Origin: Luteibacter jiangsuensis
GTDB lineage: Bacteria > Pseudomonadota > Gammaproteobacteria > Xanthomonadales > Rhodanobacteraceae
NCBI RefSeq assembly: GCF_011742555.1
Contig: NZ_JAAQQR010000009.1
Coordinates: 1-64,000 of the forward strand
Direction of reading: 5' to 3'
Length of the DNA: 64,000 bases
The notes under the pieces were generated by a model. The model was not told the DNA's origin, ran no database searches, and saw only the letters and a list, made by a program, of their open reading frames with translations. A program made the position numbers and the translations under genes. Positions 1 to 64,000 of the stretch are shown here, one piece after another (within the stretch, counting starts at the first letter, position 1; every line of letters starts with the position of its first letter).

Positions 1-119
1 AATACAACGAGGAGCGGCCGAAGAAGGCGTTGGGCGGACTGACTCCCGCCGCCTACGCCGAGCAGCTAAAGTAACCCCCCGGACTCTAATTCGCTCCGCT
101 ACTGAAAGCGGGGGGACGT
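1..119 (+). mobile_element. Right end of an IS3-family insertion sequence (partial)
   Basis: The window opens inside the last codons of an IS3-family transposase. About 45 bases follow its stop codon, with an AAAGCGGGGGGACGTC stretch (about 106-121) that resembles the GC-rich terminal inverted repeat of such elements. The left end lies outside the window, so the exact terminus and any target duplication cannot be fixed. It fits an accessory strip next to tRNA-Thr. Confidence 0.55.
3..74 (+). CDS. IS3-family transposase, C-terminal end only
   Basis: The frame starting at base 3 reads YNEERPKKALGG followed by LTPAAYAEQLK and a TAA stop at 72-74. The N-E-x-R-P-x-x-A-L-G-G-x-T-P signature is the usual C-terminal end of the DDE integrase domain in IS3-family OrfB transposases. 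Only 23 residues are visible because the gene enters from beyond the left edge, so it cannot be told whether it is intact or which IS3 subgroup it belongs to. Confidence 0.7.
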   Translation, partial: YNEERPKKALGGLTPAAYAEQLK

Positions 120-195
120 CGCTGAGATAGCCGAAGCGCCACGTCGTAAGCTTGACGTGCGGCCATACCACTATCCACGCGGAGCGCTTCAGATA

Positions 196-705
196 ATGGA
201 AACTATAGACTGGGCCGTTCAGGGTCTTTGTGGATCTCTGTCAGTCTTTCTACTCATCAATTGGTGGAAGCAAGATCCGCGGATACCAGCCGTAGGCAGG
301 ATTCTCGCCGTGTGCACTATGGCCTCTATCACCATTGGCGTCGCGCTATGGATCGGCTACGTGGCGGGCTCGACGCGCCAGAACTATGCCGACAGGGATA
401 TAGTCGAACGGGAGCGCGATGCCGCAATCGAGGATCTGCGCACGATCTATAGCGATCTGCCTCTTGAGCAGCGTGTTGCGAAGGGTGTCGGCCCACGAAT
501 CCTCGAACAAACGGTGCAGCACCGTGCGGAGCTCAAGCCCTTGGGCATCGGGGTGATCTCGCTTCGGAGCCTCGCAATGATCTTCGGATTCCTTGTCGTG
601 CTTGCGATCGTGACCTCTGTGTCCTTTGGTGCCAAACCCCATTCCGAAGCCGAAGCAAGCTCCAAGCAGAAACGTGACGGCAATAGCAAAGAAGGTTTCG
701 ACTAA
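196..705 (+). CDS. Hypothetical membrane protein with a central coiled segment
   Basis: I do not recognise a family. I chose the ATG at 196 because GGAG lies 11 bases upstream; an in-frame ATG at 157 would add 13 residues. The 169-residue product has two hydrophobic segments near the N-terminus (about residues 5-23 and 33-57), a charged, probably helical stretch rich in E, R and D (about 65-115), a third hydrophobic segment (about 122-143) and a polar Ser/Lys tail. This suggests a small inner-membrane protein with a soluble hairpin. It lies between the IS3 remnant and another orphan gene, so it is probably accessory cargo. Confidence 0.5.
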   Translation: METIDWAVQGLCGSLSVFLLINWWKQDPRIPAVGRILAVCTMASITIGVALWIGYVAGSTRQNYADRDIVERERDAAIEDLRTIYSDLPLEQRVAKGVGPRILEQTVQHRAELKPLGIGVISLRSLAMIFGFLVVLAIVTSVSFGAKPHSEAEASSKQKRDGNSKEGFD

Positions 706-1219
706 CCCGGCCCACTTGTCAGGCGGCCGGCTCGATCCACACGCATTGCTGGGCCATGCGTCCACGATGGAAGTTGTGAAGCAAGATCGCGACCTCGCCG
801 CGAGGCGATTTGCTTCGCCCAGGGGGCCAAATCGCTGATTCGGATGGCTCATTCGTACCGATCCGAATTATGGCGCTCCGTAATGGAGTTCCGCTGCAAT
901 GCGACACCGCCCGGAAGCTGACGGAGCGCCTCGACGGTGATAGTCATGAGGTGCATGCGGACCGGAAACTCGAAAATTTCGGTTTGGGGTACGTCTCGAT
1001 GGCAAGGACCTGCTCGCCACGGACATCGCGGGAAGGCGAGAAACGAAGTATGCGGTAGCGCGTCAGCGACGCCAGAGCGGTTGTGCAGGCCCGGCGACCA
1101 AGGCGGCAAAGAAAACGAGCACGAGAGCGTCGGCGATCATGTCAGGTGCCTCCCGCCGGATAGGCGAAGCCATCCGCGAGGTAAGCTGGGTGCGCGACCG
1201 AACCAACTACGGGGGCTTC
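706..1219. other. 514-base gap without a convincing gene
   Basis: Several short overlapping reading frames cross this stretch on both strands. None has a good ribosome binding site, a recognisable motif or a plausible protein composition. No clear hairpin terminator or REP-like repeat is visible. It may be decayed accessory DNA of the tRNA-linked strip. Confidence 0.4.
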
Positions 1220-1708
1220 ATGAAACTGGACAGGGACGCGCACCGAAAAATGCTTGAGGACGTCGCGGCTTGCTATCCGCACTGGGTGCAATGGGACCTC
1301 GCCGACTTTCCCGGCCTCGACGAGGAGGATGTCGCCGGCAACCTGCTTTATCTTGAGGAGCTTGGCCTGATTAAATCCGGCGTAACGATGGCCCTCAGTG
1401 GCGACTTCATGTGGGGCCCAGGCAAGGCCACCGCAGCTGGACTCGATTTCATCCAGGACGACGGTGGCTACAGCGCGATCTTGGGCACCGTCACGATCAA
1501 GCTCCACGAGGACACCCTAAAGGAACTGATGGCACAGAAGGTTTTGGATTCCGACCTGCCCCAAGCCGATAAGAAGCGATGGACCGATGGGCTTCGAGCG
1601 CTTCCTGCCGACGCCATAAAACATCTGTCTCTGAAGCTGATCGACGTCGGGATGAGCCATGGTCCGGATGGACTTCATTGGCTTGGAAAGTATTTGGGGA
1701 TGTCGTAA
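1220..1708 (+). CDS. Hypothetical protein, possibly winged-helix
   Basis: The 162-residue soluble product starts MKLDRDAHRKMLED. I chose the ATG at 1220 because GGGGG lies just upstream and similar hypothetical proteins, as I recall them, begin with this M-K-L-D-R motif. An upstream ATG at 1139 would add 27 poorly structured residues. The N-terminal half (LEDVAACYP, NLLYLEELGLI, ATAAGLDFI) looks like the helix-helix-wing arrangement of winged-helix proteins. The middle has the run LGTVTIKLHEDTL. Such proteins turn up sporadically in mobile regions. No catalytic residues are evident and no function is assigned. Confidence 0.6.
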   Translation: MKLDRDAHRKMLEDVAACYPHWVQWDLADFPGLDEEDVAGNLLYLEELGLIKSGVTMALSGDFMWGPGKATAAGLDFIQDDGGYSAILGTVTIKLHEDTLKELMAQKVLDSDLPQADKKRWTDGLRALPADAIKHLSLKLIDVGMSHGPDGLHWLGKYLGMS

Positions 1709-1850
1709 TCCATTCGAATACGACATGACCATCGGTGTCCACGGCCTGCGGAAGGGCCGGACAAGCAGAAAACGACCACCGGCGCTTCCGCTCGTCATCC
1801 CCGCTGATTGTGGCCATGTACAGTTCCGGCGGAAAGTGAGCTTTCGCGGA

Positions 1851-1872
1851 CTGTACTCACAACTGTACTCAC
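1851..1872. repeat. Tandem pair of CTGTACTCAC decamers
   Basis: The decamer CTGTACTCAC occurs at 1851-1860 and again at 1863-1872, a 12-base period. On the minus strand the stretch reads in frame as VSTVVSTVRES, a composition I associate with the C-terminal end of some phage integrases, but no integrase domain is present. It lies about 115 bases beyond the 3' end of tRNA-Thr. Confidence 0.4.
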
Positions 1873-1916
1873 ACGCTGAGATGGATGCGCATGAATGGCC
1901 ATGGACGTGTAAGCAC

Positions 1917-1942
1917 AAAAAAACCAGCGTTTCCGCTGGTTT
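1917..1942 (-). terminator. Rho-independent terminator of tRNA-Thr
   Basis: A nine-pair stem (AAACCAGCG at 1921-1929 pairing with CGCTGGTTT at 1934-1942) with a TTTC loop is flanked on its left by an A-run. Read on the minus strand this gives a hairpin followed by a U-tract, 45 bases past the CCA end of the tRNA, so it most likely ends the tRNA transcript. Confidence 0.75.
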
Positions 1943-1986
1943 AGTTGCTTCCGTTGGACTCGTGTGGACGCCCTTGGACTAGTTCG

Positions 1987-2062
1987 TGGTGCCGGAAATA
2001 GGAATCGAACCTACGACCTCATCATTACGAATGACGCGCTCTACCAACTGAGCTATTCCGGC
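1987..2062 (-). tRNA. tRNA-Thr (anticodon CGT)
   Basis: The minus strand folds into a full cloverleaf of 76 bases including an encoded CCA. The acceptor stem is GCCGGAA with TTCCGGC, the D arm carries AGTTGGTAGA, and the T arm carries GTAGG-TTCGATT-CCTAT. The anticodon loop TTCGTAA places CGT at positions 34-36, which reads the threonine codon ACG. Its 3' end faces the accessory strip at 1-1986, the usual side for integration into a tRNA gene. Confidence 0.95.
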
Positions 2063-2072
2063 GAGAAGCGGA

Positions 2073-2101
2073 ATTCTAGGGGACCGGGCCGCGGGGCGCA
2101 A
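2073..2101 (-). promoter_or_regulatory. Sigma-70 type promoter for tRNA-Thr
   Basis: On the minus strand TTGCGC (2101-2096) and TAGAAT (2078-2073) are separated by 17 bases, and the -10 lies about 10 bases before the tRNA 5' end. Each hexamer matches four or five consensus positions. The -35 overlaps a weak hairpin (AAGGG/CCCTT, near 2105-2118) that follows the ispH stop codon. Confidence 0.55.
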
Positions 2102-2135
2102 GAAGGGTCGCCCTTTTCCGCGCCATACGGCGTCC

Positions 2136-3077
2136 CTAGCCGGCCATGCGCAGTTCCTTCGGCAGCGCGAAGGTGATGTTCTCGGCCTCGCCGTCCAGTT
2201 CGCGGACGGTGCCGGAGCCCCAGGATTGCAGGCGGGCGATGACCTCCTGCACCAGTTTCTCGGGCGCGGAAGCGCCGGCAGTGACGCCGATGCGGGACTT
2301 GCCTTCGAGCCAGCTGCGCTCGATGTGTTCGGCGCCGTCGATGAGGTAGGAGGTGACGCCCTGCTTCTCGGCCAGTTCCTTCAGACGGTTCGAGTTGGAG
2401 CTGTTGACCGAACCGACGACGAGCACCAGGTCCACTGCATCGGCGAGGCGGCGGACGGCGTCCTGGCGGTTCTGCGTGGCGTAGCAGATGTCGTCCTTGC
2501 GCGGCCCCTCGATGGTGGCGAACTTCGTCCGCAGCGCGCCGATGATGGCGATGGTGTCGTCCACCGAGAGCGTGGTCTGGGTGACGAAGGCCAGCTTGCC
2601 GGGCTGCTTCGGCTCCAGGGCCGCGACGTCCTCCACCGATTCCACGAGGTAGATGTTGCCGCTGTTGGCGGGGTTCCACTGGCCCATGGTGCCTTCCACT
2701 TCCGGATGGCCGGCGTGGCCGATCAGCACCACGTCGTGGCCGGCACGGCCGAGGCGCGCAACCTCCATGTGCACCTTGGTCACCAGCGGGCAGGTGGCAT
2801 CGAACACGTTGAGTCCGCGGCGGTCGGCCTCCTCGCGCACGGCCTTGGGCACGCCGTGCGCGCTGAAGATCACGGTGGAGCCATCGGGCACTTCGTGCAG
2901 TTCCTCGACGAACACCGCACCGTCGGCGCGCAGGCGCTCCACGACATAGCGGTTGTGCACCACTTCGTGGCGCACGTAGATGGGCGCGCCGTACGACTCG
3001 AGCGCCCTCTCCACGATGGCGATGGCGCGGTCGACGCCGGCGCAGAATCCGCGGGGGTTGGCGAGGATGATGTCCAA
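2136..3077 (-). CDS. ispH: 4-hydroxy-3-methylbut-2-enyl diphosphate reductase
   Basis: Last enzyme of the MEP isoprenoid pathway: a cytosolic iron-sulfur protein that converts HMBPP to IPP and DMAPP. The three cluster cysteines are visible at C12 (GFCAGV), C96 (DATCPL) and C198 (DDICYA). Substrate-binding histidines lie at H41, H74 and H124, and the acid E126 is in GHPEVEG. The product is 313 residues, the usual length. The start is taken as TTG at 3077, giving [11 protein letters not shown], the standard N-terminus, with GAGG six bases upstream. Frames starting further upstream run into a REP-like repeat. It is the last gene of the ribF-ileS-lspA-ispH series. Confidence 0.95.
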
Positions 3078-3171
3078 GGGGAACCTCGGGGCCGCAGGGG
3101 GCCGTGATAGCGGGCTGGCGCCTTCTGGGCGCGGAACAGGGGGATTATCGCACGACCCGTCGGCTAGGGCC

Positions 3172-3251
3172 TGTGGGAGCCGCTTCAGCGGCGATATGTG
3201 GTCGCGAGGGTGCCCGCTGCCGCGGGATCGCCGGCAAAGCCGGCTCCCACA
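3172..3251. repeat. REP-like inverted repeat, copy 1
   Basis: About 80 bases open with TGTGGGAGCCGCTTCAGCGG and close with CCGGCAAAGCCGGCTCCCAC. Each arm contains its own short palindrome and the outer GTGGGAGCC/GGCTCCCAC ends pair with each other. It fills the gap between lspA and ispH. The same unit recurs near 9529, 10163, 12357, 16676 and 19106. Confidence 0.85.
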
Positions 3252-3285
3252 ACGAGCCGCGGCCATCCACTCCGCGCAGGAGCGA

Positions 3286-3786
3286 TCAGGCCTCGGACTT
3301 GTGGCCGCCGAACATGCTGAACAGCACCAGCGCCACGGCGCCCACGCTGATCGCCGAATCGGCGACGTTGAACACCGGGAAGGGGTAGCTGCCCAGGAAC
3401 ACCTGGATGAAATCGGTGACCTTGGCCGCGTGCAGCCGGTCGATCACGTTGCCCAGGGCGCCGCCGAGGATGAGGGCCAGGGGCGCGGCCGTGCGCCAGT
3501 CGGCACGCGGGGTGCGCGACAGCCAGACGCCAAGCGTGGCGCTCACGCCCACGGCCAGCAGCACGAAGAACCAGCGCTGCCATCCGGCGCTGTCGGCGAG
3601 GAAGCTGAAGGCCGCGCCGGTATTGAAGGTGAGCGTCCAGTTGAGGATGCCCGGGATCACCGGATGCGGCGTCTCCGCCGGCTGCAGGGCCGTGAGCGCC
3701 CACCACTTGGTCAGCTGGTCGAGGGCGATCATGGCGGCGGCGAGCCAGAGCCAGGAGAGTGCGTTCGGTTTCGGGCGTGCGGTCAT
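3286..3786 (-). CDS. lspA: Lipoprotein signal peptidase (signal peptidase II)
   Basis: Inner-membrane aspartyl protease that cleaves the signal peptide of prolipoproteins after Lgt modification. The 166-residue product has four hydrophobic segments and both catalytic aspartates: D116 in GNVIDRL and D143 in FNVADSAI. The conserved N-terminal DQLTKWW motif is also present. I use the ATG at 3786 (MTARPKP); an ATG at 3798 would add MAFR. Neither has a good Shine-Dalgarno sequence. A terminator hairpin at 3807-3833 sits directly upstream, between ileS and this gene, which is unusual inside a conserved operon. Confidence 0.93.
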
Positions 3787-3806
3787 TCGGAAAGCCATGG
3801 GTGACG

Positions 3807-3833
3807 AAAAACCCGTGCCGTGAACGGCACGGG
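3807..3833 (-). terminator. Hairpin terminator between ileS and lspA
   Basis: CCCGTGCCG (3812-3820) pairs perfectly with CGGCACGGG (3825-3833) around a TGAA loop. On the minus strand it is followed by a five-U tract. It follows the ileS stop by 20 bases and ends only about 10-20 bases before the lspA start, so it may limit readthrough or shape translation of lspA. Confidence 0.75.
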
Positions 3834-3853
3834 TGCTTGCGGATATCGGCCGG

Positions 3854-6712
3854 TCAGAAGTAGCGGCGGTCCTCGCCCTGCCCCGTCACGTTCTCCACGC
3901 AGCGGCCGCAGATCTCCGGATGCGCCGGGTCCACGCCGACGTCGGGGCGATGGTGCCAGCAGCGCACGCACTTCACTGCCTCGCTCACCGCCGCGGACAC
4001 GTAGACCTCGGCCCCGTCGAGCTCCACGCGCTCCGCCGTGGCTGGACGACCGTCCAGCGGCGCGAGCGTCACGTCCGACGTGATGAAGAAGAAGCGCAGT
4101 TCCGGAGCGGACTCAGCCAGGGCCGCCTGGGTGGCGGTATTGGCGTGGATGGTGAGCGTGGCGTCGAGCGACGCGCCGATCTGGCCAGCCTTGCGCATGC
4201 CCTCGAGCACGCGGGATGCCGTCTCGCGAATGGCGAGCAACGTGGCCCACCAGCCACGGGTATCGCCGTCCTGGCGCACATCGAGGCCTTCGTAGAAGGT
4301 CTCGAACAGCACCGACTCGTCGCGCCGGCCCGGCATGGCCGCCCAGGCTTCCTCGGCGGTGAAGCTGACGATGGGCGCCAGCCAGCGCAGCAGCGCCTCG
4401 AGGATGCGGTACATCGCGCTCTGCGCGCTGCGCCGGCCCAGGCTGTCGGTGGGCATCGTGTAGAGGCGGTCTTTCGTGATGTCGAGGTACAACGCGCCCA
4501 GTTCGTTCGTGCAGAAGTTCTGCACGCGCTGCACGATCTCGGGGAAGTCGTAACGCTCGTACGCCGCGACGATGGCGGCCTGCACATCGGCCGCCTGCTG
4601 CACCGCCCAGCGGTCGAGGTCGAGACAGGCGTCGGTGGCGATCAGGTGCTTGTCCGGATCGAAACCGTCCAGGTTGCCGAGCAGGAAGCGCGCGGTGTTG
4701 CGAATACGCCGGTAGGTGTCCGCCACGCGCTTCAGGATCTCGTCCGAGAGCGACATCTCGTTGCGGTAATCGGTGGAGCAGATCCACAGACGCAGGATGT
4801 CCGCGCCGAGGGTCTTCATGATGTCCTGCGGCTCGATGCCGTTGCCCAGCGACTTGGACATCTTGCGGCCCTGCGCGTCCACGGTGAAGCCGTGGGTCAG
4901 CACGTGGTCGTAAGGCGCCCGGCCATGGATGGCGGCCGACGTCAGCAGCGAGGACTGGAACCAGCCGCGATGCTGGTCCGAACCCTCCAGGTACATCAAC
5001 TTGTATTCGCCGGCGTCACCGGCCTGCAGTTCCGGACGCGCGCCCACCACCGCGAAGTGGCTGACACCCGAGTCGAACCAGACGTCGAGGACGTCGGTCA
5101 CCTTTTCGTAGCGGTCGGCATCGTCGCCGAGGAGCTCGCGCGGATCGAGGGTGAACCAGCAGTCGATGCCTTCGAGGGCCACTTTCCGCGCCACCTTCTC
5201 CATCAACTCGACGCTGTCCGGATGCGGCTCGTGCGTGTCCTTGTCGATGAACAGGGTGATGGGCACGCCCCAGGTGCGCTGGCGCGAGATGCACCAGTCG
5301 GGGCGGCCTTCGACCATGCCGGCGATGCGCTCCTCGCCCCAGCCCGGCACCCAGCGCACGGCCTTGATCGAAGTGAGCGCGGTGCGGCGCAGGTCGGCCT
5401 GCTCCATGCCGATGAACCACTGCGGCGTGGCGCGGAAGATCACCGGCGTCTTGTGCCGCCAGCAGTGCGGATAGCTGTGCGTGAGCTTCGCCGAGGCGAG
5501 CAGCGCGCCGCGATCGCGGAGCAGGTCGACGATCTGGTCGTTGGCCTTCCAGATGTGCACGCCGGCGAAGGAGACATCGCCTGCCAGCGGCAGGTCGGCG
5601 CGATAGACACCCCGGCCGTCCACGTAATTGAGCGTGCCGATACCGTAGTTCTGGCCCACGGCGAAGTCTTCCGCGCCGTGATCGGGCGCGGTATGCACGG
5701 CACCGGTACCGTCCTCGTCCGACACGTGGTCGCCGAGGATGATGGGCACGTGCTTGTCATAGAACGGATGACGCAGCGGCTGGTTCTCCAGCACGGCGCC
5801 CTGTACGCGGCCGAGCACGTTCACCGCATCCACGCCGTAACGCGAAAGCGCCTTTTCCGCGAGCGCCGCGGCGACCACCAGCAGCAGCGGCTTGCCATTG
5901 CGCGACGGGCCTTCCACGAGGACGTATTCGATCTCGCCGCCGAGCGACACGGCCTGGCTGGACGGCAGCGTCCACGGCGTGGTGGTCCAGATGGGCACGG
6001 CGATGGCCGCGTCGCCGGCGGCGATGCCGAACAGCGCGCCGAAGGACACCGGGTCGACGGCGTCGTACGCCACGTCCACGGCCGGCGAGGTCTTGTCGGC
6101 GTATTCGATCTCCGCCTCGGCGAGCGCCGAGCCGCAGTCGAAGCACCAGTAGACGGGCTTGGCGCCGCGCACCACGTGGCCGTTCGCCACGATGCGCGCC
6201 AGCGCGCGGATCATGTCGGCCTCATAGGTGAAGTCGAGCGTGCGATACGGCTTTTCCCAGTCGCCCAGCACGCCCAGGCGCTTGAAGTCGGCGCGCTGGA
6301 GGTCGATCTGCGCCATCGCGTATTCGCGGCACTTCTGCCGGAATTCCGCGGCGTTGAGCTTGTCGCCCGCCTTGCCGAACTTCTTCTCGATGGCGATCTC
6401 GATGGGAAGGCCGTGGCAATCCCAGCCCGGCACGTAAGGCGCGCGGTAGCCGGCCATCAGCTTCGACTTGACCACCACGTCCTTCAGCACCTTGTTGACC
6501 GCATGGCCGAGGTGGATCGCGCCGTTCGCGTAGGGCGGGCCGTCGTGCAGCACGAAAACCTTGTCGCGCCCGGCGGTGCGTTCCTGGATCTGCGCATAGC
6601 GGCCCACGCGCTCCCAGGTGGCCAGCCAGCCCGGCTCGCGCTTGGGCAGGTCGCCACGCATCGGGAAATCCGTCTGCGGCAGGTTGATGGTGTTCTTGTA
6701 ATCCTGGGTCAT
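3854..6712 (-). CDS. ileS: Isoleucyl-tRNA synthetase
   Basis: Class I aminoacyl-tRNA synthetase that charges tRNA-Ile and edits misactivated valine. The 952-residue protein shows the HLGH signature at 67-70 (after PPYANGAI), KMSKS at 617-621, and a C-terminal zinc site formed by C915, C918, C935 and C938 (CVRCW...CGRC). The length and zinc finger are typical of the bacterial type. The start ATG overlaps the ribF stop as ATGA, which indicates translational coupling in the ribF-ileS-lspA-ispH series. Confidence 0.97.
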
Positions 6713-7704
6713 CGCTCGGAACCGTGGAAAGGGGCACGCTGTTCTTGTGGGTACTCGACAAGTATGGGGTTCATCCCAAGGGCCTGTCGGGCGGCGACCT
6801 CGTCCTGGCGCATCTGTGCGGTCAGGGCGTCGAGGCCGTCGAATTTTTCTTCGTCGCGCAACTTCCGCACGAACTCCACACCGATACGCTGGCCGTAAAG
6901 GTCGCCGGAGAAATCGAACAGGTGCGCCTCCAGCAGCGGCTCGCGCACCTCGTTCACCGTGGGGCGGAAGCCGAGGCTCGCCACGCCCGGCCAGCTGCAG
7001 GGGCCGTCGCCGATGCCGATCCGCACCGCGAAGATGCCCAGGATCGGGCTGACCCGATCGCCGAGGTGCACATTGGCCGTGGGGTAACCCAGCGTGCGGC
7101 CAAGCTGCTTGCCGCGCTCGACGTGGCCGTCGATGACGAAGGGCCGGCCCAGCAGGCGAGTGGCGCCGGCGAAGTCGCCTTCGGCCAGCAAGGTGCGCAC
7201 GCGGGACGACGAGACGCGCTCGCCGTCGACGATTACCGGCGGCACCGCATGGGCGGTGAAGCCCAGTTCGGGCCCCATTGCCTGCAGCAGCGCGAAATCG
7301 CCGCCACGACGGTGACCGAAGCGGAAATCCTCGCCCACCCAGACCTCACGGGCGGCCATGCGCCCGACGATCACCTTGCGCACGAAGTCTTCCGCTGACA
7401 TCTCGGTGAGCGCGCGGTCGAAGCGCAGCGACAGCAGTTCGCGGATGCCCGCCGCCGTCATGCCCTCGGCCTTCTCGCGCATGCCGGAGAGCCGCGGAAC
7501 GGGCTCCTTCGAGAAATAGGCGCGGGGAAGCGGATCGAAGCTGATCACCGCGGGCACCAGCCCGGCGGCTTCGGCGCGGCGGCGCACCTCGGAAAGGATC
7601 GCCTGATGCCCCAGGTGCAGCCCGTCGAAAGCGCCGATGGCGATAATGCTGCCGACGGGCGTGAGGCAAGGTCCGTCGACGTCGCGATGGAGTCGCAGCG
7701 TCAT
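6709..7704 (-). CDS. ribF: Bifunctional riboflavin kinase / FMN adenylyltransferase
   Basis: Makes FMN from riboflavin and then FAD. The N-terminal nucleotidyltransferase domain carries [11 protein letters not shown] at about 24-34. The C-terminal flavokinase domain carries the [11 protein letters not shown] motif and [10 protein letters not shown]. The protein is 331 residues, as usual. The start is ATG at 7704 (MTLRLHRDV), the standard N-terminus; the frame stays open upstream but without homologous character. A TATACT hexamer on the minus strand (7754-7749) could be its -10, with no clear -35. Its stop overlaps ileS by 4 nt. Confidence 0.95.
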
Positions 7705-7780
7705 GCCGGGGCGCCCTGGAGTCGATGCGGATTGAAAGCCATCGGGCCAGTATAGCGGCCCCTGTGCCCGCTGCGGACCG

Positions 7781-9388
7781 TCAGTGGGCGCGCAGATCGC
7801 GCAAGCGGAAGCCGAGCGCGAACAGGGTAGCGAGGTAAGCGCCGCCACCGGCGCACACCAGCACTGCCAGCCGCCACACCCGCTCCCACTTCTCCACGCC
7901 GCTCCAGTCCGGCCACACGTACAACCCGGCCAGGAGCACCGCCACCATCACGCCACAGGCAACGGCGAGGCGAACGAGATGCTTGCCCCACCCCGGCTGG
8001 CGCGCGTACACGCCCGCCTTGCCCAGCCAGCGCCAGAGCAGCAGCAGGTTGAGGTAGCTCGCCAGCGCACTGGCCATGCCCAGGGCCATGTGCAGGCCCG
8101 GAATCGTGGCGATCGCCGCCATCCATGACCCCGCCTTCTGCGCGGGCGTGGCCCAGAGGAAGAACAACAGTGCCAGGAAGGCCACGTTGAACACCATGTT
8201 TGCCACCAGCGACGCCACGCCGGCACGCACGGGGGTCTTCGTGTCCTTGCGTGCATAGAACGCCGGCAGGACGACCTTCACCAGCGCGAACGCCGGCAGG
8301 CCGAAGCTCAGTGCCGAGATGGACAACGATGCCATCTTCGTGTCGAAGGCGGTGAAACGGCCGTGCTGGAAGATCGTGGCCACGAGCGGCACGGACAGGA
8401 TCATCAGGGCGAACATCGCCGGCACGGCGATCAGCAAGGCGGTACGCAGGCCCCAGTCGAGCGCCCGCGAGAAACCCTCCTTGTCCGTGGCCACATGGTG
8501 GCGCGACAGCGACGGCAGGATCACTGTGCCCAGGGCCACGCCGAACACGCCCAGGGGAAGTTCGAGGAAACGGTCGGCCTGCGACAGCCAGCTCTGCGAG
8601 CCGGCGATCAGCAAGGATGCGATGACCGTATCCAGCAGCAGGTTGATCTGGGCCACCGACGAGCCGAACAGCGTCGGCACCATCAGCGTCATGATCCGGC
8701 GCACGTCGGGCGAACTCCAACCCCAGCGCGGCAATGTCAGCAGATCGAGGCTGCGCAGCGCGGGCAACTGGAAGGCCAGCTGCAGTGCGCCGGCCAGCAG
8801 GATCGCCCAGCCCATGGCCATGATCGGCGTATGGAGCCGCGGCGCGAGCCACAGGGCGCCGGCGATCATGCACAGGTTGAGGATGACGGGCGTCAGGGCG
8901 GGAAGGCCAAAGCGGTGGAAACTGTTGAGCGCCCCGCCCGACAGCGCGGTGAGCGACACGAACAGAAGGAACGGGAAGGTCAGCCGCAGCAAGTCCACGG
9001 TGAGCTCGAACTTGTCGGGCGCTTCGATGGCACCCGGCGAGAACAGCGCCGTGACCTGGGGCGCGAAGATCACCCCCAGCGCCACCACCACCAGGAGCAC
9101 GCCGCCGAGCGTGCCCGAGGTGAGCGACATCAGCCGCTTCAGGTCCGCATGCGGCCGGGTTTCCTTCACCTCGGTGAATACCGGCACGAAGGCCGTGGAG
9201 AACGAGCCTTCGGCGAACAGGCGGCGCATGAAATTGGGGATGCGGAAGGCCACCCAGAACGCGTCGGTGGCCGCATTGGCGCCGAAGGAGGCGTTGATCG
9301 CCATGTCGCGCACCAGCCCGAGCACGCGCGAAACCATGGTCATGCCGCTGAAGCTGAGCACGCCGCGTAGGAGACTGGGGGTTTTCAT
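7781..9388 (-). CDS. murJ: Lipid II flippase MurJ
   Basis: Inner-membrane protein of the MOP superfamily that flips lipid II for peptidoglycan synthesis. The 535-residue product is almost wholly hydrophobic, consistent with 14 transmembrane helices. It has family landmarks such as the N-terminal SRVLGLVRD, IPNFMRRLFAEGSF and SWLSQADRFLELPLG. It lies 76 bases downstream of and in the same direction as the ribF operon, so it is transcribed ahead of ribF and may read into it. Divergent from rpsT. Confidence 0.95.
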   Translation of the reverse strand: MKTPSLLRGVLSFSGMTMVSRVLGLVRDMAINASFGANAATDAFWVAFRIPNFMRRLFAEGSFSTAFVPVFTEVKETRPHADLKRLMSLTSGTLGGVLLVVVALGVIFAPQVTALFSPGAIEAPDKFELTVDLLRLTFPFLLFVSLTALSGGALNSFHRFGLPALTPVILNLCMIAGALWLAPRLHTPIMAMGWAILLAGALQLAFQLPALRSLDLLTLPRWGWSSPDVRRIMTLMVPTLFGSSVAQINLLLDTVIASLLIAGSQSWLSQADRFLELPLGVFGVALGTVILPSLSRHHVATDKEGFSRALDWGLRTALLIAVPAMFALMILSVPLVATIFQHGRFTAFDTKMASLSISALSFGLPAFALVKVVLPAFYARKDTKTPVRAGVASLVANMVFNVAFLALLFFLWATPAQKAGSWMAAIATIPGLHMALGMASALASYLNLLLLWRWLGKAGVYARQPGWGKHLVRLAVACGVMVAVLLAGLYVWPDWSGVEKWERVWRLAVLVCAGGGAYLATLFALGFRLRDLRAH

Positions 9389-9528
9389 CCGGTAGAAAGA
9401 GCCTGCCGCAAACCCCTAGTTTGACAGCCGTGACGGGCCGGAGGACAGTCTGTCATCTGGCGATTTGCGGGCCACGGCAGCCCGGGCAAGCCACGCTGCA
9501 GCAGCCCGCCGCGAGGGCAAGACGCTCC

Positions 9529-9611
9529 TGTGGAAGCCGCTTCAGCGGCGATGGGTGCTCGCGGGAAGCATGCCCGCTGCCGCGGGATCGCCGGCATAGC
9601 CGGCTCCCACA
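9529..9611. repeat. REP-like inverted repeat, copy 2
   Basis: It opens TGTGGAAGCCGCTTCAGCGG and closes CCGGCATAGCCGGCTCCCAC. It occupies the divergent gap between murJ and rpsT, upstream of the rpsT promoter. One base of the left outer arm (GGAAGCC instead of GGGAGCC) differs from the other copies. The rest of 9389-9702 shows only the rpsT promoter. Confidence 0.85.
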
Positions 9612-9632
9612 GGTGAAGCGGGCCCTAAGCTA

Positions 9633-9661
9633 TTGACGCGGCCCGCCTTTGGCCCCAAAAT
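9633..9661 (+). promoter_or_regulatory. Sigma-70 type promoter for rpsT
   Basis: TTGACG (9633-9638) and CAAAAT (9656-9661) are spaced by 17 bases. The -35 matches five of six consensus bases and the -10 four of six. It lies about 40 bases before the TTG start of rpsT, which is reasonable for a ribosomal protein transcript. Confidence 0.5.
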
Positions 9662-9702
9662 GGGCGTCTTTTTTAAAACCAACCGAACTCTGGAGCTTTA
9701 CC

Positions 9703-9966
9703 TTGGCCAACATCAAGTCCGCGAAGAAGCGTGCGCGTCAGTCGGAGCAGCGCCGTCTGCGCAACGTCAGCGCGCGTTCCATGGTGCGTTCCGCACTGAA
9801 GAAGGTCGTCAAGGCGATCGACGCCAAGGATAAGGCCGGCGCCGTCAGCGCCTACGCCGTCGCCGTGCCGGTGATGGACCGTTACGCTGCCCGTGGCCTC
9901 ATCCACAAGAACAAGGCCGCTCGTCACAAGAGCCGCCTGAACGCGAAGATCCGCGACCTGGCGTAA
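9703..9966 (+). CDS. rpsT: 30S ribosomal protein S20
   Basis: Primary 16S rRNA-binding protein of the small subunit. The 87-residue product begins (M)[17 protein letters not shown], the standard S20 N-terminus, and is strongly basic. The start is a TTG at 9703 with GGAG at 9692-9695, seven bases upstream; an ATG at 9649 would add 18 unrelated residues. A TTG start is known for rpsT in other bacteria, where it takes part in autogenous control. Four terminators in tandem follow the gene. Confidence 0.95.
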
Positions 9967-9990
9967 GCCTGCGCGACATCGCTGTTCACG

Positions 9991-10135
9991 AAAAAGCCGG
10001 CGAAAGCCGGCTTTTTTTGTATCCATAAAAGCAGGCCGGCCCGCGCCGGCTTTTTTTGTATCTGTAAAAGCAGGCCGGCTAGCGTCGGCTTTTTTTGTAT
10101 CTGTAAAAGCAGGCCGGCTCGCGTCGGCTTTTTTT
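9991..10135 (+). terminator. Four tandem rho-independent terminators after rpsT
   Basis: The first hairpin is GCCGGC-GAAA-GCCGGC followed by seven T (ending 10018). Three more near-identical units follow, each with a GCCGGC/GCCGGC or GCCGGC/GTCGGC stem and a seven-T tract ending at 10057, 10096 and 10135. The period is exactly 39 bases, and each unit includes a GTATC(T/C)(G/A)TAAAAGCAG linker. It looks like an expanded tandem repeat built on a working terminator. Confidence 0.85.
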
Positions 10136-10162
10136 GCCCTCGATTCGGGGGTTGCTTCTCTT

Positions 10163-10244
10163 TGTGGGAGCCGCTTCAGCGGCGATCCCGCGGCAGCGGG
10201 CCAAGATGCGGCAAGCACCCATCGCCGCTGAAGCGGCTCCCACA
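10163..10244. repeat. REP-like inverted repeat, copy 3 (symmetric form)
   Basis: Both arms use the same half-unit: TGTGGGAGCCGCTTCAGCGG at the left and its exact complement CCGCTGAAGCGGCTCCCACA at the right. The other copies pair a CTTCAG half with a CGGCATAGCCG half. It sits 16 bases past the obgE stop codon, just after the rpsT terminator array. Confidence 0.85.
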
Positions 10245-10259
10245 CAAAGCCAGCAATTC

Positions 10260-11517
<1,258 letters not shown>

Positions 11518-11520
11518 ACA

Positions 11521-11549
11521 AAACAAAAGCCCCGCCTATGGCGGGGCCT
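11521..11549 (-). terminator. Hairpin terminator downstream of rpmA
   Basis: GCCCCGCC (11529-11536) pairs with GGCGGGGC (11540-11547) around a TAT loop. On the minus strand it is followed by UUUU-G-UUU. It begins 22 bases after the rpmA stop codon and probably reduces transcription into obgE. Confidence 0.7.
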
Positions 11550-11571
11550 TCGCTATCGCGTCGCGGGAGGC

Positions 11572-11829
11572 TTACGCCTGGACGACGTCGACGAACTTGC
11601 GGCCCTTGTCGCCACGGGTCTTGAACGACACGGTGCCGTCGACCAGCGCGAACAGGGTGTGGTCGCGGCCGAGGCCGACGCCCACGCCGGCGTGGAACTT
11701 GGTGCCACGCTGGCGAACGATGATGTTACCGGCTTCGACAGCCTGGCCACCGTAGATCTTCACGCCGAGGTACTTCGGGTTCGAATCGCGGCCGTTACGG
11801 CTGGAACCTACGCCTTTTTTATGTGCCAT
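11572..11829 (-). CDS. rpmA: 50S ribosomal protein L27
   Basis: Large-subunit protein at the peptidyl-transferase region. The 85-residue basic product starts [19 protein letters not shown] and contains the conserved [15 protein letters not shown], both diagnostic of L27. It follows rplU by 20 bases on the same strand, the near-universal L21-L27 order, so the two are cotranscribed from the rplU promoter. Confidence 0.97.
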
Positions 11830-11849
11830 GACTTATATCCTCCGGCGAC

Positions 11850-12164
11850 TCAGGCGTTGATGCCCGTGATCTCGATTTCGGTGTAATGCTGACGGTGTCC
11901 CTGCGTGCGCTTGTAGTGCTTGCGACGACGGAACTTGACGATGCGGATCTTATCGGCGCGGCCGTGGGCGCGAACCTTCGCGCTGACGGTGGCACCGGCG
12001 ACCAGCGGGGCGCCAACGGTGATCGACTCACCTTCGCCGACGAGGAGAACCTGGTCGAACTGGACGGTGGAATCGACTTCGGCGTTGAGCAGCTCGACGC
12101 GCAGGACTTCGCCTGCCATCACGCGATACTGCTTGCCACCGGTCTTGATGACTGCGTAGCTCAT
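11850..12164 (-). CDS. rplU: 50S ribosomal protein L21
   Basis: Binds 23S rRNA in the large subunit. The 104-residue product begins [15 protein letters not shown] and contains the [16 protein letters not shown] signature of L21. The start is ATG at 12164, preceded by AGGA at a good distance; the frame is open for 31 more codons upstream, but these cross the promoter. First gene of rplU-rpmA-obgE, read from a strong promoter about 65 bases upstream. Confidence 0.96.
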
Positions 12165-12227
12165 GGGAGTTTCCTGTTGCTGTTTATGTAGTTCTTTTTG
12201 GGGTGTTGCGGGTACTGCGAATCGCGA

Positions 12228-12257
12228 ATTATAGCGGGACGCAAAAGGCAAGGTCAA
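12228..12257 (-). promoter_or_regulatory. Strong sigma-70 promoter for rplU-rpmA
   Basis: On the minus strand TTGACC (12257-12252) and a perfect TATAAT (12233-12228) are separated by 18 bases, giving a leader of about 57 bases before the rplU start. This is the best match to the consensus promoter seen in the window. Confidence 0.75.
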
Positions 12258-12356
12258 TCAGGTGGTTAAGAGCGGCGCCTGATTTCCCGCAGGGCCGAGG
12301 CGATCGCACAACAACTTAACAATCAAGCACTTAGGACGACGAGATGGACTAGGTAC

Positions 12357-12439
12357 TGTGGGAGCCGCTTCAGCGGCGATGGGTGCTCGCGGCAAGCTTG
12401 CCCGCTGCCGCGGGATCGCCGGCACAGCCGGCTCCCACA
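12357..12439. repeat. REP-like inverted repeat, copy 4
   Basis: It opens TGTGGGAGCCGCTTCAGCGG and closes CCGGCACAGCCGGCTCCCAC. It ends 9 bases beyond the stop codon of the DUF2059 gene, in the gap between that gene and the rplU promoter. Confidence 0.85.
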
Positions 12440-12448
12440 GTGGGTGGC

Positions 12449-12958
12449 CTACTTCTTCGGCGCCGGGGCCGGAGCCGGCTTGGCCGCCGCGCCCGCGGCC
12501 GGACACTGGCCCTGCTGGTTCAGGGTGCCCTGGCTCTGCAGCTGGGCGATCATCTGCTTACCGCGCTCCTGGCCCCACTGTTTGCCGATCTGCATGCCCT
12601 CGGCCATGGTGGCGGGCATCTGCGTGATCACCTTCTGGCCCAGCGGCGAGCGGTAGAACTTGAGCAGGCCGTCGATGTCCTCGGCGGTGAAGTGCTTCTG
12701 GTAGACCGGCACCATGCGGCCGATCAGCTGGTTGGTGGCGTTGGCGTCCACGAAACCCTGCCAGTAGCTCGCCGGTACGCAGGGCAGCGCGTTCTGCATC
12801 ACGCCGGCCATCTGGCTGTTCATCTGACTGAGCATCCGCCCCATGCCCACCGCGTCCATCAGCTGCCGCACCTGCTGTTCCGAGGGCACGGCCGCCAGCG
12901 CCTGGCCCGCACAACCCGCCAGCACCAGGCCGGCGGCGATCCCTGTCCACTTACGCAT
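12449..12958 (-). CDS. DUF2059 domain protein, probable exported lipoprotein
   Basis: The 169-residue product starts MRKWTGIAAGLVLAGCAGQA, a signal peptide with an L-A-G-C lipobox, so it is probably a lipoprotein (alternatively cleaved after ALA). The mature part is helical and contains FYRSPLGQKV, the hallmark of DUF2059 proteins, and ends in an Ala/Pro/Lys tail. I chose the ATG at 12958 because GAGGAAG lies upstream; the frame is open for 49 more codons. The function of DUF2059 proteins is not established. It stands alone, divergent from uvrA. Confidence 0.85.
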   Translation of the reverse strand: MRKWTGIAAGLVLAGCAGQALAAVPSEQQVRQLMDAVGMGRMLSQMNSQMAGVMQNALPCVPASYWQGFVDANATNQLIGRMVPVYQKHFTAEDIDGLLKFYRSPLGQKVITQMPATMAEGMQIGKQWGQERGKQMIAQLQSQGTLNQQGQCPAAGAAAKPAPAPAPKK

Positions 12959-13124
12959 GCGTGTCTTCCTCTTTGGATGATTGGCTCTGATCCCTCCCCG
13001 GGATCGGACCATGGTAGCCCCGCCGACGGTCCCTGGGCACCCTGGCCGACCGGCTGCCGATCCCTCATAACAAATGTGATGAACCGTCAAAAGTCGACGC
13101 GGCATGAAGGCCGAAAACCCTTGG

Positions 13125-13130
13125 TATAGT
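13125..13130 (+). promoter_or_regulatory. Candidate -10 element for uvrA
   Basis: TATAGT lies 28 bases before the uvrA ATG and is the only good -10-like hexamer in the gap. No convincing -35 lies 16-18 bases upstream, and I could not recognise a LexA operator here. Confidence 0.3.
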
Positions 13131-13158
13131 CGCCGACTTCCCCCATTTACGTCGGCAC

Positions 13159-16115
<2,957 letters not shown>

Positions 16116-16119
<4 letters not shown>

Positions 16120-16556
16120 GCACCGAAGCCTCCCTGAACCCCGCACCCGTTCCGCTGTTCATCACGCCGATGGACGTGCGCTGGCAGGACCTCGACGCGT
16201 ACAACCACGTCAACAACGCCAATTACCTGGTCTACCTCCAGGAAGCACGCCTCAAGTGGCTGAAGGATATTCCGGGCGACTGGTACAGCCCGGCCGCGGC
16301 GCCGGTGATGGCGCATAGCGAACTGAATTACCGCCTGCCGATCGAGTGGCCGGCGGACATCCAGATCGAGCTCTTCGTCAATCGCATGGGCAACAGCTCG
16401 ATGACCATCGGCCATCGCATCCTGGACAGCAACGATCCCACGCGCATCCATTGCGACGGCAGCATCACCATGGTGTGGATCGATACCCGCAGCGGTCGCC
16501 CTGTGCCGCTGCCGCAGGCGGTGCGCGATGCGGTGGCGGAAGCGGAGCGGGGCTGA
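16116..16556 (+). CDS. Acyl-CoA thioesterase, 4-hydroxybenzoyl-CoA thioesterase (YbgC-like) family
   Basis: The 146-residue single hotdog-fold protein carries the family signature [18 protein letters not shown] at about 21-38, with the catalytic-type aspartate in QDLD/DAYNHVN. Such enzymes hydrolyse acyl-CoA thioesters in the cytosol; the substrate cannot be read from sequence. It starts inside the uvrA stop codon (ATGA), so it is translationally coupled to uvrA. That pairing has no obvious functional logic and may be just an operon arrangement. Confidence 0.88.
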
Positions 16557-16675
16557 GAATTCTATTCGGGAACCAAGGTTTCCGCGGAAGCACCGGCTTC
16601 ATGTGGGATCAACTGTCTTTTGCTGGAGCCGGCTGACTACCGCTAATCGCTTCGGCACAGGCCATGCGAGTTTTG

Positions 16676-16758
16676 TGTGGGAGCCGCTTCAGCGGCGATG
16701 GGTGCTCGCGGCGAGCATGCCCGCTACCGCGGGATCGCCGGCATAGCCGGCTCCCACA
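16676..16758. repeat. REP-like inverted repeat, copy 5
   Basis: It opens TGTGGGAGCCGCTTCAGCGG and closes CCGGCATAGCCGGCTCCCAC, between the thioesterase and the DUF4139 gene. A lone half-site GGAGCCGGCT at 16625-16634, about 50 bases upstream, looks like a fragment of another copy. Confidence 0.85.
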
Positions 16759-16820
16759 AAAACTTTCGCCTCGTTCATGTGCCACCGGTATGATCCGCGA
16801 GGGCCTACATGGAGAGCATC

Positions 16821-18284
16821 ATGCTGCAACGTTCCCTCGTCCTCGCGATCGCCTGCGCCGTCGCCCTTCCCGCTTTCGCCGCGGACGAGCGCACCGCGCT
16901 CACGCTCTACCGCGCCGATGGCGACCAGCTCTTTTCCACCGGCGGCGACGCCGTATCGGGCGACGGCTATGCCGTGGTCCACGAACGGCGCGCCTTCGAC
17001 CTCAAGGGCGGCACGCAGGACCTGACGATCGACGGCCTGCCCGCGGCGCTCGACAGCGAGGCGCTGTCGCTGCGCTTTCCCGGCAAGGAAACCCGCGTCG
17101 TCTCGCAGCGCCTGCTGCTCGGCCAGGGCTTCGACGGCGCGGTGGCCGGCCTCGTCGGTCGCAACGTCAGTGTCATCGGCGAGAGCGGCCAGCCCATCGC
17201 CAGCGGCACGCTGGTTCGTGGCGGCGACGCCCTCGTGGTGCGCGAAGCGAACGGGCAAGCCACCCTGGTACGCCAGTACGCCGCGCTGCGCGCGGCCGAC
17301 AGTACCGACTTCGCACGCGGCTCGACACTGCAGGTGCGCGTGACCGGCGGCGGTACCGGCAAGGCGAACGCCCAGCTCGACTACCCCACCTCTGGTCTCG
17401 GCTGGCGCGGCGCCTATGTGGCCACGATCCAGCCGGGCAATGCCTGCCGCATGACCTTCGACTCGGCGGCCAGCATCGCCAACCGCAGCGGCCGCGACTG
17501 GAAGGACGTGACACTGAAGCTCATCGCTGGCGAGGCGCGCAGGGCGAAAACGCCGCCGCAGCCACGAGCCGCGCAAGACCGCATGTTCGTGTTCAAGGCT
17601 GCCGCCGCGCCAGAAGCCGCGCCCTCGCAGGCAACGCTGGGCGACCTGCGCACCTACACGCTGCCCGCCGCCGTGGACCTCCCGGACGGCAGCGTCACGC
17701 AAACCCCGCTGTACGACCGCCGCACGCTCGACTGCGAACGGCAGGCGCTTTACGACTCCCAGGCGGGCGGCTGGTTCCCGCCGCGCCCGAACGTCGAGAA
17801 AGAAACCGTGCCGCCCGCCAATGGCGTCCCGGTGGTCTCGAACCTGCGCTTCAAGGCATTCGACAGCTTGCCTGCAGGATATGTGCGCGTGCTCACCACC
17901 GACCGCGACGGCAACGCCGAACTGCTGGGCGAAGGTCGCATCGACGATACGCCGAAGAACCAGGACAGCACGGTTTCCTTGGGCAATGCGTTCGACCTCA
18001 CCGCCTCGCGCGAGCAGACCACGTTCACCGTGGACCAGGCGGCGCACCGCATGGACGAGGGCTTCCGCATCGTCCTGTCCAATGCCGGCGATACGCCGAG
18101 AACCGTCACCGTGCACGAGCATCCGAACCGCTGGCGCGCCTGGAAACTCACGTCGTCGTCGGTAAAGCCGACCAAGGTTTCGCCCGAACTGCTGGAGTTC
18201 AAGGTGGAGGTGCCGGCGAACGGCAGCGCCACGCTGGATTACGCCGTGCAGTACACGTGGGTCGAGTCGGACCTCGCAAGGTAA
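16821..18284 (+). CDS. Exported DUF4139 domain protein
   Basis: The 487-residue product begins with a clear signal peptide (MLQRSLVLAIACAVALPAFA, cleavage about A20). The rest is mostly predicted beta: an N-terminal part with LTIDGLPAALDSEALSLRF and a larger C-terminal DUF4139 region with GWRGAYVATI, SNLRFKAFDSLPAGYVRV and a final PANGSATLDYAVQYTW. I use ATG at 16821, with GGAG seven bases upstream, over the ATG at 16809. The role of bacterial DUF4139 proteins is not established; this one is likely periplasmic. Confidence 0.85.
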   Translation: MLQRSLVLAIACAVALPAFAADERTALTLYRADGDQLFSTGGDAVSGDGYAVVHERRAFDLKGGTQDLTIDGLPAALDSEALSLRFPGKETRVVSQRLLLGQGFDGAVAGLVGRNVSVIGESGQPIASGTLVRGGDALVVREANGQATLVRQYAALRAADSTDFARGSTLQVRVTGGGTGKANAQLDYPTSGLGWRGAYVATIQPGNACRMTFDSAASIANRSGRDWKDVTLKLIAGEARRAKTPPQPRAAQDRMFVFKAAAAPEAAPSQATLGDLRTYTLPAAVDLPDGSVTQTPLYDRRTLDCERQALYDSQAGGWFPPRPNVEKETVPPANGVPVVSNLRFKAFDSLPAGYVRVLTTDRDGNAELLGEGRIDDTPKNQDSTVSLGNAFDLTASREQTTFTVDQAAHRMDEGFRIVLSNAGDTPRTVTVHEHPNRWRAWKLTSSSVKPTKVSPELLEFKVEVPANGSATLDYAVQYTWVESDLAR

Positions 18285-18335
18285 CCCATCGGCTTCGGCG
18301 CCATAATCGGGCGAACCCACCCAAGGACCACGAAC

Positions 18336-19091
18336 ATGCTCGACATCCTTCCTCACGACGGCGGCATCCACGAGATCCGCATGGCGCGGGCGCCCGTGAA
18401 CGCATTCGACCTCGGGCTGGTCCAGGCACTGCGCGAGGCTATCGTCGAGGCCCCGTCCAACGGCGCCCGTGGCATCGTGCTTTCCGGCGCGCAGGGCATG
18501 TTTTCCGCGGGCGTGGACGTCCCGGCGCTGATCCAGCGCGATCGCGCCGGCGTGAAGGAGTTCTGGGACGCGTTCTTCGCCCTCTGCGGTGCCATCGCCA
18601 CGTCGAGCGTGCCCACCGTCGCCGCCGTCACCGGGCACAGCCCCGCCGGCGGCGCCGTGGTGTCGCTGTTCTGCGATTACCGGGTGATGGCGCACGGCGT
18701 CTACAAGATCGGACTCAACGAAGTGCAGGTGGGCCTGTCGGTGCCCGAGCCCATCCAGTTCGCCATGCGCCGCATCGTGGGCGCTTACCGCGCCGAGCGC
18801 CTGCTCGTGGCGGGTGCGATGGTCGATGCGGAACAGGCGCACGCCATCGGGCTGGTCGACGAGCTTGCCGCCGTGGAACAGGTGGTAACGCGTTCCGTGC
18901 AGTGGCTCGACGACCTGCTGAAGCTGCCGACGAAGGCCATGCTGCGCACGCGCGCCATCGCTCGCGCCGACCTGACCGCCGTCTGGGGCGACACCACCGA
19001 CCTGCTCGATCCGGGCTTCATCGACGACTTCTTTGGCGACGAAACACAGTCGGTGATGAGAGCCCTCGTCGCGCGGCTGAAGTCGAAGTAG
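18336..19091 (+). CDS. Enoyl-CoA hydratase/isomerase family protein
   Basis: The 251-residue crotonase-fold protein has oxyanion-hole segments FSAGVDVPAL and HSPAGGAVVSLFCDYRV. The acidic residue in KIGLNEVQVGL is in the position used by delta3-delta2 enoyl-CoA isomerases, which favours an isomerase over a hydratase. These enzymes act in beta-oxidation in the cytosol. No other fatty-acid gene is adjacent. It follows the DUF4139 gene by 51 bases on the same strand. Confidence 0.87.
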   Translation: MLDILPHDGGIHEIRMARAPVNAFDLGLVQALREAIVEAPSNGARGIVLSGAQGMFSAGVDVPALIQRDRAGVKEFWDAFFALCGAIATSSVPTVAAVTGHSPAGGAVVSLFCDYRVMAHGVYKIGLNEVQVGLSVPEPIQFAMRRIVGAYRAERLLVAGAMVDAEQAHAIGLVDELAAVEQVVTRSVQWLDDLLKLPTKAMLRTRAIARADLTAVWGDTTDLLDPGFIDDFFGDETQSVMRALVARLKSK

Positions 19092-19105
19092 CACCGGGCG
19101 CCTCG

Positions 19106-19200
19106 CTGTAGGTGCCGCCATGGCGGCGAGACACAACGGCGATACGCGCTCGCTAGAGTGCCCACTGCCGCGGGATCGCCGGCATAGCCGGCTCCCACAG
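19106..19200. repeat. REP-like repeat, copy 6 (mosaic of two types)
   Basis: The left arm is GTAGGTGCCGCCATGGCGGC, like the variant found inside actB at 25612. The right arm is CCGGCATAGCCGGCTCCCAC, as in the common copies. The outer ends therefore do not pair perfectly. It lies 9 bases before the stop of the Nudix-ThiE gene, in a convergent gap. Confidence 0.75.
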
Positions 19201-19209
19201 GAGTTGCGA

Positions 19210-20136
19210 TTACCGGAAGGCGGTTATGCCTGCGACGCCCTGGGCCGCGTGCATTCGCGCTTCCGGCAGTGCTTCCGGGCCGACGCCGCCCAGCGCGTAG
19301 ACGGGCAGCGAGGCGGCTTCCGCCAGACGGCCGAACCGCGGCCATCCAAGGGGTTCCACGCCAGGGTGGCTCGTCGTCGCGAGCACGGGCGACAGCGTGG
19401 CGAAATCGCAGCCGAGGCGCGAAGCCAGTTCGAGTTCCGCGGCATCGTGACACGATGCGCCGACGGGAACGGATAGCGGCAGCGGCCGCTCCGTCCACTC
19501 ACGCAATTGCCCGGAGGCCAGGTGCACGCCGATCCCGAGTGCCTCCGCCCCAGCCACATCGCGGTTCAACAACAGCTGCGCGCCATGCCGCCGCACGTCG
19601 GGCAGTATCGCCGCAGCCACACCGCGCACCGTTTCGAAAGGTTCCGCCGGCAGGCGCAATTGCAGAAGGCGTTCGCCCCGATCCAGCGCCGCATGGGCCC
19701 AGGCGGCGGCTTCGTCCGGCGAGGCATGCGCGGGGCTGATCGCGTAGTGCCGCGGCAACCGCAGCGCGGCGAGGATCGGCCGGTCGGCCGGTGCCAGCAG
19801 CGTTGCATCGACGGAGGCCGCTTCGTGCCAGGCAATGGCTGCCGCGTCCAGCGCCTCGGGCTCGCCTTTCCAGCCACGCACAAGCACAGCCTCGAGCAGC
19901 ATGTCACGGTCGCCATAGCGCCACGGTACCCGGATCAGTGCTTCAAAGGTGGCCGGATCGACCGCGATGCCGAGCTCTTCCTCCAGTTCGCGTTCGAGCG
20001 CCGACACCGCGCTCTCGCCAGGCTCGAGCTTTCCGCCGGGAAACTCCCACATGTCCGCCAGGTGCTTGCCCGGCGGGCGTTGCGCGATGAGGATGCGCCC
20101 GCTGGCGTCGAGGAGGACGCCGGCAACCACGTGCAT
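19210..20136 (-). CDS. Nudix hydrolase fused to a thiamine-phosphate synthase-like domain
   Basis: The 308-residue two-domain protein has a MutT-type Nudix domain at 1-130, with the full Nudix box from G35 to I57 (GGKLEPGESAVSALERELEE). A TIM-barrel domain related to ThiE/TenI follows from about 140 (LLQLRLPAEP, LLLNRDVAGAEALGIGVHL, YALGGVGPE). The MutT part would remove 8-oxo-dGTP; the ThiE-like part is of uncertain activity. The fusion is known in gammaproteobacteria. Start ATG at 20136 overlaps the folA stop by one base (TGATG), so the two are coupled. Confidence 0.88.
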   Translation of the reverse strand: MHVVAGVLLDASGRILIAQRPPGKHLADMWEFPGGKLEPGESAVSALERELEEELGIAVDPATFEALIRVPWRYGDRDMLLEAVLVRGWKGEPEALDAAAIAWHEAASVDATLLAPADRPILAALRLPRHYAISPAHASPDEAAAWAHAALDRGERLLQLRLPAEPFETVRGVAAAILPDVRRHGAQLLLNRDVAGAEALGIGVHLASGQLREWTERPLPLSVPVGASCHDAAELELASRLGCDFATLSPVLATTSHPGVEPLGWPRFGRLAEAASLPVYALGGVGPEALPEARMHAAQGVAGITAFR

Positions 20137-20681
20137 CAAGGCGTCCGGTGCGAACCGCCCGCCGGCTCGGGGAGGGGGCGTTCCCGCTCCACGGCATGGT
20201 TCCGCACGTACTCGACCATGTCGAATGCGTAGGGATGCTCGGCGTCCGCCTTGTGGCGCACGCGGGACACTTCGGTCCAGTCCTTGAAGTCGATGCCGGG
20301 GAAGAACACGTCGGCACCGTCCACCGAGGCATACACCCAGGTGAGGTAGAGGGTACTCGCCAGCGGCAAGGCTTCGCGGAACACTTCTCCGCCACCGATC
20401 ACCATTACGCCCGTGTGGCCGCAACGGGCCTGCGCCTCCTGGATGGAGCGCACGGTGATCTGGCCGGGATACGGTGCCTCGCCCTTTCGCGTGAGCACGT
20501 AGTTGTCGCGGTCCGGAAGGGGCTTGCCGATGGACTCGGCGGTCTTGCGGCCCATCAACACCGCCCTGTCCTTGGTGAGCTTCTTGAAATAGCGCAGATC
20601 GTCGGGAAGATGCCAGGGCAGGCCGCCCTTTTTGCCGATGGCAAAGTTTTCGTCGAGCGCGGCAACCAGGTGAACAGCCAT
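20136..20681 (-). CDS. folA: Dihydrofolate reductase
   Basis: NADPH-dependent reduction of dihydrofolate to tetrahydrofolate. The 181-residue product begins MAVHLVAALDENFAIGKKG and has the conserved LPWHLPDDLRYFK segment, whose Asp is the catalytic acid, plus VLMGRKTAESIG and the MVIGGGEVF cofactor motif. I use ATG at 20681, with AAGGAAG at the right distance, rather than 20708. It is the upstream member of the folA / Nudix-ThiE pair; thyA, the functional partner in folate cycling, lies 29 kb away in the same window. Confidence 0.95.
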   Translation of the reverse strand: MAVHLVAALDENFAIGKKGGLPWHLPDDLRYFKKLTKDRAVLMGRKTAESIGKPLPDRDNYVLTRKGEAPYPGQITVRSIQEAQARCGHTGVMVIGGGEVFREALPLASTLYLTWVYASVDGADVFFPGIDFKDWTEVSRVRHKADAEHPYAFDMVEYVRNHAVERERPLPEPAGGSHRTP

Positions 20682-20811
20682 GGAACTTCCTTCGCGTTGA
20701 GTTGGCACAATCGGGCCCAGGGGCCCGCGGTGGAGATAGTAGTCCTCTGCGTGCGGGGACGAAACCGAGCCGGGGCCACCCGGATCGCGATTCCCTGCGG
20801 TTTGGCGAGGA

Positions 20812-21309
20812 TCAGCCGAGAGGCCATAGCCGGGTGAGCGGCGGCTCCGAGCCGGTCACCGGATCGGTGTCGGGAAAAGGCAGGGTGGCGATCCGGTCCC
20901 GCATGGCCGCGTCTGGCGCGTCGCGGCAGATGTCCCATGCCTGTCCGTCGGGATAGGCGCCTACCATCTGGAAATCCTCGGAGGCCGCGAGGCTGCGATG
21001 CCCCGTTCCGGCCGGCAACAACACGACATCGCCCCGGCTTACCGTTATTTCCTTCCCGCCGGGACCGCCGAGCACGAGGGTGGCGGAGCCCATGCTGCAC
21101 CCGAGCACCTCGTGTGCGCTCGAATGGTAGTGGTGGTAGTCGTACACCCCATCGCGCCAGCGCGGCACCCAGCCGTTCCCGGCGAACAACGTCTCGAACG
21201 CCGATGCCACGTCGCCTTCCGATCGCACGCCGCGATACAGCAGCACCGGCAGGCGCGGATGGTTCGGCACCCAGTCGTGCGGCGGAAAATACAGGCTCTC
21301 CGGTGTCAT
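20812..21309 (-). CDS. Cupin domain protein (YjlB-like)
   Basis: The 165-residue small cytosolic cupin has the metal-binding motif [11 protein letters not shown] and the second-strand motif [10 protein letters not shown]. The arrangement resembles the YjlB family, whose function is unknown. The start at 21309 has GGGAG about nine bases upstream; the frame stays open for 27 codons more. It is divergent from the epoxide hydrolase and 130 bases upstream of folA on the same strand. Confidence 0.82.
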
Positions 21310-21479
21310 GCGTCGGTCTCCCAGGGCATCGGGTGGATGATGCCGGCCACAACGTCGAAGGGGAGTCATCGGCGGGATCGTATCTTCCAAGACGACACGA
21401 AGTTTTGCGGGTTTGATGCGCGCAGGGACGAAAGACGCGACCGTGTGTGCAGGATTTCATTCCGACCGAGGGCGACGCC

Positions 21480-22865
21480 ATGCCGTCAGACTTCGCGCCA
21501 GCTAACCGCTGGCCCTTCGCTGCAACCACCGCACTGGCCGCTGCCGTCGCGGTCATGCTCCCCCTGCCGGTTCACGCCGCGGCGCCTCCCGCGCCGGCCA
21601 GTTCGCCATTCGTCGGTGCGGGCGAGCCACGCGCCTCCGCGCCGTTGCCGGCCGCCGCCGTGCCAGCCGCCACGCCGAGCGATGACACCTCGATACGGCC
21701 ATTCCCGAAGGTTCATGTCTCCGACGAAGCCATCGCCGACCTGAGGCGGCGCATCGCCGCGACGCGCTGGCCCTCGAAGGAAACGGTGGACGACACGTCG
21801 CAAGGCGTGCAGCTGTCGACGATGCGCAAACTGGCGGAGTACTGGCAGTCGAGCTACGACTGGCGCAAGGTCGAGGCGCGCCTCAACGCCCTGCCGCAGT
21901 TCGTGACGACCATCGACGGCGTGGACATTCACTTCATCCACGTGCGCTCGAAGAACAGGAACGCGCTTCCGCTCATCATCACGCACGGGTGGCCCGGCTC
22001 GATCGTGGAACAGCTGAAGGTCATCGAACCCTTGAGCGATCCCACCGCGCACGGCGGCTCGGCGGCCGACGCGTTCGACGTGGTTATTCCCTCCCTTCCC
22101 GGCTACGGGTATTCGGGGAAGCCCACCACCACAGGCTGGGACCCGGTGCACATCGCGCGCGCATGGATCGTCCTGATGAAGCGGCTCGGCTACAAGCACT
22201 TCGTCGCGCAGGGCGGCGACTGGGGCGACGCCGTATCCGAACAGATGGCGGTAATCGCTCCGCCCGAGCTGCTGGCGATCCACACGAACATGCCGGCCAC
22301 CGTGCCCGACGACATAGCGAAGGCGCTGTCGGCTGGCCAGCCGGCGCCGGCAGGCCTTTCTGCCGACGAACGAAACGCCTACGAGCAACTCGACTTCTTC
22401 TACAAACACGGGTTGGGCTACGCACAGGAGATGACGAACAAGCCGCAGACGCTATACGCGCTGGAGGATTCCCCGATCGGGCTCGCGGCCTGGATGCTGG
22501 ACCACGACATCCGCAGCTACGAACTCATTGCCCGCGTATTCGACGGCAAGAAGGAAGGGCTTTCGCGTGACGACGTGCTCGATAACGTGACGCTGTACTG
22601 GTTCACGAACACGGCGGTGTCCTCCGCCCGTTTGTATTGGGAGAACAAGCTCGCCTTTTTCGAGCCGAAGCACCTGAAGATTCCGGTCGCCGTGAGTGTC
22701 TTCCCCGACGAGATCTACGCCGCGCCGAAGACCTGGGCGGAGAAAGCTTTCCCGAAGTTGATCCATTACAACCGGCTGCCGAAGGGTGGTCACTTCGCGG
22801 CCTGGGAGCAACCCGATGCGTTCGTCGCGGAACTGCGCAGCTCGTTCAAGCAAGTTCGACCGTAG
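21480..22865 (+). CDS. Epoxide hydrolase, alpha/beta-hydrolase fold, with signal peptide
   Basis: The 461-residue product has a signal-like N-terminus (hydrophobic 13-33 ending VHAAA) and a Pro/Ala spacer. An epoxide hydrolase N-terminal domain from about 72 (IRPFPKVHVSDEAIADLRRR) and the catalytic domain follow. HGWPGS (169-174) is the oxyanion motif, D247 in GGDWGD the nucleophile and H438 in GGHFA the base. Start ATG at 21480 follows GAGGGCGACGCC; an upstream ATG at 21447 has no ribosome binding site. Unlike most members it is probably exported. It is divergent from the cupin gene. Confidence 0.9.
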   Translation: MPSDFAPANRWPFAATTALAAAVAVMLPLPVHAAAPPAPASSPFVGAGEPRASAPLPAAAVPAATPSDDTSIRPFPKVHVSDEAIADLRRRIAATRWPSKETVDDTSQGVQLSTMRKLAEYWQSSYDWRKVEARLNALPQFVTTIDGVDIHFIHVRSKNRNALPLIITHGWPGSIVEQLKVIEPLSDPTAHGGSAADAFDVVIPSLPGYGYSGKPTTTGWDPVHIARAWIVLMKRLGYKHFVAQGGDWGDAVSEQMAVIAPPELLAIHTNMPATVPDDIAKALSAGQPAPAGLSADERNAYEQLDFFYKHGLGYAQEMTNKPQTLYALEDSPIGLAAWMLDHDIRSYELIARVFDGKKEGLSRDDVLDNVTLYWFTNTAVSSARLYWENKLAFFEPKHLKIPVAVSVFPDEIYAAPKTWAEKAFPKLIHYNRLPKGGHFAAWEQPDAFVAELRSSFKQVRP

Positions 22866-22959
22866 CCGCATGCCACGGGCATTCTAAGCATCGCCAGGTT
22901 TGCCGCTGTGCGCGACGATCGGCTTTTCCGGCGCCGGCCGCGACATCGCGCGACCGAAG

Positions 22960-23301
22960 GTGCCCACAACGCGCTGTCGCCGAGATTGTTCTCGCACACG
23001 GTGCAACACAGTTCATGCTTGGCCCGCAGCCGGTCCATGCCTTCCTCGCGCGCGGCAAGCGACTTCGCTCCCTGAGTCCCCACCCTTGTTCCGGCCACCG
23101 CGGAATGCGCGCAGCTCCGCACCACCTCGCCGTCGACCTCCACCCAGCACGTGTCGTATGTCTTGAGAGGCCCGAGGCCTTGTTGTAACAGACACGCGGC
23201 ACTTCGATGCCGTGGCGAACAAGCACATCGACGAGGCGTTCGTCTTCCCCGATAAGGGAAGGGACACGGTCGACGACGATCGTGTGCGATGGCGTGGACA
23301 T
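22960..23301 (-). pseudogene. Formate dehydrogenase alpha subunit, frameshifted N-terminal fragment
   Basis: On the minus strand an ATG at 23301 opens MSTPSHTIVVDRVPSLIGED and runs to IEVPRVCY. It then needs a one-base frame change near 23181-23190 to continue as QGLGPLKTYDTCWVEVDGE, then REEGMDRLRAKHELCCTVCE. These are the [2Fe-2S] ferredoxin domain and the start of the His-Cys3 [4Fe-4S] motif of formate dehydrogenase alpha subunits. The sequence stops matching after ENNLGD, so more than 80 percent of the gene is missing. It lies immediately upstream of the act operon on the opposite strand. Confidence 0.8.
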
Positions 23302-23417
23302 GTGCCATGTCTGGACACACGCGGCCACGTGCAGTGTATGACGCGCGGTGTTCGGCTTCACGTACCGCGCACGGCGCCGCAACTAGCGTGAACCCGTTAT
23401 GCCGGGGCTCGAGGGAG

Positions 23418-24068
23418 ATGGCACAAGTATTCCACCCGCGTTCCGGTCTCTACGCGAAGCTGGCGATGCTGGCGTTCGCCATGCTCCTCGCGGCGGCGAT
23501 ATTCGCATGGCGCAGCGTCACCGCCGAACCGGAAAGCGAAAGCGAGGCCGTGGAACAACCGGTGCCTTTCAGCCACCAACACCATGTGGGCGAAGTAGGT
23601 ATCGACTGCCGCTATTGCCATGCCGGCGTGGAGACCGATGCCTTCGCCGGCATTCCGCCGGTATCGACGTGCATGACCTGCCATTCGCAACTTTTTACGG
23701 ATCAGCCCCCACTCGCGCCGCTTGTGGAGAGCTGGCGCACCGGCGTGCCGCTGCGATGGAACCGTGTGTATGACCTTCCCGGCTTCGTGTACTTCGACCA
23801 TTCCATTCACGTGGCGAAGGGCGTGGGCTGCGTGTCGTGCCACGGCCGTGTGGACCGCATGCCGCTGATGCGCCGCGTCGCACCGCTGTCGATGAAATGG
23901 TGCCTGGACTGCCATCGCCACCCGGAACGCTTCGTGCGGCCGCGCGAGGAAGCTTTCGCCATGGACGACCGGGAGCCAGGCGACGACGATGCGCTCGGCA
24001 TGCACCTCGTGGATGCCTATCGCATCGATCGGCGGCGCCTCACGGACTGCTCGGTATGTCATCGATGA
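23418..24068 (+). CDS. actA: Alternative complex III subunit ActA, pentaheme cytochrome c
   Basis: Electron-carrying subunit of the quinol:cytochrome c oxidoreductase ACIII. The 216-residue protein has one N-terminal membrane anchor (about 12-31) and five CxxCH haem sites: CRYCH 64-68, CMTCH 85-89, CVSCH 138-142, CLDCH 162-166 and CSVCH 211-215, the last ending one residue before the stop. Five haems is the family norm. I use ATG at 23418 (MAQVFHPRSG), preceded by GAGG; an ATG at 23289 would add 43 non-homologous residues. First gene of the twelve-gene ACIII-caa3 operon. Confidence 0.92.
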   Translation: MAQVFHPRSGLYAKLAMLAFAMLLAAAIFAWRSVTAEPESESEAVEQPVPFSHQHHVGEVGIDCRYCHAGVETDAFAGIPPVSTCMTCHSQLFTDQPPLAPLVESWRTGVPLRWNRVYDLPGFVYFDHSIHVAKGVGCVSCHGRVDRMPLMRRVAPLSMKWCLDCHRHPERFVRPREEAFAMDDREPGDDDALGMHLVDAYRIDRRRLTDCSVCHR

Positions 24069-26914
24069 GCCCGGCCAACGCCCTGCGCGACGCCCTTCCG
24101 CCTCCCGGCTCGCCGCGCTTCTGGCGCGCGCTCGACGAACTCGCAGCGGACCCGGCAGGTCGTGGCCTGCTTGCCGCGGCGTGGCCGTCGCTTGCCGAGC
24201 TGGAGCCTGCGCTCGATCGCCGCGGATTCCTGCGCCTGCTTGGGGCGTCGCTCGCCTTCGCTGGCCTGGCGGCCTGTTCGGGCCCGCCGCCCGAGCACAT
24301 CGTTCCGCAAGTGGGGCGCAATGGCCGCACGGTTCCACATTCGGCGCGCTATGCCACTGCCCTGGCCACCGGTGACGACGTGGTGGGTGTGGTCGTGACG
24401 CTGCGCGACGGACGGCCGGTGAAGGTCGACGGCAATCCGCGCCACCCGGCTGCGCTCGGCGGTAGCGACGCATGCATGCAGGCAGCCGTGCTCGATCTGT
24501 GGGACCCGGCGCGCTCCGATGCACTACGCCGCGATGGCACGCCGTCGAGCTGGGCCGCGTTCGAAAGCGAGGCTGCCGCGCTGCGCAGGCAGTTGGGGGA
24601 ACGCGGCGAAGGCCTGCGCATTCTGAGCGGTACCGTCGTGTCACCCACCCTCGCGCGCCAGCGCGATGCGCTCCTTGCACGCTATCCGGCGGCCCGCTGG
24701 CACGTGCACGATCCGGCGCGGGGCCGGCCGGCCGATGTCTGGCCGGACCTTTCGAAGGCCCGGACCATCGTGACCCTGGATGCGGATCCGCTCGGCGGTT
24801 TTCCGGGCCACGTCCGCCATGCGCGCGACTTCGCGGCCATGCGCGGCGACATGAACGCGATGCCACGCCTCTACGCGATCGAACCCTCGCCATCCCTCAC
24901 GGGCAGGAACGCCGATCACGCGTGGCCCGTTGCAGCCGGCGCGCTGCCGGCGATCGCTGCCGGCCTCGCAGCCGCACTCGGCGTGCATGCCGATGTGCCG
25001 AATCTCGATGCCCTCGCCCGCGAACGAATCGCCATGATCGCCGACGACCTGCGGACGAACGCGGGCGCATCGCTTGTTCTGGCAGGCCCATCCCAGCCGC
25101 CCGCCGTGCACGACCTCGTGCGCGCCATGAACGCCGTGCTCGGCAACGAGGGAACGACTGTGCGCAACGCGCCAGGCCACGACACGGCCCGGCCGTTCGG
25201 CGAACTCCTCGAAGACATGCGCGCCGGCCACGTCGGGACGCTGGTGCTTCTGGAAACCAATCCGGTCTACACGGCGCCCGGTTTCGCGGATGCCATGCGC
25301 ACCGTGCCGCGGACTGTGCATCTGGGGCGTTATCGCGACGAAACCGCGGAAGCCGCGCAATGGCATCTTCCCGCGCTCCATCCGTTCGAAACCTGGTCCG
25401 ACCTGCGTACACCGGACGGCGTGGCGAGCATCGTCCAACCCGTGCTTGCGCCCCTCGCGGATGCCCGTTCCGCGCATGACGTGCTCGATCTGCTCACGGG
25501 AGCCATGACGGACGACCCGGTGAAGCGGGTGCGGACAACGTGGCCGGAGCTCGACGACGACGCGTGGACCACGGCCCTGCGCGACGGCGTCGTTTCAAGG
25601 ACCCCAGACGCTGCAGGAGCCGCCATGGCGGCTAGTGGTGCTGAACCGGGGCGAGATTTCCTCGCCGCCGTGGCGGCTCCTACAGGGGCGGATGCGTTGG
25701 AGCTCGTATTCCGCCCCGACGAGTATCTGTGGGACGGGCGCCACGCCGGCAACGCATGGCTACAGGAACTTCCGCGCCCGGTCACGTCGCTCACCTGGGG
25801 CAACGCCGCCTGGATCTCCCCTGCCCTCGCCGGGCAGCGCCACCTTCGCGACGGGGACATGGTGCGGCTCGCCGTCGGCGAACGGCACGTGGAGGCCCCG
25901 GTGCTCGTCGTGCCGGGACAGGCCGACAACAGCATTACCGTCACGTTCGGTTACGGACGCCGTTGCGGCATCGCCGACGGGCTCGGCTACGACGCCTATG
26001 CGCTGCGCGAAAGCGACGACACGTGGCATGTCCCCGGCGTGGAACTGACTCCGCTGAATCGACGCGCGACGCTCGCGTGCACGCAGACGCACCACGACAT
26101 GGGCCGCCGCGACATCGTGCGCGCGGGAACCCCGGAGCATCCACCGCAGGGCGGCGGCAAGACACCGGTAAGCCTCTACCCCGAGGCGCCGGCGGGCGAG
26201 TACCGCTGGGGCATGAGCATCGACCTCAACGCATGCATCGGCTGCAATGCCTGCACCATTGCCTGTCAGGCGGAGAACAACATACCGGTGGTAGGCAAGG
26301 ACGAAGTGGCCCGCGGGCGCCGCATGCACTGGATTCGCGTGGACCGTTACCACGAGGGCACCGCAACGGAGCCCCGCACGTATCACCAGCCGGTGCCCTG
26401 CATGCACTGCGAGCACGCCCCGTGCGAGGTCGTATGCCCTGTCGAAGCCACCGTGCACGACAGCGAGGGCCTGAATCTTCAGGTCTACAACCGCTGCGTC
26501 GGTACACGCTTCTGCTCCAACAACTGTCCATACAAGGTGCGCCGCTTCAACTTCCTCCAGTACGCGGACCTGGCCAGCGAAAGCCTGAAAGCCATGCGCA
26601 ATCCCGAGGTGACGGTGCGCTACCGTGGCGTCATGGAGAAGTGTACCTACTGCGTGCAGCGGATCGAGCGCGCTCATATCGACGCCGATCGCGAGGGACG
26701 GCGCATCCATACCGACGAGGTGACCACGGCGTGTCAGGACGCCTGCCCGACACGCGCCATCGTCTTCGGCGATCTGGGCGACACCGCCAGCGAGGTGGCC
26801 GTCGCGCACCGCTCGCCGCGACGCTACGTACTGCTGGAGGAACTCAACACGCGGCCCCGCACTGCGTATCTCGGCGCCCTGCGCAACCCGAACCCGGCCT
26901 GGAGGGACGCATGA
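24065..26914 (+). CDS. actB: Alternative complex III subunit ActB, molybdopterin-like and iron-sulfur fusion
   Basis: Large peripheral subunit of ACIII, 949 residues. It has a twin-arginine motif (DRRGFLRLLGAS, RR at 52-53), then a domain related to molybdopterin oxidoreductases that in this family binds no molybdenum. From about 722 follows a four-cluster ferredoxin domain: CIGCNACTIAC, CMHCEHAPCEVVCP (from C779), CVGTRFCSNNCP and CTYC...CQDACP. ATG at 24065 overlaps the actA stop (ATGA); an ATG at 24056 is an alternative. Residues about 517-541 are encoded by a REP-like repeat inserted in frame. Confidence 0.93.
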   Translation: MSPANALRDALPPPGSPRFWRALDELAADPAGRGLLAAAWPSLAELEPALDRRGFLRLLGASLAFAGLAACSGPPPEHIVPQVGRNGRTVPHSARYATALATGDDVVGVVVTLRDGRPVKVDGNPRHPAALGGSDACMQAAVLDLWDPARSDALRRDGTPSSWAAFESEAAALRRQLGERGEGLRILSGTVVSPTLARQRDALLARYPAARWHVHDPARGRPADVWPDLSKARTIVTLDADPLGGFPGHVRHARDFAAMRGDMNAMPRLYAIEPSPSLTGRNADHAWPVAAGALPAIAAGLAAALGVHADVPNLDALARERIAMIADDLRTNAGASLVLAGPSQPPAVHDLVRAMNAVLGNEGTTVRNAPGHDTARPFGELLEDMRAGHVGTLVLLETNPVYTAPGFADAMRTVPRTVHLGRYRDETAEAAQWHLPALHPFETWSDLRTPDGVASIVQPVLAPLADARSAHDVLDLLTGAMTDDPVKRVRTTWPELDDDAWTTALRDGVVSRTPDAAGAAMAASGAEPGRDFLAAVAAPTGADALELVFRPDEYLWDGRHAGNAWLQELPRPVTSLTWGNAAWISPALAGQRHLRDGDMVRLAVGERHVEAPVLVVPGQADNSITVTFGYGRRCGIADGLGYDAYALRESDDTWHVPGVELTPLNRRATLACTQTHHDMGRRDIVRAGTPEHPPQGGGKTPVSLYPEAPAGEYRWGMSIDLNACIGCNACTIACQAENNIPVVGKDEVARGRRMHWIRVDRYHEGTATEPRTYHQPVPCMHCEHAPCEVVCPVEATVHDSEGLNLQVYNRCVGTRFCSNNCPYKVRRFNFLQYADLASESLKAMRNPEVTVRYRGVMEKCTYCVQRIERAHIDADREGRRIHTDEVTTACQDACPTRAIVFGDLGDTASEVAVAHRSPRRYVLLEELNTRPRTAYLGALRNPNPAWRDA
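25612..25685. repeat. REP-like inverted repeat inside actB
   Basis: TGCAGGAGCCGCCATGGCGG at the left pairs with CCGCCGTGGCGGCTCCTACA at the right across about 74 bases. It is open in the actB frame and codes for the AAGAAMAASGAEPG...AAVAAPTG stretch. It is the same arm type as the left half of the repeat at 19106. Confidence 0.8.
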
Positions 26915-28254
26915 CCGATCGCGAGCCCGCGCATACCGCCACGCCCGCGGAGGTGACCGACCTCGTAACCGGTCTCGTGCTCGCGCGTCCGGGTGGGCCG
27001 GTCTGGAAACTCGCCACCGGCGTGGCTTCGTTGCTGACGACCGTCCTTGTCGCCGCCATCGCCGTGCTGCTGGCACGTGGCGTGGGCATCTGGGGCGTGA
27101 CGATGCCGGTGGCCTGGGGCTTCGCCATCGCGAATTACGTCTGGTGGATCGGCATCGGCATGGCCGGAACGTTCATTTCGGCCGCGCTCTACCTCACCCG
27201 CCAAGGGTGGCGCTCCGCGCTCAACCGCTTCGCCGAAGCCATGACCGTGTTCGCGCTGGCGGTGTCTGCCATCTTTCCGGTCCTGCACCTGGGGCGTCCC
27301 TGGTTCGCGTACTGGCTCGCACCCTACCCCGACCGGATGGGCCTCTGGCCGCAGTGGCGAAGTGCGCTGGTGTGGGACTTTTTCGCCCTCGGCGCGTACG
27401 TGATCGTGTCGGTGATCTACTTCTATGTGGGCCTCGTACCCGACTTCGCAGCCGTGCGTGACCGTGCCCGGTCTCGCGGCCGGCAAGTGTTCTACGGCGT
27501 ACTCGCGATGGGCTGGCGCGGCGAGGCGCTGGAATGGGAAAGGCATGCCACGCTGACGCGGATACTCGCAGGCCTGGCGGTACCGCTCGTGTTCTCGGTG
27601 CACAGCATGGTGGCGCTGGACTTTTCCGAGGGCCTGCTGCCGGGTTGGCACTCGACGATCTTCCCGCCGTTCTTCGTCGCGGGCGCGCTGTTCTCGGGCG
27701 CCGCGATGGTCATCTTGCTGGCGGTGATCCTGCGCCGCGCGTACCCGTTGCGCGAGTTCGTCACGGACGGGCACCTGGACAAGCTGGCGAAGATGATGCT
27801 CGCCGTCGGCTGGGTGGTCACCTATGGCTACGCTGCCGAGATCTTCACCGCGTTCTACGGCGGCGATCCTTACGAGGTGGCCATGCAGCGACATCGCCTG
27901 CAAGGTGCGTACGCGTGGGTGTTCTGGACCACCATCGCCTGCAACAGCGTCTCCATCCAGGCGCTGTGGTGGCCGCGCGTGCGCACGAACCCGGCTGCCC
28001 TCGTCGCCATTTCGCTGCTCGTGCTGGCCGGCATGTGGCTGGAGCGCTTCATGCTCATCGTCACGAGCCTTTATCGGGATTTCCTGCCGTCGAGCTGGGG
28101 CATGTTCTATCCCACGATCTGGGACGGCGCCTTCCTGGCGGGGTCGATCGGGCTGTTCGCGCTGCTGTTCCTCATCTTCGTGCGTGTCGTGCCGGTGCTG
28201 TCCATCGCCGAACTGCGCCGGCATGCGGCCGAACGCGTGGACAGGCGGCCATGA
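26911..28254 (+). CDS. actC: Alternative complex III subunit ActC, NrfD-like membrane subunit
   Basis: Integral quinol-interacting subunit of ACIII, of the NrfD/PsrC family. The 447-residue product has about ten transmembrane helices (first near residues 33-55) and family landmarks such as ANYVWWIGIGMAGTFISA, VLHLGRPWFAYW, MVALDFSEGLLPGWHSTIF and GDPYEVA. The start ATG at 26911 overlaps the actB stop as ATGA. A much longer open frame on the same phase begins inside actB but has no ACIII character there. Confidence 0.94.
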   Translation: MTDREPAHTATPAEVTDLVTGLVLARPGGPVWKLATGVASLLTTVLVAAIAVLLARGVGIWGVTMPVAWGFAIANYVWWIGIGMAGTFISAALYLTRQGWRSALNRFAEAMTVFALAVSAIFPVLHLGRPWFAYWLAPYPDRMGLWPQWRSALVWDFFALGAYVIVSVIYFYVGLVPDFAAVRDRARSRGRQVFYGVLAMGWRGEALEWERHATLTRILAGLAVPLVFSVHSMVALDFSEGLLPGWHSTIFPPFFVAGALFSGAAMVILLAVILRRAYPLREFVTDGHLDKLAKMMLAVGWVVTYGYAAEIFTAFYGGDPYEVAMQRHRLQGAYAWVFWTTIACNSVSIQALWWPRVRTNPAALVAISLLVLAGMWLERFMLIVTSLYRDFLPSSWGMFYPTIWDGAFLAGSIGLFALLFLIFVRVVPVLSIAELRRHAAERVDRRP

Positions 28255-28778
28255 GCGTACACGGCCGCCTCATGCAGGTACGCGACGCGCATGCCCTCGC
28301 CGGGGCGATCGATGCGCTGCACGGTCTCGGCTACACCCGCATCGAGGCGTTCTCGCCCTATGCCGTGGACGGACTGGTGGAGAAGCTCGGGCCGCCGCCC
28401 AAACGTATTCCGCTTGCCGCGCTGGTGGGCGGGCTGGCCGGCGGCATCGGCATGCTGTGGCTCCAATATCACTCCGCCGCGGTCGACTACCCATTGAACG
28501 TGGGCGGCCGGCCCGCGGCGAGCTGGCCGGCCTTCCTGCCGCCGGCTGTCGAGGTGACGATCCTCCTGGCCGTGCTTGCGGGATACGTGGTCTACCTGGC
28601 AAGCAGCCGGCTACCGAAGCTCTACCGGCCGGAATTCAACGTGGAATGGTTCGAGGAAGCCAGCCGCGACGGATTCCTGCTGCTGATCCGCGCGGACGAT
28701 CCGCGCTGGGAAGCGCGCCAGGTGGCCGAGGATGTCGCGGCCCTGGAACCCATGCGCCATGCGGAGGTGCCGGCATGA
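28251..28778 (+). CDS. actD: Alternative complex III subunit ActD (DUF3341)
   Basis: The 175-residue membrane subunit of ACIII has a small N-terminal soluble domain (DALHGLGYTRIEAFSPYAVDG), two transmembrane helices (about 47-68 and 93-113, VEVTILLAVLAGYVVYLA) and a C-terminal soluble part with FEEASRDGFLLLI. This is the standard DUF3341 layout. ATG at 28251 overlaps the actC stop by 4 nt. It has no cofactor; in ACIII structures it packs against the NrfD-like subunits. Confidence 0.9.
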   Translation: MSVHGRLMQVRDAHALAGAIDALHGLGYTRIEAFSPYAVDGLVEKLGPPPKRIPLAALVGGLAGGIGMLWLQYHSAAVDYPLNVGGRPAASWPAFLPPAVEVTILLAVLAGYVVYLASSRLPKLYRPEFNVEWFEEASRDGFLLLIRADDPRWEARQVAEDVAALEPMRHAEVPA

Positions 28779-29323
28779 AGCGACAGGCGATCCTCGCAGC
28801 GCTCTGCCTGCTGGCCGGCTGCGAGCGCGGCATGCACCAGATGTACGACCAGCCGCGTTACGAGCGCGGCGACGAAGCGCCGCTGTTCGCCGACGGGGTC
28901 GCCGAGCGGCAAGCGCCGCCCGGCAGCGTCGCCACGACCGGCGCAGAAGCGATGCCAGAACCGCCGGCCATCACCGAAGCCTTGCTCGAGCGCGGACGCG
29001 AGCGCTACACCATCTACTGCACACCCTGCCACGGGGCCGGCGGCGATGGGGACGGCATGGTGGTGCAGCGAGGTTTTCCGCGGCCGCCCAGCTACCACGT
29101 AAAGCGGCTGCGCGATGCCGACGACCGGCACATCTACGACGTGATCACCCATGGCTGGGGCGTCATGTATCCGTACGCCGACCGCGTGTCGCCGGCCGAC
29201 AGGCAAGCCATCGTCGCTTACATCCGCGCGTTGCAGTTCAGCCGCCACGCGCCCGTCGATCGCCTGGAGGCTGCGGACCTCGCGCGCCTGCGCGACCTCC
29301 CCGATGCCGGAGGCCGGCGGTGA
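28775..29323 (+). CDS. actE: Alternative complex III subunit ActE, monohaem cytochrome c lipoprotein
   Basis: The 182-residue product begins with a lipoprotein signal (MKRQAILAALCLLAGCERG, lipobox L-A-G-C). It contains one class I cytochrome c domain with CTPCH near residue 81 and a likely distal methionine in the GVMYPYADRVSP region. Subunits of this type link ActA to the downstream electron acceptor. ATG at 28775 overlaps the actD stop (ATGA). Confidence 0.91.
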   Translation: MKRQAILAALCLLAGCERGMHQMYDQPRYERGDEAPLFADGVAERQAPPGSVATTGAEAMPEPPAITEALLERGRERYTIYCTPCHGAGGDGDGMVVQRGFPRPPSYHVKRLRDADDRHIYDVITHGWGVMYPYADRVSPADRQAIVAYIRALQFSRHAPVDRLEAADLARLRDLPDAGGRR

Positions 29324-30129
29324 TCCTGCATGCCTATCTCGCGGCGTGGCTGTTGTTTACCGGCGCAAGCGTGGGCGGTATCGCATGGCAGGCCATCCAT
29401 CGCCTTACGGGAGGCGCCTGGGGCGACGACCTCGCCTCCCGCTGGGGACGCCTGCGCCGCCTGCTGCCCCTGGCGGCGCTTGCCGCCGTGCCCCTCCTAC
29501 TGGACGGACACCACCTCTTTCCATGGATGGACGAGCCGGTGGAAGAAGCGCGGTGGTGGTACCTCGACCACACCTACCTCGTCTGGCGGACGGTCGGCTG
29601 CTTCCTCGCGTGGGCGGCGGCATGGTGGCTGCTCGCCCGGGCCGCGGCGGCGAGCCTGATCCTTTGGCTGTTCGCGTGCGGCGTGTTTGCAAACGACTGG
29701 ATGGTGTCGCTCACGCCCGAGTGGCGTTCGTCGGTCATGGGACTGGTCGTCGCAACCGGGCATCTGGCGACGGGATTTGCCGCATCGCTGCTCATGCGCG
29801 CACCCGGCGCTCCCGATGCGACGGACCAGACGCGACGCGACCAGTCGTCGCTGCTTCTGGCAACGTCTCTGGGCTGGGTCTACCTCGTCGGCATCGACTA
29901 CCTCACGGCATGGATGGCCGACCTTCCCTATGAGACCGCCTGGTACCTGCCGCGCACGGAAGGTGTCCCGGGCATGCTTGGGCTCGCGGCGCTTGCTGCG
30001 CAGGGATTCGTGCCGTTCCTTCTGCTCCTGACGCGGCAGGCGAAAGGACGGCCCTTCGTATTGCGCGCGGCCGCCTGGTCCGTGCTCCTTGGCCAGGCGT
30101 GTCACGTGGCATGGATGGTGATGCCATGA
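29320..30129 (+). CDS. actF: Alternative complex III subunit ActF-like, short form
   Basis: Second membrane quinol-binding-type subunit. The start is GTG at 29320, overlapping the actE stop as GTGA. The 269-residue product shows about eight hydrophobic helices and the motif LFPWMDEPVEEARWWYLD. Typical ActF proteins have about 400 residues and ten helices, so this is a shortened version; the call rests partly on its place in the operon. The next gene again starts within its stop codon. Confidence 0.75.
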   Translation: MILHAYLAAWLLFTGASVGGIAWQAIHRLTGGAWGDDLASRWGRLRRLLPLAALAAVPLLLDGHHLFPWMDEPVEEARWWYLDHTYLVWRTVGCFLAWAAAWWLLARAAAASLILWLFACGVFANDWMVSLTPEWRSSVMGLVVATGHLATGFAASLLMRAPGAPDATDQTRRDQSSLLLATSLGWVYLVGIDYLTAWMADLPYETAWYLPRTEGVPGMLGLAALAAQGFVPFLLLLTRQAKGRPFVLRAAAWSVLLGQACHVAWMVMP

Positions 30130-30437
30130 GCCACGAAGCGCAGAATCTCGCCAGCGGCCGCCTGGCACGCCTTGCGGCGATCCTCGCCGGCTCGACCGTC
30201 GCGGTGCTCGTTATCTGTTTCGTGCTCTGGCGTGCGTGGATCTCCGTATCCGCACCGGCCCCCCGACCGGACGAGCCAAGACTGCAGGCGGAACCGCGGC
30301 GCGCTCTCGAACAGTTCCGCCGCCGGCAACGAAACGAGGATCGGTGGAGTTGGGTCGACCGCGAGCACGGTATAGCGCGCATCCCCGTGGAAAGGGCCAT
30401 GCAACTGATGGCAAAAGAAGGGAGGCGCGAACGATGA
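30126..30437 (+). CDS. Small single-span membrane protein of the ACIII-caa3 operon
   Basis: The 103-residue product has one transmembrane helix (about 20-42) followed by a charged, helical, Arg-rich part. It ends with SWVDREHGIARIPVERAMQL, a motif I recall from small proteins encoded beside cytochrome oxidase or ACIII genes. ATG at 30126 overlaps the actF stop, and its own stop overlaps the Sco gene. It has no cofactor motif. A role as assembly factor or accessory subunit is inferred from context only. Confidence 0.75.
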   Translation: MSHEAQNLASGRLARLAAILAGSTVAVLVICFVLWRAWISVSAPAPRPDEPRLQAEPRRALEQFRRRQRNEDRWSWVDREHGIARIPVERAMQLMAKEGRRER

Positions 30438-31273
30438 GCGGGCTCCCCAGCAAAGGGCGCTGGCAAAGCGGCCTCGGTCGGGGGCGGCCCCCGCGCCTGG
30501 TCGCCCGCCTCGCAGCGCTCGCTTTCGTGACCTGCACGGCGGCTTTCGCCGGCGTCCCACCGCCGCCAGACCTCGATGCGCGTGCCGGTTTCGATCAGCA
30601 CATCGGCGCAGCGGTGCCGATGAACGCACCGCTGACCGATGCGGACGGCCGCGCGACCTCGCTCGCGGCCATTACGGACGGCAAGCCGCTGCTCCTGGCA
30701 TTCGGTTACTACCGCTGCCCCAATCTCTGCGACCTCACCCTGCACGCCATCGCCTCGGCCGCGGCCGGTCTGCCGTTGCGCGCCGGCCACGACTACGCCG
30801 TGACCTTCGTGAGCATCGCGACGGAAGAAACGGCAGCCGATGCGCGGGAAGCCCGCGAGATGCTCGTACGCATGTCGCCGCGTGGACACGCGGAGGATTG
30901 GCACTGGACGACGGCCGGACCGAAGTCGGTCGCCGCGCTCACTCGCGCCACCGGATTCCGGTACTTCAAGGACCCGCGCGACGGGCAATACGTGCATCCC
31001 GCCGGCATCGTCATCGTATCGCCGGACGGACGCGTGACGCAGTACTTCTTCGGCGTGGATTACGACACACACGCCCTGAGGCTCGCGCTGATCGACGCGT
31101 CGAAGGGGCGCCTCGGGACCGTCATCGACCGCCTCGTGCTGCTGTGCTGTGGCTACGATCCTTCCACCGGTCGTTACAGCCTGCTCGTGTCGCGCATCAT
31201 GATCGCGCTGGGCTGCGCCTTCCTGCTCGCCATGGCCTTCGGTGCCCTGTGGCTGCGTCGGAGGACGCCATGA
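30434..31273 (+). CDS. Sco1/SenC family copper chaperone
   Basis: Membrane-anchored thioredoxin-fold protein that delivers copper to the CuA site of oxidase subunit II. The 279-residue product has the copper motif YYRCPNLCDL (C95 and C99) and a downstream histidine in QYVHPAG. Besides the N-terminal signal/anchor (about 22-45) there is a C-terminal helix (about 254-274), so it may be anchored at both ends. ATG at 30434 overlaps the preceding stop. Its place before coxB fits maturation of CuA. Confidence 0.92.
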   Translation: MSGLPSKGRWQSGLGRGRPPRLVARLAALAFVTCTAAFAGVPPPPDLDARAGFDQHIGAAVPMNAPLTDADGRATSLAAITDGKPLLLAFGYYRCPNLCDLTLHAIASAAAGLPLRAGHDYAVTFVSIATEETAADAREAREMLVRMSPRGHAEDWHWTTAGPKSVAALTRATGFRYFKDPRDGQYVHPAGIVIVSPDGRVTQYFFGVDYDTHALRLALIDASKGRLGTVIDRLVLLCCGYDPSTGRYSLLVSRIMIALGCAFLLAMAFGALWLRRRTP

Positions 31274-32194
31274 ACTTTCTGCCCGAAGCGTCTGGATTCG
31301 CCCCGCGAATCGACGGTCTGTTCTACGCGATGCTTGGCCTGTCGGCCCTTGTCGTCGTGGCCGTGTTCACCACGATGCTGGTGTTCGCCATACGCTTCCG
31401 CCGTGGCAGGAACGTCGACCGTAGCGGCGAATCGCATCGCGACCTCGGCATCGAACTGACCTGGACCCTGATTCCCTTCGCGCTGTTCGTCGGCATCTTC
31501 GCATGGAGCATCCGCCTCTGGATCGACATGCGCACGCCACCGGGCGACGCCACGACGATCCATGTCGTCGGCAAGCAATGGATGTGGGAGTTCGAACATC
31601 TTGACGGGCAGCGGGAGATCGACACGCTGCACCTCGCCACCGGGCAGCCGGTGCGTCTGGTGATGATCTCGCAAGACGTGATCCACGACGTTTCCATACC
31701 GGCCTTTCGCGTGAAGCAGGACGTGCTCCCCGGGCGCTACACGCAGATGTGGTTCACCCCTACCCGCCCGGGCACCTACAATCTGTTCTGCGCCGAATAC
31801 TGCGGAACGGACCACTCGCGCATGGGCGGCGCGGTGATCGTGCAGACACCGCAGGACCACGCGAGGTGGCTCGCAAGCCATGCCACCGGGTCGCTGGCCG
31901 AGCAGGGCCGCGCCCTGTTCACCCGCTACGGCTGCGCGGGTTGCCACGATGCCCGCTCGTCGGTGCACGCGCCGCGGCTGGATGGTCTCTACGGCAGCAC
32001 CGTGCCCCTGGCCGACGGCCGGCAGGTGCTGGCCGACGAGCGCTACCTGCACGACTCCATCACCTTGCCGGGTAGCGAAGTTGCCGCCGGCTACGCGCCC
32101 GTGATGCCCAGTTACAAGGACCGCATCGACGAAGCCGACATTCTCGCGCTCGTCGCCTACCTCAAGGTCCGTGGCACGGACCGGGAGACCCCGC

Positions 32195-32208
<14 letters not shown>
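31270..32208 (+). CDS. coxB: Cytochrome c oxidase subunit II with fused cytochrome c (caa3 type)
   Basis: The 312-residue product has two N-terminal transmembrane helices, then the cupredoxin domain with the full CuA site [12 protein letters not shown] (C174, C178, H182, M185) and the aromatic segment [11 protein letters not shown] cytochrome c domain follows with CAGCH at 222-226 and a candidate distal Met in YAPVMPSY. The fused haem c marks a caa3-type oxidase that accepts electrons directly, here presumably from ACIII. ATG at 31270 overlaps the Sco stop. Confidence 0.95.
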
Positions 32209-33789
<1,581 letters not shown>

Positions 33790-33793
<4 letters not shown>

Positions 33794-34434
33794 ACGCTCA
33801 CGCCCCCCATACCGCCGAGCAATTCGACGACGCCGCGCAGCAGCGCGACGCGGCGACGCTCGGCATGTGGGCCTTTCTTGCGACCGAGGTACTGTTCTTC
33901 GGCGTACTCTTCGCCGCGTACACCGTCTGCCGCGTGATCTGGCCGGATGCCTTCGCCTCCGCCAGCCGCCACACCGACCTGACGCTCGGCGGCTTGGAAA
34001 CGGCGATACTGCTCACCAGCAGCTTCACCGTGGCGCTGGCGGTTCGCGACGTGCAGCTTGGCGGCAGGCGGCTCGCAACCGGCTTGCTTTGCGGCACGGC
34101 CGTTCTCGGCCTCGTCTTTCTCGCGATCCACGGCTTCGAGTACTACCACGACTACAAGGCGGCGGTGATTCCGGGCATCCGTTACGAAGAGGTCGGGGGC
34201 TTTGCCGCGCAGGAGCGCCTGTTCTTCTTCCTTTATTACGTCACTACAGGTTTCCATGCGCTGCACGTTTCCGTCGGCGTGGTGGTTCTCCTCACCATGG
34301 CGCTTCGCACGCACCGCGCGGCGTTCGGCCCCGGCTACCACACGCCACTGGAGGTGTCCGCTCTTTACTGGCACCTGGTCGACATCGTGTGGATCTTCGT
34401 CTTTCCGCTGTACTACCAGGTAGGCCGGGCATGA
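33790..34434 (+). CDS. coxC: Cytochrome c oxidase subunit III
   Basis: The 214-residue product has five hydrophobic helices, the short bacterial form of subunit III. Landmarks are [19 protein letters not shown] near 22-40, [17 protein letters not shown] and a C-terminal [20 protein letters not shown] at 33790 overlaps the coxA stop. It stabilises subunit I and supports proton uptake. Confidence 0.94.
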
Positions 34435-34724
34435 GCGAACGGCCACCCTCGCTGATTGCGCATGTCGCCGCACTGGCCGCACTGGCGGTGCTGCTTCTGC
34501 TGAGCATCGTCGTGTCGCGCATACACCTCGGCACATGGAACACCGTGGCCGGCCCCGGCATCGCAGCCGCCAAAGCGGCCATCGTGGTGTTCTTCTTCAT
34601 GAAGCTGCGCCGAAGCAAACCGGCCATTCACTTCGCGGCCTGCTTCGGCGTGGCCTGGCTCACGATCATGATCGTCCTGACGCTGGGGGATTTCCTCACG
34701 AGGTTGCCGGTGCTCGTCAAATAA
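34431..34724 (+). CDS. coxD: Cytochrome c oxidase subunit IV-type small subunit
   Basis: The 97-residue product is three hydrophobic helices (about 8-28, 38-56, 63-87) with KAAIVVFFFMKLRRSKP between helices two and three, the usual pattern of prokaryotic COX4-type subunits. ATG at 34431 overlaps the coxC stop. It is the last gene of the ACIII-caa3 operon. A 12-base palindrome CCCATGCATGGG (34730-34741) follows the stop but lacks a U-tract, so it is not called a terminator. Confidence 0.88.
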   Translation: MSERPPSLIAHVAALAALAVLLLLSIVVSRIHLGTWNTVAGPGIAAAKAAIVVFFFMKLRRSKPAIHFAACFGVAWLTIMIVLTLGDFLTRLPVLVK

Positions 34725-34835
34725 ATGGACCCATGCATGGGCCTGGCGCTTTGATCCCGGCTGCACGCCTCATTCATCCCCATGGTGCGACACCTTGGCG
34801 ACCACGCGCACAGCGCGGCTACCAAGGAGTGACCC

Positions 34836-35405
34836 ATGATTCGCATGCATCGCCGTTTCCTCGTCGCCGCCCTGGCGGCTGCCGTCCTCTCCCCTGCCGC
34901 TGCCTTCGCCCAGGACTCCGCCGCTTCCGGGTCGTCCAAGATCGCCGCATCGACCGATACCGAGTTCGTGCGCAAGGCCAGCGCCTCGGGCCTGGCCGAA
35001 GTGGCGCTCGGCCAGCTCGGCGCGTCACAGGGCAGCTCGGCTGCCACCAAGTCCTTTGGCGAGCGCATGGTGAAGGACCATACGGCCGCCAACGAAGAAC
35101 TGAAGACCATCGCCAGCAGCAAGAACCTGACCGTCTCGCCCGCCCCGATGCCGGCCGACAAGGAGACGGCCGACGCGATGAGCAAGAAGTCGGGCGATGC
35201 CTTCGACAAGGCGTTCGCCAAGAAGATGGTGGCCGACCACCAGAAGGCCGTGGCGTTGTTCACCAAGGAATCGACCAGCGGCAAGGACCCGGAATTGAAG
35301 GCCTTCGCCACGAAGACCCTCCCGACGCTCAAGGAGCACCTGGAGATGGCGAAGAAGCTGCCGGGCGGTTCCGGTTCGAGCGCGATGACAGGCGACGGCC
35401 ACTAA
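34836..35405 (+). CDS. Exported DUF4142 protein
   Basis: The 189-residue product begins with a signal peptide (MIRMHRRFLVAALAAAV, cleavage after AFA). The mature part is a helical ferritin-like bundle with DTEFVRKASASGLAEVALG, FGERMVKDHTAANEEL and KMVADHQKAVALF, diagnostic of DUF4142. AAGGAG lies just upstream of the ATG. Function is not established; members of this family are often stress-induced periplasmic proteins. A GTCCCGG/CCGGGAC hairpin without a U-tract follows at 35418-35436. Confidence 0.88.
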   Translation: MIRMHRRFLVAALAAAVLSPAAAFAQDSAASGSSKIAASTDTEFVRKASASGLAEVALGQLGASQGSSAATKSFGERMVKDHTAANEELKTIASSKNLTVSPAPMPADKETADAMSKKSGDAFDKAFAKKMVADHQKAVALFTKESTSGKDPELKAFATKTLPTLKEHLEMAKKLPGGSGSSAMTGDGH

Positions 35406-35524
35406 GCTCACACGATTGTCCCGGCTTTGCCGGGACTGACGATCTTTAACAACCGGGCGTGCTCGCGTGTGGCTAACCTCAGCTTCTGCCACCGGCTGTC
35501 GTCGCAGCCGCGGAGGGATTCGCC

Positions 35525-36904
35525 ATGCTCACCGTCGTGCAAGCATTCGACCGCCAACCCATCGCGGAACTACCCACGGACGATGCCGCGGCGCTCGAGC
35601 GAAAGCTGGCGACGGCGTACCGTCTCTCGCGCGAGCGCGCCACCTGGCTGAAGCCCCACCAGCGGATCGCGGTGCTGCACGCGCTCGCCGCACTGATGGA
35701 AAGCAGACGGGAACAGCTTGCCCGGCAGATCGCGCGCGAAGGCGGCAAGCCGTACACAGACGCCATGGTGGAGACGGGACGTGCGATCGACGGCGTGCGC
35801 ATCGCCGCCGAGACCTTGCGCACGCGCGCGGGGCAGGAGATCCCGATGGGTATCACGCCGTCGAGCGAGAACCGCCGCGCATGGACCGTCAACGAACCCA
35901 TCGGCGTGGTCGCGGCCATCTCGGCCTTCAATCATCCGCTCAATCTGATCGTGCACCAGGTCGCCCCAGCCGTTGCCACGGGATGCCCGATCGTCATCAA
36001 GCCGGCCACCGCAACCCCGATGAGTTGCCTGGACCTCGTGCAGATGGTGCAGGAAGCCGGCATGCCGGAAGGCTGGGTGCAGTCGTTCCTCCCCGAATCG
36101 CGCGAACTGGCCGAAGCCTTCGTGACGGACCCGCGCGTGTCCTTCCTGAGCTTCATCGGCTCGGCGAGCGTCGGCTGGCGCTTGCGTTCGAAGCTCGCCC
36201 CCGGCGCGCGTTGCGCCCTCGAACACGGCGGCGTCGCCCCGGTGATCGTCGACCGGAGCGCCGACCTCGACCGGTTGATCGAGCCCATGGCCAAGGGCGG
36301 CTACTACCATGCCGGCCAGGTCTGCGTTTCGGTGCAGCGGATCTATGTGCATGCAAGCCTGCAGACGGAGTTTTCCGAGCGGTTCGCTCGTCGCGTCCAG
36401 GCCCTCCGCACCGGCGACCCGCTGCTGGCCGAGACCGAGGTCGGCCCGCTCATCACGCCGAAGGAGGCCGACCGCGTGCAGGCGTGGATCGATGAAGCGG
36501 TGGCCGCAGGGGCCCGCCCCATCGGCGGCGGACGGCTGAGCGAAACGACGCTTTACCCGACTGTCCTGTTGAACCCGCCGAAGGATGCAAAGGTATCCAC
36601 GCAGGAGGTTTTCGGACCGCTTACCTGCGTCTATGGCTTCGACACGCTGGACCAGGCCATCCAGGAAGCCAACGCGCTGCCGGAAGCCTTCCAGTCGAGC
36701 ATCTTCACCAACGACCTGTCGTCGGCGTTCCGCGCGGCGGAACGGCTGGATGCCTCGGCGGTGATGGTCAACGATCACACGGCGTTCCGCGTCGACTGGA
36801 TGCCCTTCGCCGGGCGGCGCGTCTCCGGGCACGGCGTCGGAGGCATTCCGTACACGATGGAAGAGATGACCTCGGAGAAGATGATTGTCTTCCGCGCGGG
36901 CTGA
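35525..36904 (+). CDS. Aldehyde dehydrogenase family protein
   Basis: NAD(P)-dependent oxidation of an aldehyde in the cytosol. The 459-residue product is close to the usual 450-500. The catalytic cysteine is in HAGQVCVSVQR and the general-base glutamate in CALEHGG. The cofactor region shows AISAFNHPLNLIVHQVAPA and PIVIKPATATP. The HPLNL and VCVSVQR patterns resemble the lactaldehyde/glyceraldehyde dehydrogenase branch, but the substrate is not fixed. A GGAGG ribosome binding site precedes the ATG. Probably monocistronic. Confidence 0.9.
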   Translation: MLTVVQAFDRQPIAELPTDDAAALERKLATAYRLSRERATWLKPHQRIAVLHALAALMESRREQLARQIAREGGKPYTDAMVETGRAIDGVRIAAETLRTRAGQEIPMGITPSSENRRAWTVNEPIGVVAAISAFNHPLNLIVHQVAPAVATGCPIVIKPATATPMSCLDLVQMVQEAGMPEGWVQSFLPESRELAEAFVTDPRVSFLSFIGSASVGWRLRSKLAPGARCALEHGGVAPVIVDRSADLDRLIEPMAKGGYYHAGQVCVSVQRIYVHASLQTEFSERFARRVQALRTGDPLLAETEVGPLITPKEADRVQAWIDEAVAAGARPIGGGRLSETTLYPTVLLNPPKDAKVSTQEVFGPLTCVYGFDTLDQAIQEANALPEAFQSSIFTNDLSSAFRAAERLDASAVMVNDHTAFRVDWMPFAGRRVSGHGVGGIPYTMEEMTSEKMIVFRAG

Positions 36905-36958
36905 CGGCGGAAAAGATTCACCAAGGTTTTTCATGGCGGCGCCGCTAGACTGCGGTGA

Positions 36959-39900
36959 ATGCTTGCGTCCGCAAACTCCCGCATCTGGCCCCTGCTGCTG
37001 GCGGCGTTCGCTCTGGCCTGCTCCACCGTGGCCGGTGCCGAGGGTGGAGGCGCCCTGCAGCCGGGCAACTTCGTGCACCAGGCGTGGACCACAGGAGAGG
37101 GCGCTCCGCCGGCCACTATCGCGCTAGCCCAAGCACCCGACGGATATCTCTGGCTTGGCACCGGCACGGGTCTGTATCGGTTCGACGGCGTGACCTTCTC
37201 GCGCTACCAGCCTCCTCCCGGGAAGCACCTGCCGTCGGCCAATATCACCGCGCTGAAGTTCACGACAGGGGGTGCGCTGTGGGTGGGCTTCTACGATGGG
37301 GGTGCCGCATGCATCCAGGATGGGAAGCTGCGTGCGTATGAGGTGGGCGATGGGTTTCCCCCGGGATGGGTGCTCGCCTTCGCGGAGAGACCCGACCGCA
37401 GCATCTGGGCGGCGACCAGCCAGGGGCTCGGCCGCTTCGACGGCACGCGCTGGGTGAAGGTGGGCACCGACTGGGGATATACCGCGGATCGAGCGGACTG
37501 GGTGCTGTCCGACGCGAGCGGCACGCTGTGGGTCGCGGCGATCAACCGGTTGCTGTACCTGCCGCGCGGCGCGACGCACTTCAAGGCCACGAATGTGGCG
37601 CTCGCGCCGGGTGCCACGCTCGCCGTCGATCCGACGGGCACGCTATGGGCCTCCGACCGGCTGCATGGCACGCGCCCGTTGCGCGGCCTCACGGCGGAAC
37701 ATCCCAGGATCGACGGTGTAGCTACCCTGCCCGTCACCGATGCGCACGGCGCGCTGCGGATGGCCTTCGACCGGGACGGCGGTCTGTGGGCGACCGGGCT
37801 CGGCACCGGGAAGGTATTCCATGTGCCCTCCCCGGAGCAGATCGGCGCATCCGACATCGTCACCGACGATGCGGTAGGCGCCGTTTTCTCGGCGCCCCAG
37901 GGGCTCACCTCGAACAGCGCCACGCCCGTCATCGTCGATCGCGAAGGCAACGCCTGGGTGGGCACGGCATCGGGTATCGACAGTTACCACCACGGGCCGG
38001 TGGGAACGGTGCGCGATTTCGGTCCGGACACACGCCTGCGCACGAGCGTGGCGCGCGATCCACAGGGGAGACTCTGGCTGTCGAAGCTTGGCACGGTCTA
38101 CCGGCTGGACGGCGAGCATCTCGTCACGGTGCTCGACGGCCTGCCGGACATTCTTAGCATTCTTTTCGACGCCGACGGGACACTCTGGGTGGCCGGGTTC
38201 CACGACCTTTACCGTTACCGCGACAACCGGCTCGAAACCGTCGCCTTGCCGAACAATCTCTACGCATCGAGGCTGAAATTCCTCTCCCCCGGAAAGCCGG
38301 GTGAGTTGTGGGGATCGATCGAAGGCATGGGTGTATACCGGTTTCGCAACGACCGTTGGGAGGCATGGAAACCGAAGACGGACCATGTGAAAGGCTATCC
38401 GACCACGGGCGCCATGGATGCCGATACGACGCTCTGGCTCGGCTACGCGGGCGGCGAAGTGCTGCGTGTGGACAAGGACGGTCGCGAAACCGTTTTCGAC
38501 CAGCACAACGGTCTGGATATCGGCAGTCTTACGACGATGTTCCCGAGCGCCCGGGGCATGTTGTTCGGCGGAAGTACCGGCGTTGCCCGCCATGCCGACG
38601 GGGTCATGCGATCGCTGACCGATCGCGATTTCCCGGCACTCGTGGGAATCACCGGCATCGTGGAGGTCGCCAACGGCGACGTGTGGATGAATGGCGGCCT
38701 CGGCGCGATCCGATTCTCCGCCGACGAACTGGAGAAGGCGTTCTCCGACCTCCGCTACCGCCCCCAGATCGGACCTTTCGATTTCCGCGATGGCGTCAAA
38801 GGCATCGCGAGGCAAGGCCAGCCTGTGCCAAGCATGCAACGCGACGACAGCGGCAGGGTCTGGTTCGTGACGAACGAGGGGCTCTACTGGCTGGACGCAT
38901 CGGTGCAGCGCGGGAATACGCAGGTTCCACCCGTCTATGTGACCGCCGTGCATGCGGACGGCCGTGTGTTCGACCCTGCCGGAAGCGTACGCCTGTCGGC
39001 AGGCGACGACTCCCTGCAGATCGATTACACGGCGGTAAGCCTGACCTCGCCCTCCCGCGTGCGCTTCCGCTATCGCATGGACGGTGCAAACCAGAACTGG
39101 GTCGATGCGGGCACGCGCCGCCAGGCGTATTACACGAGCCTTGCACCGGGCACGTACCGCTTCACCGTCATCGCCGCGAACGAGGACGACGTCTGGAACG
39201 AACGCGGCGCATCCGTCACCATCGACATCCCGCCACGCTTCTACCAGTCGTGGTGGTTCATGACGCTCGAAGGGCTCGTCGTGCTTGCACTGGCCGGCGC
39301 GGTGTATGCCTGGCGCATCCGCAGCGTATCGCGAAGCGTGCGCCTGCGTTCGGAGGCACGGCACGAAGAACGCGAGCGCATCGCGCGCGAACTGCACGAC
39401 ACGTTGCTGCAGGCCATCTACGGGATCATGCTTCGCTTCCAGGCCGTCGCTTCCGCCATACCCAAGGACGACCCGATGAAGGAAGGCATCGAGGGCACGC
39501 TGAAGGTGGCGAACGACTTCATCGTCGAAGGCCGCGACAAGGTGCGCGAGCTGCGCACGAACATCACTTCGCTACGCAAGCTGGGCTCGACCATCGACGA
39601 GCTTGCACGCCTCATGCAAAAGGCTTCCCCGATCGTCATGACGACCGATGTTCGCGTGGACGATCAGGAGATGGATCCGGCCGTGGGCGAAGACATTCTC
39701 GCGATATGCCGCGAGGCCCTCGTCAACGTGTTCCGCCATGCCGGCGCGCAGCACGTCGCCGTGCGGCTCGTCACCACGCGCCGGAACCTGGAGCTGACCG
39801 TCGCGGACGATGGCAAGGGCATGCCGGCCGGTCCGGGCGCCGATGTGTCGGGGAGCGAGCAATGGGGTCTGTCCGGCATGCGCGAACGCGCCGCCGCGAT

Positions 39901-40006
39901 GGGCGCCACCCTCTGCATCGGTTCGCCGGGCCGGGGAACGACCGTGTCGCTCGCGGTGCCGCTGAACCGCCTGCGCCGCCGCAACGATCATCGCGGTCGC
40001 CCCTAG
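36959..40006 (+). CDS. Sensor histidine kinase with periplasmic beta-propeller (two-component)
   Basis: The 1015-residue product has a signal/anchor (about 8-26) and a long periplasmic sensor of repeated propeller blades (GTGTGLYRFDG, NAWVGTASGID). A Y_Y_Y-type domain (about 650-745, RVRFRYRMDGANQNWVD), a transmembrane helix (about 763-785) and a HisKA_3 domain with H813 in RIARELHDTLLQ follow. The HATPase has the N-box VNVFRHAG and VADDGKGMP. The HisKA_3 type pairs with LuxR/NarL regulators; none is adjacent, but one lies at 46434. The signal is unknown. Its stop overlaps the next, opposite gene tail to tail. Confidence 0.9.
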   Translation: MLASANSRIWPLLLAAFALACSTVAGAEGGGALQPGNFVHQAWTTGEGAPPATIALAQAPDGYLWLGTGTGLYRFDGVTFSRYQPPPGKHLPSANITALKFTTGGALWVGFYDGGAACIQDGKLRAYEVGDGFPPGWVLAFAERPDRSIWAATSQGLGRFDGTRWVKVGTDWGYTADRADWVLSDASGTLWVAAINRLLYLPRGATHFKATNVALAPGATLAVDPTGTLWASDRLHGTRPLRGLTAEHPRIDGVATLPVTDAHGALRMAFDRDGGLWATGLGTGKVFHVPSPEQIGASDIVTDDAVGAVFSAPQGLTSNSATPVIVDREGNAWVGTASGIDSYHHGPVGTVRDFGPDTRLRTSVARDPQGRLWLSKLGTVYRLDGEHLVTVLDGLPDILSILFDADGTLWVAGFHDLYRYRDNRLETVALPNNLYASRLKFLSPGKPGELWGSIEGMGVYRFRNDRWEAWKPKTDHVKGYPTTGAMDADTTLWLGYAGGEVLRVDKDGRETVFDQHNGLDIGSLTTMFPSARGMLFGGSTGVARHADGVMRSLTDRDFPALVGITGIVEVANGDVWMNGGLGAIRFSADELEKAFSDLRYRPQIGPFDFRDGVKGIARQGQPVPSMQRDDSGRVWFVTNEGLYWLDASVQRGNTQVPPVYVTAVHADGRVFDPAGSVRLSAGDDSLQIDYTAVSLTSPSRVRFRYRMDGANQNWVDAGTRRQAYYTSLAPGTYRFTVIAANEDDVWNERGASVTIDIPPRFYQSWWFMTLEGLVVLALAGAVYAWRIRSVSRSVRLRSEARHEERERIARELHDTLLQAIYGIMLRFQAVASAIPKDDPMKEGIEGTLKVANDFIVEGRDKVRELRTNITSLRKLGSTIDELARLMQKASPIVMTTDVRVDDQEMDPAVGEDILAICREALVNVFRHAGAQHVAVRLVTTRRNLELTVADDGKGMPAGPGADVSGSEQWGLSGMRERAAAMGATLCIGSPGRGTTVSLAVPLNRLRRRNDHRGRP

Positions 40007-40497
40007 ATGCAGGCGCTTACCCAGCGCCAGGATGCGAGCAATTTCGTCACTTCCCTACGCACACGTTGCCTGGCTTCGCGCGGGTACTGCGCCACGATGA
40101 CGTACACCGCCTCGCCGTGCCGACGGACGTGTTCGTGCACGTCCATGGCCACGCCTTGCCTGGCCATCGGATAGGTCGTCCAGGTCGTCCCCGCAACCGT
40201 GCGTCGCGCCGGATTGCCCGCTTTCCAACCCAGGGCCTGGTAATAGCGGTGCGTGTGGGGCAGGACGTCGGCACGGCGCGGGTAGCCCGCGCCGATATCG
40301 ATGGCGATGCACGCCGGGCCCGGGCACGGGCCGCCCAGTTCCATGGCGATGCCGGTACCGTCGGCGCGGGGAACGACCCGGGACACATCGGCCGGCTGTA
40401 TCACTCGGTAGCAGAACCTCGGGTTCACGTATTCGTCGTTCGCGCGCACGCCGCCGGCCACGAGCAACAGCAAACCCATGACCTTCGCGCTGCGCAT
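40003..40497 (-). CDS. Hypothetical exported protein
   Basis: I do not recognise a family. The 164-residue product starts MRSAKVMGLLLLVAGGVRAN, a short signal peptide. The mature part contains three or four cysteines and beta-type segments (NPRFCYRVIQP, CPGPACIAIDIG, VYVIVAQYPREARQ). It is probably periplasmic. Its stop codon shares bases with the stop of the convergent sensor kinase, leaving no room for a terminator between them. Confidence 0.6.
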   Translation of the reverse strand: MRSAKVMGLLLLVAGGVRANDEYVNPRFCYRVIQPADVSRVVPRADGTGIAMELGGPCPGPACIAIDIGAGYPRRADVLPHTHRYYQALGWKAGNPARRTVAGTTWTTYPMARQGVAMDVHEHVRRHGEAVYVIVAQYPREARQRVRREVTKLLASWRWVSACI

Positions 40498-40627
40498 GGC
40501 AAGGCCTCACCCGTGTGGCAGGAGCCGGAGGCCCAAGCGTGAGCGTCCGCACGATTCCGCGCAAGACTTAACACGCCTTCCCGACCTTTTGCGCCAGCCC
40601 CGCCGCACGCGGGCCTAGCATCGGCGA

Positions 40628-42421
40628 ATGACCACCATCGCCAATAGCCAACTCCTGCAGGCCGTGGCTCTGCTCGGCGCGGCCGTGCTGGTGGTACCCG
40701 TATTCCGGGCGCTGAAGCTCGGGGCTGTGCTCGGGTATCTGTTTGCCGGGGTGCTGGTCGGCCCGTTCGTACTCGGCTGGTTCACCGACCCCGAAGCCAT
40801 CCTCGGACTCGCCGAACTGGGCGTGGTCATGTTCCTGTTCGTCATCGGCCTGGAGATGCGTCCGGCGCACCTGTGGGCACTGCGCGGCACCATCTACGGG
40901 CTGGGGCTCTGCCAGCTCGTGGCCTGCGGCGCCGCACTCACGGCTGTGGCCTGGGCACTCGGCGCCGCGCCGAGGGTCGCGTTCGTCGGCGCCATGGGCT
41001 TCGTGCTCACCTCGACGGCGATCGTCATGCAGCTCCTGTCCGAATCGGGCGAATTGAGCCGTCCGGCCGGGCAGAAGGTGGTGGCCATCCTCCTGCTGGA
41101 GGACCTGATCATCGTGCCGCTGCTTGCCTTGGTCGCCTGGATGGCACCGGCTCATGAGCGCTCGGCCACCGGCATCCCCTGGCTTGCAGCCATCACGGGA
41201 CTGGGATGCCTTCTCGCCTTGCTGGCGGCCGGGCGCTGGTTGCTCGAACCGCTGTTCCGGGTGCTCGCCCGGTCCAGGGTTCGCGAAGTGCTGTCCGCAG
41301 GGGCGTTGCTGGTGGTGCTGGGCGCGGCGTTGCTGATGCAACTGGGCGGCCTGTCGATGGCGCTCGGCGCATTCCTCGCCGGCGTGCTGCTGTCGCAATC
41401 CAGCTTCCGCCACCAGCTCGAAGCGGACATCGAACCTTTCCGGGGCCTCCTTCTCGGCCTGTTCTTCCTCGGCATCGGCATGGCGCTGGACCTGCACATG
41501 GTGCGCGAACACCTGCTGTTCGTGCTGCTCGGGGTCGTGGCGATGATGCTCGCCAAGGCGCTGGCGATCTACGCCGTCGGCCGAGCGCTTGGCGACAGCC
41601 ACGCCGATGCCATGGACCGCGCGCTTCTGATGCCCATGGGCGGCGAATTCGCATTCGTTCTCTACGCAGGCGCCGCGGCTTCCGGGCTGATGAGCCAGGA
41701 GGACAACGCTCGCTTCACCGCGATCGTCGTGCTCTCCATGGCACTGGCACCGTTGCTGAGCGCCGCGGTCCATCGTCTGATGCCGAAGGCGGCAAGGCCG
41801 GTCCTGCCGTCCGATGTGCCCCCATGCCTGACGGGCAGCATCTTGATGATCGGCTTCGGGCGCTTCGGGCAGGTGGTGAGCCAGTCGTTGCTCGCCAGGG
41901 ACATCGACGTCACGGTGATCGATACCGATGTCGAGATGGTGCAGGCCGCGTCGGATTTCGGCTTCAAGATCTATTACGGCGACGGCACGCGCCTCGATGT
42001 GCTGGAGGCGGCGGGCGCCGACAAGGCGCAGGTGATCGCCATCTGCGTGGACTCGCGCAGCGTTGCCGACACCATCGTCGATATCGGCAAGGAGAGCTTT
42101 CCAAACGCAACGCTGATGGTCCGCACCTACGATCGCGAGCATGCGCTGCGCATGGTCGCGCAGGGGGTCTCGGTGCATGTACGCGAAACGTTCGAATCCG
42201 CATTGCGCTTCGGCAGCATGGCGCTGGTGCAGCTCGGCGCCACGCCCACCGAGGCCGAGGCTATCGCCGACCTGGTAAGACGACGCGATGCCGAGCGCTT
42301 CGCACGCGAGCTCGAGGGGATCGACTGGGCAACGGCGGGCCTGGCGAATTTCAAGCGACCCCGGCCTGTTCCCTGGACCACGCCGACACACCAGCCGCAC
42401 CCTTCGGACACACTGCGCTAA
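40628..42421 (+). CDS. Kef-type monovalent cation:proton antiporter with TrkA-N domain
   Basis: CPA2-family inner-membrane transporter, 597 residues. There are about 12-13 hydrophobic segments over 1-385, with conserved GYLFAGVLVGPFVLG, GLEMRPAHLW and LLLEDLIIVPLLALVA. A cytosolic RCK/TrkA-N domain follows from about 405, with Rossmann motif MIGFGRFGQVVSQ and the acid in VIDTD. The layout is that of KefB/KefC, which release potassium in exchange for protons. No ancillary KefF/KefG gene is adjacent. ATG at 40628 begins 11 bases after a CTAGCATCGG stretch with no strong ribosome binding site. Confidence 0.9.
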   Translation: MTTIANSQLLQAVALLGAAVLVVPVFRALKLGAVLGYLFAGVLVGPFVLGWFTDPEAILGLAELGVVMFLFVIGLEMRPAHLWALRGTIYGLGLCQLVACGAALTAVAWALGAAPRVAFVGAMGFVLTSTAIVMQLLSESGELSRPAGQKVVAILLLEDLIIVPLLALVAWMAPAHERSATGIPWLAAITGLGCLLALLAAGRWLLEPLFRVLARSRVREVLSAGALLVVLGAALLMQLGGLSMALGAFLAGVLLSQSSFRHQLEADIEPFRGLLLGLFFLGIGMALDLHMVREHLLFVLLGVVAMMLAKALAIYAVGRALGDSHADAMDRALLMPMGGEFAFVLYAGAAASGLMSQEDNARFTAIVVLSMALAPLLSAAVHRLMPKAARPVLPSDVPPCLTGSILMIGFGRFGQVVSQSLLARDIDVTVIDTDVEMVQAASDFGFKIYYGDGTRLDVLEAAGADKAQVIAICVDSRSVADTIVDIGKESFPNATLMVRTYDREHALRMVAQGVSVHVRETFESALRFGSMALVQLGATPTEAEAIADLVRRRDAERFARELEGIDWATAGLANFKRPRPVPWTTPTHQPHPSDTLR

Positions 42422-42510
42422 GCGCTTTTGTACGTGGCTTCACCGCACTTTACGGGCACCTGTCGAGGGCCCGTGTTACACCAGACAAACCCCGTGCGAG
42501 GTACACGACC

Positions 42511-43566
42511 ATGAAAGCGGCACGCATGCATGAGTACGGCAAACCACTCGTCCTGGAGGACATTCCGGTTCCGGACATCGCCGAAGACGAGGTGCTGGTG
42601 CAGGTCAAGGCGTGCGGCATGTGCCGCTCCGACGTGCAGCTGATCGACGGCTATTTCCGCCCGTATGGCGACCTGAAGCCACCCTTGACCCTGGGGCATG
42701 AGATCACCGGAGTCATCGCGAAGATGGGATCGCTCGTCCCGAAGGGCGCCGGCATCGTCGAAGGCGGCCACGTCGTGGTGGCACCGGGCTGGGGCGATGG
42801 CATCTGCCGCCACTGCCAAGTGGGCGACACACAGATATGCCCGAACGTGCGTTGGCCCGGCTTCGGTCCGGTAGGCGGATTCGCGGAGTACATCCCGGTG
42901 CCCGTTCGCTACGTGATCAAGGTCGGCAAGCAGCTCGCGTTCGAGGAACTGGCGCCGCTGACCGACGCGGGCCTCACCACCTACCGCGGCATCCGCAAAC
43001 TACGCGATGCCGGCGCGGTCGGCCCGGACCGGGTGATCGGTGTACTCGGCGTGGGCGGCCTCGGTGCCTACGCGGTGCAGTATGCGCGCCTGCTCGGCGG
43101 CGGGGCGCGCGTCGTCGCCCTGGCGCGAAGCGAAGAGAAACTCGCGGTCGCGCGCGATTACGGTGTCGACCACACCATCGCCGTCAAGGACAAGTCGGAA
43201 GCGGACATCAAGAAGGACCTGACCCAGGCTTTCGGGCAGGGTGACCTCGACGCCATCATCGACTGCACGGGCGCCCCGGCCATGATCCAGCTGGGAATGA
43301 GCCTTCTCTCCACCAGCGGCCACTATGTCGACGTCGGCCTGGTCGGCGACCGCATCGACATCCCCTTGTTCCCGCGCGTGTCGCGGGAACAGAGCTTCCA
43401 TGGCTCGTTCTGGGGCAACAACGCCGACCTGATGGAAGTCATGGCGCTGGCCGCTCAGGACAAGATCCGCCACACCATCAAGACCTTCGGCTTCGACGAG
43501 GTGAACACCTATATCGACCAGTTGCGCTCGGGCGACATCGTGGGGCGCGCGGTCATGACGTTCTGA
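42511..43566 (+). CDS. Zinc-dependent alcohol dehydrogenase (MDR family)
   Basis: The 351-residue medium-chain dehydrogenase starts MKAARMHEYGKPL. Catalytic zinc ligands are in CGMCRSD and LGHEITG. The NAD-binding glycine motif is GVLGVGGLGAYAVQYA (about 174-189). The structural-zinc loop reads GDGICRHCQVGDTQIC, which has three of the usual four cysteines. The substrate cannot be assigned. GAGG lies nine bases before the ATG. First gene of a likely four-gene operon with DJ-1/PfpI, ABM and MFS genes; an upstream out-of-frame extension into the antiporter gene is not coding. Confidence 0.9.
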   Translation: MKAARMHEYGKPLVLEDIPVPDIAEDEVLVQVKACGMCRSDVQLIDGYFRPYGDLKPPLTLGHEITGVIAKMGSLVPKGAGIVEGGHVVVAPGWGDGICRHCQVGDTQICPNVRWPGFGPVGGFAEYIPVPVRYVIKVGKQLAFEELAPLTDAGLTTYRGIRKLRDAGAVGPDRVIGVLGVGGLGAYAVQYARLLGGGARVVALARSEEKLAVARDYGVDHTIAVKDKSEADIKKDLTQAFGQGDLDAIIDCTGAPAMIQLGMSLLSTSGHYVDVGLVGDRIDIPLFPRVSREQSFHGSFWGNNADLMEVMALAAQDKIRHTIKTFGFDEVNTYIDQLRSGDIVGRAVMTF

Positions 43567-43602
43567 TCGATCCATCATCGAACCAGCATTGGAGCTATCG
43601 CC

Positions 43603-44280
43603 ATGCGCGTGAAACATGTGCTCTGTATCGCCACGAACACGGCCGTCATGGGCCCGTATGAACGAACCGTCGGGTTCTTCTTTCCCGAGATTGCGCATCC
43701 CTTCGAAGTACTGGAGGAAGCCGGCGTCGCGGTCGAGTTCGCCTCGCCACTGGGCGGCATCGTTCCCGAGGACGGCTACGACCCCAGCGACCAGGTTCAG
43801 AAGAAATTTCGCGACAGCGCGGCATACCGCCGCCTGCAGCACAGTCGCAAGTTGTCCGAGGTGGACGTTCGCGATTACGACGCCATCTTTTTTCCGGGCG
43901 GACTCGGACCGATGGAAGACATTTCAAGAGACCGCTACGTGAAGCAGGCGGTGCTCCAGGCCTGGGCCGCCGGGAAAATCGTTTCCGCCGTATGCCATGG
44001 ACCGGTGGCGTTCCTCGGCGCACGCCTCGATGACGGTACGCCGTTCGTCAAGGGCCGCAAGCTCACGTCCTTCTCGAAAGCCGAGGAAGATGGCTATGCC
44101 GCGCGCGACGTGTCGTTCGATCTCGAAGGTGTGTTCCGCGAAGCAGGCGCGCAGTACAGCTGCGCCGAGCCATGGCAGCCTCATCTCGTCGTCGACGGGC
44201 ATCTCATCACCGGACAGAACCCGGCGTCGGGCACGCTCGTGGGAAAGGCCATCGCCGAAGCGCTGGCGAAGGTGGAATGA
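43603..44280 (+). CDS. DJ-1/PfpI family protein
   Basis: The 225-residue product has the nucleophile-elbow cysteine in SAVCHGPVAFL and the conserved FFPGGLGPMED. This resembles the Hsp31/glyoxalase III-like branch of DJ-1 proteins, which handle methylglyoxal or glycated products, with family members of uncertain activity too. It follows the alcohol dehydrogenase by 36 bases and precedes a small monooxygenase, which supports a reactive-carbonyl role by context only. Confidence 0.87.
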   Translation: MRVKHVLCIATNTAVMGPYERTVGFFFPEIAHPFEVLEEAGVAVEFASPLGGIVPEDGYDPSDQVQKKFRDSAAYRRLQHSRKLSEVDVRDYDAIFFPGGLGPMEDISRDRYVKQAVLQAWAAGKIVSAVCHGPVAFLGARLDDGTPFVKGRKLTSFSKAEEDGYAARDVSFDLEGVFREAGAQYSCAEPWQPHLVVDGHLITGQNPASGTLVGKAIAEALAKVE

Positions 44281-44311
44281 TTCCGACACTGCCTACCGAA
44301 GGAACAACCGC

Positions 44312-44611
44312 ATGGCTTCGACACGCGTAAAGACGGTGGCCATCCTCACGGCAAGAGAAGGCAAGGAACATGAACTGGAGGAGCTCCTGCGGAGCATGAC
44401 CGGTCCTTCCCGCGCCGAACCAGGCAACCTCCATTACAACCTCTGGCGCGCGCGGGAGCGCCACGGCGAATTCGTCATCGACGAGTTGTATGCCGACGCG
44501 GAAGCCGCGGCGGCGCACCGGGCCAGCCCGCATTACCTGCGTTACCTCGGGCGAATCAACGAACTCGCCACGCGGCACGCCATTCCCCTGGATGCGGTCG
44601 ACACGATCTGA
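44312..44611 (+). CDS. Antibiotic biosynthesis monooxygenase (ABM) domain protein
   Basis: The 99-residue small dimeric-type ferredoxin-like fold has the family pattern VKTVAILTAREGKEHELEEL, EPGNLHYNLWRA and FVIDELYADAEAAAAHRAS. Members include YgiN-type quinol monooxygenases that need no cofactor. GAAGGAAC precedes the ATG at 44312. It lies between the DJ-1/PfpI and MFS genes on the same strand, with gaps of 31 and 12 bases. Confidence 0.85.
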   Translation: MASTRVKTVAILTAREGKEHELEELLRSMTGPSRAEPGNLHYNLWRARERHGEFVIDELYADAEAAAAHRASPHYLRYLGRINELATRHAIPLDAVDTI

Positions 44612-44623
44612 GGCGATATCCCC

Positions 44624-45862
44624 ATGCATGAGAAAGCATTCGAGGCACAGTGCCGGTCGGTGCAGGTTCATTGCGACGAACGCAACGACGGCCGGCGTCG
44701 TTCCTTGACCCTGTTCGCCCTGGCGCTCGGCAGCTTTTGCATCGGTACGTCCGAGTTCGCCAGCATGGGCGTGCTGCAATTGTTCTCCGCGTCGCTCGGC
44801 ATCAGCCTGCCCACGGCGACCAACGCCATCACCGCGTACGCCTTCGGCGTCGTCTTCGGCGCACCCGCGGTCACCCTGGCCGCCGCCAGGCTGAACCGGC
44901 GAACCTTGCTGCTTTGTCTCATGGTGCTCTTCGTGCTGGGCAACGTGCTGTCCTCGCAGGCGGCCAACCTCGGGATGTTCGCTGCCGCCCGCTTCGTGAG
45001 CGGCCTGCCGCAGGGCGCCTACTTCGGAGCGGGCGCCGTCGTGGCTTCCTACGTCGTCGGTCCCGGCAAGGGAGGAAAGGCCTTCGCCATCGTCATGACC
45101 GGTCTCACCGCGGCAACCATTGTGGGGGCGCCTCTCGCCACGTTTCTCGGCCAGCACGTTGGTTGGCGGAACACCTATCTCGCCGTCGCCGGCCTCGGAT
45201 GCCTCGCCTTCCTCGCCTTGCTGGCCTGGGTGCCGCGCACCGACGCCCTGCGCGGCGCGCCGGTGGTGCAGGAGCTGAGTGCGCTGCGCAAGGGTCCGGT
45301 ATGGGTCACCATGCTCGTCGCGGCGCTTGGCGTGGCCAGTATCTTCGCCGTGTACACGTTCATCGGCCCCTTCGTCACCGACGTGGTCTCCCTGGATCGT
45401 GCCTGGATACCCGTGGCACTCGCCCTTTTCGGCATCGGCATGACCGTGGGCAACGTATGGGGTGGCGAACTGGCCGATCGTTACCCGGCACGGGGCTTGA
45501 TGCTGGGTTATGGCGGAGCCTTGCTTGTGCTGACAACGCTGGCCACGGCGGGCGACAACGTATGGGTCCTCATGATCGCGCTGTTCGGCGTGGGCACCAC
45601 GATGATGATCGCCATACCCACCGTACAGGTGCGCCTCACGCGGTTCGCACCAGAGGCTCCCACCTTGATGGGGGCCATGAACCTGGCGGCCCTGAACGTC
45701 GCCAACGCGATCGGCGCGTGGGGCGGCGGCCTGGTCGTCGCCGCCGGCATGGGTCTGCTCGCTGCCGCATGGGCCGGTTTCGTGTTCACCTTGCTCGGGC
45801 TGCTGGTGTTCTGGCTGTCCTTGACCGTGGCACCACGGTTCGCCAGGGCGCTGCCGGGCTGA
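44624..45862 (+). CDS. MFS transporter, DHA1-type exporter
   Basis: The 412-residue product has 12 hydrophobic segments and the AraJ/YdhP-like signature FCIGTSEFASMGVLQLF in the first helix, plus RFVSGLPQGAYFGAGAVVA and a GWRNTYLAVAGLG loop. Such drug:proton antiporters export sugars, purines or toxic compounds. It begins with a hydrophilic lead of about 27 residues; a shorter start cannot be excluded. Last gene of the cassette starting at 42511; its stop abuts the convergent regulator gene. Confidence 0.88.
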   Translation: MHEKAFEAQCRSVQVHCDERNDGRRRSLTLFALALGSFCIGTSEFASMGVLQLFSASLGISLPTATNAITAYAFGVVFGAPAVTLAAARLNRRTLLLCLMVLFVLGNVLSSQAANLGMFAAARFVSGLPQGAYFGAGAVVASYVVGPGKGGKAFAIVMTGLTAATIVGAPLATFLGQHVGWRNTYLAVAGLGCLAFLALLAWVPRTDALRGAPVVQELSALRKGPVWVTMLVAALGVASIFAVYTFIGPFVTDVVSLDRAWIPVALALFGIGMTVGNVWGGELADRYPARGLMLGYGGALLVLTTLATAGDNVWVLMIALFGVGTTMMIAIPTVQVRLTRFAPEAPTLMGAMNLAALNVANAIGAWGGGLVVAAGMGLLAAAWAGFVFTLLGLLVFWLSLTVAPRFARALPG

Positions 45863-46273
45863 TCAGGTGCCCGTCCCGCTCCAGCGCCACGACCACGTGC
45901 CGCCGCACCACACGGGCCGCGTGCTCGTGGACAGCGCAGCGTCGTCCACCCGGACGGCGCTGGCGAGGAAGGTATAGCCCCGGCCCGGGATGCTGGCAAT
46001 GTAGCGGGCACCCTCGCCGTCGCGCCCCAGCGCCTGGCGCAGGTTGGCGATCTGCACGCGTACGTTCGATTCGCCGACAACCAGGCCCTGCCACGCGACC
46101 GACATCAGCTCGCGCGGTGTCACGACGGCGCCCCGCCGTTCGACGAGCACCACCAGGATGTCGAAGGCGCGACTTCCCAGCTTCACCACCTCGCCGTCAC
46201 GGTACAGGGTGCGCGATGCGGGTTCGAGACGAAACGGACCAAAGAGAGACGTGGCGTGCATGGGGTGCTCCAT
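45863..46273 (-). CDS. Winged-helix regulator, isolated CadC/OmpR-type DNA-binding domain
   Basis: The 136-residue product is essentially a Trans_reg_C domain: FGPFRLEPASRTLYRDGEVV, LGSRAFDILVVLVERRG, VQIANLRQALG and the wing YIASIPGRGYTFLA. There is no receiver, membrane or sensor domain, and the last 25 residues are Trp/Ser/Gly-rich and unlike the family, so the gene may have lost a C-terminal part. Start at 46273 has AAGGA upstream. It is convergent with the MFS gene and divergent from the response regulator. Confidence 0.75.
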   Translation of the reverse strand: MEHPMHATSLFGPFRLEPASRTLYRDGEVVKLGSRAFDILVVLVERRGAVVTPRELMSVAWQGLVVGESNVRVQIANLRQALGRDGEGARYIASIPGRGYTFLASAVRVDDAALSTSTRPVWCGGTWSWRWSGTGT

Positions 46274-46433
46274 GGGCTTTCCTTGGGACAACGTAGGCCG
46301 ACTCATCCCGCTGTCCCATCCCTTTCGGGACGGATCTGCTCCCCATCGACGAGGGGCGCACGTTCACTCCGATGGGTATTGACCACACAGTGCGGCCGTT
46401 GCAGGGTGGCGGTCATCACGTCCAGGGACTGCC

Positions 46434-47078
46434 ATGATGGAAGACGCGAACAACGCAGGCAGCCTGATTCGCGTGCTGGTGAGCGACGACCATCCGGTGA
46501 TGCGGCACGGCCTGCGCGCCGCCATATCCACGCAAGCGGACATGGTTCTGGTCGGCGAGGCGGAGAACGGCCGCGAGGCGATCAGGAAGTATCGCGAGCT
46601 ACGTCCCGGCGTGGTGCTCATGGACCTGCAGATGCCGGATGTCGATGGCCTCGACGCCATCGAGGCCATCCGTGGCGAATTCCCCGACGCCAACATCATC
46701 GTGCTTACCAGCTTCCCCGGCGACGCACGGATCATGCGCGCGCTGATGCTGGGCGCGACCTCCTACCTGCTGAAATCGTCAACGCTCGAGGAGATCATCC
46801 GGACGATCCGCGCATCCATCGCCGGCAGGCACGTGGTTGATCCGGATGTCGCACACGACCTGGCCGCCTATGCGGGCACCGAGATGCTGACCCCGAGGGA
46901 GATCGCCGTACTGCAGCTCGTGGCGCAGGGACACGGGAACAAGATGATCGCCGCCGAGCTTTTCGTCTCGGAGGAAACGGTGAAGTCGCGCATGCGCAAT
47001 ATCCTCGGGAAGCTCGGCGCCAGCGACCGCACGCATGCGGTGATACTCGCCATGCAACGCGGCTTCCTGAAGCTTTAG
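46434..47078 (+). CDS. LuxR/NarL-family response regulator
   Basis: The 214-residue product has a receiver domain with the acidic pair at about D18-D19, phosphoacceptor D64 in VVLMDLQMPD, Ser/Thr in VLTSFPG and the lysine in YLLKSST. A C-terminal LuxR helix-turn-helix begins LTPREIAVLQLVAQGH. It needs a HisKA_3 kinase partner; the nearest in the window is the sensor at 36959, 6 kb away. It is divergent from the winged-helix gene and convergent with the aldo/keto reductase, 3 bases away. Confidence 0.92.
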   Translation: MMEDANNAGSLIRVLVSDDHPVMRHGLRAAISTQADMVLVGEAENGREAIRKYRELRPGVVLMDLQMPDVDGLDAIEAIRGEFPDANIIVLTSFPGDARIMRALMLGATSYLLKSSTLEEIIRTIRASIAGRHVVDPDVAHDLAAYAGTEMLTPREIAVLQLVAQGHGNKMIAAELFVSEETVKSRMRNILGKLGASDRTHAVILAMQRGFLKL

Positions 47079-47081
47079 GCG

Positions 47082-48095
47082 TCAGTCGTCGCCCGGCAGC
47101 GGCGCGCCCGGGTCGACAAGACCCTGCTCGCGCAGCGCGAGCCAGAACGAACGGGGAACCTGCTCGCGCAGGGCGTCCTTGTCCTCGGCGATTCGACCCG
47201 GATGGCTGGCACCGGGGATGACGGCCGCGACGGCCGGATGCGCGAGACAGAACTGCAGGCCCGCGGCCTTCATGCCGATGCCGTGCGCGTCGGCAAGCGC
47301 ACGAATGCGCGCGACCTTTTGCAGAATCTCCGGACTCGCGGGGGCGTACTCGAAATGCTTGCCGCCGACGAGCGCACCGGAGCTGTACGGGCCGCCGACA
47401 ACGATGCCGAGGCCTTCCCGCTCCACCGTGGGCATGACCCGCTGCAGCGCCTTGGCATGGTCCAGCAACGAATAGCGGCCCGCGAGGAGGAAGCCGTCCG
47501 GACGCGGTGCGTCCAGTTCGAGCAGAAGCTCGATCGGTTCCACGCGGTTGACGCCAAGCCCCCACGCCTTGATCACACCCTCGTCGCGCAGGCGATCCAG
47601 CGCGCGAAACGCTCCCTTTCGTGCGCTCTCGAACATGGCGAGCCACTCGTCGCCGTAAAAGTCCTGCGCCACATCGTGCACCCATGCGATCTCGATGGTG
47701 TCGACACCCAGGCGGCCAAGGCTGTCTTCGATGGAACGCAGGGTCGCGTCTTCGGAGTAATCGTTCACCACCTTGTTGGGAAGACCGTAGCGGAACACGT
47801 CCCCCTTCTCACCCAGGTCGCGTTTTGCGACGTCTTCCACTTCGTCCAGCACGATACGACCCACCTTCGTGCTGATGACGTAATCCTCGCGGGCGTGACC
47901 CCTGAGCGCCCGGCCCAGGCGTATTTCGGCGAGGCCCGCGCCATAAAGCGGCGCGGTGTCGAAATAGCGGATGCCGTGGTTCCAGGCGGCTTCCACGGTG
48001 GCCTGCGCCTCATCCTCCGGAATGTCCCGGAACATGTTTCCCAGCGGAGCGGTGCCAAAACCGAGCGGATCGGTGAGGAGATCTTTCAGTGCCAT
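47082..48095 (-). CDS. Aldo/keto reductase
   Basis: The 337-residue TIM-barrel NADPH oxidoreductase has the catalytic tetrad: Asp and Tyr in YFDTAPLYGAG, Lys in ISTKVGR, and His in EIAWVHD. The C-terminal cofactor segment VAAVIPGASHPGRIAED is typical. The pattern resembles the D-threo-aldose (fucose) 1-dehydrogenase branch, but the substrate is uncertain. No clear operon partner. Confidence 0.9.
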   Translation of the reverse strand: MALKDLLTDPLGFGTAPLGNMFRDIPEDEAQATVEAAWNHGIRYFDTAPLYGAGLAEIRLGRALRGHAREDYVISTKVGRIVLDEVEDVAKRDLGEKGDVFRYGLPNKVVNDYSEDATLRSIEDSLGRLGVDTIEIAWVHDVAQDFYGDEWLAMFESARKGAFRALDRLRDEGVIKAWGLGVNRVEPIELLLELDAPRPDGFLLAGRYSLLDHAKALQRVMPTVEREGLGIVVGGPYSSGALVGGKHFEYAPASPEILQKVARIRALADAHGIGMKAAGLQFCLAHPAVAAVIPGASHPGRIAEDKDALREQVPRSFWLALREQGLVDPGAPLPGDD

Positions 48096-48269
48096 GGGTG
48101 CGTTCCCGGTGCAGACGTCGTGGAGCCTTCACGCGACACGCTATCACCGTGACCGACATAGGGGTGCGTCAAGTGACGCTAAATGCCGTCAAGACACGGC
48201 GTCCCGGCAAACAGCGACAAAGGTGCCGCCCTTGCGGAGTCGGGAGAGGGTGAAATATCGTGCCGAGCC

Positions 48270-48965
48270 ATGGAGCCATTCTTCAAGCTGCCGCTTGGCG
48301 GCCCCGCCTTGGAATTGCCGGCTGCCTTTGCCCTGCGTTTCGATGCGGAGGGTTTCCGCGAAGACGATTTTTCACGACACGGCATCGTCTGCCCGCCCTC
48401 CATCGCACGCTCGGTGCCGAAACGCCAGGCCGAATTCCTCGCGGGCCGGCGGTGCGCATTACGGGCCTTGCGCGACCTCGGTTGCAACGTCGGCGATCTG
48501 CCCATCGGGCCTGACCGCGCCCCTGTCTGGCCCCCGGGATTCCTGGGCAGCATCACGCATGCCGGCACGGTCGCGGCGGCTGTGGCGGTACCGACCGGCA
48601 GCATGCGGGGCATCGGTATCGATATCGAATGCGTGGCTACCGGCGCCGCGCTCGACGCGCTGGAGACGACGGTCATCGTCGCAGCGGAGCGTAGCTTGGT
48701 CGATACCTTGTCCCGATCCATGGGACGCGCGGAAGCCCTTACTCTCGTCTTTTCGGCAAAGGAGAGTTTCTTCAAGGCTGCCGCGAAGGCCGTGGGCCGC
48801 ATTTTCGATTTCCAGGCGATACACATCGTTGACGTGTCGCAACGGGGCGTTCTTGAGTTCGAGGTCGCCGAAGAACTCTCCGTCGATTTCCCTCTCGGAC
48901 GCCGCCTGGAGGTGAGCACCACGCGTATGGACGAGCATACGCTCATAACGGCGTGTGTCTGGTAG
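48270..48965 (+). CDS. 4'-phosphopantetheinyl transferase (EntD-like)
   Basis: It transfers phosphopantetheine from CoA to carrier proteins. The 231-residue product has the magnesium site GIDIE (D118, E120) and the FSAKESFFKA motif with E165 and K169, plus the N-terminal RQAEFLAGRRCALRAL typical of the EntD/Sfp group acting in siderophore or polyketide synthesis. I prefer ATG at 48270; an in-frame ATG at 48183 would add 29 residues without a better ribosome binding site. No carrier-protein, NRPS or PKS gene is in the window. Confidence 0.87.
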   Translation: MEPFFKLPLGGPALELPAAFALRFDAEGFREDDFSRHGIVCPPSIARSVPKRQAEFLAGRRCALRALRDLGCNVGDLPIGPDRAPVWPPGFLGSITHAGTVAAAVAVPTGSMRGIGIDIECVATGAALDALETTVIVAAERSLVDTLSRSMGRAEALTLVFSAKESFFKAAAKAVGRIFDFQAIHIVDVSQRGVLEFEVAEELSVDFPLGRRLEVSTTRMDEHTLITACVW

Positions 48966-49009
48966 CACGGGAAAGTCTGCGGCAGCCATGAACCGCGACC
49001 TTCCCCGGC

Positions 49010-49906
49010 TTAAACGGCGACGTCCGCCTTGATCGCGGGATGCGGCGCATAACCGACCATCTCGAAATCGTCGATGCGATAGCCGTCGATGGAATCCGCC
49101 TGCCCCACCAGCTTCAGGGCCGGCACCGCGCGAGGTTCGCGGGAGAGCTGCAAGCGGGCCTGGTCGAGGTGATTGAGATACAGGTGCACGTCGCCCCCGA
49201 CCCAGACGAAATCGCCGAGCTGGAGCCCTGCCTGTTGCGCGATCATCTGCATGAGCGCCACAGCCCCTACCCAATTGAAAGGAGCGCCCAGCAGGAGATC
49301 GCAACTACGCTGATACAGCATCAGGCTCAGGCGGCCGTTCGTATCGACATGGAACTGGTAGACCATGTGGCACGGCGGGAGGGCCATGCTCGAAATCTCG
49401 GCCACGTTCCACGCGTGGAACAGCATGCGCCTGCTGTAGGGATTGGTGCGCAATGTATCGATCAGGGTCTGGATCTGGTCGTAGACCACACCGTCCGCGC
49501 CCTGCCAGCGGCGCCACTGCTTTCCGTATACAGGGCCCAGATCGCCCCAGGCGGCCGCGAAGCCCTCGTCTTCCATGACGCGGCGTTCGAACTCTTCCTG
49601 CGAGACCTGTTCGCCGGTTTCCTTGCGGAACCTGGCCAGCGGCCAGTCGCTCCAGATGCGCACACCTTCGAGGAGCAGCGGGCGGATATTGGTCCCGCCA
49701 CTCAGGAACCAGAGCATTTCCTTGACGGCGAGCTTCCAGTGCACGCGCTTGGTCGTAAGGACCGGAAACTCGCCGCGGCCGATGTCGAAGCGCGCGTACG
49801 CGCCGAAGACCGACAGGGTGCCGACGCCGGTGCGGTCGATGCGCTTGTCCCCCTGTTCGAGGACGCGCGTCATCAGATCGAGGTACTGGAATTCGGGATG
49901 CCGCAT
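49010..49906 (-). CDS. thyA: Thymidylate synthase
   Basis: Methylates dUMP to dTMP using methylenetetrahydrofolate. The 298-residue product has the catalytic cysteine C179 in ALPPCHMVYQF, plus the conserved RIDRTGVGT, WELSGGTN-like FLSGGTN and LPLSLMLYQRS-type RLSLMLYQRSCD segments. It has a longer insert near 80-140 than the E. coli enzyme, seen in many other bacteria. It follows lgt by 15 bases on the same strand, the common lgt-thyA order. Confidence 0.96.
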   Translation of the reverse strand: MRHPEFQYLDLMTRVLEQGDKRIDRTGVGTLSVFGAYARFDIGRGEFPVLTTKRVHWKLAVKEMLWFLSGGTNIRPLLLEGVRIWSDWPLARFRKETGEQVSQEEFERRVMEDEGFAAAWGDLGPVYGKQWRRWQGADGVVYDQIQTLIDTLRTNPYSRRMLFHAWNVAEISSMALPPCHMVYQFHVDTNGRLSLMLYQRSCDLLLGAPFNWVGAVALMQMIAQQAGLQLGDFVWVGGDVHLYLNHLDQARLQLSREPRAVPALKLVGQADSIDGYRIDDFEMVGYAPHPAIKADVAV

Positions 49907-49921
49907 GACGAGTGGATGGCC

Positions 49922-50746
49922 TCAGGTGGCGGCCGCGGCAGGCGCGACCGGGGCGTAAGGAGCGCGGCGCGACATTGCGAGCAAGACGATGCCCACGGCG
50001 ATCAGCGGCAAGGAAAGGATCTGCCCCATCGTGACCCAGCCGAAGGCGAGGTAACCGAGCTGCGGATCGGGCACGCGGACGAACTCGATGGTGAAGCGGA
50101 ACAGGCCATACAGCAGCCCGAACAGGCCGGACACGGCATAGCGCCGCCGCGGCTTCATCGAGAAGATCCACAGCACCACGAACAGCACCACGCCTTCGAG
50201 GGCGAATTCGTAGAGCGGGTTCGGGTGTCTCGGCAGCGCGTCCGGCGCGTGCGGGAAGATCATGCCGATGGGCAGGTCGGTAGGCTTGCCCCACAGTTCG
50301 CCGTTGATGAAGTTACCCAGGCGGCCGAGGCCCAGGCCCAGGGGCACGAGTGGGGCCACGAAGTCCACGGTGTCGAAGAACTTCACGCCATTGCGGCGGG
50401 ACCACCATAGCCCCGCGACCAGCACGCCGAGCAGGCCGCCATGGAAGGACATGCCGCCGTCCCATACGCGGAAGATGGCGAGCGGGTCCGTCCAGATCCA
50501 GTCGATGGCCGTGTAGAAGAGCATGTAGCCCACGCGGCCGCCGAGCACCACGCCCATCATGGCGTAGAACATGAGGTCGCCGAAGCGGTCGGCTGAAACC
50601 GGCAGGCGGCCCTGGCGCCGGCGATACTCGCCCAGTGCCCAGCCCCCAAGGAATCCGCCCAGGTACATCAGGCCATACCAATGGACCTGGATGGGCCCCA
50701 GGGAAAACGCGACAGGATCGATATCGACGACGAACGGAGTGGCCAT
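49922..50746 (-). CDS. lgt: Phosphatidylglycerol:prolipoprotein diacylglyceryl transferase
   Basis: First step of lipoprotein maturation in the inner membrane. The 274-residue product has seven hydrophobic helices, the [11 protein letters not shown] motif with its essential histidine, and the Lgt signature [19 protein letters not shown] ([10 protein letters not shown] core). I use ATG at 50746 ([10 protein letters not shown]), rather than 50776. It is cotranscribed with thyA and divergent from the S9 peptidase. LspA, the next enzyme of the pathway, is encoded at 3286. Confidence 0.95.
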
Positions 50747-50896
50747 GCAGGTGCCTGGATCGAGAGCAGGCGCCAAGTGTACCGCCCGGCATGGCGCAGG
50801 TCGCCTTGTGGCGAACGCCCGGATCGGCTATATCGGCGGTCAGGAACCGTCCGGGGGGACGGCGATACGGATCCATCGACCCACAGGGGAAAATCC

Positions 50897-52852
50897 ATGC
50901 GTCACCACGTCGTACGGCCCATGCTGGCCGTGCTTTGCCTTGCTTCGACCGCTGCGACGGCCGCGGACGTCATTCCGGTAAGCGATTTCGCGCGGCGCCC
51001 GCCGCTCACCGCCCCGAGCCTCTCGCCCGACGGCCACTACGTATCGATGGCCTACCATGACCCCGACGGAAAGAACCACGGGCTAGCAATCTACCGCGTC
51101 GGCGACATGAGCAAGCCGGTCACGCTGATCAAGATGCCTCCGTACGAACTGCCGGCGGACATGGTCTGGGCCAGTTCCACCCGGCTCGTGGTCGCTCGCG
51201 GCAAGATCGACGGATCGATCGGACAGGCCCGTTACACCGGTGAAATCATGGCCATCGACGTCGACGGCAAGAACCCGGATTACCTCTACGGCTTCGAAGG
51301 TTACGGCAAGCGCGCCTCCACGCGTGCGCTCGACCGCGGTTGGGGCAAGATCGAAGGCACGCCGGTACAGAGCAACGGGCACTTCTACATGCGCGCCATC
51401 GACTGGAATGCGCAGGACAAGAGCACGCTGTACGACGTGGACGCGAAGACGAGCGCGCGCCGATTGATGGCGGACATCGGTTACCGCGACATGAACTTCA
51501 TGATCGATCCGCAGGGCAACGCGCGCTACGCCTACGGCACCAGCGACGACATGAAGTGGCTGGTCTTCCGCCGCGACGGCAACGGCTGGACGAAGCTCGC
51601 CTCCGACAAGGAAAAACAGACCTTCACGCCGATCGCCAAGGTGCCGGGCAGCGAACACATCTACGCTAGTTTCAGCCCCAACGGCACGGGCGGCGAGTTC
51701 GTCGAGCAGGACGACGACGGCGGCAACCTGAAGGTGATCACCAGGGACGACTTCAGCGAAGTGACCTCGAACGGGCTGTGGACGCCCGCGCCCCTGCGCC
51801 CCTTCGGCACGGTGTCCGAGACCGGTATACCGAAGGCCACCTACATCGATCCGCAGGCGCCCATCGCCAAGCTGCACATGGCGCTCTCGCAGAAGTTCCC
51901 CGGTAACTTCGTGAGCTTCGAGGGCTTCAGCGAGGACGGCGGCCAGCTGATGTTCAAGGTGGCGAGCGATCGCGAACCCGGCCGCTACATGCTCATCGAC
52001 ACCAAGACCTATAAGGTGTCCAAGCTGTTCGACGCGGTGCCGTGGATCGATCCGGCGAAGATGTCGGAACGCCGGCCGCTGCGCTTCAAGGCCAGCGACG
52101 GCACGGAACTGGAGGCCATCCTCACCTTCCCGAAAGGCAAGCCGGAATCCGGCCTGCCGATGGTGCTGTTCCCGCACGGCGGCCCGCACGGCGTTTCGGA
52201 CGACTGGTTCTATGACGAGCAGTCGCAGTTCCTGGCCAGCCGCGGCTATCTCGTACTTCAGGTGAATTACCGCGGCTCCGGCGGGCGCGGCCAGGCCTTC
52301 GTTCAGTCGGGCTACCTGAAATGGGGCACGCGCATCCAGGAGGACCTGATCGACGCCGTGAAGTGGGCCATTGCCGAACACTATGCCGACGCGAACCGGG
52401 TCTGCGTGTTCGGTGCCAGCTTCGGCGGCTATTCCGCCTTGATGAGCACGATCCGCGCGCCGGGCATGTTCAAGTGCGCGGTCGGCTACGACGGCATCTA
52501 CGACCTCGACATGATGTACAACAAGGGCGACATCAAGGATCACGAGTACGGCCGCAACTACCTGACCACCGTGATCGGCAGGGACGAGGCCGACCTGGCC
52601 GCGAACTCGCCGGCGCGTCTGGCCGACAAGATCACCGTGCCTGTCTTCCTGGTGCACGGCGAGGACGACCAGCGCGCGCCCTTCGCCCAGTTCAAGGCCA
52701 TGCGTGCCGCGCTGGATGCCGCGCACAAGCCGTACGAAACCCTGACCAAGCCCGACGAGCGGCACGGCTTCGTGAAGCCGGAAAACATCGAGGAACTCCT
52801 GACCCGGTTGCAGGCCTTCCTCGACAAGAACATCGGCGACGCCGCGCGCTGA
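50897..52852 (+). CDS. Exported S9-family (prolyl oligopeptidase-type) peptidase
   Basis: The 651-residue product has a signal peptide (MRHHVVRPMLAVLCLASTAATA) and an N-terminal beta-propeller-like part with repeated strands. A C-terminal alpha/beta-hydrolase domain follows with the triad S508 (FGASFGGYSA), D590 or D591 (LVHGEDDQR) and H623 (ERHGF). VLFPHGGPHGV is the oxyanion region. The type is the acylaminoacyl- or dipeptidyl-peptidase group, acting in the periplasm. Start at 50897 after GGGGAAAATCC; divergent from lgt. Confidence 0.9.
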   Translation: MRHHVVRPMLAVLCLASTAATAADVIPVSDFARRPPLTAPSLSPDGHYVSMAYHDPDGKNHGLAIYRVGDMSKPVTLIKMPPYELPADMVWASSTRLVVARGKIDGSIGQARYTGEIMAIDVDGKNPDYLYGFEGYGKRASTRALDRGWGKIEGTPVQSNGHFYMRAIDWNAQDKSTLYDVDAKTSARRLMADIGYRDMNFMIDPQGNARYAYGTSDDMKWLVFRRDGNGWTKLASDKEKQTFTPIAKVPGSEHIYASFSPNGTGGEFVEQDDDGGNLKVITRDDFSEVTSNGLWTPAPLRPFGTVSETGIPKATYIDPQAPIAKLHMALSQKFPGNFVSFEGFSEDGGQLMFKVASDREPGRYMLIDTKTYKVSKLFDAVPWIDPAKMSERRPLRFKASDGTELEAILTFPKGKPESGLPMVLFPHGGPHGVSDDWFYDEQSQFLASRGYLVLQVNYRGSGGRGQAFVQSGYLKWGTRIQEDLIDAVKWAIAEHYADANRVCVFGASFGGYSALMSTIRAPGMFKCAVGYDGIYDLDMMYNKGDIKDHEYGRNYLTTVIGRDEADLAANSPARLADKITVPVFLVHGEDDQRAPFAQFKAMRAALDAAHKPYETLTKPDERHGFVKPENIEELLTRLQAFLDKNIGDAAR

Positions 52853-52913
52853 GGCAACGGCTCCGGCAAGGATTGCGCACCTTGCCGGAGCCGCCGCGCC
52901 GCGATGGCCGGCT

Positions 52914-54335
52914 TCAGCCCTTCGTGTCGTCCACGATCTCCACGTCGGGGAATGCAACGCGCACGCAGCCCACGTAGTCGCCCGGCTTCAGGGCCAAGAA
53001 CGCCGTCTGGTAACCGACGAGTTTGCAACCGGGCTGTTCGGTCCAGTTGTTCTCCCAATAGATCGGTAGGGCACCCGCACCGCTTTCACCGAACTGCTTC
53101 ATGCCCTTGCAACCCAGGACCTCGTCCGCCGGGACGGGCACGCCGAGGGTCGCCGCGAACGCACGGTAGTAGGCGATGCGATTCGCCGACTGGGCGTGCT
53201 CCGCATTTCCGCCACATTCGACGCCCCCATTGATGATCAGCGTGGTCACGCCGAAGCCCGGAACGAGGCCGTCCGCACGATCCGCATCGTTCGGCTGCCA
53301 CGTGCCATCGATGACATGGAGCATCGACGGCTTCGGCGGTTGCGGGTAAGTGAAGAAAAAGGTGGCGCTGGCCAGGTTCAGCCAGGTATCCGCCACCCGT
53401 TCCGGCGCATCGAGAAGCGTGCGTACGTCGCCATACATCGCGTCGGAGAACGGACCGTAGTTGTAGTTATAGGAGAGCTGCTTCGCGCCCCGGCCAAAAT
53501 AGCTCTTGAAGCTCCCATCGGAGAACGTTCCACACGGCCAGGTCTCGGCGATCCACCCGCTGCCCTGGCACTCGCCGTTATAGCCGTTGCGATCGCCCTC
53601 CTTCCACCCCATCTCACGCACGTGAAAGAGGGCCTGGCGATACTCCTCTTCCGGGCGCCAGGATTCATGCGCTCCCGTTTCCTGCGCGAAGTGCGCGAAC
53701 ATCGTGGCCAAAGTCTTGCGGCAGATGGCCTCGGCATCGCGCCCGTCGGCATAGTCGCCACACACGGCGGGGAACTTGGCGACGGCCTGGAGAAAACCGC
53801 GGTACGAGTATTCGGGCGCCCGCAACGGGAACAGGTATTCGAACCGCGACTCGTCCAGGATGGATTCCACGCGTTTCACATTGACCGGATTCTGCGAACG
53901 CGACGGAGCGACGGCCTCGACACTGGCGTTGTCCAGCGTGCGTATGGACGAACGAACCTGCTGCATCAAGGGGGCCGACGTCAGCCGTTCTTCTTCGGCA
54001 AGCAAGTGGCTGAGAAGCACCGTGCCGGGAGTACCGGGCTCGCCCGGGTTACCCGGCTCGCCGGGATTCTCCTGGTCAGGGCATCCCGTCGGGGTTCCCG
54101 CGGGTGCGCGCTCCCAGGGACTGTCCCAGGGATTCGCGACGGTGTCGACTTCGTCCGGTCCTTGTCCCGGGCCGGCCCACCACTTCGCCCGGAAGACCTC
54201 GCTCCTCCAGTTGACGACGCAGTTTGCTACGTAAGCGGATGCGGGATCGTATTCGAGAGCGAAGGCGGATGGCGCCAGCGCCAACGCAAGCAAAGCGAAA
54301 GCCGGACGGATCATCCGGCGTGATTGAAAAGACAT
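52914..54335 (-). CDS. Exported GH19 chitinase with chitin-binding domain
   Basis: The 473-residue product has a signal peptide (cleavage about AFA-LEY, residue 27). A CBM5/12-type carbohydrate-binding domain (about 29-76, [28 protein letters not shown]) and a collagen-like linker of PGEPGN repeats (about 91-104) follow. The GH19 domain has catalytic glutamate candidates E219 and E224 ([10 protein letters not shown]) and the signature [14 protein letters not shown]. It would hydrolyse chitin outside the cell. It is divergent from the adjacent TonB-dependent receptor with a 235-base shared gap. Confidence 0.9.
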
Positions 54336-54570
54336 GTGATTCTCCCTGCGTGTTGAATTCGTGCCCTCCGGCGCCTGCAGGGTAGAAGGGGCACGATCCC
54401 CGGGCTATGCGTCCTGCTCCTATTTTCCTGCACGCATGTTCCGGGAATCCGCGACAATCAGGCATCGACCTGCGAAGGTACCGACGCTTGCGCAGCACGG
54501 GTACAGGCGTTATGGTCGCGTGATCGTCGGGCCCGGGTGGGGTATGGCGGGGCTTGGGAGGCTTCAGGGT

Positions 54571-57492
54571 ATGCACGTCAGTTCGGGGCAGAGACGCCAC
54601 GTCGCGCGGCGACGCGTGGCGCTGGCGGCCGCGCTCGCGGCCGCCCTGACCGGCACTGCCGTGTATGGCCAGCAGACCGCACCTTCCGCCGAGATGCTCG
54701 CTCCGGTGAACGTGACGGTCACCGGTTCGCGCATCCGCGGCACCGATGTGGAGACGGCGCAGCCCGTGTTCACCATGGATCGCCAGGCGATTCGCGCCAC
54801 CGGGCTCACCGCGCTTGGCGACATCATCGCCCGCATGCCCTCGGCCGCTACACCCGAAGTAACCCCACAGGACACGCTTTCCTCCAGCAACGACGCGGGC
54901 GGCCGCTACGCCAACCTGCGCAACCTGGGCGCCGTGCGCACCCTCGTGCTCGTGAACGGACGCCGCTGGACGAGCAGCCTGGGCGGGCTTACCGACCTTT
55001 CGACCATTCCGCTGTCCATCGTGGAACGCATCGAGGTGCTGAAGGACGGCGCCTCGTCGATCTATGGATCCGACGCGATCGGCGGCGTGGTGAACATCAT
55101 CACCACCGATCGCTTCGAAGGGGCGTCTGCCGACGTCCTGTACGGCGTGAACGGGCGGGGCGACGGCACACAGAAGAACGGCACGTTCACCTGGGGCCGA
55201 AGCAGCGAGACGAGTTCGATCATCCTCGGTGCGGCGTACGAGGACGGCGACGAACTGCGCGACAGCAAGCGGTCGTTGACGCGAAACGCGTACGGTCCAC
55301 GACATCCGGATGACGGATTCGGCATGGGGCCGTACGGCGGCGTGGTCGACCCTCGCGAGCCCGGCACACTCGGCGCGGGCAGCTATGCGCCGGACGGGAG
55401 CTGGACCGCCAACCGTTACGTGGTGAACCACCCCGGCGGTATCGCGGGCGATACGGCGAACCTCGCGAATTATCACCCGTACGACGTCGACAGCAACGAC
55501 GACAAATACGCCACCTCGCGAGACATGAGCTTCCGCTCGGGCACGAAGCTGCGCAGCCTCTTCGGCACCGGACGCTACAATCTCACCGACGATATCGTGC
55601 TGCGCGGCATGGCCACCTACGCCGTGCGCGACACGCGCAGCCAGAGCGCGGGATACCCGCTGCAAAGCGGGTCCGGCCGCGCGGACGGCCTGTTCATCGA
55701 CCCGGCGAACGCATACAACCCTTTCCCCGGCTACGCCACGCCGTTCTTCCGACGCACCACCGAAATGCCGCGCATGACATGGGCGAAGAGCAAGGTGCTG
55801 CACGGCGACGTGGGCGCCGAGGGAACGTTTTCCTGGGCCGACCACACGTGGACCTGGGACGTCACTTACGCGTACTCCGAAACACGGGCCAGCCGTACCA
55901 CCAGCGGCAACATCGATCTCGTCGCCGCGAGGAAGGCGCTCGGGCCGACGACGGTGATCGATGGCCGGACCGTCTGCGCGGATGCAGCGGACCGCGCCGG
56001 GGGATGCGTTCCCTGGAACATACTTGCCGGTCCTGGTGGCACACCCGACGCCGTGTGGTCGTACGTGGGTTCCACCACCACGTCACGGCAGACCACGCGC
56101 ACGAACGACCTCATCGCGAACATCACGGGCGGCTTGCTCGACCTTCCGGCCGGCACGCTGCGCGTGGCCGGCGGCATCGAGCACCGCAACGACCATGGAC
56201 GCTATCGGCCGGATCCCGCGGATTCGGCGGGTCTCACCACACAACTGGCCAGCGACCCGACCGATGGCGGGTACATCGCCAACGAGGCCTACCTCGAATT
56301 CGACGTGCCCTTGCTTGCGGACCTCCCGCTCGCGCGCGAACTGGCCGTAAACGCATCCACCCGCTATTCGCACTACACGGCCTTCGGCGGGCGCACCAAC
56401 GACAAGTACAGCCTCCGCTGGAAGCCGTTCGACGACCTCTTGCTGCGTGCCACGTATGCCGAGGGCTTCCGCGCACCGACGGTCGCGGACCTTTATGCCG
56501 GATCGAGCGAAACCTTCGAAAGCTTCCTCGACCCGTGCGACAGCGTCTACGGCGCCGCGGCGAGCGATGCCGCCGTACGCGGGCGCTGCACCGCCGCGGG
56601 AGTGCCGGGAAACTACCGGCAAGTGGATCAATCGGGAGCACAGATCGCGTCGGCCACCGGCGGCCAGAATCCGACGGCGTTCCGGACCGGGGCGAATCCC
56701 GCGCTGAAGCCGGAAACCTCGATCACACGCACCGCGGGGCTGGTGTACAGCCCGTATTTCGCCGACGGGCTCGACCTCACGCTCGACTACTACAAGGTCG
56801 ACATATCCGACGTCATCACGCCGATCCTCGCCGGCGACATTCTCAACTTCTGCTACGTGCGCAACGATCCGACCTGGTGTGGACGCTTTGTGCGCGGCGC
56901 GAATGGCCGCATCGCGTCGCTGGACGAAAGCCTCGCCAACCTCGGCTCGCTGCGCACCGAAGGTTACGACCTCGGCCTGCACTATCGCTTTCCCGAAACC
57001 AGGTACGGCGAATTCACCGTGCTCTCGGACAGCACCTATCTCGAGGACTACACGCAGGTCAGTTCGCCGGGGGCCGCCCCTCGCCATCTTGCCGGCTACA
57101 TGAACGGCGTGCAGGGCCTCTACCGGGTGCGCTCCAATCTCTCGCTCGATTGGTCGTGGCGCCGCTTCGGCGCCACATGGACCACCCGTTACTTCTCGGG
57201 GCTGAAAGATTCCTGCTGGTCCAGCGATGTCGAGTGCAATCGCCCGAATGAACTCAACGCGTTGACCGGTGTTGCCGGCGTCAGCCGCAAGGGCGGCGTC
57301 GCGTTCCACGATCTGCAACTGCGCTGGCAGGCGCCGTGGAACGGAAACGTCCGTGTCGGCGTAAACAACATCTTCGGCCGCAAGGGGCCGCTTTACTACA
57401 ACGTGACCAGCGCCGGCGGCGGCAGCCCGCCCTACAACCCGGCGTTCGACATCGACCGCTACTACTACGTGGGTTATCAGCAGCGATTCTGA
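54571..57492 (+). CDS. TonB-dependent outer-membrane receptor
   Basis: The 973-residue product starts with a signal-like segment (MHVSSGQRRHVARRRVALAA, cleavage after AVYG). A plug domain follows with a TonB-box-like VNVTVTGSRIRG and the motifs LVNGRRW, RIEVLKDGASSIYGSDAIGGV and VNIIT. The long barrel region ends in YYVGYQQRF, the terminal aromatic used for outer-membrane insertion. GGGAGG lies nine bases before the ATG at 54571. The substrate is unknown; adjacency to a chitinase suggests, but does not show, a sugar. Divergent from the chitinase. Confidence 0.9.
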   Translation: MHVSSGQRRHVARRRVALAAALAAALTGTAVYGQQTAPSAEMLAPVNVTVTGSRIRGTDVETAQPVFTMDRQAIRATGLTALGDIIARMPSAATPEVTPQDTLSSSNDAGGRYANLRNLGAVRTLVLVNGRRWTSSLGGLTDLSTIPLSIVERIEVLKDGASSIYGSDAIGGVVNIITTDRFEGASADVLYGVNGRGDGTQKNGTFTWGRSSETSSIILGAAYEDGDELRDSKRSLTRNAYGPRHPDDGFGMGPYGGVVDPREPGTLGAGSYAPDGSWTANRYVVNHPGGIAGDTANLANYHPYDVDSNDDKYATSRDMSFRSGTKLRSLFGTGRYNLTDDIVLRGMATYAVRDTRSQSAGYPLQSGSGRADGLFIDPANAYNPFPGYATPFFRRTTEMPRMTWAKSKVLHGDVGAEGTFSWADHTWTWDVTYAYSETRASRTTSGNIDLVAARKALGPTTVIDGRTVCADAADRAGGCVPWNILAGPGGTPDAVWSYVGSTTTSRQTTRTNDLIANITGGLLDLPAGTLRVAGGIEHRNDHGRYRPDPADSAGLTTQLASDPTDGGYIANEAYLEFDVPLLADLPLARELAVNASTRYSHYTAFGGRTNDKYSLRWKPFDDLLLRATYAEGFRAPTVADLYAGSSETFESFLDPCDSVYGAAASDAAVRGRCTAAGVPGNYRQVDQSGAQIASATGGQNPTAFRTGANPALKPETSITRTAGLVYSPYFADGLDLTLDYYKVDISDVITPILAGDILNFCYVRNDPTWCGRFVRGANGRIASLDESLANLGSLRTEGYDLGLHYRFPETRYGEFTVLSDSTYLEDYTQVSSPGAAPRHLAGYMNGVQGLYRVRSNLSLDWSWRRFGATWTTRYFSGLKDSCWSSDVECNRPNELNALTGVAGVSRKGGVAFHDLQLRWQAPWNGNVRVGVNNIFGRKGPLYYNVTSAGGGSPPYNPAFDIDRYYYVGYQQRF

Positions 57493-57699
57493 GTAATTTC
57501 GCAAAGTCTATGATTTTGCTCTGATTTCTTGCGTCGGCGAAACCTTCGCTGTACTGTCCGATCACGTCGCATTCACGCGCAGGGTCTTCGCGACGCGGGT
57601 GTCCCCACACCCGGACCCGCACCCCACTCCGCGCCCACCGGCGCTACCAAGAAGCTGTACAGCCCTGTTGTGAAACAGGGTCAGGGAGAGTTTTGACCA
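57493..57699 (+). promoter_or_regulatory. Leader region with a hairpin upstream of the second receptor
   Basis: No gene fits in these 207 bases. CCCTGTT (57663-57669) pairs with AACAGGG (57674-57680) around GTGA, only three bases before the GGGAGAG ribosome binding site and 20 before the ATG. The hairpin could modulate translation. No convincing -35/-10 pair was found. Confidence 0.35.
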
Positions 57700-60693
57700 A
57701 TGACAAGCATGTTGAAGCGAACCGCGCTCGCCACGGCCTTCGCCGCCGGCCTTTTTGCCACCGTCGCCCAGGCGCAAAGCACCGTCGGCGATATCTACGG
57801 CAGCGCCGAGGTGTCCCAGGGCATCGAAATCCACAACCTCGGCACCGGTGCGAAGCGGACGGTAGCCGTGGGCGAAGACGGGCGCTACCGCGCCACGTCT
57901 CTGCCAGTCGGAAGTTATCGCGTGAACGTTCAGCAAGACGGACGCACCGTCGCCAGCCGCGACATCAACGTTGTGGCCGGCCAGTCCGCGCAGGTGAACT
58001 TCATCGCGCCCGCGGTCCAGAGCGACGCGCAGGCTCTGGATACCGTCACGGTATCGGCCACCGCCCTGGCGGCCATCGACGTGGCGTCCGTCGAATCGCG
58101 CACCAGCTTCACGGCCGACCAGCTCAACCGGCTGCCCGTGCCGCGCAACGTGGTGGACGTGGCTGCACTGACGCCGGGCACCGTCAAGGGCGATGAGACC
58201 TTCGGGAACCTGCCCTCGTTCGGCGGCGCGTCCGTCGCGGAGAACAGCTACTACGTCAACGGGTTCAACGTCACCAACCTCTACAACAATCTGTCGTTCG
58301 CCGAAGTGCCCTTCCAGGCGATCCAGCAGCTCGACGTGCAGACCGGCGGCTATGGCGCGCAGTACGGCTTCTCCACGGGCGGTGTGACCTCCGTGATCAC
58401 CAAGCGCGGCACGAACGAATGGAAAGGCGGCGCCAGCTGGGTCTATACCCCCGCATGGGGTCGCGAACAGTCGCCCACCACGTACACGAAGGACGGCAAC
58501 CTCTATCGCACATACCAGAAGGACAGCGATAACCGGAACGTCTATTCGGCATGGCTAGGCGGAGCGCTGGTGAAGGACAAGCTGTTCTTCTACGGCATCT
58601 TCCAGTCCGAACGCCGGACGGAAACCACCTATCCCGTCGCCACGTCCTCGGCTGCCGCGCAGCGCAACACGCGTGACAACCCGTTCCATCTGATCAAGGT
58701 GGACTGGAACATCGACGATGCGAACGTTCTGGAATGGACGTCGATGAACAACACGCAGCACACGACGAATCGTTACTTCGCCCCGTCGATCGATGCGAAC
58801 GGCAAGCCCTCCACCAACGATTATCTGGGGCGCCGCCAAAGGAAGACCGGTGGGGCCACCAACATCTTCAAGTACACCGGTTACATCAGCGACGACCTCA
58901 CCTTGTCTGCGCAATGGGGCAAGATGAAGAGCAAGAATTCCTCCGAATACATCAGCGCCGACGGCACCGTCACGAGGTACGACGGGAACATCGAAGGCGG
59001 GAACTCCGGCTGTCCGTACATCATCGATCGCCGCTCCAGCACGCTCTCGGGGGCCACCAGCCCGATTCGCTCCTGCTACCTCAGCAGCCAGGTCGATCGC
59101 TTTGACGGCGAAGACCAGCGTACGGCCTATCGCATCGATCTCGACTGGCGAATCGGCGATCACAGCCTCGCGGGTGGTTACTCGCGCGAGAAGTGGAATT
59201 CGGAAGCCGGGAAGAGCTACGCCGGCGGCGTCCTCTACTACTACCGCACGAACTCGGCGGGTGAGGACTATGTCACCCGTTACAACTTCCGCACCGGTGG
59301 CTCGGTGTCCGTCGACCAGAAATCCTGGTACCTGCAGGACAACTGGCAGGTCACCGACAACGTTCTCGCCTACATCGGCATACGCAACGATTCGTTCGAG
59401 AACAGGAACGGTGCCGGGCAACGCTTCGTGCGCCAGGCCAACATCTGGCAGCCGCGCCTGGGCTTCGCATGGGACGTGTTCGGCGACTCGGCCACGAAGG
59501 TCTTCGGCACCGCCGGCCGTTATTCGCTGCCCATCGCGGCCAACGTGGCGCTGCGTGCGGCCACCGCCTCGTATTACACGATGCAGAACTTCTCGTATTC
59601 GGGCATCGATCCGACGACCGGCGCACCGACACTGGGCGACGCCACGGGCGACCGGGTCATCGTCAACGGCGCGAACGGCAGCACACCGAATCCGAGCTCG
59701 GTCGCGTCGAAGGGACTCAAGCCCTATTCACAGGACGAGTACATCCTGGGGTTCCAACACCGCATCGTCAGCGACAATGCGCTCCTCAATGACTGGGTGG
59801 TTGGCGCCAAGGCCACCTATCGCAGGCTCAACAACGCCATCGACGACACCTGCGACTGGCGCCCGTTCTACGACTACGGCAAGTCCATCGGCCTGGACGT
59901 GGACGCCAATGGCGATCGCTTCTCGCCGCCGGCCAGCACGCCCGGCTGCTTCATCTACAACCCGGGCAGCAAGGTGTCCGTGGACGTGGATCTCGACGGC
60001 AGCGGCACCCTGCACAACGTGACCCTTCCGGGCAGCCTGTTCGGGCCCAAGGCCAAGCGCACCTACCAGGCAGTGACGCTGTCGGCGGAAAAGACAAGCG
60101 AGCGCCTGTACGTCAACGCGTCCTATACCTGGTCGAAGAATCGCGGCAACACGGAAGGCCTGGTGAGGTCCGACAACGGCCAGGACGACACCGGTACCAC
60201 CAGTGCGTTCGACCATCCGGAGTTGATGATCGGTGCCAACGGCTACCTTCCGAACGATCGGCGGCACAGCTTCAAGGTCTACGGCGGCTACAGCCTGTCG
60301 CCGGAATGGTCCGTCGGCGTGAATGGACTCCTCGAGTCAGGTCGCCCGACCAGTTGCTTCGGTGGCGGCGATGGAACCGTCGCCGGCATCCCGAGCTATA
60401 ACTCGGAGTTCTTCTACTGCGAAGGGAAAATCTCCGGACGGGGACGTGGCAAGCGCCTTCCGTGGACCTGGACACTGAGCCCGAACGTCGTCTACACGCC
60501 GGCCTTCGCGAAGGGCCTCACCATGCAGCTCGACGTGCTCAATGCATTCAACAATGCAAAGCCGACCTACCTCTCCGAGGTGGCGGAGAACGGTGCCGAC
60601 CAGACGTACTACGGCACCACGTATCGCGTACCGAAGAACTATCAGGCCCCGCGCTCCCTGCGCCTGATGGTGCAATACGACTTCACGCTGTAA
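57700..60693 (+). CDS. Oar-like TonB-dependent receptor with N-terminal carboxypeptidase-regulatory domain
   Basis: The 997-residue product has a signal peptide (MTSMLKRTALATAFAAG, cleavage after AQA). A CarboxypepD_reg-like beta-sandwich (about 27-105: GDIYGSAEV, ATSLPVGSYRVNV) is followed by a plug (ELDTVTV-like LDTVTVSATALAAID, YYVNGFNVTNL, VQTGGYGAQYGFSTGG). A 22-strand-type barrel ends with LRLMVQYDFTL. This is the OmpA-related (Oar) receptor type, common in Xanthomonadales and of mostly unknown substrate. It follows the first receptor by 207 bases in the same direction. Confidence 0.9.
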   Translation: MTSMLKRTALATAFAAGLFATVAQAQSTVGDIYGSAEVSQGIEIHNLGTGAKRTVAVGEDGRYRATSLPVGSYRVNVQQDGRTVASRDINVVAGQSAQVNFIAPAVQSDAQALDTVTVSATALAAIDVASVESRTSFTADQLNRLPVPRNVVDVAALTPGTVKGDETFGNLPSFGGASVAENSYYVNGFNVTNLYNNLSFAEVPFQAIQQLDVQTGGYGAQYGFSTGGVTSVITKRGTNEWKGGASWVYTPAWGREQSPTTYTKDGNLYRTYQKDSDNRNVYSAWLGGALVKDKLFFYGIFQSERRTETTYPVATSSAAAQRNTRDNPFHLIKVDWNIDDANVLEWTSMNNTQHTTNRYFAPSIDANGKPSTNDYLGRRQRKTGGATNIFKYTGYISDDLTLSAQWGKMKSKNSSEYISADGTVTRYDGNIEGGNSGCPYIIDRRSSTLSGATSPIRSCYLSSQVDRFDGEDQRTAYRIDLDWRIGDHSLAGGYSREKWNSEAGKSYAGGVLYYYRTNSAGEDYVTRYNFRTGGSVSVDQKSWYLQDNWQVTDNVLAYIGIRNDSFENRNGAGQRFVRQANIWQPRLGFAWDVFGDSATKVFGTAGRYSLPIAANVALRAATASYYTMQNFSYSGIDPTTGAPTLGDATGDRVIVNGANGSTPNPSSVASKGLKPYSQDEYILGFQHRIVSDNALLNDWVVGAKATYRRLNNAIDDTCDWRPFYDYGKSIGLDVDANGDRFSPPASTPGCFIYNPGSKVSVDVDLDGSGTLHNVTLPGSLFGPKAKRTYQAVTLSAEKTSERLYVNASYTWSKNRGNTEGLVRSDNGQDDTGTTSAFDHPELMIGANGYLPNDRRHSFKVYGGYSLSPEWSVGVNGLLESGRPTSCFGGGDGTVAGIPSYNSEFFYCEGKISGRGRGKRLPWTWTLSPNVVYTPAFAKGLTMQLDVLNAFNNAKPTYLSEVAENGADQTYYGTTYRVPKNYQAPRSLRLMVQYDFTL

Positions 60694-60697
60694 TGCG

Positions 60698-60728
60698 AAA
60701 GGGCCGCCCTCCGGGGCGGCCCTCTTCC
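60698..60728 (+). terminator. Hairpin terminator after the second receptor
   Basis: GGGCCGCCC (60701-60709) pairs with GGGCGGCCC (60714-60722) around TCCG, followed by TCTTCCT. The T-tract is weak. Preceded by AAA, it may also serve the convergent TPM gene that ends at 60732. Confidence 0.6.
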
Positions 60729-60731
60729 TGC

Positions 60732-61232
60732 TCAGAGAACCAGAGGGCGGTCCGGCAGTTCGTTGCTTCGTGAATCGCCGTTGGAGGGGAAATGCCGTGC
60801 GAGAAGTGCACCGGCTTCCGCCACGCCCGTCTGCACCGCTTCACGGAAGCGGCCTTGCGCGAACTGGTCGCGCATGTGCGTGGTAATGGCTTCCCACTCG
60901 GGGGGCGCCACGACTTTTGCGATGCCGCGGTCGGCGACGATCTCTATGCGATGTTCCGAGAGCAGCACATAGAGCAGCACGCCGCAGTTTTCCTCGGTAT
61001 CCCACACCCGCATATGGGAAAACAGCATGGCCGCGCGGTCGCGTGCGGTCACACCAGCGGCCACGGCCGAGAACGGCAGCCGCGACTCGATGGCCACCCG
61101 GAGTTCGCCGCGATGCCGGCCCTCGCCTTCCGCCACCGTTTTCGCGATGGCATCGAGCGTGGCCGAGGGAAACTGCCTGCCCATCTGGAACCAGGCACCG
61201 AACAGGTTGGTTGCGATTCGTCCGATATCCAT
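60732..61232 (-). CDS. TPM domain protein
   Basis: The 166-residue product starts MDIGRIATNLFGAWFQMGRQ and is a compact TPM-type domain (AVAAGVTARDRAAMLFSHM, VLLYVLLSEHRIEIVADRGI, FREAVQTGVAEAGALLARHF). No signal peptide is evident. The start codon overlaps the stop of the larger TPM gene by one base (TGATG). It is the third gene of lemA-TPM-TPM; such pairs accompany LemA proteins in many bacteria, with no settled function. Confidence 0.85.
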   Translation of the reverse strand: MDIGRIATNLFGAWFQMGRQFPSATLDAIAKTVAEGEGRHRGELRVAIESRLPFSAVAAGVTARDRAAMLFSHMRVWDTEENCGVLLYVLLSEHRIEIVADRGIAKVVAPPEWEAITTHMRDQFAQGRFREAVQTGVAEAGALLARHFPSNGDSRSNELPDRPLVL

Positions 61233-62116
61233 CACCAGTTCCCCGACGCGCCGCCACCACCGAAACTGCCGCCGCCTCCGCTGAAGCCGCCGCCTCCACC
61301 ACCACCGAAACCACCGCCGCCGAAGCCGCCTCCGCCGCCCCATCCACCGAACCCGCCCCACCCGCCACCGCCGATGGAGCGGCCGGCGCCGAGCGGAATG
61401 GCCATGAACAAGGCACCGGCAACGAGACCGAGCAGGCCACCCAGGATGGAATGGAGGAACAGCCAGCCGATGCCGCCGGCGAGCACGCCACCCAGCGGCA
61501 TGCGCACGCCGAGCGGCGCCCGACCCAGGATGCCGCGCAGGAAGATGGCCGCGAAGAGGAGCGGCACCAGCAGGTGACCGCCGCCGCGGCGTTCGTGGCT
61601 TTCGTCGGGCGCGACCGGTGGCGGCAGCGCCTCGCCCTGCACGATCTGCGTGATCGCGTTCAGGGCCTCGTCGATGCCGCCGTAATAGTCGTTGGCCCGC
61701 AGTTTCGGGGCCATGTATTCGCGAATGATGCGCGAGGCGATGGCGTCAGGCAGCGCGCCTTCCAGGCCATAGCCGACCTCGATGCGCACGCGTCGGTCGT
61801 TCTTGGCAAGGAGCAGCAGCAACCCGTCATCGGGCCCTTCCCTGCCGACCTTGTTCGTTTCCGCCACCTTGAGCGAATAGCTTTCGAGATCGTCGGGCTG
61901 GGTGGTCGGCACCATCAGCACGACGACCTGCGCGCCCTTCGTCTTTTCCAGATCGACGAGCCGCGCATCCAGGCGCGCGACCTGATCGCTGGTCAGGGTA
62001 CCGGTGAGGTCGGTGACATGGCGCGTCAGCTTCGGCACGGGCGCGTCGGCCCGTGCCGCGAGGGGCGGCACGAGCAAGGTGACGGCAAGGAGCAGCGCTG
62101 CCGCGAATCCGCGCAT
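61232..62116 (-). CDS. YgcG-family TPM domain membrane protein with Gly-rich tail
   Basis: The 294-residue product has a signal peptide (cleavage after ARA, about 23). A periplasmic TPM domain follows (about 30-155, VTDLTGTLTSDQVARLDARL, VRIEVGYGLEGALPDA), then two or three hydrophobic helices (about 180-240) and a tail of about 50 residues made almost only of Gly with Ser, Phe and Trp. Its start overlaps the lemA stop by one base. Known companions of LemA; function unknown. Confidence 0.88.
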   Translation of the reverse strand: MRGFAAALLLAVTLLVPPLAARADAPVPKLTRHVTDLTGTLTSDQVARLDARLVDLEKTKGAQVVVLMVPTTQPDDLESYSLKVAETNKVGREGPDDGLLLLLAKNDRRVRIEVGYGLEGALPDAIASRIIREYMAPKLRANDYYGGIDEALNAITQIVQGEALPPPVAPDESHERRGGGHLLVPLLFAAIFLRGILGRAPLGVRMPLGGVLAGGIGWLFLHSILGGLLGLVAGALFMAIPLGAGRSIGGGGWGGFGGWGGGGGFGGGGFGGGGGGGFSGGGGSFGGGGASGNW

Positions 62117-62739
62117 CAGTGGCCGGCCGAGGAAGCCGGCGCCGGGGTGGAGCCGAAGTCGACGGTGGGCGCCGTGGAGATCGCCTTCTCGTTCTCGACG
62201 CTGAAATTCGGCTTCACCTTGTAACCCATGACCTTCGCCGTGAGGTTGTTGGGGAAGGAGCGGATGAGCGTGTTGTAGCTCTGCACCGCAGCCACATAAC
62301 GGTTACGCGCCACCGTGATGCGATTCTCGGTGCCCTCCAGCTGGGCCTGGAGGTCGCGGAACGAACCATCGGCCTTGAGCTGCGGATAGTTCTCGCTGAC
62401 CACCATCAGGCGGGACAGCGCGCTGGTGAGCTGCCCCTGGGCCGCCTGGAACTTGGCGAGGGCTTCCGGATCGTTGAGCAATTCCGGAGTGATCTGCGTC
62501 TGACCGACGCGGGCACGGGCATTGGTGACCTCGGTGAGCACCCGTTCCTCGTGCTGCGCGTAGCCCTTCACGGTGTTGACCAGGTTGGGCACGAGGTCGG
62601 CGCGGCGCTGGTACTGGTTCAGCACCTCGGACCAGGCGGCCTTCACCGCTTCGTCTTCGCGCTGGATGGCGTTGTAGCCGCAGCCGGAAAGGAAGGCGGC
62701 TAGCAGGACGAGGGCGAACGTGCGGACGAGGGTCTTCAT
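62116..62739 (-). CDS. lemA: LemA family lipoprotein
   Basis: The 207-residue product has a lipoprotein signal (LVLLAAFLSGCGYN, lipobox L-S-G-C). A long helical LemA core follows with YNAIQREDEAVKAAWSEVLN, QYQRRADLVPNLVNTVKGYA and the C-terminal YNTLIRSFPNNL. It is probably attached to the inner or outer membrane facing the periplasm. First gene of the lemA-TPM-TPM operon, with one-base overlaps between genes. Confidence 0.92.
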   Translation of the reverse strand: MKTLVRTFALVLLAAFLSGCGYNAIQREDEAVKAAWSEVLNQYQRRADLVPNLVNTVKGYAQHEERVLTEVTNARARVGQTQITPELLNDPEALAKFQAAQGQLTSALSRLMVVSENYPQLKADGSFRDLQAQLEGTENRITVARNRYVAAVQSYNTLIRSFPNNLTAKVMGYKVKPNFSVENEKAISTAPTVDFGSTPAPASSAGH

Positions 62740-62791
62740 GGCGGCGGGTTCCGTGGAATGTGCCGCAACAACTTACCCCAAACCGCAGCTC

Positions 62792-62898
62792 GTAGGAGCG
62801 CGCCCTGCGCGCGACAGATTTTCGGGCCAGTCCCCACGTTCGCGCGCCAGCTCCGGGGCACGGCCCCAAAAGATGTCGCGCGCGGGGCGCGCTCCTAC
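62792..62898. repeat. Inverted repeat of a third REP-like type
   Basis: GTAGGAGCGCGCCCTGCGCGCGAC at the left is mirrored by GTCGCGCGCGGGGCGCGCTCCTAC at the right, 107 bases in all, with a GC-rich middle. It shares the GGAGC/GCTCC outer logic of the other repeats but has a different arm. The stop codon of dgkA (62895-62897) lies within its right arm. Confidence 0.75.
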
Positions 62899-63266
62899 AA
62901 AAAACGCGGCAGGAGGATCAGGCCCCAGGTGACCACCACCATCACCAACAGCAGAAAGACGGCCGCTGAGCCCATGTCCTTGGCCCGGCCTGCCAGTTCG
63001 TGAAATTCCGGGCTGACCTTGTCCACGACGGCCTCGATGGCCGAGTTCAGCAGTTCGGCCGACAGGACCAGCACCGGGAAAGTGATCAGCAGGATCTTCT
63101 CGATGGGGCCGTGGCCCAGCCACAGGCCGAGGGGCACCACGACGACGGCCAGCAGCACCTCGAGCCGGAACGAGGCCTCGTGCCGGAAACACGCCTTGAG
63201 GCCCTGCATCGACCACTGGAAGGCCGCGTAGATCTGCCGCGGCCCCCGCCGCTCGGTGGATGCCAT
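62895..63266 (-). CDS. dgkA: Diacylglycerol kinase
   Basis: Small integral kinase that recycles diacylglycerol to phosphatidate. The 123-residue product has three transmembrane helices and the DgkA signature LLNSAIEAVVDKVSPEFHEL with GRAKDMGSAAVF following. I use ATG at 63266 (MASTERRGPRQIY); the frame is open for 93 codons more, but those are low-complexity. The stop codon TAG is supplied by the right arm of a REP-like repeat, so the last residues (ILLPRFL) may have been altered by the insertion. Confidence 0.93.
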   Translation of the reverse strand: MASTERRGPRQIYAAFQWSMQGLKACFRHEASFRLEVLLAVVVVPLGLWLGHGPIEKILLITFPVLVLSAELLNSAIEAVVDKVSPEFHELAGRAKDMGSAAVFLLLVMVVVTWGLILLPRFL

Positions 63267-63560
63267 GTCGCTCAGGCCGCCCGCGCCGGGGCCGGGCCGG
63301 CGGCGAGCTGACGGGTGGAAAGGTTGCGCTGCGGCATCGGGGCTGGGCCGGGGGTCGTGGACGGCCCGATATGATGCCACAGGCCGCCTTCCGGCCGGCT
63401 TAGGGCCTTTGGCGTGGCGAATCGCCGCGCCCCTCTGGCGGCGCAGCACAACCGCGCCGACCATTTGTATTACGCTTGAACGGTTGTGACTCCGTTCAGG
63501 GTCACGGCGACGGGAGCCGGCTCCGTCCGTGCTCGCTGTTTCCAAATGTCCGGAAAATAC
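63267..63560. promoter_or_regulatory. Divergent gap with a dyad upstream of the POT transporter
   Basis: The 294 bases contain no gene. TGAACGG (63478-63484) and CCGTTCA (63493-63499) form a perfect 7-base dyad with an 8-base spacer, about 60 bases before the transporter start, which could be an operator. No strong promoter hexamers were identified. Confidence 0.35.
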
Positions 63561-64000
63561 ATGGCAATCCAGAACCCGCCCGTTTCACAGACCAAGTCCT
63601 TCAGCACGGTCTTCCTCATCGAGATGTGGGAGCGCTTCGGCTTCTACGGCATGCAGGTGCTGATGGTCACCTACATGGTGAAGAAGCTCGGCTTCGCCGA
63701 CGTCGACGCCAACCTCGTCTGGGGCGCGGCTTCTGCGCTGATCTACGCCACCCCCGCCATCGGCGGCTGGATAGGCGACAAATTCCTCGGTTCGCGCCGC
63801 ACCATGCTCAGCGGCGCCGTGGTGCTGATGATGGGCTACGCCCTCCTCTGGATCCCGACCAACAATGCGTACGCGCTGTACCTCGCGCTGGGCGTCATCA
63901 TCCTCGGCAACGGCCTGTTCAAGCCCAACGCCGGCAACCTCGTGCGCAAGATCTACGAAGGCGACGAGGTCAAGATCGACAGCGCGTTCACCATCTACTA
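63561..64000 (+). CDS. POT/PTR family peptide transporter, N-terminal part
   Basis: Proton-coupled oligopeptide transporter, cut by the right edge after 146 codons. The visible part has the family hallmarks FLIEMWERFGFYGMQVL in the first helix, AIGGWIGDKFLGSRRTM after the third, and LGNGLFKPNAGNLVRKIY, matching the PTR2 signature. I use ATG at 63561; an ATG at 63546 would add MSGKY. The N-terminus has four to five hydrophobic helices within the window. Divergent from dgkA. Confidence 0.92.
   Translation, partial: MAIQNPPVSQTKSFSTVFLIEMWERFGFYGMQVLMVTYMVKKLGFADVDANLVWGAASALIYATPAIGGWIGDKFLGSRRTMLSGAVVLMMGYALLWIPTNNAYALYLALGVIILGNGLFKPNAGNLVRKIYEGDEVKIDSAFTIY

Follow-up and report, generated by a model that had tools for sequence, protein, structure and literature searches.

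In the window, the whole 64 kb stretch of DNA that was analysed, four predicted intrinsic terminators lie in series directly behind rpsT, and the array that they form is probably a fast-turning tandem repeat, driven by slippage, of the rpsT terminator together with its 3' flank, in which the extra copies would be largely redundant. The array and its neighbours are laid out as follows.

9703..9966, plus strand: rpsT (ribosomal protein S20), with a TTG start (from sequence, open reading frame and S20 relatives)
9991..10018, plus strand: terminator unit 1, A5 + GCCGGC-GAAA-GCCGGC + T7, whose near symmetry might let it stop transcripts arriving from the opposite side too (read directly and folded)
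10019..10057, plus strand: unit 2, linker GTATCCATAAAAGCAG + GCCGGC-CCGC-GCCGGC + T7 (read, terminator scan and fold)
10058..10096, plus strand: unit 3, linker GTATCTGTAAAAGCAG + GCCGGC-TAGC-GTCGGC + T7 (read, terminator scan and fold)
10097..10135, plus strand: unit 4, linker GTATCTGTAAAAGCAG + GCCGGC-TCGC-GTCGGC + T7 (read, terminator scan and fold)
10160..10249, strand unassigned: long REP-like inverted repeat in the interval between array and obgE, outside the array (read from sequence)
10260..11327, minus strand: obgE, the convergent neighbour (from sequence and open reading frame)

The reading frame at 10260..11327 we take to be obgE from general familiarity with the protein, as did the preliminary description, and the class name REP-like for the repeat at 10160..10249 is likewise our assumption. 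The TTG start of rpsT is shared with rpsT of E. coli.

Unit 1 begins 24 bases beyond the rpsT stop codon, and T7 tracts close the four units at 10012-10018, 10051-10057, 10090-10096 and 10129-10135. In sequence and predicted fold, every unit has the anatomy of an intrinsic (Rho-independent) terminator, a GC-rich hairpin followed by a T-tract 3' of a gene, and the arrangement, with at least two terminators in series on one strand, is that of a tandem terminator; its head-to-tail, near-identical units are also those of a minisatellite or VNTR. The preliminary description of four terminators 3' of rpsT with a period of 39 and T-tracts ending at 10018, 10057, 10096 and 10135 agrees with the sequence, with the folds and with Tandem Repeats Finder (TRF), which returned an array at 10006-10136 (period 39, 3.4 copies, 93% matches) whose score of 213 exceeded that of every other row among the 57 for the 64 kb. 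Two finer points need adjustment. The GCCGGC hairpin ascribed to each unit is exact in units 1 and 2, whereas the 3' arm of units 3 and 4 reads GTCGGC, with one G-U pair. Similarly, near-identity with a repeated linker holds for units 2-4, each of which consists of 39 bases (16 bases of linker that end in AAAAGCAG, then a 6-4-6 hairpin and T7), but not for unit 1, which has an A-tract in place of AAAAGCAG at the base of its stem and is a different repeat.

When folded singly, units 1-4 all formed hairpins (-19.6, -17.0, -13.5 and -15.9 kcal/mol), and 0, 4, 4 and 0 of 200 shuffles, respectively, folded equally well. In a fold of the whole 177-base strand the arms pair across different units (-79.8 kcal/mol, with none of 200 shuffles as low), and, given this cross-unit pairing, the behaviour modelled for single units is not certain to hold within a long transcript. 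A terminator scan found units 2-4 on the plus strand and missed unit 1, returning six sites against a shuffle mean of 1.9. Beyond the array itself, REP-like inverted repeats of the GTGGGAGCCGCTTCAGCGGCGAT type lie to either side of rpsT (10160-10249 and about 9527-9614), and similar palindromes were seen by eye between the rpsT terminator and obgE in several relatives. Short AGTGAAC / CTTCACGGTTCACA repeats appear as TRF rows at 11332-11519, in the spacer upstream of obgE.

Within the genus, for which we had 23 genomes including that of the window, three have an array: the window's genome and G015 with four units each, and G021 with three. The other 20 carry one GCCGGC hairpin and T-tract at the same place, although in one of them (G011) just 78 bases were available from the rpsT stop codon onward. 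Two of the array-free genomes have a further hairpin, a second, unlike terminator in G019 and a weak one in G009, and our hairpin finder scores such non-repeat hairpins as well. The three genomes with arrays group together in a murJ tree (FastTree, local support 92). In G021, GTTGCCC comes directly after the last unit, and in several array-free relatives it comes after the single terminator.

In the wider family, rpsT was located in 189 of 197 genomes, and the region downstream was read in 134 of them (the 23 of the genus, 11 further loci and 100 fetched regions), three of these loci being short (L106, L246, L260). By the TRF threshold, 17 of these 134 genomes, in 7 of the 22 genera sampled, have a tandem array at the rpsT terminator, a count that refers not to a random draw but to the higher-placed loci of a list sorted by S20 similarity, from which some late ones were omitted, and that includes one genome, G107, added for its already-known array (16 of 133 without it). 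The arrays are spread over genera g1 (3/23), g13 (7/17), g17 (2/16), g19 (2/6), g15 (1/1), g21 (1/1) and g14 (1/2), with periods of 36, 38, 39, 40, 41, 57 and 59 and at most five units (in G107). Since the threshold misses two-unit repeats, such as those of L196, L229 and L246, 17 is an undercount of repeats. One TRF row, that of L205 (240-334), was dropped as lying off the terminator, and G072, an array by TRF, has units with just three Ts. Among 80 named loci (two of them short), TRF found arrays in a Rhodanobacter, Dyella silvae and Dyella solisilvae, the latter two apparently being present in the family set also. Because arrays occupy the same place in other genomes, two of which are single-contig (G127 and G042), an assembly artefact is unlikely. 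In L224 and L251 (g17), the 57-59-base units have an apparent second hairpin inside the linker.

The unit number differs between species, each represented by one genome, and the presence of an array on the murJ tree requires at least 13 changes of state over 130 rows, 17 of them with an array; this is a single-gene FastTree tree that omits four loci without murJ, takes its states from the TRF threshold and does not distinguish gains from losses. Units resemble those of their own array more closely than others: identity is 0.905 for the 32 pairs within arrays and 0.678 for the 671 pairs between arrays (0.77 within the same genus), and for 37 of 38 units the nearest unit lies in its own array. 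The genomes G000 and G015 have identical rpsT genes and murJ genes that match at 95.1% of DNA positions, and their units are only 71% identical (about 29% different). This pattern looks like concerted, fast turnover. Linkers of a similar kind, which have an A-rich stretch and in which GCRG precedes the stem, are found in g1, g13, g15 and g21 and suggest one old origin for these arrays, whereas the linkers of g17 and g14 are unlike the others and those arrays probably have separate origins. In g13, several TRF-negative genomes have two hairpins or decayed copies, so that arrays there have probably grown and been lost repeatedly from an old state of two units.

Parsing by a strict unit layout gave no unit in L253 and one in L134, so that 15 arrays with between three and five units remained. 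The stem of unit 1 was perfect at all 16 parsed loci. In comparisons that treat related units as independent, and that are therefore hints only, the 38 extra units (22 perfect, 7 with G-U pairs and 9 with a mismatch) differed from unit 1 (Fisher p 0.045), and the differences between neighbouring extra units fell on 13 of 280 sites in stems and on 50 of 526 sites in loops and linkers (p 0.013). Extra units may thus be relaxed relative to unit 1 and perhaps not wholly free: their hairpins may be under some selection, because stems differ less than loops and linkers do between neighbours. One compensatory pair was found, in unit 4 of G055, and decayed further copies lie 3' of the arrays in G117, G127 and G036. 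Mutant hairpins occur in duplicate in G015 (units 3 and 4), G021 (units 2 and 3) and G084 (units 2 and 3), which shows that duplication there followed mutation. By eye, a linker-like sequence starts after the last T-tract in 7 of the 15 arrays (G179, G117, G127, G036, G086, G119 and, in part, G015), so that the piece copied in these was hairpin, T-tract and 3' flank; in the remaining 8 of 15, the window's own among them, no linker copy follows the last unit. By an approximate terminator score, unit 1 is the highest or tied in 13 of 16 loci (L253 omitted), with a later unit scoring higher in G127, G119 and G107. Compensation for a weak first terminator is consequently not supported.

Whether such repeats are peculiar to rpsT was judged from letter patterns. 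The pattern TTTTTT-20..50-CTTTTTT matched the array and two other places in the window's genome, neither of them like a hairpin repeat, and the array alone in G015 and G055; G163 and G107 gave extra matches, which on inspection do not look like copies of a single repeated terminator, and a reversed control pattern gave 8 matches in G163, 4 in G107, 1 in G055 and none in G000 and G015. The string GCCGGCTTTTT occurs at just four other spots in the window's genome, none of them tandem. Two copies of GGCTTTTT at a distance of 18-46 bases were found in 5 of the 23 genus genomes, and outside rpsT this pair occurred in the genus at a single place in G002 and another in G022, neither of which looks like a repeat of one unit. 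Across the 197 family genomes 59 matched the same search, with chains of at least three copies at rpsT in 11 genomes and at other sites in G028 (coding) and G046 (which looks coding), as well as shorter-period triples in G059 and G070. A triple pattern matched 14 of 299 genomes of the order, 4 of them being rpsT arrays of the window's family, and a similar one matched 42 of 369 genomes of the class, a draw with few members of that family; outside rpsT, the matches in order and class look by eye mostly like lysine-rich, coding-type repeats, G220 and G440 being possible exceptions. The patterns of these searches from genus to class fix GGC or GC before the Ts and so miss arrays with other stems. 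As far as letter patterns show, the array is thus not one of many tandem terminators strewn through its genome. In G220, of the same order and another family, locus L292 carries at about 1414-1770 a tandem palindromic unit, GCGGACC-CAC-GGTCCGC followed by AGGCTTTTT, which adjoins a response-regulator-like reading frame and is possibly a second kind of terminator-like repeat. The G440 match (G440:C1:9048-9239) is an AT-rich repeat of 30 bases, with GCTTTTTTT, in a genome of just 400 kb.

The suggestion in the preliminary description that the array is a slippage expansion finds support in the lineage-specific periods, the homogeneity within arrays, the doubled mutant units and the differences in copy number between close species. 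We envisage that the intrinsic terminator of rpsT and its 3' flank would be copied through slippage of replication, or through a switch of template, at the stable hairpin, which is the simplest cause that we can infer, and that fast turnover would then keep the copies alike within one species. Judging from its anatomy, unit 1 is predicted to terminate well and would end almost all rpsT transcripts, so that the extra units could act solely on read-through; units 2-4 would catch just the small remainder, under weak selection, and an extra copy, costing next to nothing, would persist.

Slippage by itself gives no reason why rpsT should be hit repeatedly, and the recurrence of arrays at this one gene is one point in favour of a selected fail-safe, in which read-through from the strong rpsT promoter, even if small, is costly and extra terminators are favoured whatever lies downstream. 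The gene is strongly expressed, the extra units retain their T-tracts and mostly their stems (29 of 38 without a mismatch), and stems change less than loops and linkers. Two tandem hairpins are also reported to terminate better than single ones at gyrA of M. smegmatis (PMC8355165). Nevertheless, 117 of the 134 relatives fall below the array threshold, the extra units decay, and a first unit that is strongest or tied by the approximate score at most loci is not being rescued; we regard such a fail-safe as possible but rather unlikely. A related and doubtful proposal is that the rpsT terminator is a family-wide amplification hotspot whose copy number, varied by slippage from one to five, is selected, through the retention or loss of units, to tune read-through or the mRNA 3' end, as a fast-evolving dial on a ribosomal-protein gene.

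Insulation of the convergent obgE from rpsT transcription, offered in the preliminary description as a reason for the array, fares worse. It is true that obgE converges about 125 bases past the window's array, that it does so within 420 nt in all three array genomes of the genus, and that the scan placed two weak terminator-like sites at unit 2 on the minus strand. However, obgE is also convergent in 15 of the 19 array-free genus genomes for which 300 nt or more could be read, and across the family it falls inside the 420 nt inspected at 4 of the 17 loci with an array (one of these 17 has only 321 nt), compared with 40 of the 114 without. Approached from obgE, moreover, units 2-4 offer just 4 T behind a GC spacer, and we consider insulation very improbable. 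Hardly credible is an origin as a dispersed mobile or REP-type element, or as a protein-binding or structured regulatory RNA, even though the units are palindromic, intergenic and adjacent to a REP-like repeat. REP and BIME elements have many dispersed copies, whereas at E <= 0.01 the window's genome has no other match to units 2-4; apart from the array, which also matches its own reverse, there are just three short matches, at other loci, and these cover unit 1 alone. No Rfam family reached its gathering score in 9400-10400, where all 24 matches up to E 1 fell below it. A BLAST search against plasmid records matched one Aeromonas record, in the rpsT part of the query only. A coding repeat was also considered, 39 being a multiple of 3 and an antisense reading frame spanning the array, but it is unlikely because the periods in relatives run from 36 to 59 and include 38, 40, 41 and 59.

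Tandem intrinsic terminators are a known kind, exemplified by rrnB T1-T2, and bacterial minisatellites or VNTR loci are known as tandem units that are homogeneous within an array and variable in number. The rpsT arrays resemble rrnB T1-T2 and the double hairpin reported for M. smegmatis gyrA (PMC8355165) in placing terminator hairpins serially behind a gene, but they differ from both in being made of near-identical head-to-tail units, three to five in the 15 arrays, whose copy number and period change between close species. They share with the hairpin clusters of Gupta and Pal 2021 (PMC8355165), defined as groups of predicted hairpins less than 15 nt apart, the presence of several hairpins close behind a stop codon; those clusters do not appear to be portrayed as repeats of one unit. 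Like minisatellites, the arrays have tandem units (here of 36-59 bases) that are homogeneous within an array and vary in number between species; unlike them, every unit is a predicted terminator and one site has been struck repeatedly across a family. Among the titles and opening lines of abstracts in the matches listed, mostly from openly available literature, we found no account of a terminator-made tandem repeat recurring at one gene across a family.

If the arrays are indeed neutral products of slippage, they are a modest curiosity. They suggest that tandem repeats with rapid turnover can be seeded by a terminator hairpin, and the family offers, as a natural series, related species with one to five terminators behind the same gene, in which the cost or gain of redundant termination would be measurable.
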